Source: an uncultured Anaeroplasmataceae bacterium (lineage in GTDB: Bacteria; Bacillota_I; Bacilli_A; Acholeplasmatales; Anaeroplasmataceae). Taken from it: DNA of 41,140 nt. The translations under genes were made by a program, and so were the position numbers. The first letter of the stretch is position 1. Each line of letters begins with the position of its first letter. The stretch is from positions 1 to 41,140 of the forward strand of contig CALVBA010000009.1 of the NCBI GenBank assembly GCA_944325695.1, read 5' to 3'. Below are positions 1 to 41,140 of this stretch, one piece after another. Below the pieces are notes generated by a model. The model did no database searches. It was not told the origin of the DNA and saw only the letters and a program-made list of their open reading frames with translations.

Positions 1-1453
1 TACAAATAAAAAGACAAAAAACATAGGTAAGCGCATTAACAAGAATATATTTAATATTTTTAGTGTTAGAACTAATATTGTACGGTTGTAATAAGTAATA
101 TAAAACCAAATAATGAACAGAAAAGAAAATGCTCATCGAAATAATAGCTACAAATAACATGATGTAATTAAAGAAATTATCCGTTCCGCCACTTATATAT
201 AATAAAAGTGGTAGTGTAAATGCGATAATGGAAGTAGGAATTAAATTTAATTTAATTAAAGTATTTAATCGGTTTTTAAATACATTTAAAATAACTTTTG
301 GTGAGCGATAAAAACGATATTTTAACATATTATGATCGCAGTTAATAAACATCGCTTCGGTTATAATGGCGCTTCGATTTAAAGCATACATTGCAATAAC
401 AAAAAAAGGTAAAATATTTAGTAAATTTTGGTTGATTTCATATGCAAAATTTTTAAAACTAAATGTGCAATAAATAAGAATAAACGAGATAATAACAATA
501 AAGAATGTTTGTCTTTTAATAGGTTTAGTAAGTATTTTTTGATGTCTTTTAAAAAAGGTTTCACATAAAAAATCTAAACCTTCTTTAGAACTTGTTTCTT
601 TTTTTTCATAAGTTATAACCTTTTCAAAGTATTCTTCATTAAAAGAATCTTGTTCTTGAAAAAAAATGATTTCATTTTGATGAAATAGTCTTTTAAAAAC
701 TTTTAGATAATTATCAAATCTTATAATCTCGATAAATCCCCAAATACCTAAGGGAATACTAATTAAAAAACAAATTAAGAAAAGACTTTGATTTATATGA
801 AAATTTAAAATAGGAAAAAGATAGGCGGCCATTAAAAGTAACGTAACAATAATTAATAAAGCTTTATTATTAATATTTTCTTTACGAGCTATTTTTGTTT
901 TATTATAAACACGTAAGTTATGACCAGTAAAAGTTAGTTTTATTAAAACTACAAATAAAGTCATACATAAACAAATTAAAATTGGGATGTCAAAAGTCAA
1001 ACCATATATAATAATAGATGGTAAAAACCCAATTATTGAATTTAAAAGTGCCAAAAAATAATCAATGATAGTGGCTTTTTTAGCATCCATATGCATAATG
1101 ATAAGTGAATAATATTTATCTTTTGTAGTATCAAATAAAATCGAATTTATTATTCCTCCGATAATCGTTAGAAAAAAGAAAATATGGATAAAAACATTTG
1201 TATGATTTTCATTACTAATAAGTTCAGTTGGAATACTAATCATTATAAGAATATAAAAAAATTTTGGCAAAAAAATGCTAAATATTTCATTTATTATCGC
1301 CAGTATGTTAGCGATAATTTTTAATTCTTTATTTTTATATAAATCTTGGGGTAAAATTTTATTTAAAAACGGTAATTGCTTAAGAGAATATATGATAGTA
1401 TTAACCTGATAGGTATTTTTTATCTTAAAAGAGGTAATAAAACAGTTAATCAT
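1..1453 (-). CDS. ABC exporter membrane protein (C-terminus off the left edge)
   Basis: I translated the minus strand from the ATG at 1453 to the window edge. It is one open frame of 484 codons with no stop, so the gene is incomplete at its 3' end. The product is very hydrophobic, with several predicted membrane stretches separated by a charged cytoplasmic stretch (around residues 250-300), and it has no signal peptide. It starts 6 bases after the stop of an ABC ATPase gene, so the two probably form one exporter with the ATPase first. The architecture resembles the large multi-pass permeases of ABC-2-like exporters, but I do not recognise a specific family or substrate. Function is inferred from the neighbour. 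Confidence 0.7.
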   Translation of the reverse strand, partial: MINCFITSFKIKNTYQVNTIIYSLKQLPFLNKILPQDLYKNKELKIIANILAIINEIFSIFLPKFFYILIMISIPTELISNENHTNVFIHIFFFLTIIGGIINSILFDTTKDKYYSLIIMHMDAKKATIIDYFLALLNSIIGFLPSIIIYGLTFDIPILICLCMTLFVVLIKLTFTGHNLRVYNKTKIARKENINNKALLIIVTLLLMAAYLFPILNFHINQSLFLICFLISIPLGIWGFIEIIRFDNYLKVFKRLFHQNEIIFFQEQDSFNEEYFEKVITYEKKETSSKEGLDFLCETFFKRHQKILTKPIKRQTFFIVIISFILIYCTFSFKNFAYEINQNLLNILPFFVIAMYALNRSAIITEAMFINCDHNMLKYRFYRSPKVILNVFKNRLNTLIKLNLIPTSIIAFTLPLLLYISGGTDNFFNYIMLFVAIISMSIFFSVHYLVLYYLLQPYNISSNTKNIKYILVNALTYVFCLFIC

Positions 1454-1459
1454 ATATTA

Positions 1460-2154
1460 TTATTCCTTTAAGGCATCAAAAATTTTATTTTTAATTTCTT
1501 CATTATTCTTTAAAGATTCATCTTCTATCTCTTCGAAAATACCGTGATTTAAGATTATTATTTCATCACATAAATCTAAAGCTAATTCCAAAATATGCGT
1601 TGAAAAAATAATAATATGATCATTTTTAATCTTTTTTAATAGATTTTTCATTTCTTCAGCAACAATTACATCAAAAGATGTTAAAGGTTCGTCTAGTAAT
1701 AAAATTTTAGGTTTAGCAATGATGTTCGCAAGCATTTGCATTTTATTTTTCATCCCATGAGAATAATCTTTTATCAATTTATCGCGATCAGAATAATCAA
1801 TTTTTATTAGTTCAAAATATTCATCAATAGATTTTAAATCAGAAAGACGATTTTTATTAATATCTAAAAAAAATTTTATAAATTCTTGACCCGTTAAAAA
1901 TTCAGGAACGTTAGGAGTAGATGTTACATATCCGATATCTTCAGGTTCAACTTTACGGGCTTTTTCATCGATAATATAAAAATTCCCACCATCTATGTCA
2001 ATATCTTCGTTTAAACAGTTAAAAAATGTTGTTTTCCCAGCACCATTTCTACCTAATAGACCGTAGATTTTTCCATTTTCAAATTCAAAAGAAATATTTT
2101 TTAATACTTCTTTTTATCGAATTTTTTTTCTAAGTTTTCAATTATTAATTTCAT
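1460..2154 (-). pseudogene. ABC transporter ATP-binding protein, frameshifted near codon 15
   Basis: The frame after the shift encodes a complete ABC ATPase core: Walker A GRNGAGKTT, signature DYSHGMKNKMQ, Walker B KILLLDEP and the H-loop STH. The natural start is the ATG at 2154, behind the ribosome binding site AGGGAGAT. That frame reaches a TAA after MKLIIENLEKKFDKKKY-like codons (17 codons). Adding one A to the run of five A (five T at 2111-2115 on the plus strand) restores a continuous 231-aa protein beginning MKLIIENLEKKFDK, KEVLKNISFEF, the normal start of this family. The gene is thus either a recent pseudogene, phase-variable at a short homopolymer, or affected by a sequencing error. 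The downstream permease shows no decay, which favours a recent event or an error. Confidence 0.8.
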
Positions 2155-2270
2155 ATTATTATCTCCCTTTTTAAGGGTTATTATATCATAATTATTTTAA
2201 AAAGAAATATTAAAAAAACGCTAAATTTTAATCTTTTTGTATACAAAGTATTTTTTTTAAAAATAAAAAG

Positions 2271-2279
2271 TGCTATAAT
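2271..2279 (+). promoter_or_regulatory. Extended -10 promoter
   Basis: TGCTATAAT is a perfect extended -10 element 25 bases before the start codon of the following kinase-like gene. No convincing -35 box is present (only a T-run), which is usual for extended -10 promoters. Confidence 0.6.
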
Positions 2280-2303
2280 ATAGGTATAAAAGGAGTGGTG
2301 TAT

Positions 2304-2903
2304 ATGCGTTATGTCATAACAATCGGTCGTGAATATGGTAGTGGTGGTCGTTATATTGGACAAAAACTAGCTGAAGCTTTAAATATCAAGTATTATGATA
2401 CTGAATTATTAGAAAAAGCATCAGCTGATTCTGGTATTTCACAAGCAGTATTTGAAAATTATGATGAAAAACCAGATAGTTTTTTATCTAGTCTAATGCC
2501 TAATAGTTATAATTTAGAGTTATCAATGAGTCAAAAGGTATTTCTAGCTCAATTTGATACTATCCGCAAAATAGCTAAAGAAGAATCATGTGTTATTGTT
2601 GGTCGCTGTGCTGATTATGTTTTACGTGATGATCCAAATTTATGCAGTTTTTTCATATATTCTAGTTTAGAAAATCGTATTAAAAGAGCTGTTGAACACT
2701 ATGGAATACCAGAAAAGCACGCTAAAGATGTTATTAACAAAATTGATAAAAAAAGAGCAAACTACTACAATTTCTACTCAGAAAAGAAATGGGGTAAACC
2801 CGAATCATACAATCTATGCATCGACTCAAGCCTAGGAATTGATGAATGCGTTGAAGTATTAAAAAATTTCGTAGAAGTTAAGTTAAATCGAAATAAACAA
2901 TAA
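2304..2903 (+). CDS. Cytidylate kinase-like family protein
   Basis: The 199-aa product starts with the glycine-rich loop GREYGSGGRYIG, typical of the cytidylate-kinase-like family (Pfam Cytidylate_kin2), followed by YYDTELLEKA and VGRCADYVL, which match the NMP-binding and core positions of that family. It is a predicted soluble P-loop kinase, but the substrate is not known for this family. The true CMP kinase gene of this genome is at 21638, so this paralogue probably has another role. I chose the ATG at 2304 because AGGAG at 2290-2294 is 9 bases upstream; two GTG codons at 2295 and 2298 lie too close to it. It is a single gene with its own promoter and terminator. Confidence 0.8.
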   Translation: MRYVITIGREYGSGGRYIGQKLAEALNIKYYDTELLEKASADSGISQAVFENYDEKPDSFLSSLMPNSYNLELSMSQKVFLAQFDTIRKIAKEESCVIVGRCADYVLRDDPNLCSFFIYSSLENRIKRAVEHYGIPEKHAKDVINKIDKKRANYYNFYSEKKWGKPESYNLCIDSSLGIDECVEVLKNFVEVKLNRNKQ

Positions 2904-2914
2904 AATAATATTAA

Positions 2915-2949
2915 AAGAAAAGGCCTTGATTATCTCAAGACTTTTTCTT
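2915..2949 (+). terminator. Rho-independent terminator
   Basis: An imperfect hairpin (AAGGCCTTGA against TCAAGACTTT) is followed by a T-rich tract just after the kinase-like gene. Confidence 0.6.
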
Positions 2950-2982
2950 TCTATATAAACAAAAATAAAAGAGGATAAAATA

Positions 2983-4146
2983 ATGTTGAAAGTTTATTTG
3001 AATAAAAAAGAAGAAGATAATATTTTAAAAGGATATCCATGGGTTTTTAACAACGAAGTAAATCGTTTTGAAGGAAATATTGAAAATGGTAAGGTTTGTG
3101 AAGTTTATACATTTGACGGTAAATTTGTCGCATATGGTTTTTTAAATACATCTTCAAAAATTATGGTTCGTATTCTATCTTTAAATAAAGATGACATTAT
3201 CAATAAAGAATTTTTTAAAAATCGGATTGCTTATGCTATTTCACACCGACTTAATTTAGGTTGGAATGCTACACGTTTAGTATTTAGTGAGGCAGATTTT
3301 TTACCTGGATTAGTAGTTGATAAATTTGGTGATTATTTATCAGTACAATTTATGTGCTTAGGAATGGATTTAATAAAAAAAGATATTGTTGATATTTTAG
3401 TTGAATTAACTGGATGTAAAGGGATTTATGAAAGAAGTGACATGCCAGTTCGAGAAAAAGAAGGTTTAACACCGGTTAAAGGATATCTATATGGAAATTT
3501 TGATCCACGAGTTGAAGTTGAAGAAGATGGAATTCATTTTATGGTGGATATTGAAAATGGGCAAAAAACGGGATACTTCTTAGATCAAAAATTAAATCGA
3601 GATATTTTACGTTTATATGCTAAAGATAAAGTTGTATTAGATGCTTTTTCTAACGTTGGGGGATTTGCTTTACATGCGTGTAAATATGGTGCTAAAAAAG
3701 TTATTGCATGTGATATTTCTAAAAGAGCATGTATTGAGATAGAAAACAATGCTAAAATGAATAATTTTGTCCAATTAGAAGCAAAATGTGTCGATGTTTT
3801 TGATTATCTTAGAAGTGAAGAAATAAAAGATCTTTACGATGTAATTATTCTTGATCCACCGGCTTTTTCTAAAAATAAAGAATCTTTAAAAAAGGCTTAT
3901 CGTGGGTATAAAGAAATTAATTTACAAGCAATCAAAAATATTAAACGTGGAGGATATTTATTGACATTCTCATGTAGCCAACATATGACTCCTAATTTGT
4001 TTATGCAAATGGTTTCAGAAGCTGCATTAGATGCTAAAAGAAAAGTACAATTTTTAGATTTTAGAATCCAAGCTCCTGATCATCCCGCATTACTACAATC
4101 AGAAGAACAATTATATTTAAAGTGCATGATATTACGAGTAGAATAA
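2983..4146 (+). CDS. rlmI: RlmI-type rRNA large subunit methyltransferase
   Basis: The 387-aa product matches the class I SAM-dependent 23S rRNA cytosine-C5 methyltransferases of the RlmI (YccW) type. The N-terminal ~75 residues (KGYPWVFNNEV) form a PUA-like RNA-binding domain. An EEHI/RlmC-like middle part follows, and then a Rossmann domain with motif I at DAFSNVGGFALHA, the acidic DIS after it and motif IV DPPAF. The TFSCSQHM segment carries the usual catalytic-loop Cys. Length is close to the usual ~390 aa. The start is the ATG after GAGGATAAAATA. The gene is monocistronic and ends in a strong terminator shared with the convergent clpB. The family is clear; modification of C1962 is inferred from E. 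coli. Confidence 0.88.
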   Translation: MLKVYLNKKEEDNILKGYPWVFNNEVNRFEGNIENGKVCEVYTFDGKFVAYGFLNTSSKIMVRILSLNKDDIINKEFFKNRIAYAISHRLNLGWNATRLVFSEADFLPGLVVDKFGDYLSVQFMCLGMDLIKKDIVDILVELTGCKGIYERSDMPVREKEGLTPVKGYLYGNFDPRVEVEEDGIHFMVDIENGQKTGYFLDQKLNRDILRLYAKDKVVLDAFSNVGGFALHACKYGAKKVIACDISKRACIEIENNAKMNNFVQLEAKCVDVFDYLRSEEIKDLYDVIILDPPAFSKNKESLKKAYRGYKEINLQAIKNIKRGGYLLTFSCSQHMTPNLFMQMVSEAALDAKRKVQFLDFRIQAPDHPALLQSEEQLYLKCMILRVE

Positions 4147-4147
4147 T

Positions 4148-4196
4148 AAAAAAGTGATATATCTTAGATTTTAGCATCTAGTTATATCACTTTTTT
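4148..4196. terminator. Bidirectional terminator between rlmI and clpB
   Basis: A 14-bp perfect stem (4148-4161 with 4183-4196) has A- and T-runs at its ends, so it can end transcription from both convergent genes. A smaller AGAT/ATCT stem lies inside the loop. Confidence 0.9.
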
Positions 4197-4220
4197 TATA
4201 TAAATTAATTTGATTAATAA

Positions 4221-6335
4221 TTATCTTATCACTAAAACTTGATTGTCTACATCAATCGTGTAAATATGGTTTGGAACAATTTTATTTTCTAATATTTTTT
4301 TAGCGATAAATGTTTCGATATTCTTAGAAATAAATCGTTTTAGTGGACGAGCTCCAAATGTAATGTCAAAGCTCATATTTAAGATATAGTTTTTAACATT
4401 ATCTGTGAAAACCACTTTGATATTATTAGCTTCAAGACGTAAATTTAAGTCATTTAATAATTTTTCAACAATCTTAATTTGGACATCTTTTGTTAATGGA
4501 TTGAATAAAATAATTTCATCGATACGGTTTAAGAATTCAGGTTTAAAATATTGACGAAGAAGTTGTTTAATTAAATTTTCTTTATCATTTGAATTTTCTA
4601 ATAAGATATCACTACCAATATTAGAAGTCATAATAATAATGGTATTCTTAAAGTCAATTGTTTTACCTTGAGCATCTGTTAAACGTCCATCATCTAAGAT
4701 TTGTAGTAAAATGTTAAATACATCGTGATGTGCCTTTTCTATTTCATCAAATAAGATGATAGAATATGGATTACGTTTAACTTGTTCAGTTAATTGACCA
4801 CCTTCATCATATCCGATATATCCTGGAGGCGCACCTATTAATTTAGCCACGGAATGACTTTCCATATATTCAGACATATCAATACGAATAATATGACGAT
4901 CGCTATCGAATAAACTTTCAGCTAAAGCTTTTGCTACTTCCGTTTTACCTACTCCTGTAGGACCTAGGAACATGAATGATCCAATTGGTTTATTTTCATC
5001 TTTAATTCCAGCACGTTGTCTAAGAATAGCGTCACTAATTAATTCTAGCGCATTATCTTGACCGATAACTCTTTTTTGAAGTGTTTCCTTTAAGTGAAGT
5101 ACCTTTTCTTTTTCTCCTTGCATTAATTTAGCGACAGGAATGTTAGTCCATTTAGCTACAACAGAAGCAATATCATCTTCATAAACTGTTTCACTTAACA
5201 TTCGATTATCTTTTTTAGCTGTTTCATGTTCGTTTATTTTCTTTTCTAAAGCTGGAATATCTTTATATTGTAACATTGAAGCTTTTTGATAATTTCCTTC
5301 ATTAAACGCTGTTTGAAGTTCAAAACGCATTTTTTCAAGTTGTTCTTTTAATTGTTTTGTTTCATTGATTTCATTTTTTTCAGATTGCCATTGGCGTTTT
5401 AAAGTTTGTTCTTTATCCTCAAGCTCTTTGATCAATTCATTTAATTTAGATAAACGATTTTTACTAACTTCATCAGTTTCTTTTTTCAAAGATATCTGTT
5501 CAATTTTATATTGTGTTAATTTACGTGTAATTTCATCTAATTCTGTAGGCATACTATCGATTTGCATTCGAATAGATGCACAAGCTTCATCAATTAAATC
5601 AATCGCTTTATCTGGTAAATATCGATCTGTAATATAACGATTAGAAAGAGAAGCAGCACTTACAATCGCATTATCTGTAATATGAACTCCATGATGAACT
5701 TCGAAGCGTTCTTTTAATCCACGTAAGATACTAATTGTATCTTCAACTGTTGGTTCAGCAACTAAGACTTTTTGAAAACGGCGTTCTAAAGCACTATCTT
5801 TTTCAATATATTTGCGATATTCATTTAAAGTTGTCGCTCCGATACAGTGTAATTCTCCACGAGCAAGTAATGGTTTTAGCATGTTTCCGGCATCTAAAGC
5901 TCCATCAACTTTTCCAGCTCCAACGATAGTATGAATTTCGTCGATGAAAAGAATAATTTCACCATTTGATTCTTTTACTTTATTTAAAACAGCTTTAAGG
6001 CGTTCTTCGAATTCTCCACGGAATTTCGCTCCTGCAACTAATGCCCCTAAGTCTAATTCATAAATAATTTTATCTTTTAAAGATATTGGAACATCATTAG
6101 CAACAATACGTCTAGCTAATCCTTCGACAATAGCTGTTTTCCCAACACCTGGTTCACCAATCAAAACAGGGTTATTTTTAGTTTTACGAGATAAAATTTT
6201 AATAATACGTCTAATTTCTTCATCGCGCCCAATTACAGGGTCAATTTTACCTTTTTTTACATCATCAACTATATTTCTACCAAATTTTTCTAAGATGTTT
6301 TGGTCGTTTGCATAATCTTGTGGTTGATTCATCAT
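4221..6335 (-). CDS. clpB: Chaperone ClpB lacking the N-terminal domain
   Basis: The 704-aa protein is a AAA+ disaggregase that works with DnaK on heat-aggregated proteins. It has two ATPase modules: Walker A GEPGVGKT at residues 60-67 with Walker [11 protein letters not shown], and GPTGVGKT near 460 with [10 protein letters not shown]. Between them is the full ClpB-type coiled-coil M-domain (about 265-385), which separates it from ClpC and ClpA. The usual ~145-residue Clp_N domain is absent. The start ATG at 6335 follows GAGGAGGGATTTAG, and the promoter lies just upstream, so the short form is the only product. Mycoplasma ClpB and the internal-start form of E. coli ClpB are similar. Transcription is probably controlled by HrcA through two CIRCE elements. 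Confidence 0.95.
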
Positions 6336-6351
6336 CTAAATCCCTCCTCTT

Positions 6352-6378
6352 TTGGCACTCGATATCATCGATTGCTAA
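6352..6378. promoter_or_regulatory. CIRCE operator 1 (HrcA site), proximal
   Basis: TTGGCACTC, 9 bases, GATTGCTAA matches the CIRCE consensus TTAGCACTC-N9-GAGTGCTAA at 16 of 18 positions. It lies just downstream of the clpB -10 box, over the expected transcription start and close to the ribosome binding site. Confidence 0.85.
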
Positions 6379-6382
6379 CCAT

Positions 6383-6411
6383 ATTATATATTATAAAATT
6401 AGCACTGTCAA
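6383..6411 (-). promoter_or_regulatory. SigA promoter of clpB
   Basis: On the minus strand, TTGACA (6411-6406) and TATAAT (6388-6383) are separated by exactly 17 bases: a perfect consensus promoter. The distal CIRCE overlaps the -35 box and the proximal one covers the expected start site, so HrcA could block both RNA polymerase binding and escape. Confidence 0.9.
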
Positions 6412-6425
6412 TAGATGAGTGCTAA
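6399..6425. promoter_or_regulatory. CIRCE operator 2 (HrcA site), distal
   Basis: TTAGCACTG, 9 bases, GAGTGCTAA matches CIRCE at 17 of 18 positions and overlaps the -35 element of the clpB promoter. Confidence 0.9.
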
Positions 6426-6607
6426 AAAAATTATTTTATAAAAAAATAGCATGTTATACATACTATTTCATTTTTAAAATATTTATTAATTTAATTATTA
6501 GTTTTAATAGTAATAATCAAAAAAAGATACATATTATTTTTATTAATGTAGTAGGTGTATTTATAGTATGGAATGGATTTATCTAAATTATTATAAATAA
6601 AAATTAA

Positions 6608-7468
6608 TTATATTATAGCCAATAAAATTGTTCCACCTATTAAAAGCATCAACCCCAGAAAACTTTTTTTAGATAAGCGTTCTTTAAATGCAAAATAAGA
6701 GAAGATAACAGTCACTATAATACTTAATTTATCAATTGCGACTACAACACTTGTTGTTCCATTTTGTAACGCATTATAATAACACAACCACGATGCACCG
6801 GTTGTAATTCCTGATAGGAAGATAAAAAAAAGTTCATTCCGATTAATGTGTTTTAAATTTTTTGTTTTTCCTGTCATAAAAACTAATATCCATGCCATAA
6901 TTAACACCACAGATGTTCTAATCGCTGTCCCTAAATTTGACTCAATATTAGATATTCCCATCTTTCCAAGGATTGCGGTTAAACTTGCAAAAATAGCCGA
7001 TAGTAATGCGTAAATAATCCAGTTTTTATGGTTTGTTTGGTATGTAACATCTTTTTTCTCAATCATCAGATATATTCCTAAACTTATCAAAATAATAGCA
7101 CATAATTTTAAAATTGAAAAACCTTCATTAAAGAAAATAATTGCTAAGATGATTGTTAATATGGTACTTGATTTGTCAATTGGGACAACTTTATTAACAG
7201 AACCAAGTTGTAAAGCTTTGAAATAACAAATCCAAGATGCTCCAGTAGACAACCCGGATAAAATTATGAAAAGAAGCGTTTTATTTTCAATAGTGGTAAT
7301 TGTGTTAAATGATCCTACGATAACAACAATTAACCATGAAAAAATAATAATCACAATTGTTCTTAATGCTGTTGCTAAGGAAGAATCGGTGGTTTTGATT
7401 CCACATTTACTGATAACGGCTGTAATTCCAGCGAAAAAAGCTGAAAGACATGCAAAAATAATCCACAT
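6608..7468 (-). CDS. EamA family (DMT superfamily) transporter
   Basis: The 286-aa membrane protein consists of two homologous halves of about 140 residues, each with five predicted membrane helices. Repeated motifs such as SSLATALRTIVIIIFSW and SNLGTAIRTSVVLIMAW, and FIILSGLSTGASWICY and FIFLSGITTGASWLCY, show the internal duplication. This is the typical ten-helix EamA architecture of drug/metabolite transporters. The substrate cannot be told from sequence. The start ATG follows AAAGGAG with good spacing. It is a single gene on the minus strand, downstream of the tRNA-Cys terminator only in map order. Confidence 0.85.
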   Translation of the reverse strand: MWIIFACLSAFFAGITAVISKCGIKTTDSSLATALRTIVIIIFSWLIVVIVGSFNTITTIENKTLLFIILSGLSTGASWICYFKALQLGSVNKVVPIDKSSTILTIILAIIFFNEGFSILKLCAIILISLGIYLMIEKKDVTYQTNHKNWIIYALLSAIFASLTAILGKMGISNIESNLGTAIRTSVVLIMAWILVFMTGKTKNLKHINRNELFFIFLSGITTGASWLCYYNALQNGTTSVVVAIDKLSIIVTVIFSYFAFKERLSKKSFLGLMLLIGGTILLAII

Positions 7469-7505
7469 TTGAATTCTCCTTTAATCGATAATGAACTTTA
7501 GATAC

Positions 7506-7526
7506 AAAAAAAGCCCCTAAAGGGCT
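7506..7526 (-). terminator. Terminator of the tRNA-Cys transcript
   Basis: On the minus strand, AGCCC TTTAG GGGCT is followed by a run of seven T. It begins about 17 bases past the tRNA 3' end. Confidence 0.85.
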
Positions 7527-7542
7527 CAATTTATTGACAATT

Positions 7543-7617
7543 TGGAGGCCCCGAACGGATTTGAACCGATGCGTCAGGCAGTTGCAGTGCCTTGCCTTAC
7601 CACTTGGCTACAGGGCC
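7543..7617 (-). tRNA. tRNA-Cys (GCA)
   Basis: The minus strand folds into a full cloverleaf. The acceptor stem pairs GGCCCTG with CGGGGCC, the D-arm is TAGCCAAGTGGTAAGGCA, the anticodon loop CTGCAAC carries GCA, and the T-loop is GGTTCAAATCC. The discriminator base is T, the known identity element of tRNA-Cys, and CCA is encoded (7545-7543). It is an isolated tRNA gene with its own promoter and terminator. Confidence 0.97.
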
Positions 7618-7636
7618 ATCTCTTGATTGCTATATC

Positions 7637-7665
7637 ATTTTACCAAACTATTAGTTGTTTGTCAA
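7637..7665 (-). promoter_or_regulatory. SigA promoter of tRNA-Cys
   Basis: TTGACA and TAAAAT on the minus strand are 17 bases apart. The -10 box ends about 20 bases before the mature 5' end of the tRNA. Confidence 0.85.
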
Positions 7666-7698
7666 CAAGTAAAATAAAAAAAATCAAAAAAATAAAAA

Positions 7699-7727
7699 TT
7701 GCATTTTATTAATATTTATAGTAAAAT
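7699..7727 (+). promoter_or_regulatory. Probable SigA promoter of the MATE gene
   Basis: TTGCAT and TAAAAT are separated by 17 bases, 38 bases before the start codon. Confidence 0.6.
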
Positions 7728-7764
7728 TTTTTTGGTTTGATTAATTATTAGGAGTGTAATTAAT

Positions 7765-9129
7765 ATGAAAAATGATTTAGAACAAACAAGTGTAAAAAAA
7801 TTGCTTTTTATGTTAGCAATCCCTTCAATGGTCGCCCAATTTATTAATGTTTTATATGGAATAGTAGATCGTATTTTTATATCGAATATTCCTGTGATTG
7901 GCGAAACAGCGTTAGCAGGAGTTGGTGTTGCTGGACCCATTACAACATTATTAACATCGTTTACGTTTTTAATTGGACAAGGTGGAGCCCCGCTTGTCGC
8001 TATGAAACTTGGACAAAAAGATACTAAAAGTGCTAAAAAAATATTAGCGAATTCATTTTTATTTTTAGTAATTTGTTCGATAGTTTTAACGATAATTTTT
8101 TTAATATTTAAAAAAGATATTTTATATTTATTTGGGGCGACAGACAATACATTTATCTATGCTGATACATACATGACAATTTATGCCTGTGGTTCGATTT
8201 TTTCAATTGTTGGAATCGGTTTAAACTCCTTTATAACATGTCAGGGATTTTCTAAAACGGCGATGACTTCAGTTGTTATAGGAGCTATTACTAATATTAT
8301 TTTAGATCCTATTTTGATCTTTTCATTTAATTTAGGGGTAAAAGGTGCAGCTATAGCTACTGTTTTTGCTCAAGCTTTATCATTTATATATGTTATTGTA
8401 TTTTTATTATCTAAAAAAACAAATGTAAAGCTAGAATTTAAAAACTATTCACTAAAAACCTTTAAACAAATTATTAGTGTTGGTTTTTCACCCTTTTTAA
8501 TTAGTGCAACAGATAGCGTTATTTTAATATGCTTGAACGCTGTTTTAAAAACAACTGTAAAAACTAATCCAGATTTATTTATAAGTGCCAATGCTATTGT
8601 TTTAAGTTTTATGACTTTAATATCATTGCCTTTATCAGGAATAACTTTAGGAACGCAACCTATTTTAAGTTATAATTTTGGTGCTAAGAAAAATAATAGA
8701 GTAAAAAGTGGCTTTTACGGGATGCTTTCATTATGCGGGATATACTGTGTAATTATGTTTGTTTTCTCACAGTTCTTTAATGGATTATTTATTAATATTT
8801 TTCAACCATCAGAAGAAGTATATCAAATTGCTACAAAGGGAATTAAAATTTATACCTTGGGGGTTTTATTCATTCCTTTCCAATGGGCTTGTGTTGACTC
8901 GTTAGTCGGACTTGGAAAGTCGCAAATTGCAGTTGTTTTATCATTATTTAGAAAAATTATTATATTTGGATTGACTATGTTAATCCCTGTTTTCTTTGAA
9001 CCTATCAATATATTTTATTCAGAAAGTATTGGTGATGTAATTGCTTCAATTACTTCAGCAATTGTTTTCTTCATCGTTTTTGAACGTATTTTAAACAAAA
9101 ACATTGCTAATGATAATCTTTACGATTAA
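7765..9129 (+). CDS. MATE family efflux transporter
   Basis: The 454-aa protein has about twelve predicted membrane helices and the pattern of multidrug and toxic compound extrusion pumps (NorM/DinF fold). It begins with SVKKLLFMLAIPSMVAQFINVLY, VDRIFIS, and then GVAGPI; the second half repeats this with SVGFSPFLISATDSVILI and GTQPILSYNFGAK. Such pumps exchange cationic drugs for Na+ or H+. The length is usual. The start ATG follows AGGAGTG. It is a single gene with its own promoter, and it shares a terminator with the convergent trhA. The substrate is unknown. Confidence 0.9.
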   Translation: MKNDLEQTSVKKLLFMLAIPSMVAQFINVLYGIVDRIFISNIPVIGETALAGVGVAGPITTLLTSFTFLIGQGGAPLVAMKLGQKDTKSAKKILANSFLFLVICSIVLTIIFLIFKKDILYLFGATDNTFIYADTYMTIYACGSIFSIVGIGLNSFITCQGFSKTAMTSVVIGAITNIILDPILIFSFNLGVKGAAIATVFAQALSFIYVIVFLLSKKTNVKLEFKNYSLKTFKQIISVGFSPFLISATDSVILICLNAVLKTTVKTNPDLFISANAIVLSFMTLISLPLSGITLGTQPILSYNFGAKKNNRVKSGFYGMLSLCGIYCVIMFVFSQFFNGLFINIFQPSEEVYQIATKGIKIYTLGVLFIPFQWACVDSLVGLGKSQIAVVLSLFRKIIIFGLTMLIPVFFEPINIFYSESIGDVIASITSAIVFFIVFERILNKNIANDNLYD

Positions 9130-9156
9130 AAAGTGATTAATATCTTAGAGACAAAT

Positions 9157-9184
9157 AAAAGGCTTATCATTTGATAAGCCTTTT
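9157..9184. terminator. Bidirectional terminator between MATE and trhA
   Basis: A perfect stem AAAAGGCTTATCA / TGATAAGCCTTTT with a two-base loop. The stop codon of trhA lies at its edge. Confidence 0.9.
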
Positions 9185-9845
9185 ATATAATGTATAAATA
9201 AATACCGATAAATTGTAAAATTGTTCCACCTAATACAAAGAAGTGCCAAATAAAATGAGCGCCTTTAAATTTTAATCCAAAAGGAATAACACCTAGGCTG
9301 TAAACAATCCCACCAGATAAAATTAAGTAAAACAAATTGTGATTAATTACATATAAATCTTTAATAAAAAGAAGGCCACTCCATCCTAACAATAGATAAA
9401 AAGTAACATGTAACGGTAGTAATCTAGAAGGATGGAAAATTGCTTTGATTGTAACGCCAATAAAGATAATGATCCATTGAATGATAAAAAAAGTAATTCC
9501 TGTTTTTCCACCGATCAAACAAAGTAATATTGGAGCAAAAGTTCCACCAATCAAAAAATAAATTGAACAATGATCAAATCTTCTAAAAACTGCTTTCACT
9601 TTAGTTCCAGCCTTAAAAGAATGATATAAAGTACTCATAATATAAAGAATAAATAATCCAAATGAATAAATACTTACAGCTAAATATTCAGTTAAAGTAT
9701 CAGCTTTAATATACATCAAAATCATCACAACAATTGTAAAAATAACTCCTAATCCATGAGTAACAGCATTACCAATTTCTTCAAGTAATGGTAATTGAGG
9801 ATTTTTGTATACTTTCTTTTGTTTCTTTTTTACTGTTTGTTCCAT
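9183..9845 (-). CDS. trhA: PAQR family membrane protein TrhA / hemolysin III
   Basis: The 220-aa protein has a basic N-terminus and about seven membrane helices. Family motifs are EEIGNAVTHGLG, STLYHSF, FRRFDHCSIYFLIGGTFAPILL-like (conserved Asp and His) and FIWHFFVLGG, which give the His residues expected to bind zinc in PAQR/HlyIII proteins. The family was first called hemolysin III; in Bacillus it takes part in membrane fluidity homeostasis, so a toxin role should not be assumed. I prefer the ATG at 9845, 8 bases after GAGG, over the in-frame GTG at 9854, which lies inside the ribosome binding site. Confidence 0.88.
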   Translation of the reverse strand: MEQTVKKKQKKVYKNPQLPLLEEIGNAVTHGLGVIFTIVVMILMYIKADTLTEYLAVSIYSFGLFILYIMSTLYHSFKAGTKVKAVFRRFDHCSIYFLIGGTFAPILLCLIGGKTGITFFIIQWIIIFIGVTIKAIFHPSRLLPLHVTFYLLLGWSGLLFIKDLYVINHNLFYLILSGGIVYSLGVIPFGLKFKGAHFIWHFFVLGGTILQFIGIYLYII

Positions 9846-9864
9846 AAAATACACCTCGAAAGGT

Positions 9865-9893
9865 ATTATATCACTAGTTTATTTAGTAATCAA
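9865..9893 (-). promoter_or_regulatory. SigA promoter of trhA
   Basis: TTGATT and TATAAT on the minus strand are 17 bases apart, upstream of the trhA ribosome binding site. Confidence 0.75.
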
Positions 9894-9910
9894 TACTAGA
9901 TAATAAAATA

Positions 9911-9938
9911 TTGAATTATGTATCTTTTATTGTATAAT
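9911..9938 (+). promoter_or_regulatory. SigA promoter of the yqeM-like/comE operon
   Basis: TTGAAT and TATAAT (with TG before the -10) are 16 bases apart, 18 bases before the methyltransferase start codon. Confidence 0.75.
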
Positions 9939-9956
9939 AAATGAGGAGTTGATTTT

Positions 9957-10634
9957 ATGTATAATAAATTTGCATATTATTATGATGTAATGATGGAAAA
10001 TGTTAATTATGATTATTTTATAGATATTGTAACCAAATATATCCCACCAAAAGGTGTTATTTTAGATGCAGGGTGTGGAACTGGTGCTATTTTAATTGGG
10101 ATGTTACAAAATAATTATAACGTAATCGGAGTTGATTTATCCAGTGAAATGTTAGAAATATGTGAACATAAATTAAGAAGTAACAACTTATGTGCTAAGT
10201 TATATCAAGGTGATTTAACACAAGGGCTTGCTATTGAATCTTTTGATGCAGTAGTAAGTTTTTTAGATGTTATAAATTATATAAAAGATTATAAAAGTGC
10301 GTTTGAAAATATTTATGCTAGCTTAAAAAGTGGTGGTATCTTTATTTTTGATGTTCATTCTGTTTTTTACGTAAATGATCTAATTGGTTATGAAGAAGAG
10401 ATGAATTATCAAACATTTCAATATCACTGGAATGTAACAAAAGGAGATGAAGAAAATAGTATTATTCATCATTTAATAATCACGACAAAAGAAAATAATG
10501 TCTATGAAGAAAAGCATTTTCAAAGAACTTATCCTTTAGAAGTTTATATTAAAACGTTAGAAGAAATTGGTTTTAAAGTTGAGGTTTTACCTGAAAGCGA
10601 TGAATATAAAACTTTTATAAAGTGTCAAAAGTAA
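9957..10634 (+). CDS. Class I SAM-dependent methyltransferase (YqeM-like)
   Basis: The 225-aa protein begins MYNKFAYYYDVMM, the usual N-terminus of small cytosolic methyltransferases of this type. It has SAM motif I VILDAGCGTGA (residues 35-45), the acidic VDLS after strand 2, and a later SGGIFIFDVH segment (post I/III). It lies directly before comEA, comEC and holA. In B. subtilis the methyltransferase gene yqeM sits in the same place, so it is likely the orthologue. The substrate is unknown. It is the first gene of the cluster and has its own promoter. The gap to comEA is 39 bases. Confidence 0.82.
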   Translation: MYNKFAYYYDVMMENVNYDYFIDIVTKYIPPKGVILDAGCGTGAILIGMLQNNYNVIGVDLSSEMLEICEHKLRSNNLCAKLYQGDLTQGLAIESFDAVVSFLDVINYIKDYKSAFENIYASLKSGGIFIFDVHSVFYVNDLIGYEEEMNYQTFQYHWNVTKGDEENSIIHHLIITTKENNVYEEKHFQRTYPLEVYIKTLEEIGFKVEVLPESDEYKTFIKCQK

Positions 10635-10673
10635 AATATTTTTATCCCTTAATATATTTATTGAGGTGATAAA

Positions 10674-11213
10674 ATGATAGACATAAAAAATAAAAAGCTT
10701 ATCTACATAGTAGTAGCAGTAATTATTCTTTGTGGTTTATATTTTTTAGATTTTAAAAATAAAGATGATGAAGATGATTTTAACATCACCACAAGTTCAA
10801 GTCAGACGCTTGAAAAAAATTATTTGGATATCTATATTTGTGGAGAAGTTAATAGACCTGGTTGTTATCTTGTTTTAGAAGGAAGTATGATTGGTGATGT
10901 TATAAATGACTGTGCCTTGGGATTTACCGAGAATGCAAATTTACTAGCTATTAATTTAGTTGAAGAAGTATATGATAAACAACAAATTCTTATTCCTAAT
11001 AAAATAGATAACACTTTGCTTAGTGGTAAACTTAATCTAAATACTTGTAGTAAAGATGAATTAATGTTAATTCCTGGAATAAAAGAAGGGTTATCAAATG
11101 CGATAATTACTTATCGAAGTAAAACTCGTTTTACCAAAGTGGATGATTTGTTGAAAATTCCCGGCATTGGAGAGAAAACATTTGTCAAAATTAAGTATTA
11201 CTTCACTGCTTAG
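10674..11213 (+). CDS. comEA: Competence DNA-binding protein ComEA
   Basis: The 179-aa protein has one N-terminal membrane anchor (about residues 9-25), an acidic linker, an SLBB domain (YICGEVNRPGCY at about 53-64) and two C-terminal helix-hairpin-helix motifs (LNTCSKDELMLIPGIKEG and VDDLLKIPGIGEKTF). This is the architecture of the surface DNA receptor of natural transformation. The start ATG follows GAGGTGATAAA. comEC overlaps its end. No comEB or comER is present between its neighbours, unlike in B. subtilis. DNA uptake is inferred from the family; the pseudopilus genes are not in this window. Confidence 0.93.
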   Translation: MIDIKNKKLIYIVVAVIILCGLYFLDFKNKDDEDDFNITTSSSQTLEKNYLDIYICGEVNRPGCYLVLEGSMIGDVINDCALGFTENANLLAINLVEEVYDKQQILIPNKIDNTLLSGKLNLNTCSKDELMLIPGIKEGLSNAIITYRSKTRFTKVDDLLKIPGIGEKTFVKIKYYFTA

Positions 11214-13269
11214 TCGATGTCATTTTTTAGTTTTATTATGCATCATATTATGGCTTACAACAATCAATTTTATCTTTTGGTTTTTGTTTGTTTTATATTT
11301 TAAATATTTAAAAAAGAATAAGATGTTACAAGTTGTTTCTTGTGTAGTAGTCTTATTTTTTTTTATTTCTGTTTTTTTTCATCCACAATATAAAGCTTTA
11401 AATACTGCTGAGGGATATGTTATTTCTATTTCAGCTAAAAAAAATTATCAACAAATAACAGTCATAGATGGGTTAAGTAAATATCTTATTTATGATTTTA
11501 ATAATAAAGATGTTAAATATGGTGACTATTTGATTATTGAAGGAAAAGAATATCAATTTGATCCATTAAATTATGTTGGAGAATTTGATTATCAAAAATA
11601 TTTGTTAAGTATCAATATAAGATCTTGTTTGATTGCTGATACAATCATAATCCAAGATAGTCGATTTGATTGTCGTAATCTATTTTTAGAGTTAAATAAA
11701 TATTTATCCGCTAAAATAGATGAAAAAAGCTACCAATATATCTCTATGTTGATATTTGGATATAAAGATAAAGAAAGCGAATCATACAAACTATATAGTG
11801 ATTTAAATATTACATATTTATTAGTTATTTCTGGAATGCATATAAGTATTTTAATTAAATTATGTCAAAAATTTTTAACTTTTATCGATGATCCGTTTAA
11901 AAAATGGTTTTTAATAAGTTTTATATTGATATTTTATGCTTATCTTTTAGAATTTAACTATAGTGTAGTACGTGCCGTTTTACTTTATATTTTATATGAA
12001 TTAAGCCGTTTTTTACGAATTAGTTTTACTAAATTAGATATTATTTCGATATTATTTACCATTTTTTTTCTTAAAAATTATTATATTATGTTGAACATGT
12101 CATTTATTTTATCATATTTTGTCAGTATGATTCTAATATTGTTATCAAATCAAGAAAAAAAACTATCGGATACAGAAAATAGCTTAATTATTAATATTAT
12201 TTTACTACCTATTTTAATTAATTTAAGCGGTAAAATTAATATTTTGCCACTATTATTTGTTCAAGTAATTAGTTCTATTTTTAATTTTATATTTATTCTA
12301 ACGTTAATCACTTTTATTATTCCTAAACTTTATCATGTATTAAGTTTGGTAATTGAAATTTATGAATTTTTTTTAAATCTATTGAATATTAATTTTTTAG
12401 ACTTTAAGATGCCATATTTTTCTTTATTTAAAGGGTTAATTTATTATGCAATGCTAATTTTTTTATTTTATTTTACTAAAAAACATTTTTGGAAGAAACT
12501 ATTTTTTTTAATTTTAATTTTTAATATTCGCCTTCCTAAAAATTATATTGAGTTTATTAGCTGTGGACAAGGTGATAGTAGTATTATAATGCTTGATAGT
12601 AAAGTTTTAGTAGTTGATTGTTTTAATAATACAACTGATGTTTTAAAGAAAAAAGGTATTAGAAAAATCGATTATTTGATATTGTCGCACGGTCATTATG
12701 ATCATATTGGTGATAGCTATTCAATTATTGATAACTTTAAAGTTACAAAATTAATGTATCCAAAATACGATGATACAGAATTGTTAAATGAAGTTAAAAT
12801 GTATGCTAGTAAAAATAAGATTGAATTAGTTCCATTGGAATATTCGATGGTTATTTCGATTGAAACATTTAGTTTACATATTTTAAATCCGATAGAAAAA
12901 CAAGAAAGTGAAAATGATAATTCTCTTGTTTTTTTATTGAAATATCGCAACTATCAAGTTTTATATACCGGTGATATTGAGGATGAATCATTGATTATTC
13001 CATATTTAAACTGTATTGATATTTTAAAAGTTTCTCATCATGGTAGCAGTAGTAGTACTTCAAAAAAATTTGTTGAAAAAACACAACCTAAAGTAGCCAT
13101 AATAAGTTGCGGATATTTAAATAAATATCATTTTCCTAGTGATGCCACGTTAGAAAACTTACAAAAAAGCATAGTATATATTACATATGAAAGTGGAAAT
13201 ATTTGTGTTAATTTACAAAAAAAGAAATTAAAAATAGATACATATCGGGCTAAAAATGGTATAATTTAA
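11182..13269 (+). CDS. comEC: DNA internalization protein ComEC/Rec2
   Basis: The 695-aa protein is the inner-membrane channel for transforming DNA. It has an N-terminal DUF4131-type region with membrane helices and an OB-like extracytoplasmic part. The Competence domain follows (YLLVISGMHISIL near residue 215 and several helices), and then a metallo-beta-lactamase domain with LSHGHYDHIGD (HxHxDH) and KVSHHGSSSS. I prefer the TTG at 11182, which is 7-9 bases after GGAGAG (11169-11174). The TTG at 11167 lies on that site and has none of its own. The overlap with comEA is 32 bases, so the two are probably translationally coupled. Length is slightly below the usual 730-770. Confidence 0.92.
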   Translation: MSKLSITSLLSRCHFLVLLCIILWLTTINFIFWFLFVLYFKYLKKNKMLQVVSCVVVLFFFISVFFHPQYKALNTAEGYVISISAKKNYQQITVIDGLSKYLIYDFNNKDVKYGDYLIIEGKEYQFDPLNYVGEFDYQKYLLSINIRSCLIADTIIIQDSRFDCRNLFLELNKYLSAKIDEKSYQYISMLIFGYKDKESESYKLYSDLNITYLLVISGMHISILIKLCQKFLTFIDDPFKKWFLISFILIFYAYLLEFNYSVVRAVLLYILYELSRFLRISFTKLDIISILFTIFFLKNYYIMLNMSFILSYFVSMILILLSNQEKKLSDTENSLIINIILLPILINLSGKINILPLLFVQVISSIFNFIFILTLITFIIPKLYHVLSLVIEIYEFFLNLLNINFLDFKMPYFSLFKGLIYYAMLIFLFYFTKKHFWKKLFFLILIFNIRLPKNYIEFISCGQGDSSIIMLDSKVLVVDCFNNTTDVLKKKGIRKIDYLILSHGHYDHIGDSYSIIDNFKVTKLMYPKYDDTELLNEVKMYASKNKIELVPLEYSMVISIETFSLHILNPIEKQESENDNSLVFLLKYRNYQVLYTGDIEDESLIIPYLNCIDILKVSHHGSSSSTSKKFVEKTQPKVAIISCGYLNKYHFPSDATLENLQKSIVYITYESGNICVNLQKKKLKIDTYRAKNGII

Positions 13270-13286
13270 GAAATAGAGGTGAGTTG

Positions 13287-14216
13287 ATGGAACAAATTTA
13301 TACCTATTTATTAGATGATTTTAAAATGCGTGAGAATGTTGTTTTAGAAATTACATCCAAAAATGATATTACTTTATCAGATGTAATTTATTATGATATG
13401 GATGATGCCAATGTTTATGATTTAGTTAATGAAATATTAAGTAGTTCAATGTTTTCGACAAATAAACTTGTCGTTGTAAAAAATATTAATCTTAATTTAG
13501 CAAAGGAATTAAAAATCTTAGAAGATGCTTTAAAAAAGAAAGATGAAAATACGATTATAATTTTCTTTTTATCACCAAATCTTAAAAAAGAAGATGCTTT
13601 ATATAAAATGTTAAAAAATCATTCTTTGATTCAAAATAAGGAAGTTTTTGCAGATTTATCAGATTACATTAAGGATACTTGTCAAAAAAATAAAATTGAA
13701 ATATCAGATAAAACAGTTGAATATCTTTTAAAACGATATAACTTAAATCAAGAATATTTATATAATGAATTAGATAAATTAATAGCTTATAAAGCATTTG
13801 ATGGAAAAATAACTATCGATGATATCAATGCTATTTCTACATTACTTCTAGATAATACTGCCTATGATGTAGTTAACTTTTTTTTAAGAAAAGATATGGA
13901 GCAAGTTTATGCTAGTTATGAAAAATTAATTCATGCTAATGAAGATGAAATTCGAATTATTGGAGCATTTATTGGTGTTTTTAAATTGATGTATCAAGTA
14001 AAAAAAATGGTGTTACATGGTTATAAGAAAGATGAAATTGCGACGATTTTAAATCTTAAACCGGGAAGAGTTTATTATATTATCAAAGATATAAATTCAT
14101 ATACATTAAAGGAGTTAGAAGATATTCTAAATGATCTTTTAGATCTTGATTTTAAAATTAAGTCTGGATATATTGATAAGAAAAATGGATTGGAGTTGTT
14201 TTTATTATGTCGATAA
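13287..14216 (+). CDS. holA: DNA polymerase III subunit delta
   Basis: The 309-aa protein matches the clamp-loader delta subunit. Segments such as MFSTNKLVVVKNINL (domain I), a sensor-like LLKRYNLNQEYLYNELDKLIAYK and a C-terminal helical collar with GAFIGVFKLMYQVKKM fit the family; no Walker A is expected in delta. It opens the beta clamp during loading. GAGGTGA ends 4 bases before the ATG at 13287; the TTG at 13284 is too close. Its position after comEC and before rpsT is the same as in B. subtilis (yqeN). The last 10 bases overlap the next gene. Confidence 0.9.
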   Translation: MEQIYTYLLDDFKMRENVVLEITSKNDITLSDVIYYDMDDANVYDLVNEILSSSMFSTNKLVVVKNINLNLAKELKILEDALKKKDENTIIIFFLSPNLKKEDALYKMLKNHSLIQNKEVFADLSDYIKDTCQKNKIEISDKTVEYLLKRYNLNQEYLYNELDKLIAYKAFDGKITIDDINAISTLLLDNTAYDVVNFFLRKDMEQVYASYEKLIHANEDEIRIIGAFIGVFKLMYQVKKMVLHGYKKDEIATILNLKPGRVYYIIKDINSYTLKELEDILNDLLDLDFKIKSGYIDKKNGLELFLLCR

Positions 14217-14941
14217 AGTTACAAGATAAGTATAATAAATTATTTATCTTTGATTTTGAAACCACAGGGATTAATCCAAACAAGGATAATATTATTGAAA
14301 TGGGAGCTGTTATTTTACGTTTAAATCCTCTTACCAATAAATATGATCAAAAAGATGAAATCGATTATTTAGTAAAAATTGATTATAATATTCCTGATGA
14401 GATTGTAAAGTTAACTAATATAACGGATGAAATGTTAGAAAAAGAGGGAATTTCAGAATTAGAGTTATTCAATATTATAAAGCAAATTGTTGATGAAAAA
14501 ACATTGGTTATAGCATATAATATTCAATTTGACATGTCATTTTTAAATGCTTTATTAAAAAAATATTTAGGAAATAATTATGTTTTTCCATTTGATATTT
14601 TGGACTGCATGGCAATGTATAAAGATTTTTTTGCATATCCACACCGTTTAGAAAGTGCCATAGAAACTTTTAATATCGATGCTTCTAATTCTCATCGAGC
14701 ATGCGATGATTGTTTTGCTACATATTTAGTATTTAAAGAAATGTGTAATGTGATAATTCGCGAATGTTTAGCTAATAAACTTCCAAAAGAAGAAGCTTTA
14801 ACATACTATTTAAAATATATTAATCATTTAGGATATAATCCTAAATATCCCGTTACTAATAAATTACGTGATGATATTATTTATACTAAACAATATGGTG
14901 CGGGAAAAGAAATTTTTAATTATAAAGGAGTAGAAAAATGA
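14207..14941 (+). CDS. DEDDh 3'-5' exonuclease (DnaQ/PolC-epsilon type)
   Basis: The 244-aa protein has the exonuclease fold with Exo I FDFETTG (D16, E18), Exo II around NIQFDMSFL and Exo III HRACDDC, the His and Asp of the DEDDh class. A C-terminal extension of about 50 residues follows. It may act in proofreading or in trimming of DNA or RNA ends. The start overlaps holA by 10 bases and the stop overlaps the next start (ATGA), so it is translated with the clamp-loader gene. B. subtilis has no exonuclease at this place, so this is a lineage-specific insertion in the comE-holA-rpsT block. Confidence 0.88.
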   Translation: MSIKLQDKYNKLFIFDFETTGINPNKDNIIEMGAVILRLNPLTNKYDQKDEIDYLVKIDYNIPDEIVKLTNITDEMLEKEGISELELFNIIKQIVDEKTLVIAYNIQFDMSFLNALLKKYLGNNYVFPFDILDCMAMYKDFFAYPHRLESAIETFNIDASNSHRACDDCFATYLVFKEMCNVIIRECLANKLPKEEALTYYLKYINHLGYNPKYPVTNKLRDDIIYTKQYGAGKEIFNYKGVEK

Positions 14942-15279
14942 CCATTTTAATATATCCCAAATGTTCAACATGTAATCGTGTTTTAAAAGTTCTTGATGAA
15001 AAAAAACATTTTTATATAATACGTGATATTGTAAAAAATAATCCAACTACATCGGAAATTAAAAGTTGGATTAATAAATATAATATTGATATAAATATAT
15101 TATTCAACACGCGTGGTACAATCTATAAAGATCAACAATTATCACAAAAAATGTCATCGTTATCGTTTGATGAAAAGGTTGACCTTTTAGCTTCTAATGG
15201 CATGCTTGTTAAGCGTCCTATTTTATTAGGAGATGATTTTATTTTAATTGGAGCCCAAGAAATTGAAAAATGGGCATAA
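14938..15279 (+). CDS. ArsC/Spx family thioredoxin-fold protein
   Basis: The 113-aa protein starts ILIYPKCSTCNRVLKVLDE, with a CxxC pair at C9 and C12, and keeps the conserved RGTIYKD and KRPILL segments of the ArsC/Spx family. The family includes arsenate reductases, the redox regulators Spx and MgsR, and several uncharacterised members such as YusI. The lone location in a DNA replication/competence operon and no arsenic genes nearby argue against arsenate detoxification as its role. It overlaps the exonuclease stop by four bases. Length is usual for the family. The specific function is open. Confidence 0.85.
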   Translation: MTILIYPKCSTCNRVLKVLDEKKHFYIIRDIVKNNPTTSEIKSWINKYNIDINILFNTRGTIYKDQQLSQKMSSLSFDEKVDLLASNGMLVKRPILLGDDFILIGAQEIEKWA

Positions 15280-15280
15280 A

Positions 15281-15308
15281 AAAAAGCACATCATTTGATG
15301 TGTTTTTC
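15281..15308. terminator. Bidirectional terminator (comE operon / rpsT)
   Basis: The stem CACATCA/TGATGTG is flanked by A- and T-runs between two convergent genes. Confidence 0.9.
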
Positions 15309-15310
15309 AT

Positions 15311-15574
15311 TTAGTTTAATGAGTTAACTAAAATTGATAATCTAGATTTATTTCTAGAAACAAAGTTTTTATGAACGATACCTTTAGCTAAAGCTTTATC
15401 TAATTTAGCAAAAGCGTTATGTAATGCTTTAACAGCTTCTTCTTTGTTTGAATGAGCAACAGAAGTTTCAACTGCTTTAATAGCTGTTTTCATTGCTGAT
15501 TTGAAAGAATTGTTCATTAAGCGACTTTTTTCATTAGTTTTTACACGTTTGATTTGTGATTTAATATTTGCCAT
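15311..15574 (-). CDS. rpsT: Small ribosomal subunit protein bS20
   Basis: The 87-aa basic, helical protein (MANIKSQIKRVKTNEKSR start, KGIVHKNFVSRNKSRL near the end) is bS20, which binds 16S rRNA in the body of the small subunit. Length is normal. The start ATG follows GGAGGTGAAAAGAC. It is on the opposite strand between the comE-holA operon and gpr, the same neighbours as in B. subtilis. It has its own promoter and a shared terminator. Confidence 0.97.
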   Translation of the reverse strand: MANIKSQIKRVKTNEKSRLMNNSFKSAMKTAIKAVETSVAHSNKEEAVKALHNAFAKLDKALAKGIVHKNFVSRNKSRLSILVNSLN

Positions 15575-15605
15575 GTCTTTTCACCTCCACTTGCAATCAT
15601 TAATA

Positions 15606-15634
15606 ATTATAACAATTAAAAAATAAAAAATCAA
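15606..15634 (-). promoter_or_regulatory. SigA promoter of rpsT
   Basis: TTGATT, 17 bases, TATAAT on the minus strand, with TG upstream of the -10 (TGTTATAAT). Confidence 0.8.
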
Positions 15635-15824
15635 GAAAAAAATAATTCAAATGATTAATTTTCATCTAAATTATTTTGTATTACGTTTTTATAAAAAACA
15701 AGTCAATTTTATACGATTTATATAAAATCAAAGATAAAAAAGAAAAATTAGTAATCTTATTTAAGAACAGCAAAAAAATGGTATAAATAGTTAATTTTTT
15801 TTCATAATATAAAAGGTGATTAAA

Positions 15825-16664
15825 ATAAGGTTAAGAACAGATATAGCATTAGAAGAATTAGCTTTAGAAAGAATGATTTCAAATGAAAAAATTAATATAA
15901 ATGAAGTTTTTTTAGATGCCATCAAAGCGAAAGAATTAAATAAAAAAGAAGGAACATATGTAACAATTGATTTTAGTAATCTCTTAACAAAAGAGTTTAT
16001 GCAAGAGGATATCCGGGAACAAGTAAGTGATGTATTAGCGCATTTTTTCACATTAATGGATATTAAAAAAGATGATACTGTTTTAATTTGTGGATTAGGT
16101 AATGATCAAGTAACACCAGATGCATTAGGACCAATTGTATGCGAAAATGTAATTGTAACAAATCATTTTTTTGTTCTAGATATCCAACATGATTTTATCA
16201 GACCCGTTACAAGTTTTATTCCAGGGGTTATGGGGCAAACGGGAATGGAATCAAGTGATATGTTAAAATCGTTAGTTGAAAGTTATAAACCTAGTTTAGT
16301 GATTGTTGTTGATGCATTAGCGACAAGAAGCATTAATAGAATATGTAAAAGTATTCAGATAACAGATGCTGGAATTAATCCGGGAAGTGGTGTAAAAAAC
16401 AAAAGAAAAGAAATATCTAAAGATGTTTTAAACACCAAGGTATTAGCTATTGGGATTCCTACAGTATGTGATTTAGAAGTTATTATTAATGATGTATTAA
16501 AACAAGCTTTAATGGAAACATCATATGATTTAGATAAAATTTATGATGAATATATTAAAGGACAATTTAGTTATATGGTTACTTTAAAAGATATTGATGA
16601 TCTAATCATCGATATGGCCGATATTGTCGCTATAAGCTTAAATAAAGTTTTACATAATATTTGA
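15825..16664 (+). CDS. gpr: Spore germination protease GPR
   Basis: The 279-aa product is the protease that degrades small acid-soluble spore proteins during germination (MEROPS A25). It starts RLRTDIALEELALERM and contains GLGNDQVTPDALGP, PGVMGQTGMESSDM and VVDALATRS, all family hallmarks. Ribosome binding site AAAGGTGAT (15812-15820) is correctly spaced only for the ATA at 15825; the GTG at 15816 lies within that site and has no other upstream. I therefore propose an AUA start, giving a protein that begins near RTD as GPRs do. A SigG-like CATAATA at 15803 with GTATA at 15781 is visible, but it would place the start site almost at the ribosome binding site, so it is uncertain. It ends in TGA. 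Confidence 0.9.
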   Translation: MRLRTDIALEELALERMISNEKININEVFLDAIKAKELNKKEGTYVTIDFSNLLTKEFMQEDIREQVSDVLAHFFTLMDIKKDDTVLICGLGNDQVTPDALGPIVCENVIVTNHFFVLDIQHDFIRPVTSFIPGVMGQTGMESSDMLKSLVESYKPSLVIVVDALATRSINRICKSIQITDAGINPGSGVKNKRKEISKDVLNTKVLAIGIPTVCDLEVIINDVLKQALMETSYDLDKIYDEYIKGQFSYMVTLKDIDDLIIDMADIVAISLNKVLHNI

Positions 16665-16688
16665 CAATATAATTAATAAATATATGAT
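16661..16688 (+). promoter_or_regulatory. Probable SigA promoter of the small membrane protein gene
   Basis: TTGACA, 16 bases, TATGAT, overlapping the last codons of gpr. The -10 region lies in a 17-base sequence (16676-16692) that is repeated exactly before pgsA. Confidence 0.55.
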
Positions 16689-16709
16689 ATAAATGTTTTA
16701 GGTGATAAT

Positions 16710-16931
16710 ATTAAAAAAGGATTTATAGTATTTTTAATAGCTGTAGCAATTATTATAATAATTATTGTGAATTTAGATTTAAAAAAAGAAATAACAGAAA
16801 GTATTGTCGTCGTTAAAACAAATAATATTATTTTGAATTTAGCAAAAAAAGTTGACTCGCTTATAACATCATTTTGTAAAATGATTTATAATTTATTAAC
16901 ATCAATTATAAAAGTACTTTTTGGACTTTAA
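16710..16931 (+). CDS. Small single-pass membrane protein with a non-canonical AUU start
   Basis: This is the content of the 326-base stretch between gpr and pgsA. The frame from 16680 to 16931 is open and contains no ATG, GTG or TTG near its beginning. AGGTGAT at 16700-16706 is spaced 7 bases (from AGG) for the ATT at 16710. From there it reads as a 73-aa protein: a KKG start, a membrane helix (about residues 4-21, FIVFLIAVAIIIIIIVNL), and an amphipathic C-terminal part. I recognise no family. The place after gpr is held by spoIIP in B. subtilis, but no SpoIIP similarity is visible. An ordinary promoter lies upstream. It may be missed by gene callers because of its start codon. Confidence 0.55.
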   Translation: MKKGFIVFLIAVAIIIIIIVNLDLKKEITESIVVVKTNNIILNLAKKVDSLITSFCKMIYNLLTSIIKVLFGL

Positions 16932-16990
16932 TTTTGATGTTTTTTTTATAAATATATGATATAATCATTTAAAATGGAGGTTTTGAAATT

Positions 16991-17557
16991 ATGAATTTAC
17001 CAAATAAATTAACAATGTTGAGAATTATAATAATTCCTGTAATGATTATTATTTCATGTATTTCTTTTTTAAATGAACAAGTTTTGTTTGCTAATATTTC
17101 AATTGCTAATTTTATAAACTTAATTTTATTTATGTTAGCATCTTTTACTGATTTTTTAGATGGGACTATTGCTAGAAAACGTAATTTAGTGACGACATTT
17201 GGGAAATTTGCTGACCCATTAGCTGATAAAATGTTAGTTTTTACGGCAATGATTATATTGTTAGAACAAGGAGTAATTCCTGGTTTTGTGGTTATTTTAA
17301 TTTTAATGCGAGAATTTATTGTTACTGGGGTACGTTTAGTGGCTGTTGAACATGGAACAGTCATTGCAGCTTCAAAATTAGGAAAATTAAAAACAGCCAC
17401 AACAATGCTTGCTCTTATTGTTTTATTCTTATTTCAATCTTCGAATATCGTGTTAGTTATTGGATTAGTATTTATTTATATTGCTTTAGCTTTAACAATT
17501 ATTTCGGGAGTAGAGTATTTCTATAAAAACCGTCAAGTTATTTTTGAAAGTATTTAA
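16991..17557 (+). CDS. pgsA: CDP-diacylglycerol-glycerol-3-phosphate 3-phosphatidyltransferase
   Basis: The 188-aa membrane enzyme makes phosphatidylglycerol phosphate, the first committed step to phosphatidylglycerol and cardiolipin. The CDP-alcohol phosphotransferase signature D-G-x2-A-R-x8-G-x3-D-x3-D is complete (DGTIARKR, then GKFADPLAD, residues about 57-79). Around five membrane helices are visible, and length is usual. The start ATG follows TGGAGGTTTTGAAATT. It lies directly before recA, as in many Bacillota, although cinA is missing between them. Confidence 0.93.
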   Translation: MNLPNKLTMLRIIIIPVMIIISCISFLNEQVLFANISIANFINLILFMLASFTDFLDGTIARKRNLVTTFGKFADPLADKMLVFTAMIILLEQGVIPGFVVILILMREFIVTGVRLVAVEHGTVIAASKLGKLKTATTMLALIVLFLFQSSNIVLVIGLVFIYIALALTIISGVEYFYKNRQVIFESI

Positions 17558-17579
17558 AAGTAATTTAGCAAAATTACTT
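17558..17579. repeat. Inverted repeat upstream of recA
   Basis: AAGTAATTT and AAATTACTT are perfect 9-base arms around a 4-base loop, between pgsA and recA. There is no T-run, so a terminator is unlikely. It does not match the CGAAC-N4-GTTCG LexA box of Bacillus. It could be an operator or an mRNA structure. Confidence 0.5.
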
Positions 17580-17608
17580 AATAATGTAATAGGGAGGTAT
17601 GATGTGGA

Positions 17609-18595
17609 ATGGATAAACAACAATCATTAGAACAAGCATTAAAACAAATTGAAAAAACATATGGAAAAGGTTCAGTAATGAAACTTGGTGATCAAGCAGA
17701 ACGAACAATTGATGTAATTAAAACGGGATCGATTGCTCTTGATGAAGCTTTAGGTGTTGGTGGATATCCTAAAGGAAGAATTATTGAAATCTATGGTCCA
17801 GAATCGGGAGGTAAAACTACTTTTGCTTTACAAGCGATTGCCCAAGCACAAAAAAATGGTGGATATGCCGCTTTTATTGATGCTGAACATGCATTAGATG
17901 CTACATATGCTAAAAAATTAGGTGTAGATATTGAAAATTTAGTTTTATCACAGCCAGATACCGGAGAACAAGCTTTAGAAATTGCTGAAGCATTGATTCG
18001 CAGTGGCGCTGTTGATATTATTGTTGTAGACTCTGTTGCTGCCTTAGTACCTGAAGCAGAAATTAATGGTGATATGGGAGATTCACATGTTGGACTTCAA
18101 GCTCGCTTAATGTCACAAGCAATGCGTAAATTGTCAGGAATTATCAACAAAACTAATTGTGTTGCCATTTTTATTAATCAACTTCGCGAAAAAGTTGGGG
18201 TAATGTTTGGAAATCCGGAAACTACACCAGGAGGAAGAGCTTTAAAATTCTATGCTTCAGTACGCTTAGAAGTTCGTAAAGGTGAAGCAATAAAAATTGG
18301 CAATGATATAATGGGGAATAAGGTCAATGTTAAGGTTGTAAAAAATAAAGTAGCTCCACCTTTTAAAACAGTTAGTGTTGATATTGTTTATGGTGAAGGA
18401 ATTTCAAGGACTGGCGAAATTATTGATATGGCTTCTAGTTGTGAAATTATTGAAAAATCAGGAGCATGGTTTTCTTATAATGGTAATAAATTAGGTCAAG
18501 GTCGCGAAAATGCAAAAGAATATTTAAAAAATAATGAAGAGTTACTTGATGAAATTGAACTTAAACTTCGCGAACACTTAGCTCAAAACAAATAA
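17609..18595 (+). CDS. recA: Recombinase RecA
   Basis: The 328-aa protein catalyses strand exchange in recombination and in DNA uptake, and activates the SOS response. Walker A is GPESGGKT (residues 63-70; the common form is GPESSGKT), Walker B is around [12 protein letters not shown], and loop L2 is in [11 protein letters not shown]. The C-terminal acidic tail is short, which makes the protein somewhat smaller than the usual 340-350 aa. The ATG at 17609 is chosen by homology ([16 protein letters not shown]); GGGAGG lies upstream at 17591-17596, and another ATG at 17599-17604 is out of register with the family start. It probably works with comEA/comEC in transformation. Confidence 0.97.
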
Positions 18596-18606
18596 TTAAT
18601 AATAAT

Positions 18607-18636
18607 TTCCTAAGTATTTGTACTTGGGAATTTTTT
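18607..18636 (+). terminator. recA terminator
   Basis: TTCCTAAGTA and TACTTGGGAA form a 10-base stem with a TTTG loop and a following T6 run. Confidence 0.9.
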
Positions 18637-18671
18637 ATTATAAAGATAATATACTTAATTGGTGATTGAAT

Positions 18672-19676
18672 ATTAAAAAAATAATAGTTGGATTATTAAT
18701 AGTTTTTTTTATAACAGGTGGGAGAAAACTTGATGCTAAAGTGGCTAATTATATTGTTATGGATGCCAATAGTAAGTTAGTTTTAAAGGGTAATAATATT
18801 AATGAACAATTTTTAACAGCAAGTATATGTAAAGTCTTGACTGCAATTATAGTGCTTGAAAATTGTGATATTGATGAAGAGATAATTGTTACACCAAAAG
18901 ATTTACAAGTAACAGGTTCAAGTGTTTATTTGACGGTAGGTGAAAAGATTACATATCGTAGTTTAATTTATGGTTTGATGCTTAGAAGTGGAAATGATTG
19001 TGCATTAACGTTAGCTAATCATGCGTTTGGAAATTACGATTATTTTATCTTAATGATGAATGATTATGCTAAAAGACTTAAAATGACTAATTCCTCGTTT
19101 AATAATCCGTCTGGGCTTGATGAAGATACGACTAATTATTCCACACTTTATGACATGGCTTTATTGTCAGCATATTGCAGTTACAATAAGGAATTTATTA
19201 TGATTAATCAAACTAAAAGATATGCAGTTAAAACAAATGAAAAAAACTATTTATGGCAAAATAAGCATCGTTTAATTTTAAATAATCCTTATGTTATTGG
19301 TGGAAAGACAGGATTTACTAAAAAGGCTGGAAGAACCTTAATCACAATGGCACAAAAAGATGATAAACAAATTGTATGTGTTTCTTTTAAGATTGGTGAT
19401 GACTTTAACCTACACAATAATTTAATTAATGATGTTTTAAATAGTTATCAAAAAACTCGTGTTTTACGAAAAGGAATATACCGTAATGATTTGAATTTAG
19501 AATATTTTACTTATCTTGAAAATGATTTATATTATTTATTGCCTAAAAAAAATGAAATAGAAATAGTTTTTTTTCTATTTGAAACTCCTAAAAATGATGG
19601 AGTATGTGGATATATTTCGATTAAAATAAATGACTTTACAATAAAAGAGCAGCTTAAATCATATAATCATAAATAA
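18672..19676 (+). CDS. dacB: D-alanyl-D-alanine carboxypeptidase (DacB-like by position)
   Basis: The 334-aa protein is a low-molecular-mass penicillin-binding protein of the S11 family, with SxxK at S51-K54 (SICK), SGN near residue 110 and KTG near 215. The N-terminus KKIIVGLLIVFFITG is a signal peptide. It stands before spmA, spmB and rluB, exactly where B. subtilis has dacB (PBP5*), which trims cortex peptides in spores. The ribosome binding site GGTGAT (18661-18666) best fits the ATT at 18672; the TTG at 18666 overlaps that site. An AUU start gives MKKIIVG, a normal signal-peptide beginning. The activity is certain from the motifs; the spore role is inferred from the context. Confidence 0.88.
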   Translation: MKKIIVGLLIVFFITGGRKLDAKVANYIVMDANSKLVLKGNNINEQFLTASICKVLTAIIVLENCDIDEEIIVTPKDLQVTGSSVYLTVGEKITYRSLIYGLMLRSGNDCALTLANHAFGNYDYFILMMNDYAKRLKMTNSSFNNPSGLDEDTTNYSTLYDMALLSAYCSYNKEFIMINQTKRYAVKTNEKNYLWQNKHRLILNNPYVIGGKTGFTKKAGRTLITMAQKDDKQIVCVSFKIGDDFNLHNNLINDVLNSYQKTRVLRKGIYRNDLNLEYFTYLENDLYYLLPKKNEIEIVFFLFETPKNDGVCGYISIKINDFTIKEQLKSYNHK

Positions 19677-19705
19677 TATCATATATATTTATGAGGTGAT
19701 ATAAA

Positions 19706-20272
19706 ATGGTTAATTTAATATGGATTTTCTTAATTATAGTGGGAATTACTTATAGTTTACTGACTAATCAAAAAGAAATTTTAAATGAAGTTATTTTAAA
19801 TGTTAGTAAAGATACTTTAAAAATTTTTTATACGATGTTTGCATCAATTATTTTTTTTGAAGGGATTTTAGAGGTTGCTAAAGAAGGTGGTTTTTTAAAT
19901 TTTATGATTAAGATTTTTAGAAAACCATTAGGTGTTTTATTTAAAAATTTAGCTCCAGATAGTGAGGCTTTAAAATATATATGTGCAAATATCGTTGCTA
20001 ATATTTTAGGCTTAGGAAGCGCTGCAACTCCGATGGGATTAAAAGCTATGAAAGCCTTAGATGATGTTAATGAATCGGATGTTGCTTCAAATGAAATGAT
20101 TACCTTTGTATTACTAAATACTTGTGGAATGACCATTTTACCATCAACTATTTTATCATTGCGAAATGATTATCATGCGATTAATACGGTTAATTTAATT
20201 CCTTATATTATTTTGACATCGTTTGTTTTAACATTTTTAGGTCTTTTCCTAAATAAATTGATTACTAAATGA
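19706..20272 (+). CDS. spmA: Spore maturation protein A
   Basis: The 188-aa membrane protein has nucleoside-recognition (Gate) domain features such as NIVANILGLGSAATPMGLKAM, a stretch typical of SpmA, and several membrane helices. In Bacillus SpmA and SpmB are needed for proper dehydration of the spore core. The start ATG follows GAGGTGATATAAA. It is 29 bases downstream of the carboxypeptidase gene and overlaps spmB by four bases (ATGA). Expressed presumably in the mother cell; the sigma factor cannot be read securely from the sequence. Confidence 0.92.
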   Translation: MVNLIWIFLIIVGITYSLLTNQKEILNEVILNVSKDTLKIFYTMFASIIFFEGILEVAKEGGFLNFMIKIFRKPLGVLFKNLAPDSEALKYICANIVANILGLGSAATPMGLKAMKALDDVNESDVASNEMITFVLLNTCGMTILPSTILSLRNDYHAINTVNLIPYIILTSFVLTFLGLFLNKLITK

Positions 20273-20757
20273 GCTATTTAATTTTACCCATATTTATAGT
20301 AACAATTTTATTTTTTGCTCTAATTAATAAGGTTAATGCATATGAAGCATTTATTAAAGGTGCTTTAAATGGAGTAAAAACAGCGATAGAAATCTTACCT
20401 TTTTTACTAGCAATGATTATGGCATCTAAAATTTTTTCAAGTTCACGAATTTTACTTGATTTAATTAATAGTGATCATATTCCAGTGGAATTATTAATGC
20501 AGGGGTTTTTTCGTCCAATTTCTTCAAGTGGTAGTTTATCGTTAATGTTAGAAATTTATAATGAGTATGGGGTTGATTCGAAAATGGGAATCGTTAGCTC
20601 TATTTTACAAGGTTCATCAGATACGACTTTATATGTAGTCACATTATATTTTGGCTCAATTAATCTTGTTAAATACCGTCATGCCTTAAAACTCGGTTTA
20701 GTAATTGACATGATTGCCATTTTGCTGGCTTTATTTTTTTATTTTTTTATCTTTTAA
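20269..20757 (+). CDS. spmB: Spore maturation protein B
   Basis: The 162-aa membrane protein is the partner of SpmA. It has the family segment FRPISSSGSLSLMLEIY and GVVSSILQGSSDTTLYV-like residues, with about four or five membrane helices. It is translationally coupled to spmA through the overlap ATGA. It is slightly shorter than B. subtilis SpmB (~178 aa). Together with spmA and the preceding carboxypeptidase it forms the spore-maturation block. Confidence 0.92.
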   Translation: MSYLILPIFIVTILFFALINKVNAYEAFIKGALNGVKTAIEILPFLLAMIMASKIFSSSRILLDLINSDHIPVELLMQGFFRPISSSGSLSLMLEIYNEYGVDSKMGIVSSILQGSSDTTLYVVTLYFGSINLVKYRHALKLGLVIDMIAILLALFFYFFIF

Positions 20758-20798
20758 AACAAAGATAGGTATGTTAAAATTAGTATAGGTGATATTAT

Positions 20799-21518
20799 AT
20801 GGAAAGATTACAAAAAGTTATGGCTGCGTCTGGAATTGCATCTAGGCGTAAGTGCGAAGAAATTATTGCTCAAGGTAGAGTTTATGTAAATGGACAAAAA
20901 ATAACAGAATTAGGATTTAAAGTTACTAACAAAGATGAAATTATAGTAGATGGCAAACCAATTTGCCGCGAAGAAAAAGTTTATTATGTATTAAATAAAC
21001 CTACAGGATATGTCTCAACAGTATCTGATGAACATGATCGTAAAACAGTTTTAGATTTATTTGAGAAAGCCCATTTAGATAAAAGAATTTATCCAGTTGG
21101 ACGTCTTGACTACGATACTTCAGGCGTTTTAATTATGACAAATGACGGGGAATTAACAAATCAATTAACACATCCTAAAAGTGAAGTAGAAAAAGAATAC
21201 ATTGCACGTGTTAAAGGGATTGTAAGCGATCAAACAGTAGAAAAACTACGTAGTGGTGTAAAAATTGATGGGATAATGACTAAAAGGGCAAAAGTTAAAA
21301 TTGAGAGTATTGATAAACAAAATGAGTCAACTTCATTAAGAATTATTATTACTGAAGGACGTTATCATCAAGTTCGTAATATGTGCGAGTTTGTTGGACA
21401 TCCGGTAAAAAAATTAACTCGTGTACGTTTTGGAGAAATTACATTAGATGACTTACCGCAAGGATGTTATCGATCTTTAAAAATTCATGAGGTAAAACGT
21501 CTTAAAGCTTTAAAATAA
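20799..21518 (+). CDS. rluB: 23S rRNA pseudouridine synthase RluB
   Basis: The 239-aa protein has an N-terminal S4 RNA-binding domain (MERLQKVMAASGIASRRKCE) and a catalytic domain with GRLDYDTSGVLIMTNDG, where D104 is the catalytic Asp. KKLTRVRFG near the end is also typical. It modifies U in helix 89 of 23S rRNA, by homology with RluB of E. coli and B. subtilis. It follows spmB as in B. subtilis. The start ATG follows AGGTGATATTAT. Confidence 0.92.
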   Translation: MERLQKVMAASGIASRRKCEEIIAQGRVYVNGQKITELGFKVTNKDEIIVDGKPICREEKVYYVLNKPTGYVSTVSDEHDRKTVLDLFEKAHLDKRIYPVGRLDYDTSGVLIMTNDGELTNQLTHPKSEVEKEYIARVKGIVSDQTVEKLRSGVKIDGIMTKRAKVKIESIDKQNESTSLRIIITEGRYHQVRNMCEFVGHPVKKLTRVRFGEITLDDLPQGCYRSLKIHEVKRLKALK

Positions 21519-21525
21519 TTTTAAC

Positions 21526-21558
21526 GATATTTACATGAAAAATGTAAATGTCTTTTTT
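21526..21558 (+). terminator. rluB terminator
   Basis: GATATTTACAT and ATGTAAATGTC form an 11-base stem (one G-T pair) with a five-base loop and a T-run. Confidence 0.9.
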
Positions 21559-21573
21559 ATTTTAAATACTAAA

Positions 21574-21602
21574 TTGAAAATAAGCATTTTTTTTGGTATA
21601 AT
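21574..21602 (+). promoter_or_regulatory. SigA promoter of cmk
   Basis: TTGAAA, 17 bases, TATAAT, 35 bases before the cmk start. Confidence 0.85.
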
Positions 21603-21637
21603 AAAACAAGTAATTATTTAAGTTAGGAGTATAAAGG

Positions 21638-22312
21638 ATGATGAATTTTCAAGTAGCAATAGATGGCCCTGCGGGAAGCGGAAAATCTTCTGTTAGTAAA
21701 ATTGTATCAAAAGCGTTAGGATTTAAGCACATCGATACAGGGGCGATGTATCGTGCGGTGACATTAGAAGCTTTAAAACGAAAAATTGATTTAAACGATG
21801 AACACGCTTATTCTTTTTTAAATGAGTTAGATTTACGCTTAGAGCATGAAAAAATTTATTTAAATGGACAAGATGTTTCAAAAAAAATTCGTAGTTTAGA
21901 AGTAACAAGAAATGTTTCTTTAGTTTCAAGTCATAAATTTGTACGTGAAAAAATGATCGAGTTACAAAAAAATATTGCCTTAAAAGGCTGTGTTTTAATG
22001 GATGGAAGAGATATTGGATATAACGTTTTACCAAACGCCAACATAAAAATCTTTTTAACAGCATCAAGTGAAAAAAGGGCGTTAAGACGATATATGGAAT
22101 TAGAAGAGAAAGAAAATGTTAATATTAAAGATATACAAAAAGAAATTGAATTGCGTGATTACATGGATTCCAATCGCAAGATTAATCCGTTAAAAAAAGC
22201 AAGCGATGCGATTTTACTAGATACAACTGATTTGAGTATTGATGAGGTTTGTGATTGTATAATCAAATTAATTAAGGATGGTATGGAAAATGCAAAAAGA
22301 TGTAATGAATGA
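21638..22312 (+). CDS. cmk: Cytidylate kinase
   Basis: The 224-aa enzyme phosphorylates CMP and dCMP. P-loop GPAGSGKSS lies at residues 10-18, and HIDTGAMYRAVT, the DGRDIGYNVLPNA loop and the LID-like RRYMEL segment all fit. The start may be either of two ATG codons (21638, 21641) after AGGAG. The product is the normal size. It is followed by an S1-domain gene whose start overlaps its end, an arrangement (cmk-rpsA/ypfD) conserved in most bacteria. Confidence 0.95.
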   Translation: MMNFQVAIDGPAGSGKSSVSKIVSKALGFKHIDTGAMYRAVTLEALKRKIDLNDEHAYSFLNELDLRLEHEKIYLNGQDVSKKIRSLEVTRNVSLVSSHKFVREKMIELQKNIALKGCVLMDGRDIGYNVLPNANIKIFLTASSEKRALRRYMELEEKENVNIKDIQKEIELRDYMDSNRKINPLKKASDAILLDTTDLSIDEVCDCIIKLIKDGMENAKRCNE

Positions 22313-23651
22313 GATTAAATTAAAAAATTACCGTAAAAATGAAATTGTTGAAGCGCAAGTTATTAGTGTTTCAGATAAAGAAATTTATCTTGATTTAAAC
22401 ACTTTTACGGAAGGAATTATGAAATTAGATAAATATGGAACAGATAAAGCTAGTTTTCATGATATTGTTAAGGTTGGAGATGTTATAAAAGCGGTTGTTG
22501 GATCAGTAAGTGAAGAAAAAATCTATTTAACACGTCTACCATTAATCAAAGAAGAAAAATATGCTTTATTAGAAGAAAAATACAATAATAAAGAAACAAT
22601 TACTGTTCAAGTTTTATCTAAAAATAATTATGGATATAATTGTACTTATGATGGATTTATGATGTTTTTACCTTTAAGTCAGATAAAAGGAGAAGTTGGT
22701 TCAGAAGTAGAAGTTCGTATTATTGAAATGGATAAAGCCAAAAATAGAATTGTTATTTCTAATGAAGTTGTTGTTAAAGAAGAACAAGCTCTTCAAAAAA
22801 AATTAGAATATGATAATTTAAATGTTGGAGATGTTGTTACGTGTAAAGTACTTAAATTAGAAAGTTATGGAGCTATTTTGGGTTTAAAACATAATTATGG
22901 ATTAGTGCGATTAGTTAATATTTCACATGTAAGAATTCATAATGCAAATGAAGTTTTACACGTAAATGATCAAATCCAAGCCAAAATCATTAAAAAAGAA
23001 AATGGTAAACTGGAATTTTCAATTAAAGCATTAATGGATACTCCTTATGAATTATATGCCAAAGAACACCAAAAAGGAGATGTTGTTACTGGAACAGTGG
23101 AACAAAAATTACCTTTTGGAATTGTTTTAAAATTGGCTGACCATGTAAATGGTTTCTTACATATTAGTGAATATTCGTGGAATCCAAATGACAACTTCGC
23201 TTCTTCATTGGTTATTGGAACAACTTTAGATTTAGCTATTTTAGAAATTGATACGAAAAAACCAAAAGTAAGTTTATCAAGAAAAGCTTTAATTGATAAT
23301 CCATGGCAAAATGTAGATGTTGAAATTGGTGATGTTTTAAAGTGCAAAGTTTCTAATATTATCCCTTCAAAAGGATTGATTGTTAGTGTTTTAGGTGTTG
23401 ATGGATTTATTGCCACTAAAGATTTATCTACAGAAAAAGTAACTCGTATTGAAGATTTATATCAAGTTGGTGATGAATTAGAAGCTTCAGTTATTGAATT
23501 TAATAAAAAACAATGGGTTTTAAATCTAAGTTGCAAAAAACATCTTTTAGATTTAGAACAACAAGAATTTAATAGATATATGGAATCTCAAAATAGTGAT
23601 GAAATTTCAACTAGTTTAGGAGATTTATTACAAAATTTAAAAAGAAAATAG
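22290..23651 (+). CDS. S1 RNA-binding domain protein (RpsA/YpfD-like)
   Basis: The ~453-aa protein consists of five S1-type OB-fold repeats, roughly at residues 15-80, 95-160, 175-245, 260-335 and 345-425. Repeat four ([28 protein letters not shown]) is the best conserved and repeat two is weak. Low-G+C Bacillota proteins of this kind (YpfD of B. subtilis) are called bS1 homologues, but a stable ribosome association is not established. The start is uncertain: ATG codons at 22278, 22290 and 22305 are all in frame within the cmk end. I chose 22290. Confidence 0.85.
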
Positions 23652-23659
23652 GTGATTAT

Positions 23660-24964
23660 ATGCTACCACGCGTTGCGATTGTTGGACGTCCTAATGTTGG
23701 GAAGTCTACATTATTTAATCGTATTATTGGACAACGTTTATCCATTACAGATGATCAACCGGGGGTAACACGCGATAGAATATATGCAAAAGCAGAATGG
23801 TTAGGAGTCGGTTTTAATTTAATCGATACCGGAGGAATTGAAATTAAAGATGCACCATTCTTAGAAGAAATCAAGCAACAAGCGCAAATTGCGATGGATG
23901 AGGCTGATGTAATTATTTGTGTTGTAGATTGTCGAAATGGTGTTACAGATAACGATGAATACGTTGCTAAATTATTATATAAAACAGATAAACCAATTGT
24001 ATTAGCTGTTAATAAAGTTGATGATAAAAAATTTGTTGATATGCTTTATGAATTTTATGCTTTAGGATTGGGAGAACCAATAGCTGTTTCTTCAAATCAC
24101 GGAATTGGTGTTGGAGATTTGCTAGATGCGGTGATTAAAGTATTACCAAAAAAAGAAGAACCAAAACACGATGGACATTTACGTTTTTCATTAATAGGAA
24201 GACCAAATGTCGGAAAATCATCACTAACAAATGTCATTTTAGGGCAAGAACGCGTAATTGTTTCAGATATTGCAGGAACTACGCGCGACTCAATTGATAC
24301 TGAATTTACTAGAGATGGTAAAAAATATGTTGTTATAGATACAGCTGGAATCAGAAAACGTGGAAAAATTTATGAAAATGCTGAAAAATATTCTGTAATT
24401 CGTTCTTTAGATGCTATTGATCGTAGCGATATTGTGTTACTTGTTTTAAATGCGGAAGAAGGAATTATCGAACAGGATAAAAATGTTTATCAATATGTCG
24501 AAGAAGCTTCAAAAGCGACAATTATTGTTGTTAATAAGTGGGATACAATTGATAAAAATGAAAAAACGATGCAAGAATGGGTCGACAAAATCCGTCGTGA
24601 ATTCAAATTTTTATCATTTGCACCAATTGTTTTTGTAAGTGCTAAAGATAATAAACGTATTCACACGATTTTCCCTGTAATTGATAAATGTTTTGAAGCA
24701 TATAATCGTCGAGTTTCAACTAGCGTTCTAAACGATGTTTTAGCTGATGCTGTTGCAATGAATCCGACAAGCGAATTTAATCATGGAAAAGCTAAATTTT
24801 TATATGCTGCTCAAGTTGCTGTAATGCCACCAACATTTACGCTTTTTGTTAATGATCCAAATTTTGTGCATTTTTCGTACCATCGTTATTTAGAAAATCA
24901 ATTCCGTAAGGCCTTTGATTTTGATGGTACACCAATTAAATTATTATTAAGAAAGCGTGATTAA
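23660..24964 (+). CDS. der: Ribosome-assembly GTPase Der (EngA)
   Basis: The 434-aa protein has two tandem GTPase domains and a C-terminal KH-like domain. G1 motifs are GRPNVGKST (residues 9-17) and GRPNVGKSS (near 182); the G3 motifs are DTGG and DTAG and the G4 motifs are NKVD and NKWD. The conserved [11 protein letters not shown] and IRKRGKI segments are present. It acts in 50S subunit maturation. It starts 9 bases after the S1 gene, behind AGGTGATTAT, and gpsA follows after 2 bases, the same order as in B. subtilis. Confidence 0.96.
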
Positions 24965-24966
24965 TT

Positions 24967-25959
24967 ATGAATGTAGCTATTATTGGTGGTGGCTCATGGG
25001 GAGCTACTTTAGGACAAGTATTATGCGATAATGGAAATGATGTTTTAATACGTGATATTGCTCTAGACGTTGTAAATGGAATAAATAAAGATGGAAGCCA
25101 TCCGTTTTTAGAAGTTAAATTAACAGATAAATTAAAAGCTACAACGGATTTAAAAGAAGCTATTGATTTTGCAGAATATATTATATTAGCGGTTCCAACA
25201 AAATTTATGCGTCAAGTTTTAGAAGAAATTAGTCAAATCATTAAAGAACCTAAAATATTTATTAATGTCTCAAAAGGTATTGAACCAAATACTTTAAAAC
25301 GTGTAAGTCAAATTGTTTCTGAGGTTATAGATCCTAATTATGTTAAAGGATATGCATGTTTATCAGGACCTAGTCATGCAGAAGAATTAGTTCTTCGTAA
25401 AATAACATTACTTGTCGCAGCAAGTGATAATATGCAATTAGCTCAAGAAGTTCAACATTTATTTCACAATGAAAATTACTTACGTGTTTATACATCAAAT
25501 GATGTATGTGGAGTGGAAGTTGGAGGAGCAATTAAAAATGCAATTGCTGTTGTAAGTGGTATTTCAACTGGATTTGGTCTAGGAGAAAATGCCCGTGCTG
25601 CTTTAATTAGTCGTGGTATTTTAGAAATTATCAAAGTTGTTGAAATTATGGGTGGTAAAAAAGAAACAGCTTTTGGACTTACGGGAATTGGTGATTTAAT
25701 TGTTACAGCTAGCTCAGAAAATAGCCGTAATTTTCAAGCTGGTAAAAAAATCGGACAAGGTCAAAATGTAGATGATGTTATTAAAAACTCGAAAATGGTT
25801 GTTGAGGGTGTGCGTACAATTGTTGCTTGTCATGATTTAATTAACGAATATAAAATTGAATTACCGTTAATTGAAGCAGCTTATCGTACATTATTTGAAG
25901 GTGAAAAAGTTGAAGATATGATTAAATCATTAATCAATCGTGAATTAAAAAGTGAGTAA
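24967..25959 (+). CDS. gpsA: Glycerol-3-phosphate dehydrogenase [NAD(P)+]
   Basis: The 330-aa enzyme makes sn-glycerol 3-phosphate from dihydroxyacetone phosphate for phospholipid synthesis. The N-terminal dinucleotide fold has GGGSWG (residues 7-12), followed by NVSKGIE, LSGPSHAEEL and the catalytic-domain stretch EVGGAIKNAIAVVSGI with the catalytic Lys. Length is normal. It is coupled to der by a 2-base gap. It ends a four-gene run (cmk, S1, der, gpsA). Confidence 0.96.
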   Translation: MNVAIIGGGSWGATLGQVLCDNGNDVLIRDIALDVVNGINKDGSHPFLEVKLTDKLKATTDLKEAIDFAEYIILAVPTKFMRQVLEEISQIIKEPKIFINVSKGIEPNTLKRVSQIVSEVIDPNYVKGYACLSGPSHAEELVLRKITLLVAASDNMQLAQEVQHLFHNENYLRVYTSNDVCGVEVGGAIKNAIAVVSGISTGFGLGENARAALISRGILEIIKVVEIMGGKKETAFGLTGIGDLIVTASSENSRNFQAGKKIGQGQNVDDVIKNSKMVVEGVRTIVACHDLINEYKIELPLIEAAYRTLFEGEKVEDMIKSLINRELKSE

Positions 25960-25986
25960 GGCATAGGAAAAACTATGCCTTTTTTA
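25958..25986 (+). terminator. gpsA terminator
   Basis: AAGGCATAG and CTATGCCTT form a 9-base stem followed by a T-run. Confidence 0.92.
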
Positions 25987-26185
25987 TATAAAAATATTAG
26001 GTATAACTAAATAAAACTTTTATTAAGTAATAATATTGGATAATAAAGATTTAAATATAATAAAACCTATTGTTTAATATAATATACTTTCTTATAGAAA
26101 ATATATAGATGTTTATGTTTTTTGTAAAATTTATTTAACCTTTTAATACATTTGTCATATAGTATTAAAGGGAGGAATCAAATTG

Positions 26186-26422
26186 ATGAATATTGCAAAG
26201 GTTATGGCATTATTACAAATGAAAAATATCGATAATAATCAAATATTTGCCTTAGTTGATTTAGTTAAAAATGTGAATTTAGAAAGTGAAGATGAGATTC
26301 GTAATTTAATAAGCAACATTTCTAAAGTAATTGATAAAGAAGTTTCATTAGAGTTAGAAAATAAAATAATTCAAAAAATAAAGGAAGAAGGAATTAGCCC
26401 GTCGTTATTAGAATTATTATAA
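26186..26422 (+). CDS. spoVIF: Stage VI sporulation protein F-like (SpoVIF) small protein
   Basis: The 78-aa acidic, helical protein resembles SpoVIF-type proteins: the pattern IFALVDLVKNVNLESEDEIR, then ISKVIDKEV and KIIQKIKEEG can be aligned from memory with the VFNLANSLQNANF, VSQLANKPVS, EIVQSI pattern of the Bacillus protein. It starts at the ATG at 26186 after GGGAGG and lies 59 bases before spoIVA, which supports a spore coat or mother-cell role. CATATAGT at 26156 resembles a SigE -10, but I see no matching -35. The family assignment is by eye and should be regarded as likely, not certain. Confidence 0.6.
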   Translation: MNIAKVMALLQMKNIDNNQIFALVDLVKNVNLESEDEIRNLISNISKVIDKEVSLELENKIIQKIKEEGISPSLLELL

Positions 26423-26481
26423 AATAGGCATATTAATAGCTATCAAACATATAATTATACCATAAGGTAAAGGTGATAATG

Positions 26482-27954
26482 ATGAATGATAAAATAATGC
26501 AAAATTTTATTAGACGGACAGATGGTGAGGTATATATTGGAGTAGTTGGTAGTGTTAGAAGTGGGAAATCGAGTTTTATAAATAAGTTTTTTAAAGAAAA
26601 AATCCTTCCTTTTATCAAAGATGAATATACCAAAAATAAAATATTAGATGATTTACCACAAAGTGCTCAAGGAAAACAAATTATGACAGTTGAACCCAAA
26701 TTTATTCCTAGCCAAGCGGTTAGTGTAAATGTGTTTGATGATTTATTGATGAATGTACGATTAGTTGATTGTGTTGGATTTTTAATTCCTAATGCCACAG
26801 GACATTTTACGGAAGATGGACCTAGAATGGTTAAAACACCATGGTTTGAAGAAGAGATTCCATTTAAAGAAGCAGCGGAAATAGGAACTAGAAAAGTAAT
26901 CTTAAATCATTCTACAGTTGGAATAATGATTACATCTGATGGTAGTTTTGGAGAATTTAGTAGAAGTGATTATGCTTTAGTAGAAGATGAAATCATTAAT
27001 GAATTAAAGAGTTTAGATAAACCATTTGTTGTTGTTTTAAATACATCAAAGCCCTATGATGAAGAAACAATCAGATTAGTTAATGATTTAGAAACACAAT
27101 ATGAAGTAAAAGTTATGGCATTAGATGTATTAAATATCAAAGAAAAGGATATTGATGCTGTTTTAAATAATGCACTACAAGAATTTCCAATTGCCAAATT
27201 AACGATGACACTACCTGATTATATTAACTCTTTAAAGCCTGATTATCCAGTGAAAAAAACATTAGATGATGCTATTTTAAATATTAGTAAAGAATTTACT
27301 AAATATAAAGATATCCAAAAGATTAAAGAAAGTCTTGAAGAAATCCCATATGTTGATGGAGTCGAAATCAGTGATTTAGATGATTTGTATAGTTCGTGCA
27401 TCTTAAATATTTATATTAACGATGATGTATATGAGCAAATCATTAATGATCTTTTAGGAAGTAATATCGATACAAAGGCAGGATTCTTAGCTTTATTACA
27501 GGAATTTATCGATGCGAAAGAGGTTTATGATAAATATAAACAAGCATTAATAAGTGTTGATAAAACAGGATATGGAATTGCTTATCCGATAATTAAAGAC
27601 TTAGAACTTGAAACACCAGAAGTTATTAAGCAAAGTGGGCGTTATGGTGTGAAATTAACCGCTAAAGGTAAGATGATTCATATGATTAGTGTTGATGTTA
27701 CTTCAAATTTTGAACCTATTATAGGTTCTTTAGAACAATCGAAAATTCTAATTGATTCGTTAGTTTCGAATAAACAAGATTTAAAGAATGTTTGGAATGA
27801 AGAAATATTTGGTCGTAAGTTAAGTGAAGTTATTAATGATGGAATGATTGCCAAAATATCGAAGTTCCCAGATAAAGCTAAACTAAAATTAAAAGATACA
27901 TTAGAAAAAGTAATCAATGAGGGTAATGGTGGCTTAATTGCAATTATTTTATAA
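26482..27954 (+). CDS. spoIVA: Stage IV sporulation protein A (coat morphogenetic ATPase)
   Basis: The 490-aa protein is the spore coat basement-layer ATPase. Near-identical landmarks with Bacillus SpoIVA include the P-loop GVVGSVRSGKSSF (residues 20-32), LPQSAQGKQIMTVEPKF, VRLVDCVGF, EAAEIGTRKV and the C-terminal end NEGNGGLIAIIL, which the family needs for polymerisation and localisation. Length is the usual ~492. AAAGGTG is 6 bases before the ATG at 26482; a second ATG at 26479 is possible. It lies between gpsA and the HU gene as in B. subtilis. It is a diagnostic gene for endospore formation. Confidence 0.97.
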   Translation: MNDKIMQNFIRRTDGEVYIGVVGSVRSGKSSFINKFFKEKILPFIKDEYTKNKILDDLPQSAQGKQIMTVEPKFIPSQAVSVNVFDDLLMNVRLVDCVGFLIPNATGHFTEDGPRMVKTPWFEEEIPFKEAAEIGTRKVILNHSTVGIMITSDGSFGEFSRSDYALVEDEIINELKSLDKPFVVVLNTSKPYDEETIRLVNDLETQYEVKVMALDVLNIKEKDIDAVLNNALQEFPIAKLTMTLPDYINSLKPDYPVKKTLDDAILNISKEFTKYKDIQKIKESLEEIPYVDGVEISDLDDLYSSCILNIYINDDVYEQIINDLLGSNIDTKAGFLALLQEFIDAKEVYDKYKQALISVDKTGYGIAYPIIKDLELETPEVIKQSGRYGVKLTAKGKMIHMISVDVTSNFEPIIGSLEQSKILIDSLVSNKQDLKNVWNEEIFGRKLSEVINDGMIAKISKFPDKAKLKLKDTLEKVINEGNGGLIAIIL

Positions 27955-27994
27955 AAAGATGATTATTATTTTAAGTTCAATATTCTTTAAAATT

Positions 27995-28026
27995 AAAATG
28001 ACTACAAATTGGTAGTCATTTTTATT
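27995..28026 (+). terminator. spoIVA terminator
   Basis: AAAATGACTAC and GTAGTCATTTT form an 11-base stem with a six-base loop and a T-run. Confidence 0.9.
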
Positions 28027-28076
28027 CTTATATCTAATAAGACAAAACGTATAATAAGTTAAAAAAATAAAAAGTA

Positions 28077-28105
28077 TTGTAAAAAAAGCTAAAATACGAT
28101 ATAAT
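28077..28105 (+). promoter_or_regulatory. SigA promoter of the HU gene
   Basis: TTGTAA, 17 bases, TATAAT, 32 bases before the start codon. Confidence 0.8.
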
Positions 28106-28137
28106 TAGAGCATATAATCGTTTTAGGAGGATTTTAT

Positions 28138-28410
28138 ATGAACAAAAATGAATTAGTTTCAATCGTTGCTGAAAAAGCTGAAGTTACTAAAAAAACAGCA
28201 GAAGATATTTTTGATATGTTTTTAGCAACAATTCAAGAAACTTTAGAAAATGGTGAAAAAGTAGTTATTTCCGGATTCGGAACATTTGAAGTTCGCCAAA
28301 GAATTGCTCGCAAGGGACACAATCCAAGAACTGGTGAAGATATTAGTATTCCTGCACAAAATACTCCAGCATTTAGAGCTGGAAAAACATTAAAAGATGC
28401 AGTTAAATAA
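28138..28410 (+). CDS. hup: HU family DNA-binding protein
   Basis: The 90-aa protein is the nucleoid protein HU. MNKNELVSIVAEKAEVTKKTAEDIF-like helices are followed by the GFGTFEVRQR turn and the DNA-binding arm ARKGHNPRTGEDISIPA. Length is exactly that of HBsu. AGGAGGATTTTAT precedes the ATG. It is monocistronic with its own strong promoter and terminator, and follows spoIVA as hbs does in B. subtilis. Confidence 0.97.
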   Translation: MNKNELVSIVAEKAEVTKKTAEDIFDMFLATIQETLENGEKVVISGFGTFEVRQRIARKGHNPRTGEDISIPAQNTPAFRAGKTLKDAVK

Positions 28411-28424
28411 TTTTATTACAATAT

Positions 28425-28460
28425 AAAAAGACACGACTTTTAACGGTCATGTCTTTTTTT
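28425..28460. terminator. Bidirectional terminator (HU / CPBP protease)
   Basis: GACACGAC and GGTCATGTC pair with one mismatch; A5 precedes and T8 follows, so it works for both convergent genes. Confidence 0.85.
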
Positions 28461-29269
28461 TAGCTAAAATAAATAATAAAAACGCTTAAAGCATTTATGA
28501 TAATGTGTACAGCTGTAGAAGGTAAAATATTTTTGTTGCATTTAACATATAAAATAGCAAAGATAAATCCAAATAAAATATAAGGTATTGTTAAGATAAT
28601 AATTTCTAAAAAGCTATATCCGCTACCGATAGATGATAATAAGTGGATAGCTCCGAAAACTAAGCTAGAAACAACAATAGCAATCTTATCATTTTGGATT
28701 AAATTAAAAATACTTTTTCTAAAAATTAATTCTTCTACCAGTGGTCCAATCACAACTGCAGAAATAAATGTTATGATTAAGAAACCATTTTTGATCATTA
28801 ATTCTAACAAAACTTGATTCTGAGCTGAACTTTCAATTTTTAAAGATTGAATAAGAAGTGAGATGATAATGCTTGCAATGTAATAAATGACAAAAGATAA
28901 AAAACCGTATGTTGTATATTTGACAAAGTTTTTAAAGAAATCTTTAATTGCATTAATAATATATTGAAAATTTATTAATAATAATGTAATAATTAAAACA
29001 ATATATGTTGTTAAATTAGTTAATGCATTATACATTAGGTATGTCATTGATACTGGTGTAACGACAAAACTATTTAAGTCAAGCTTATCGATTGTCGATA
29101 AAAAATGTTGTAATTGCTCGATTGTCGTGTCGTAATATGAAGTGGCAAAATTAACGGTTAATGTAGCAATAAAAGCTGATATTAAATAAAAAATAGCAAT
29201 ATAACTACTGATAGAAATAATCGCATGTTTTTTTTCTTCATGGACTAATTGATATTCTTCGTTTTTCAT
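28460..29269 (-). CDS. CPBP family intramembrane glutamic protease
   Basis: The 269-aa membrane protein has the three motifs of the CPBP (CAAX-protease/bacteriocin-processing, Abi) family: EELIFR, FGAIH and HIIIN, in the second half. About six to seven membrane helices are predicted. These proteases cut within membranes; members act in bacteriocin self-immunity or regulated proteolysis, and no partner gene nearby tells which. The clear ribosome binding site AAAGGAG is about 30 bases upstream of the ATG at 29269, with a small hairpin (ACTAC/GTAGT) between them, so either the start is unusual or the hairpin brings the site near. No in-frame start codon is nearer. Confidence 0.85.
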   Translation of the reverse strand: MKNEEYQLVHEEKKHAIISISSYIAIFYLISAFIATLTVNFATSYYDTTIEQLQHFLSTIDKLDLNSFVVTPVSMTYLMYNALTNLTTYIVLIITLLLINFQYIINAIKDFFKNFVKYTTYGFLSFVIYYIASIIISLLIQSLKIESSAQNQVLLELMIKNGFLIITFISAVVIGPLVEELIFRKSIFNLIQNDKIAIVVSSLVFGAIHLLSSIGSGYSFLEIIILTIPYILFGFIFAILYVKCNKNILPSTAVHIIINALSVFIIYFS

Positions 29270-29397
29270 ATAATTATTTACTACCTTATAGTAGTTCTCC
29301 TTTCATTTTTATATTTGATACAATAGATATAAAATTGTATTTATTTAATTATATCATATTTTAAAGATAAAAGACATAAAATGTGATAGGTGATAAC

Positions 29398-29838
29398 ATA
29401 AAAAGAGGATTACTTGGTGTAATTGTTATAATTTTTTTACTATTAACTTTTATTCCAGAAGGTTATAAATTAGAAAATGATATAAAATTTCAAATTACTA
29501 GTTATTATAAATATGAGGTTTGCTTATTAAATGCAGATAATCAATATAAAAAAGTTTTAATTGAAGATGAGTTTTCAATAGAAGGTATTATTGATTATTT
29601 AACATGTAAAAAAAATGGCTTACCTTTGGGATACTACTCTCCTTTAAATGAAAAGGTTAAATTATTAAATTATGATCTTGATGGAAAAAAACTTATTTTA
29701 TATTTTAATGATTCCTATTCACTTGATAATTTAGATATCAGTTTAAAATGTTTAAAAGAAACATTTTTATTAAATAATTATGATTTAAAACGAATCAATA
29801 TCATTACAAATGGAAAAGTAAATGTAATTGACCTTTAA
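29398..29838 (+). CDS. gerM: GerM-like spore germination protein (GerMN domain)
   Basis: The 146-aa product has an N-terminal membrane anchor (residues 4-18) and one GerMN-like domain: IIDYLTCKKNGLPLGYYSPL, VKLLNYDLDGKKLILYFNDSY, which follows the family pattern of a helix, a PLP/PL loop and paired strands. In B. subtilis gerM is followed by rph, rdgB and ysnB; here rdgB and ysnB follow, which supports the call. B. subtilis GerM has two such domains, so this one is shorter. AGGTGAT (29388-29394) fits an ATA start at 29398 (KRGLLGVIVIIF follows); the upstream GTG at 29383 has no ribosome binding site. Confidence 0.62.
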   Translation: MKRGLLGVIVIIFLLLTFIPEGYKLENDIKFQITSYYKYEVCLLNADNQYKKVLIEDEFSIEGIIDYLTCKKNGLPLGYYSPLNEKVKLLNYDLDGKKLILYFNDSYSLDNLDISLKCLKETFLLNNYDLKRINIITNGKVNVIDL

Positions 29839-29884
29839 AAAAAACAATATTTGTGATAGAATATTATAAAAAAGGATTGATGGT

Positions 29885-30475
29885 ATGAAAAAGGTTATTA
29901 TTGCTTCAAAGAACCAAGGAAAAATAAACGAATTTAAAGAATTATTTAAAGATTTTAATTGTGAAGTTTTATCTTTAGATAACGTGAATTTTGCAGATGA
30001 GATTGTAGAAGAAGGACAAACTTTTTATGATAATGCCTTAATTAAAGCTGAAACGATTTATAAAAAATATCATATTCCCGTTATAGCAGATGATTCAGGA
30101 TTATGTGTTTATGCCCTTAATCTACGTCCTGGAATTTATTCAGCTCGTTACAGTGGTAAAGGCGATTTAGCAAACAATCAAAAACTACTTGAAGAAATGA
30201 AAGATGTAAAAGATCGAAGAGCTTATTTTGAAGCAGCAATTTGTTTATATGTTTCAGATAATCAATACAAGCTATATCGAGGAGTACTTGAAGGTGAGAT
30301 AGGTTATGAAATAAAAGGTGATTATGGGTTTGGGTATGATAAAGTCTTTTATTTAAAAGAGTATGATAAATATTCATCTGAAATTTCATTAGAAGAAAAA
30401 AATAAAATTTCTCATCGAGCAAAGGCTTTTTTTGAGTTAAAGAAGGATTTAGATGCGTATTTTAATCATAAGTGA
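29885..30475 (+). CDS. rdgB: XTP/dITP diphosphatase (Ham1/RdgB)
   Basis: The 196-aa house-cleaning enzyme hydrolyses non-canonical purine triphosphates (XTP, dITP, ITP). Motifs are SKNQGKINEFKELF at the N-terminus, ADDSGLCVYAL with the catalytic Asp, GIYSARYSG, GFGYDKVF and SHRAKAF. Length is normal. The next gene starts within its last 23 bases. It is the second gene of the gerM-rdgB-ysnB block. Confidence 0.95.
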   Translation: MKKVIIASKNQGKINEFKELFKDFNCEVLSLDNVNFADEIVEEGQTFYDNALIKAETIYKKYHIPVIADDSGLCVYALNLRPGIYSARYSGKGDLANNQKLLEEMKDVKDRRAYFEAAICLYVSDNQYKLYRGVLEGEIGYEIKGDYGFGYDKVFYLKEYDKYSSEISLEEKNKISHRAKAFFELKKDLDAYFNHK

Positions 30476-30899
30476 TTTACACGGTAAAAAAGATGATTTA
30501 AAACATTTGATTAAAGAAATCGATCTTTTAATGGTTTTAGGGGATTGTTGCTGTAGTTTAGAGGAATTAAATGTTCCAAAATGGATTGTAAGGGGAAATT
30601 GTGATGCCAACTTTTACCCGCTTGAAATAGTTGATAACTATTTAGGTAAAAGATTTTTTTTAACTCATGGACATCACTACAATGTGAAAGAAACATTAAA
30701 TAAAATATATTATAAGTCGCTAGAAGTTGCCTCTGATTATACTTTATTTGGACATACACACATTCCTTTTTATTCTTATGAAAGTGGAATCTACTTTATT
30801 AATCCAGGAAGTTTTAAAGACGGTTATTATGCTATGTTAGAAGATAACGATATTAGTTTTTATCATAATCAAAAAAGAATACCAATGGCTGTTAGATAG
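30453..30899 (+). CDS. YsnB/YfcE-type metallophosphoesterase
   Basis: The 148-aa protein is a small calcineurin-like phosphoesterase: ISDLHG (D8, H10), LGDCC, VRGNCD, THGHHYN and FGHTHIP give the complete set of metal ligands for two metal ions. Family members hydrolyse phosphodiesters in vitro; the physiological substrate is not known. It overlaps rdgB by 23 bases, as the ysnA-ysnB pair is adjacent in B. subtilis. The large TPR protein gene follows after 11 bases. Confidence 0.9.
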   Translation: MRILIISDLHGKKDDLKHLIKEIDLLMVLGDCCCSLEELNVPKWIVRGNCDANFYPLEIVDNYLGKRFFLTHGHHYNVKETLNKIYYKSLEVASDYTLFGHTHIPFYSYESGIYFINPGSFKDGYYAMLEDNDISFYHNQKRIPMAVR

Positions 30900-30910
30900 G
30901 ATGTGTTTTT

Positions 30911-33900
30911 GTGGACGCTAGTGTTTTATTAAATTTAGAAAATGAAGATAGTAGTATTGTTAAACTAGAAGCATATTTAGACGAGCATCATCTTGTAGAT
31001 GTTGATTATTTAAATGTAGGGTTAAAACTAATTGACCTTTTTTTAACATTAAGTAGAAAAAATTACGCTTTTTCCACAATTGAAAAAATCTATGATAAAC
31101 AATTAGAAGATCATTACAAAGCATATTTTTTATCGAAACTTGTCCTTTTGTTTTTAGAACATAGTTATAATGAAGAAGCTTTAAATTGCATTGATGAATT
31201 ATATAATTTAAATAATGATGTTTATCTATACCACAAAAATATGGTGCGATATGCCGAAGTAATTAAGAGTGAAGAATTAGAAATTGCCCATTTATTAGAA
31301 TTGTCTAAATGTAATATTTCGATTCAAGAACAATTTAGTATCATCACAATCGTAATTGAAAAGTATTATGCAAATAGAGATTATGAAAGCTATTTAGAAC
31401 TTGTTCCACGTTACAAAGAACTATGCTTACAAAACGGGTATAAAGAAGAATATAATAGTGGATTATATAATGAAGGATTCATTAATTTTAAGTTAGGAAA
31501 TTTCAAGCAAGCAAAAGATTGTTTCTTAGAGTTAATATCCAAAACAATGGATACTGAAGTTAGTTTAAAAGCATATAATTTCTTGATGAGAATTTATTTA
31601 GAGGAAAATAATTATAAAGAAATTTTAACAATCAAAAAGTTGAAACAAAATGATTTTATCCACGCATCTGAAAAAACAATGCAGACATATAATGATTTAA
31701 TCAAGGAAACATATACGCGATTAAGTGAGGATGAATTACGTCGTTTAATTAAAGAAGTCGATGAAGAAGCACAAGAAGTTACTTTAGATGTAGTGCTGAA
31801 TAATGATGAAGATTTTATTACACATATGCCAATTTTAGAAAATGATATTAATGTTGATGATTATAAGTTAGATTTTAATGAAGATGTTAAATATGAAGAT
31901 ATTAATTTTGAAGATGTATTTGTAAGTCATCAAAATACATTAAGCATGCAAGAAAGTTTTACTTTTGATAATAATTTAGAATTTTTAAAAACACTATTAT
32001 CAGGAAATCTTAATAATAAATTGCGCGATATTATTCGTAATTTAGGAATAGCTTTAGAAGATAAAACAAAAGTTTCTGAGTTTGTTGTAATCAATACTGA
32101 AAACTATAAAGGTCATCACTACAAGCAAACTCGCGTGTATGATAAAATTTTTACAAAAGACTTATTTGCTAAAACACCATTTAGTAAAGTTAGTATCGAA
32201 GATGAAATCATTATTTTTAAAAATTGTGCTAAGACATTTTATAATATTGATTTGTTAACCGGAAAAGTTTATGATTTAGTCTTTAAAAAAGCTTTTGTTG
32301 GAATTCCTATTATTTTAGGTGATATCATGCAATATATAATAGGGTTTTACTTGATTGAAGATGATATTAATGATGACATATTATATGATTTAAAACGCTT
32401 TGCGGTAATTCTACAATTTTATATTATCAACCAAGAAGATTATTTTTTAAAGGATTCCTTATCAAATGCCTATTTAAATTTACTAGATCATTTTTATAGT
32501 GGATATAAAATTATTTATGATGATCATATTTTTGTTTCTGAAAATGCTCAACAAAAATTTAATATTTCCGAAAATATTTCATTAAATGATTACAATATGT
32601 TAATTATAGATGACAATTTCCATTATGATACTAAGTTACTTCAAATGCTTCCAGATAGTTATTTAAAACTAGAGTATAGTATTCAAGGGTGTTTGATTGA
32701 GGATCTATTATATAAAGATACTAATCATAAAATTTTTTCTTTCATGCGCGATAAGACAAAAGATTCTTTAACAATTAACAATTTAGAACAGGATCTATAT
32801 AAAGATAAACTTACAGGACTTTTGAATAAAAATAAATTGTTAATTGATTTGGAAAGTTATTTAGGAAACCTTAAATTTACTTTAATATTAGTAGATATAA
32901 ATGATTATTCAATGTATCTAGATTTATATGGATATGAGTTTGCAAGTGATCTTTTAAGTAATGTGTCAAGAGCTTTAAAAGATGCAACAATTGATTTATG
33001 TAATGCTTATTATATCGACAATGGTACATTTGGATTGATAATTAAAGATAGCGTGGACAAAAGGACAATCGTCAATCACGTCTTAAAAATAATTAATTAT
33101 TTAGAACAAAATGTTGTTAAGTTAACGCGAAATGTCAAATTATCTTTCAGTTCAGGAATTGCCAAATATTCTTTAACTGATAAAATTGATGAAGATAAGT
33201 TATTAACTTTTGCTTTTTTTGCTTTAAAAAAAGCGAAGGAAGAATCCCAAGTTCAAAGTATTATTAAGAGTTTTTCATTAGAAGAGTACAAAAAAGCCTA
33301 TTATGAACAAGGGTTAGTTAGCTTTTTAAGTGATGCAATTGATCATAATATGCTTTCTATAAATTATAAACAAACAGTTAATATTCGATCAAATCAAGTT
33401 GAATATTATAAAGCATCTTTTTCACTATCTAATTATGTTGTTGATGAGAAAATTTTACAAGAAGTTGTAGAAAAGAGAAATATGCATTTTTATATTGATA
33501 CTTATGTCGCTACTAAGGTTATTGAACAAGCATATGAACTTTATAAAAAAACAGGTAAATTATTTAAAGTTGCAATTGATATTCATGAAAAGACTTTCCA
33601 AAATAGTAAATTTTTAGTTTTTGTAGAAGCTTATTTAAAAAAATTTGGTATTCCAAAAGAAGCTCTTATATTAAATTTAATGTTTAAAATTGATGTGTTG
33701 AATCGTGAAAAAGTGGAAATTTTAGTCAAAAATGGATATACTTTGATGGTAGGTAATATTGATGATGCTTTAGAATATCGAGTAAAATATTTTAAACATC
33801 CACATCTACATAATTTATCTGATGCTAAAAAACAAATGTATTTAGTGCAAATAAAGTCATTTGTTGAAAATTATGGAATTAAATTTGTTTATGACGATGT

Positions 33901-34012
33901 CGTACCAGAAGAATTAATGATTTTAAAAGAGATGAACGTTTATTATATTGCTGGTGATGTTTACAAGAAAACATCGACAATTAATGATTTTGTTAATTTA
34001 TTTAATAAATAA
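30911..34012 (+). CDS. TPR protein with degenerate GGDEF and EAL domains
   Basis: The 1033-aa cytosolic protein has helical TPR-like repeats (about residues 1-270), a linker, a GAF-like middle region (about 355-550), then a GGDEF-like domain (about 630-790) starting DKLTGLLNKNKL, and an EAL-like domain (about 795-1030). The signature GGDEF is replaced by DNGTF near residue 702, and the EAL signature by YKASF; the DDFG motif of EAL enzymes is also gone. Both domains are therefore probably inactive for c-di-GMP synthesis and breakdown; a binding or scaffold role is possible. The GTG start is 10 bases after AGG. It is the last gene of the gerM-rdgB-ysnB operon and has no terminator of its own that I can see. 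Confidence 0.75.
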   Translation: MDASVLLNLENEDSSIVKLEAYLDEHHLVDVDYLNVGLKLIDLFLTLSRKNYAFSTIEKIYDKQLEDHYKAYFLSKLVLLFLEHSYNEEALNCIDELYNLNNDVYLYHKNMVRYAEVIKSEELEIAHLLELSKCNISIQEQFSIITIVIEKYYANRDYESYLELVPRYKELCLQNGYKEEYNSGLYNEGFINFKLGNFKQAKDCFLELISKTMDTEVSLKAYNFLMRIYLEENNYKEILTIKKLKQNDFIHASEKTMQTYNDLIKETYTRLSEDELRRLIKEVDEEAQEVTLDVVLNNDEDFITHMPILENDINVDDYKLDFNEDVKYEDINFEDVFVSHQNTLSMQESFTFDNNLEFLKTLLSGNLNNKLRDIIRNLGIALEDKTKVSEFVVINTENYKGHHYKQTRVYDKIFTKDLFAKTPFSKVSIEDEIIIFKNCAKTFYNIDLLTGKVYDLVFKKAFVGIPIILGDIMQYIIGFYLIEDDINDDILYDLKRFAVILQFYIINQEDYFLKDSLSNAYLNLLDHFYSGYKIIYDDHIFVSENAQQKFNISENISLNDYNMLIIDDNFHYDTKLLQMLPDSYLKLEYSIQGCLIEDLLYKDTNHKIFSFMRDKTKDSLTINNLEQDLYKDKLTGLLNKNKLLIDLESYLGNLKFTLILVDINDYSMYLDLYGYEFASDLLSNVSRALKDATIDLCNAYYIDNGTFGLIIKDSVDKRTIVNHVLKIINYLEQNVVKLTRNVKLSFSSGIAKYSLTDKIDEDKLLTFAFFALKKAKEESQVQSIIKSFSLEEYKKAYYEQGLVSFLSDAIDHNMLSINYKQTVNIRSNQVEYYKASFSLSNYVVDEKILQEVVEKRNMHFYIDTYVATKVIEQAYELYKKTGKLFKVAIDIHEKTFQNSKFLVFVEAYLKKFGIPKEALILNLMFKIDVLNREKVEILVKNGYTLMVGNIDDALEYRVKYFKHPHLHNLSDAKKQMYLVQIKSFVENYGIKFVYDDVVPEELMILKEMNVYYIAGDVYKKTSTINDFVNLFNK

Positions 34013-34024
34013 CTATTAAATCAA

Positions 34025-34053
34025 TTGACAAATTGAAACGGATAGTTTATAAT
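34025..34053 (+). promoter_or_regulatory. Consensus SigA promoter of the SAM riboswitch operon
   Basis: TTGACA, exactly 17 bases, TATAAT: a perfect consensus promoter. The expected start is about 23 bases before the riboswitch P1 stem. Confidence 0.92.
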
Positions 34054-34082
34054 CCTTTAAGGAATAAAAATTAATAGTAAAT

Positions 34083-34176
34083 CTTATTTCGAGCTAAGGA
34101 GGTTAACCACCGATGATTTAGCAGCAACCTACTTAAATTAGGTGCTTTAGGTAAGAGGGATTTCCCTAACAATAAG
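34083..34176 (+). promoter_or_regulatory. SAM-I (S-box) riboswitch aptamer
   Basis: The P1 stem pairs CTTATT (34083-34088) with AATAAG (34171-34176). Inside are the S-box conserved parts: AAGGAGGTTAACCACCGATGA (kink-turn arm P2), GCAGCAACC, GGTGCT in P3/J3-4 and a P4-like GAGGGATTTCCCT hairpin. It senses S-adenosylmethionine and turns the operon off when SAM is high. It precedes the TSCPD protein and metK. Confidence 0.9.
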
Positions 34177-34189
34177 AGGTTAAATATAT

Positions 34190-34215
34190 AAGCCTTCTTA
34201 TTGAAGGCTTTTTTA
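34190..34215 (+). terminator. Riboswitch expression-platform terminator
   Basis: AGCCTTC/GAAGGCT with a T6 run. The left arm and loop hold CTTATT again (34197-34202), which can pair with the P1 right arm AATAAG plus AGG (antiterminator). P1 formation in the presence of SAM thus frees the terminator: an off-switch. Confidence 0.9.
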
Positions 34216-34239
34216 TTTAATAAACAAGGAGGTAATATG

Positions 34240-34485
34240 ATGAATCATCATACATTTAAAACTAATGGTGTTTGTGCCCGTAATATTTCTTTTGATTATG
34301 AAGATGGAAAAATTTATAATGTGGAATTTTTAGGTGGTTGCAATGGTAATTTAAAAGCCATTTCAAAACTAGTTGAAGGTCAAGAATTAACAAAAATTGT
34401 CGCTATTTTAGAAGGAAATACCTGCGGAATTAGACCGACAAGTTGTACTGATCAATTATGTAAAGCTATTAAGGAGGTATTATAA
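34240..34485 (+). CDS. TIGR03905-family TSCPD domain protein
   Basis: The 81-aa protein has the family pattern of four or five conserved Cys residues: [33 protein letters not shown] (the TSCPD-like motif TSCTDQ). Proteins of this family occur in anaerobic Bacillota and have no known function; the Cys set suggests metal or cluster binding. It is the first gene under the SAM riboswitch, and its stop overlaps the metK start by one base (TAATG). I take the ATG at 34240, 7 bases after GGAGG; the neighbouring ATG at 34237 is also possible. Confidence 0.82.
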
Positions 34486-35639
34486 TGGATAGATATTTAT
34501 TTACATCAGAATCTGTAACTGAAGGACATCCTGATAAGATTTGTGATCAAATTAGTGATGCGGTTTTAGATGCTATCTTAGAACAAGACCCAAACGGTCG
34601 TGTAGCTTGTGAAACAGTTTGTACAACAGGATTAGTAATGGTAGTTGGTGAAATAACTACAAAAGCGAATATTGATATTCAAGAACTTGTGCGTAATAAA
34701 GTAAAAGAAATTGGATATGTTCGTGGAAAATTTGGATTTGATGCTGAAAACTTAGCGGTATTATCATCATTACATAAACAATCACCAGATATCGCTATGG
34801 GAGTTGATGATGATGTTCATGAACAAGGTGCTGGAGATCAAGGAATTATGTTTGGTTATGCTTGTGATGAAACAGAAGAATTAATGCCTTTAGCATTATC
34901 ATTATCTCACCGCTTAGCTCGTCGTTTATCTGTTGTTCGCAAAGAAAATATTTTAGGATATCTTCGTCCTGATGGGAAAACACAAGTGACTGTGGAATAC
35001 AATAATGAAGGAATTATCGAAAGAATTGATACAATTTTAATTTCTACACAACATTCAGAAGATGTTACACAAGAACAAATTAAACAAGATTTAATCAAAC
35101 ATGTTATTAATGAAGTAGTACCTGCATATTTAATTGATGCTAAAACAAAGATCTTGGTTAATCCAACAGGACGTTTTGTTATTGGAGGTCCAGCTGGTGA
35201 TAGTGGTTTAACAGGAAGAAAAATTATTGTCGATACATATGGTGGAGCATCACGTCACGGTGGAGGTGCTTTCAGCGGTAAAGACCCATCTAAAGTAGAC
35301 CGTAGTGCAGCTTATATGGCTCGTTATATTGCTAAAAATATTGTTGCAAGTGGTATTGCGAAAAAATGTGAAATTCAATTATCATATGCAATCGGTGTTG
35401 CTGAACCAACTTCAATCATGGTTGATACATTTAATACTTCTAATGTTTTAAGCTCAGATATTAGTCGTGTTATTCGTGAAAACTTTAATTTAACACCAAA
35501 AGGAATTATTGATACACTAGATTTAAAACGTCCTATTTACGCTAAAACAGCTGCTTATGGACATTTCGGAAGAACTGATATTGAACTTCCATGGGAAAAA
35601 TTAGATAAAGTTTCATGTTTTAAAGAATTAATTAAATAA
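34485..35639 (+). CDS. metK: S-adenosylmethionine synthase
   Basis: The 384-aa enzyme makes SAM from methionine and ATP. Motifs include [13 protein letters not shown] (H15 and D17), [12 protein letters not shown] (the flexible loop and signature), and [19 protein letters not shown] with the catalytic Lys. Length is normal. It is regulated by the SAM riboswitch upstream and overlaps the TSCPD gene by one base, so the end product of the pathway shuts off its own synthesis. Confidence 0.98.
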
Positions 35640-35645
35640 CAAAAG

Positions 35646-35679
35646 ATACTTCTAAGATAAATTCTTAGAAGTATTTTTA
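35646..35679 (+). terminator. metK terminator
   Basis: ATACTTCTAAG and CTTAGAAGTAT form a perfect 11-base stem with a T-run. Confidence 0.92.
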
Positions 35680-35691
35680 ATTAATAGAACT

Positions 35692-35964
35692 AAATTTTAA
35701 AAAAGTGGTATAATAAAGTTATAATTGTTTAAAAGAATTTGGGGTGTTTATATGAGTAAGATTCAAGATTTTTTAGTTGTTGGCACAACATTTAAAAACG
35801 AAGATGGAAAAGAAATTCAACAAATTTTAAAAAAGTGGTATAATAAAGTTATAATTGTTTAAAAGAATTTGGGGTGTTTATATGAGTAAGATTCAAGATT
35901 TTTTAGTTGTTGGCACAACATTTAAAAACGAAGATGGAAAAGAAATTCAACAAATTTTAAAAAA
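35692..35964 (+). repeat. Exact 130-bp tandem duplication (two copies plus 13 bp)
   Basis: 35692-35821 and 35822-35951 are identical, followed by a 13-base partial copy (AAATTTTAAAAAA, 35952-35964). The unit contains the extended -10 TGGTATAAT, the ribosome binding site GGGGTG, the start codon and the first 23 codons or so of the next gene. The 13-base word at both ends of a single unit is the likely slippage or recombination site that created the duplication. Confidence 0.97.
35752..35862 (+). pseudogene. Duplicated 5' fragment of the HIRAN-like gene
   Basis: The upstream copy of the duplication has its own extended -10, ribosome binding site and ATG. It encodes the first 27 residues of the downstream gene (MSKIQDFLVVGTTFKNEDGK, then EIQQILKK), then WYNKVIIV from the promoter of the second copy, and stops at 35862. 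The 36-aa product is unlikely to work. Confidence 0.85.
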
Positions 35965-36331
35965 AATTAAAGATGAAAACCTAAAAAATGGTAATTTCAC
36001 TCCTTATAAAGGATTGACCGATAAAGAAATTATGGATTTAGGTTTGATGATTGGTGAAGTTTCTGAACAACCAATTGCAGATGTATTAATTAAAGAGGGT
36101 CTGTTTGATGATGAATTATGTTACAAAGTATATTTGAAATTAAATAACGAGTTTCAGCATGTAGGTTATATATCTAAAAAAGAACAACACAAAATGAAAC
36201 TTATTTATAAATTGAATTTAAAATCGATTTGTTATTTAGTTGGTGGTATATATAAAGCTCAATCATTTTATGATGAAAAATTAAAAATTACGGAAGAATT
36301 AAATTATGGATTAAGGATAGTGATGTATTAA
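35882..36331 (+). CDS. HIRAN-like domain protein
   Basis: The 149-aa protein starts with FLVVGTTFKNEDGKEIQQIL and has YKGLTDKEI, then YLKLNNEFQHVGYISKKEQ; the pattern vvGt.f.n.dG..rq and h.GYi fits the HIRAN domain, best known from DNA-repair helicases and phage or stand-alone proteins. The C-terminal ~40 residues look like a small extra fold. The real start is the ATG at 35882 in the second copy of the duplication, with GGGGTG 7 bases upstream. The lipoprotein gene starts one base after its stop, so they share a transcript. Function is not known; the family call is moderate. Confidence 0.6.
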   Translation: MSKIQDFLVVGTTFKNEDGKEIQQILKKIKDENLKNGNFTPYKGLTDKEIMDLGLMIGEVSEQPIADVLIKEGLFDDELCYKVYLKLNNEFQHVGYISKKEQHKMKLIYKLNLKSICYLVGGIYKAQSFYDEKLKITEELNYGLRIVMY

Positions 36332-36332
36332 A

Positions 36333-37229
36333 ATGAAAATAATAGGAATAGTTGTAACCTTTTTTTTATTTTTACTAACAGGATGTGGTAATGATTCTAA
36401 AGACTTAAATGTTATTGTACCTAATGGAGCACCAGCATTATCACAAATTTTTGTCGATGAAAATCAAAATAATGTCAATACAACATATGTTTCTGGAGCA
36501 CAAGCTTTACAAGCAGCTTTTAATAGCGATGATTACGATTTTATTTATGCACCAGTTAATTTAGGGGCAAAATTTTATAACAATAATGCTAAATATAAAT
36601 TGGCAGCAGGTGTTACTTTTGGTAATTTATATTTTGCAACGACATTAGAAATTGATTTTGATATTATGGATTTAAACGATTATGATGTTGTTTTATTTGG
36701 AGAAAACACAGTTAATGATATGATTATAAAAACTATTTTTCAAAAATATAATCTTTCTCCTAATGTTCGCTATGTTGTTTCGGTAGATGATGTTAAAAAA
36801 GAATTTTTAGTAGATAGTAATAAAATTTATTTATTAGCAGAACCAGTTTTATCAGCATTAAAACAAGTTACTGCAAAAGAAGTTAAAATATTAGACTGTC
36901 AAACTTTATACGGAGAAAATGCATATATTCAAGCAGCTGTATTTGTAAATAAAAATACGATTTCTAAAGATATTAAAACAGTAAATAAATATTTAAATGC
37001 TTTAGAAAAGTCATGTAATTTAGTAAATGAAGATAAAGATCAAGCGGCTAAATTAGCTGAAAAATTAGCTATTGGATTACCTAAAAAAGAAGTTTTAGTA
37101 AATGCGATTAGTGGATGTAATGTTCGTTATCTTGAAGGAAAAAGTTGCCAGGTTATATTCGAAGAGATGTTTAAAGATAACTTAGGATTTATAGGAAATA
37201 AATTACCAGATGAAAACTTCTACTATTAA
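36333..37229 (+). CDS. ABC transporter substrate-binding lipoprotein (NMT1/SsuA-like)
   Basis: The 298-aa protein has a lipoprotein signal (membrane stretch, then LLTGC with the lipid-bound Cys at residue 18). It continues with LNVIVPNGAPALSQIF and a type II periplasmic-binding fold (YDFIYAPVNLGAKFY, AAGVTFGNLYFAT), which resembles NMT1/SsuA-type proteins for small organic substrates. The ligand is unknown. It is followed by an overlapping permease gene (20 bases). No ATPase gene is adjacent, so the ATPase must be encoded elsewhere or shared. Confidence 0.85.
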   Translation: MKIIGIVVTFFLFLLTGCGNDSKDLNVIVPNGAPALSQIFVDENQNNVNTTYVSGAQALQAAFNSDDYDFIYAPVNLGAKFYNNNAKYKLAAGVTFGNLYFATTLEIDFDIMDLNDYDVVLFGENTVNDMIIKTIFQKYNLSPNVRYVVSVDDVKKEFLVDSNKIYLLAEPVLSALKQVTAKEVKILDCQTLYGENAYIQAAVFVNKNTISKDIKTVNKYLNALEKSCNLVNEDKDQAAKLAEKLAIGLPKKEVLVNAISGCNVRYLEGKSCQVIFEEMFKDNLGFIGNKLPDENFYY

Positions 37230-37941
37230 AATCAAAATTTTATCGATTATTTCATTAATTGGATTATATTTTTTATTTTATAAAGTAATTAATAATGAAT
37301 TATTATTTCCACATATTAATCTTGTTTTAACAACATTATTGGATATTTTAATATCAATTAGTTTTTTTAAGATCCTCTTTTTTACTATTTTAAGGTTTAT
37401 ATTATGTTTTGTTATTTCTTTTATTTTTGGATTAGTTTTAGGATTAATTTCTGCATTATGGAATTCATTTTATCTTTTTCTTCGTCCATATATGAATATT
37501 TTTAAAAGTTTACCATTTGTCTGCTTAGTAATGATCGTTTTTATTTTTTTAGGGTATAGAATAACCCCTTATGTGATTACTATTTTAGTTTTATTACCAT
37601 TAATTTTTCAAGCGACATATGATGGTATTAAAAATATTGATGAAGAACTAATCGCTGTTTACCAATTGGATAGTCCCATAAATTTAAAAATTATTTTTAA
37701 TGTTTATTTACCATTAATTATATCTTATATTAAAGTAGCTGTCATGCAGATGATAGGCTTAGGAATTAAGGTTTTAATAAGTAGTGAATTTTTATGTCAA
37801 ACCCCTTTATCCTTTGGCAAGGAAATTGCTAGTGCTATCAATAATATCGAATATAATAAAGTTTTTGCATACAGTATTATTATAATAATTATGGTAAATT
37901 TTTTTGAAAAATGTGTTAATTTTTGTAAAAATCTAAAATGA
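37210..37941 (+). CDS. ABC transporter permease (SsuC/TauC-like)
   Basis: The 243-aa protein has about six membrane helices and the binding-protein-dependent permease loop in the C-terminal half (IDEELIAVYQLDSPINLKIIFNVYLPLIISYI), a variant of the EAA motif where the usual EAA...G is weakened. The architecture fits the nitrate/sulfonate/taurine permease group. It overlaps the binding-protein gene by 20 bases. The ribosome binding site AGGAA is rather distant (about 12 bases), so coupling to the upstream gene is likely. It pairs with an unknown ATPase. Confidence 0.83.
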   Translation: MKTSTIKIKILSIISLIGLYFLFYKVINNELLFPHINLVLTTLLDILISISFFKILFFTILRFILCFVISFIFGLVLGLISALWNSFYLFLRPYMNIFKSLPFVCLVMIVFIFLGYRITPYVITILVLLPLIFQATYDGIKNIDEELIAVYQLDSPINLKIIFNVYLPLIISYIKVAVMQMIGLGIKVLISSEFLCQTPLSFGKEIASAINNIEYNKVFAYSIIIIIMVNFFEKCVNFCKNLK

Positions 37942-37996
37942 ATTTATTTTTAACTTTTAATGTGGTATCATATAAAAAAGAAATGGAAGTGTATTT

Positions 37997-39415
37997 ATGA
38001 GAAAAACAAAAATTATTTGTACGTTAGGACCAAGCGTTGATAGCGAAGAAATGTTAGAACAACTTATTCAAAACGGGATGGATTGTGCGCGATTAAATTT
38101 TAGTCACGGTACACATGAAGAACAATTAGTTCGCATTAATCGTGTAAAAAAAGTTCGTGATAAGTTAGGAATTAATCTTCCAATATTGCTTGATACAAAG
38201 GGACCAGAAATCCGTTTAAGAAACTTTGAAGATGGAAAAATTGAAGTTAAAACAGGTGATTTAATCACTTTATCTTCGGATAAGGATTTAATTGGTACAA
38301 AGCATAAAGTAGGATTATCTTTTGATAAATTAGCTTATAATGTTAAAGTTGGGACTAAAATTTTAGTTGATGATGGAAAAGTTAGCCTAGAAGTTCAAGA
38401 GATTATCGATAAAGATGTATTATGTAAAGTTTTAAATGATGGCGTATTAAAGGATAAAAAATCAATTAATATTCCTAATGTCATTGTTGAAATGGATTAT
38501 TTATCTGAAAATGATAAAAAAGATTTGTTATTTGGAATTGCTAACGACATTGATTATATTGCAGCCTCATTTGTTAGAACTGCACAAGATGTCATCGATT
38601 TACGTGAATTTTTGAAAGCCAATGGCGGAGAGGATATAAAAATTATCTCTAAAATTGAAAACACATCTGGAATTGCCCATTTAGGAAAAATTATCGATTT
38701 GAGTGATGGAATTATGGTAGCCCGTGGTGATATGGGAGTTGAAGTGCCATTTAAAGATTTACCAGCCATTCAAAAAGATATGATTAGTCGTTGTTATAAA
38801 CAAGGAAAACAAGTTATAACGGCTACACAAATGTTAGAATCAATGACTAGCAATCCGCGTCCAACACGTGCTGAAGTTAGTGATGTTGCCAATGCGATAT
38901 ATGATCGAACAACAGCTATTATGTTAAGCGGAGAAACGGCAGCTGGAAAATATCCGATTGAAGCTGTTAAGGCGATGAGTGATATTGCTATTGCATCTGA
39001 AAGTTCAATTAATTATAAAAATCGTTTCTACACATCAAACCTAGATTTAGGGAATGGATTTTTATCATCGATTTGTAATGCGGCAGTAAATGCTTCATTT
39101 CAAGTAGATAGTAAAGCCATTATTTGTGGTTCAAGATATGGTAAAACGGCATTTCAGTTAGCTAATTATCGACCTGAATGTCCAATAATTGCTTGTGTTT
39201 TAGATAAAAAAGCATGTCGTCAATTAAATCTAGCATGGAATGTATATCCAATTTTAGCCGAAGAACAAAATACGACAGATGATATTTTTAGAAATAACTT
39301 AGCATTAGCTTTAGAAAGTAAAATTGTTGAAAAAGGGGATGTAGTTGTTTTAACAGGATCAAGTGCTATTGGTGAAAAAGCAACAGATACATTACAATTA
39401 CACTATATTAAATAA
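37997..39415 (+). CDS. pyk: Pyruvate kinase
   Basis: The 472-aa glycolytic enzyme converts phosphoenolpyruvate and ADP to pyruvate and ATP. Motifs are KIICTLGPS at the start, NFSHGTHEE, IISKIENTSG (catalytic Lys), MVARGDMGVEVP and TATQMLESM. It lacks the extra C-terminal PEP-utiliser domain of B. subtilis Pyk (~585 aa), so it is the short form. No pfkA precedes it. Start ATG after GGAAGTG. It has its own terminator. Confidence 0.97.
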   Translation: MRKTKIICTLGPSVDSEEMLEQLIQNGMDCARLNFSHGTHEEQLVRINRVKKVRDKLGINLPILLDTKGPEIRLRNFEDGKIEVKTGDLITLSSDKDLIGTKHKVGLSFDKLAYNVKVGTKILVDDGKVSLEVQEIIDKDVLCKVLNDGVLKDKKSINIPNVIVEMDYLSENDKKDLLFGIANDIDYIAASFVRTAQDVIDLREFLKANGGEDIKIISKIENTSGIAHLGKIIDLSDGIMVARGDMGVEVPFKDLPAIQKDMISRCYKQGKQVITATQMLESMTSNPRPTRAEVSDVANAIYDRTTAIMLSGETAAGKYPIEAVKAMSDIAIASESSINYKNRFYTSNLDLGNGFLSSICNAAVNASFQVDSKAIICGSRYGKTAFQLANYRPECPIIACVLDKKACRQLNLAWNVYPILAEEQNTTDDIFRNNLALALESKIVEKGDVVVLTGSSAIGEKATDTLQLHYIK

Positions 39416-39436
39416 AAAGCCTTGTAAAGGGCTTTT
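39415..39436 (+). terminator. pyk terminator
   Basis: AAAAAGCC and GGGCTTTTTT flank a seven-base loop. Confidence 0.82.
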
Positions 39437-39453
39437 TTGTTAAAGGAGATATT

Positions 39454-39990
39454 ATGATGGAAAAACTATTGAGTAAAAAAATGTTATATCGTGGTAAGAA
39501 TTATAATGTCAATGAAGAAGTTGTTGAACTTAGTTCAGGGAAAGTAGTTACAAGGGAAACAATTGAACGTCTGCATAAAGGAGCAAGTGCAGTTTTACTT
39601 GTTGATAATTTTGAAAATGTTTATCTTGTTAAGCAGTTTCGACATGGTATTGGTAAGGATAATTTAGAAATTCCTGCTGGAAAATTTCTTGAAGATGAAG
39701 ATCCCCTTACTGCAGCATATCGTGAAATGGAAGAAGAAACAGGGTTAATACCTTTAAATTTAAAAAAATTAGGGGAAATTTATCCAACCCCTGGAAGTGA
39801 TTCGCGTTGCATTCATATCTACTATGCGAATGATTTTATTGATGGAAAAACAAATTTTGATGAAGATGAAGAAATTGCATTAGTAAAGATGCCTTTATCA
39901 GAAGCTAAAAAGCTTATTTTGGATAATACTATTTGTGATGCTAAAACAATTTGTGCTATTTTATTATACGAAAGTTTAAGGAATAACTAA
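39454..39990 (+). CDS. NUDIX hydrolase, ADP-ribose pyrophosphatase type
   Basis: The 178-aa protein has a complete NUDIX box (G-x5-E-x7-R-E-x-x-E-E-x-G): GKFLEDEDPLTAAYREMEEE then TGL. VKQFRHGIGKDNLEIPAGK before it and a PTPGSDSRCIHIYYA segment after it fit the ADP-ribose pyrophosphatase (NudF/YqkG) subfamily. The reaction is ADP-ribose to AMP and ribose 5-phosphate, inferred. The start is ATGATG after AAAGGAGATATT. It overlaps the next gene by one base (TAATG). Confidence 0.9.
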   Translation: MMEKLLSKKMLYRGKNYNVNEEVVELSSGKVVTRETIERLHKGASAVLLVDNFENVYLVKQFRHGIGKDNLEIPAGKFLEDEDPLTAAYREMEEETGLIPLNLKKLGEIYPTPGSDSRCIHIYYANDFIDGKTNFDEDEEIALVKMPLSEAKKLILDNTICDAKTICAILLYESLRNN

Positions 39991-40757
39991 TGAATTTAAT
40001 TATTATATGTAAACAATTAGATAAAACATACATTAATTTAGTTAAATATTTTAATGATGATGTTTTAATAACAATAAGAGTTGGAAAGTATTTTGATGTT
40101 ATTTATGATCATGGTATTAAGCAGTTTAGTAGTTATGAACAATTGTTAATGGAATTAGGAAATTTCTTATTTGAACATAAGATTATTAATCGTTTAGAGT
40201 GTTTAGATGAATCCCTATATGATTTAGCATGTAGTTTAAAACGTGATTTTGCGATTAATAGTGGAATTGAACAATATCAAATTAATCAAATTTACGATAA
40301 ACGCTTTTTTAAGAGTACGAATTTTATGATAAAAAATAATTTTTTTAATAAAAGGTTAATCGGTTTAATCGATGAAAAAAGTAATATTTTATATAAAATG
40401 ACGGAAGAAAATAATCAGTTTAGTATAGATGTTGAACCAAAATTAATTGATGTAATATCATGTTTAATTAAAAAATTGAATATAAAAAAAACATATTTTG
40501 ATATTTACTATAATAAAGATAATCTTGATGTTGTGGATATTATATTTTGTCTACCTAAACCGTATTATATGGATTTGTTAAATTTTGTAAATAGTGTTAA
40601 TGGTTATGAAATATTTGCTAAATTAATTCATAATGAAGAATATCACTATCAAGTTAATACAAAAAAAGTTATTATTAGTAATAAAGGTAATTTAAACAAT
40701 GCATTTGTAACTTTTCAATATGATAATCAAGATATAATGGTAGCATTTATGGATTAG
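39990..40757 (+). CDS. Unrecognised 255-aa protein
   Basis: The product is soluble, rich in Asn, Ile, Lys and Tyr, with no signal peptide or membrane helix and no motif I can name. It starts MNLIIICKQLDKTYINLVKYF; a run of aromatic and charged residues follows, such as FAINSGIEQYQINQIYDKRFF and YFDIYYNKDNLDVVDIIFCL. Charged ligand sets of ATP-grasp enzymes were considered, but no matching triad is visible. It is coupled to the NUDIX gene through a TAATG overlap and precedes acpP, which has its own promoter. Two candidate domains (about 1-110, 111-255) can be guessed from hydrophobicity only. Confidence 0.7.
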   Translation: MNLIIICKQLDKTYINLVKYFNDDVLITIRVGKYFDVIYDHGIKQFSSYEQLLMELGNFLFEHKIINRLECLDESLYDLACSLKRDFAINSGIEQYQINQIYDKRFFKSTNFMIKNNFFNKRLIGLIDEKSNILYKMTEENNQFSIDVEPKLIDVISCLIKKLNIKKTYFDIYYNKDNLDVVDIIFCLPKPYYMDLLNFVNSVNGYEIFAKLIHNEEYHYQVNTKKVIISNKGNLNNAFVTFQYDNQDIMVAFMD

Positions 40758-40758
40758 T

Positions 40759-40787
40759 TTGCAATTTTATTTTTGATTTGTTATAAT
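40759..40787 (+). promoter_or_regulatory. SigA promoter of acpP
   Basis: TTGCAA, 17 bases, TATAAT, 31 bases before the acpP start. Confidence 0.85.
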
Positions 40788-40818
40788 TAAATATATAAAA
40801 TTAAAGGAGAAAATGAAA

Positions 40819-41049
40819 ATGGTTTTTGAAAAAGTTAGAGAAATTATTTGTCATGAACTAAAAATTAGTGAAGATAAAGTAGTTTTAGAAGCAAATTTAA
40901 AAGATGACTTAGGTGCTGATTCATTAGATGCTGTTGAAGTTATCATGGCATTAGAAGATGAATTTGACATTTCAATTGTTGATGAAGTTACTCAAAATTT
41001 AAAAACAGTTGGTGACTTAGTTAAATTTATTGAAGACGAAATCAAATAA
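40819..41049 (+). CDS. acpP: Acyl carrier protein
   Basis: The 76-aa acidic protein carries fatty-acid chains on a 4'-phosphopantetheine attached to Ser35 of the GADSLDAVEV motif. Length and composition are those of AcpP. The ATG at 40819 is 9 bases after GGAG and gives MVFEKVREII; the ATG at 40813 is only 3 bases away from it. It has its own promoter, and no other fatty-acid gene is in the window. An insertion-like sequence begins about 20 bases after its stop. Confidence 0.95.
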   Translation: MVFEKVREIICHELKISEDKVVLEANLKDDLGADSLDAVEVIMALEDEFDISIVDEVTQNLKTVGDLVKFIEDEIK

Positions 41050-41067
41050 TAGAAAAACCCCAGAAGT

Positions 41068-41140
41068 ATACTGAACCCCATAAGTTGGACTAGTAGAAAA
41101 TACTAGAAAGACTTATGGGGTTTTATTATGAAATTAAGTT
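41068..41140 (+). mobile_element. Left end of an IS3-family (IS150-like) element, cut by the window edge
   Basis: The sequence ACTGAACCCCATAAGTTGGAC resembles the terminal inverted repeats of the IS150 group (general form TGTACTGAACCCC...GTTGGAC). The stem AACCCCATAAGT (41074-41085) with ACTTATGGGGTT (41111-41122) and an inner CTAGTA/TACTAG stem form a strong hairpin before an ATG at 41128 (MKLS..., as IS150-type OrfA starts). The rest is outside the window. The hairpin may also act as the acpP transcript terminator. Confidence 0.58.

Follow-up and report, generated by a model that had tools for sequence, protein, structure and literature searches.

A candidate ATT-initiated small membrane-protein gene beside gpr and a spore-enriched set of ATT, ATA and ATC starts in an Anaeroplasmataceae genome

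Between the germination protease gene gpr and pgsA, in a 41,140-nucleotide stretch of DNA from an uncultured Anaeroplasmataceae bacterium (the window), lies a short reading frame whose head offers no ordinary start codon, raising the question of whether it is a gene and, if so, where its translation begins. The frame (16680-16931) translates as IYDINVLGDNIKKGFIVFLIAVAIIIIIIVNLDL...KVLFGL and, just as the original prediction had it, holds no ATG, GTG or TTG near its beginning. The first canonical codon in frame is the GTG at 16767, which is not preceded by a Shine-Dalgarno sequence (SD) and from which a start would remove the membrane helix. The same prediction had placed a ribosome-binding site and an ATT at workable spacing near the head of the frame, and both are found there (Table 1). 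The residues that follow this ATT are KKGFIVFLIAVAIIIIIIV, and the AlphaFold2 model of the resulting protein (moderate confidence, mean pLDDT 68.5) has two predicted helices, spanning residues 3-29 and 38-71, the first of them corresponding to the membrane helix anticipated near the N-terminus. Searches of the protein against Pfam and NCBIfam gave no family match at E 0.01; its codon score is low and it is absent from the called genes. The promoter proposed upstream fared less well: its TTGACA-16-TATGAT sequence, of vegetative type, is present and is the top match among 19 in the region, but shuffled sequence yields 14.4 such sites, and a match of this kind is by itself weak evidence of promoter function, AT-rich DNA holding many. 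The small ORF and pgsA share a near-identical stretch in their promoter-like regions.

Table 1. Location and start codons of the features discussed; coordinates are those of the window unless a contig (C) and locus (L) are named.
Feature	Location	Strand	Start	Details and basis
ABC transporter ATPase	~1460-2240	-	normal	GGGAGATAATAATATGAAATTA
Presumed SigmaF/G-like promoter upstream of gpr	15780..15809	+		GGTATAA...CATAATA, against what we take to be the consensus
SD of gpr	15814..15820	+		AGGTGAT, 4 nt before ATA
gpr (germination protease)	15825..16664	+	ATA	TIGR01441 2e-76
Promoter-like TTGACA-16-TATGAT	16661..16688	+		overlaps gpr stop codon; consensus scan 11/12
Near-identical stretch, two copies	16676-16692 and 16949-16965			ATAAATATATGATATAA
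Start-proximal SD of small ORF	16700..16706	+		AGGTGAT, 3 nt before ATT 16710-16712
Small membrane protein gene (candidate)	16710..16931	+	ATT	73 aa, TAA stop at 16929; translation, syntenic orthologues with ATG
pgsA	16991..17557	+	ATG	downstream neighbour, synteny conserved; ORF list
dacB-like D-Ala-D-Ala carboxypeptidase	18672..19676	+	ATT	behind GGTGAT; Pfam Peptidase_S11 1e-48
GerM-like exported protein	29398..29838	+	ATA	behind AGGTGAT; adjoins rdgB/ysnB-like pair
infC			ATT	conserved case, counted apart from the ~17 genes
Cluster from dacF to spoVAE	C5 66254-66296 (L085)
dpaA-like gene and dapA	C18 23030-24586 (L170)		GTG, ATA
PASTA-domain protein	C13 20618-21265 (L165)		ATA
Short hydrophobic ORF	C20 16734 (L098)	-	ATT	60 codons, strong SD

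The conservation of the frame bears directly on the first part of the question. A tblastn search with the 83-aa frame in 60 relatives gave weak low-complexity matches only, after which orthologues were found through synteny. Inspection of the genes that follow gpr in other genomes of the family reveals that the order gpr - small ORF - pgsA recurs: the orthologue directly follows gpr in genomes G002 (L032) and G068 (L042) and lies slightly further downstream in several genus-7 genomes, with pgsA downstream of it in most relatives. Using a finder that demanded GGTGA or GGAGA before the start, 13 orthologues were recovered, and GGTGA followed by ATG is seen in 13/13, the ATG aligning with ATT 16710. 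Their N-terminus, M-K/N-K or similar, aligns with the ATT-AAA-AAA of the window, and the membrane helix is kept in all of them. The AUU-start reading thus gains support from relatives that put an ATG with a like SD at exactly this codon, and an ATG further upstream that would imply a different reading was looked for in them and not seen. Among genus-7 sequences dN/dS is 0.04-0.44 and mostly 0.05-0.3, in agreement with the Ka/Ks below 1 expected of a conserved frame and indicative of purifying selection on the gene in relatives.

The protein of the window has itself diverged, and its link to the relatives by sequence comparison is modest. In global alignment 0/5000 segment-preserving shuffles reach its score against L032, a proportion of 0.0002 do so against L045, and against L038 it beats nearly all of them; hhalign against the relatives returns P = 8e-4 over 25 columns, and a profile built from the relatives alone does not rank the window protein first. 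Its orthology accordingly draws on synteny, initiation context, size and helix pattern together with the pairwise shuffle test. In a profile search across the class every convincing match fell within this GTDB family and in a gpr-bearing genome, while the others look like chance hydrophobic matches; a search for close relatives with gpr returned one unrelated distant match only. Together these comparisons indicate that the frame at 16710-16931 is a true gene for a small membrane protein. Given its linkage to gpr and its presence only in gpr-bearing genomes of the family, it probably encodes a spore-envelope or gpr-linked membrane protein. The ATT itself is not kept: the wider family, with which the one genome available for the genus was compared, has ATG at this codon, for which reason we class the small ORF as a variant and not as a conserved case of the infC, pcnB or ccpN type.

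The original prediction treated this start as an unusual, isolated case between gpr and pgsA, a description that no longer holds, as gpr itself and about 15 other genes are alike. The gpr gene also has no canonical start, and the GTG chosen by the ORF finder (15816) sits inside its own SD. Consistent with the warning that standard callers would miss the small gene, it is lost under ATG/GTG/TTG-only calling. Within the window, the dacB-like gene, located upstream of spmA-spmB-like genes, and the GerM-like gene have comparable starts; the latter protein has no Pfam or NCBIfam match and is named from synteny only. Of a different nature is the ABC transporter ATPase gene, which shifts frame after ~17 codons near an A-rich stretch, reflecting either a sequencing error, a pseudogene or slippage.

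We screened 1.28 Mb of this genome (~1080 genes) for a strong SD with no SD-served ATG, GTG or TTG, admitting any codon at the site, and recovered about 17 genes besides infC with ATT, ATA or ATC (ATH) and no canonical start. ATT precedes the small ORF, spoVT and the genes for the dacB-like enzyme, a DUF421 protein, MtaB, aspartokinase and a ZIP-type transporter; ATA precedes gpr, the gerM-like gene, dapA, glmU and the genes for an FAD oxidoreductase, a PASTA protein and a DUF308-like protein, as well as C1:60944; and ATC precedes cwlD and a dacF-like gene located upstream of spoIIAA-spoIIAB. In the clear cases the codon is always one of these three, the upstream open stretch is short, and SD stacking energies range from -9.8 to -17.5 kcal/mol. 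Gene identities were verified against NCBIfam and Pfam, whose models of SpoVT, GlmU, MtaB, aspartate kinase and DapA begin at or beside the ATH codon. The set derives from one draft assembly, the one genome available for its genus; the same screen of 398 kb of the family mate G002 gave two or three unclear candidates.

Three candidates, FolC, an ftsW/spoVE-like gene and exonuclease III, were discarded because each has an ATG two to five codons further on, and sequencing error was rejected as the cause, with ~17 independent sites all bearing codons able to initiate. Several of the loci have features of their own. The dacF-spoIIAA-spoIIAB-spoVAC-spoVAD-spoVAE cluster is without sigF, and the best sigF match of the genome is a SigG-like gene. 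A dpaA-like gene is directly followed by the ATA-started dapA, a pairing that suggests a dipicolinate operon with weak starts. The ATA-started PASTA-domain protein is without a kinase domain and is encoded between genes resembling rlmN and rsgA, a position in which one might look for a PASTA kinase. Another short hydrophobic ORF, with a strong SD before an ATT, is possibly a further missed small protein.

The ATH group is strongly enriched in spore genes, among them gpr, spoVT, cwlD, the dacB-like and dacF-like genes and dapA of the dipicolinate operon. On the strict list ATH starts occur in 5/23 confirmed spore genes versus 12/1058 others (Fisher p = 1.4e-5), and on a looser spore list in 8/26 versus 9/1055; since the spore list was first compiled from inspection of N-termini, the checks against NCBIfam, Pfam and synteny coming afterwards, ordinary-start spore genes may be missed from these counts. 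The canonical-start spore genes used for comparison were confirmed by NCBIfam, Pfam or synteny, and the looser ATH list gives p = 2e-7 if 50 spore genes are assumed. An SD of GGTGA type likewise precedes 15/25 spore genes versus 172/1056 others (p = 1.5e-6).

In relatives, the small ORF, gpr, cwlD, spoVT and the dacB-, dacF- and gerM-like genes have their start at the very position of the noncanonical codon. At gpr the family mates use ATG (14), TTG (4) or GTG (1); at cwlD TTG or ATG predominates, G008 possibly having ATA; at the dacB-like gene TTG in 13, ATG in 4 and GTG in 1 (n=18); at the dacF-like gene ATG in 7, TTG in 2 and GTG in 1; and at the gerM-like gene ATG or TTG. For spoVT, NTG is found in 13/14 homologues matched across the class, and NTT only in this genome. 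These starts mostly follow an SD of the same GGTGA type, and weak initiation codons on spore genes are therefore a family-wide trend that this genome has taken furthest, ATH being its own form. By comparison, infC begins with ATT in nearly every family mate in which its start could be read, behind an SD of GGAGGTG type.

In light of the above, we propose that the small ORF is translated from AUU and belongs to a spore-enriched group whose translation is attenuated by a start-proximal SD combined with a weak start, a reading that we consider probable. The long AGGTGAT, 3 nt from the start, would position fMet-tRNA on a poorly pairing codon, such that AUU would still initiate, but only a fraction as often as AUG. 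The spore-enriched group would have moved from ATG, TTG or GTG to ATT, ATA or ATC behind a conserved GGTGAT-type site, and the weak starts could thereby limit how much is made of proteins that the cell needs only sparingly. An AGGTGAT 3-4 nt from an ATH codon is the anatomy of attenuated initiation, from which we infer translation that is low, not absent; in Staphylococcus aureus, where such attenuation has been shown for ccpN and cvfC1, an AUU or AUA behind an extended start-proximal SD yields roughly 10% of the output of AUG (PMC13009471). In Escherichia coli, loss of RsmH is reported to raise AUU initiation (PMC13317604). That the genes are expressed in sporulation, have been selected for low output and depend on IF3 may likewise be supposed; the vegetative type of the promoter-like site does not favour sporulation-specific expression of the small ORF. 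A bolder version, in which AUU-initiated IF3 would repress the AUH-start spore set while cells grow, and falling IF3 or 16S methylation in sporulating cells would jointly release gpr, spoVT, cwlD, dacB/F, the dipicolinate genes and the small membrane protein, seems to us very unlikely.

The main rival to attenuation is decay: in a lineage losing sporulation selection would be relaxed, and starts would drift from ATG through TTG to ATH as the genes turned into pseudogenes. It keeps this standing because sporulation has been lost repeatedly around the clade, many times in related orders (PMC10868615), and because gpr is kept in about 20/55 family genomes and cwlD in 17; that no separate SigF was found in this genome also speaks for it. 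Yet the divergence of gpr, cwlD and dacB does not outpace that of their ATG- or TTG-started orthologues, their similarity to genera 6 and 7 being equal. Every ATH spore ORF is moreover full length with its active-site motifs intact, namely what we take to be the SxxK, SxN and KTG motifs of the DacB-like and DacF-like proteins, the metal-site residues of CwlD, the GPR motifs and the lysine region of DapA. The changes are confined to initiation-capable codons behind strong SDs, whereas neutral decay would also yield frameshifts, stops, lost SDs and codons such as ACG, AAG and AGG, and the essential glmU and mtaB have changed likewise. We therefore hold decay to be unlikely.

A global loosening, in which IF3, the initiator tRNA or 16S methylation tolerates AUU, AUA and AUC and the link to spores is only apparent, via weak expression, would account for the housekeeping or transport roles of roughly half the ATH genes, mtaB, glmU and aspartokinase among them. 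It is nevertheless quite unlikely, as IF3 is ordinary (TIGR00168 7e-59, ~65% identical to relatives) and ATT-started just as in them, spore genes are over-represented, and the spore genes of relatives already lean to TTG. Neither the initiator tRNA nor the 16S 3' end was found on the genome stretches scanned. Finally, that the ORF is untranslated or started elsewhere, by GTG 16767 or by re-initiation coupled to gpr, would fit its want of a canonical start, low codon score and weak profile match to relatives, but is highly improbable given that the GTG start would delete a helix conserved in all relatives, that the gpr stop 45 nt upstream of the ATT is too far for simple stop-start coupling, and that the SD and N-terminal residues of relatives align with those at the ATT.

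Such a group makes it testable whether weak start codons set the dosage of spore proteins. Gene callers restricted to ATG, GTG and TTG shorten or overlook important spore genes in this genome, and hence calls of spore-gene absence in reduced Bacilli may be partly artefacts. Single genes with AUU or AUA starts are known, but the literature searched yielded no bacterium with ~17 of them concentrated among spore genes.

The view that AUU initiation is known mainly from enterobacterial infC, on which the original prediction leaned, is too narrow: in S. aureus cvfC1 starts with AUU and ccpN, citZ and infC with AUA (PMC13009471), and infC of the present family starts with ATT. The genes described here resemble that S. 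aureus set in having AUU or AUA behind an extended start-proximal SD, and cvfC1 is also small, at 61 aa; however, the set comprises four genes, against ~17 here with many spore genes, and the codons of cvfC1 and ccpN are kept across species (PMC13009471), while the ATH codon here is not kept in the family. The AUU start is shared with infC, that of this genome included, but infC regulates itself through a loop that is conserved family-wide, whereas the ATH genes would be targets without known feedback. In E. coli pcnB, AUU keeps the protein scarce (Binns and Masters 2002, cited in PMC13009471), as may be the case here, although this is a single gene of a gammaproteobacterium. The Streptomyces sigR gene starts with GTC and is deregulated on loss of IF3 repression (PMC5472188); it differs in its codon, in being a single gene and in having its IF3 dependence demonstrated, the present group being known from sequence, and it offers a parallel in that a development- or stress-type gene is held down by a noncanonical start, as we suppose for the spore genes of this bacterium.
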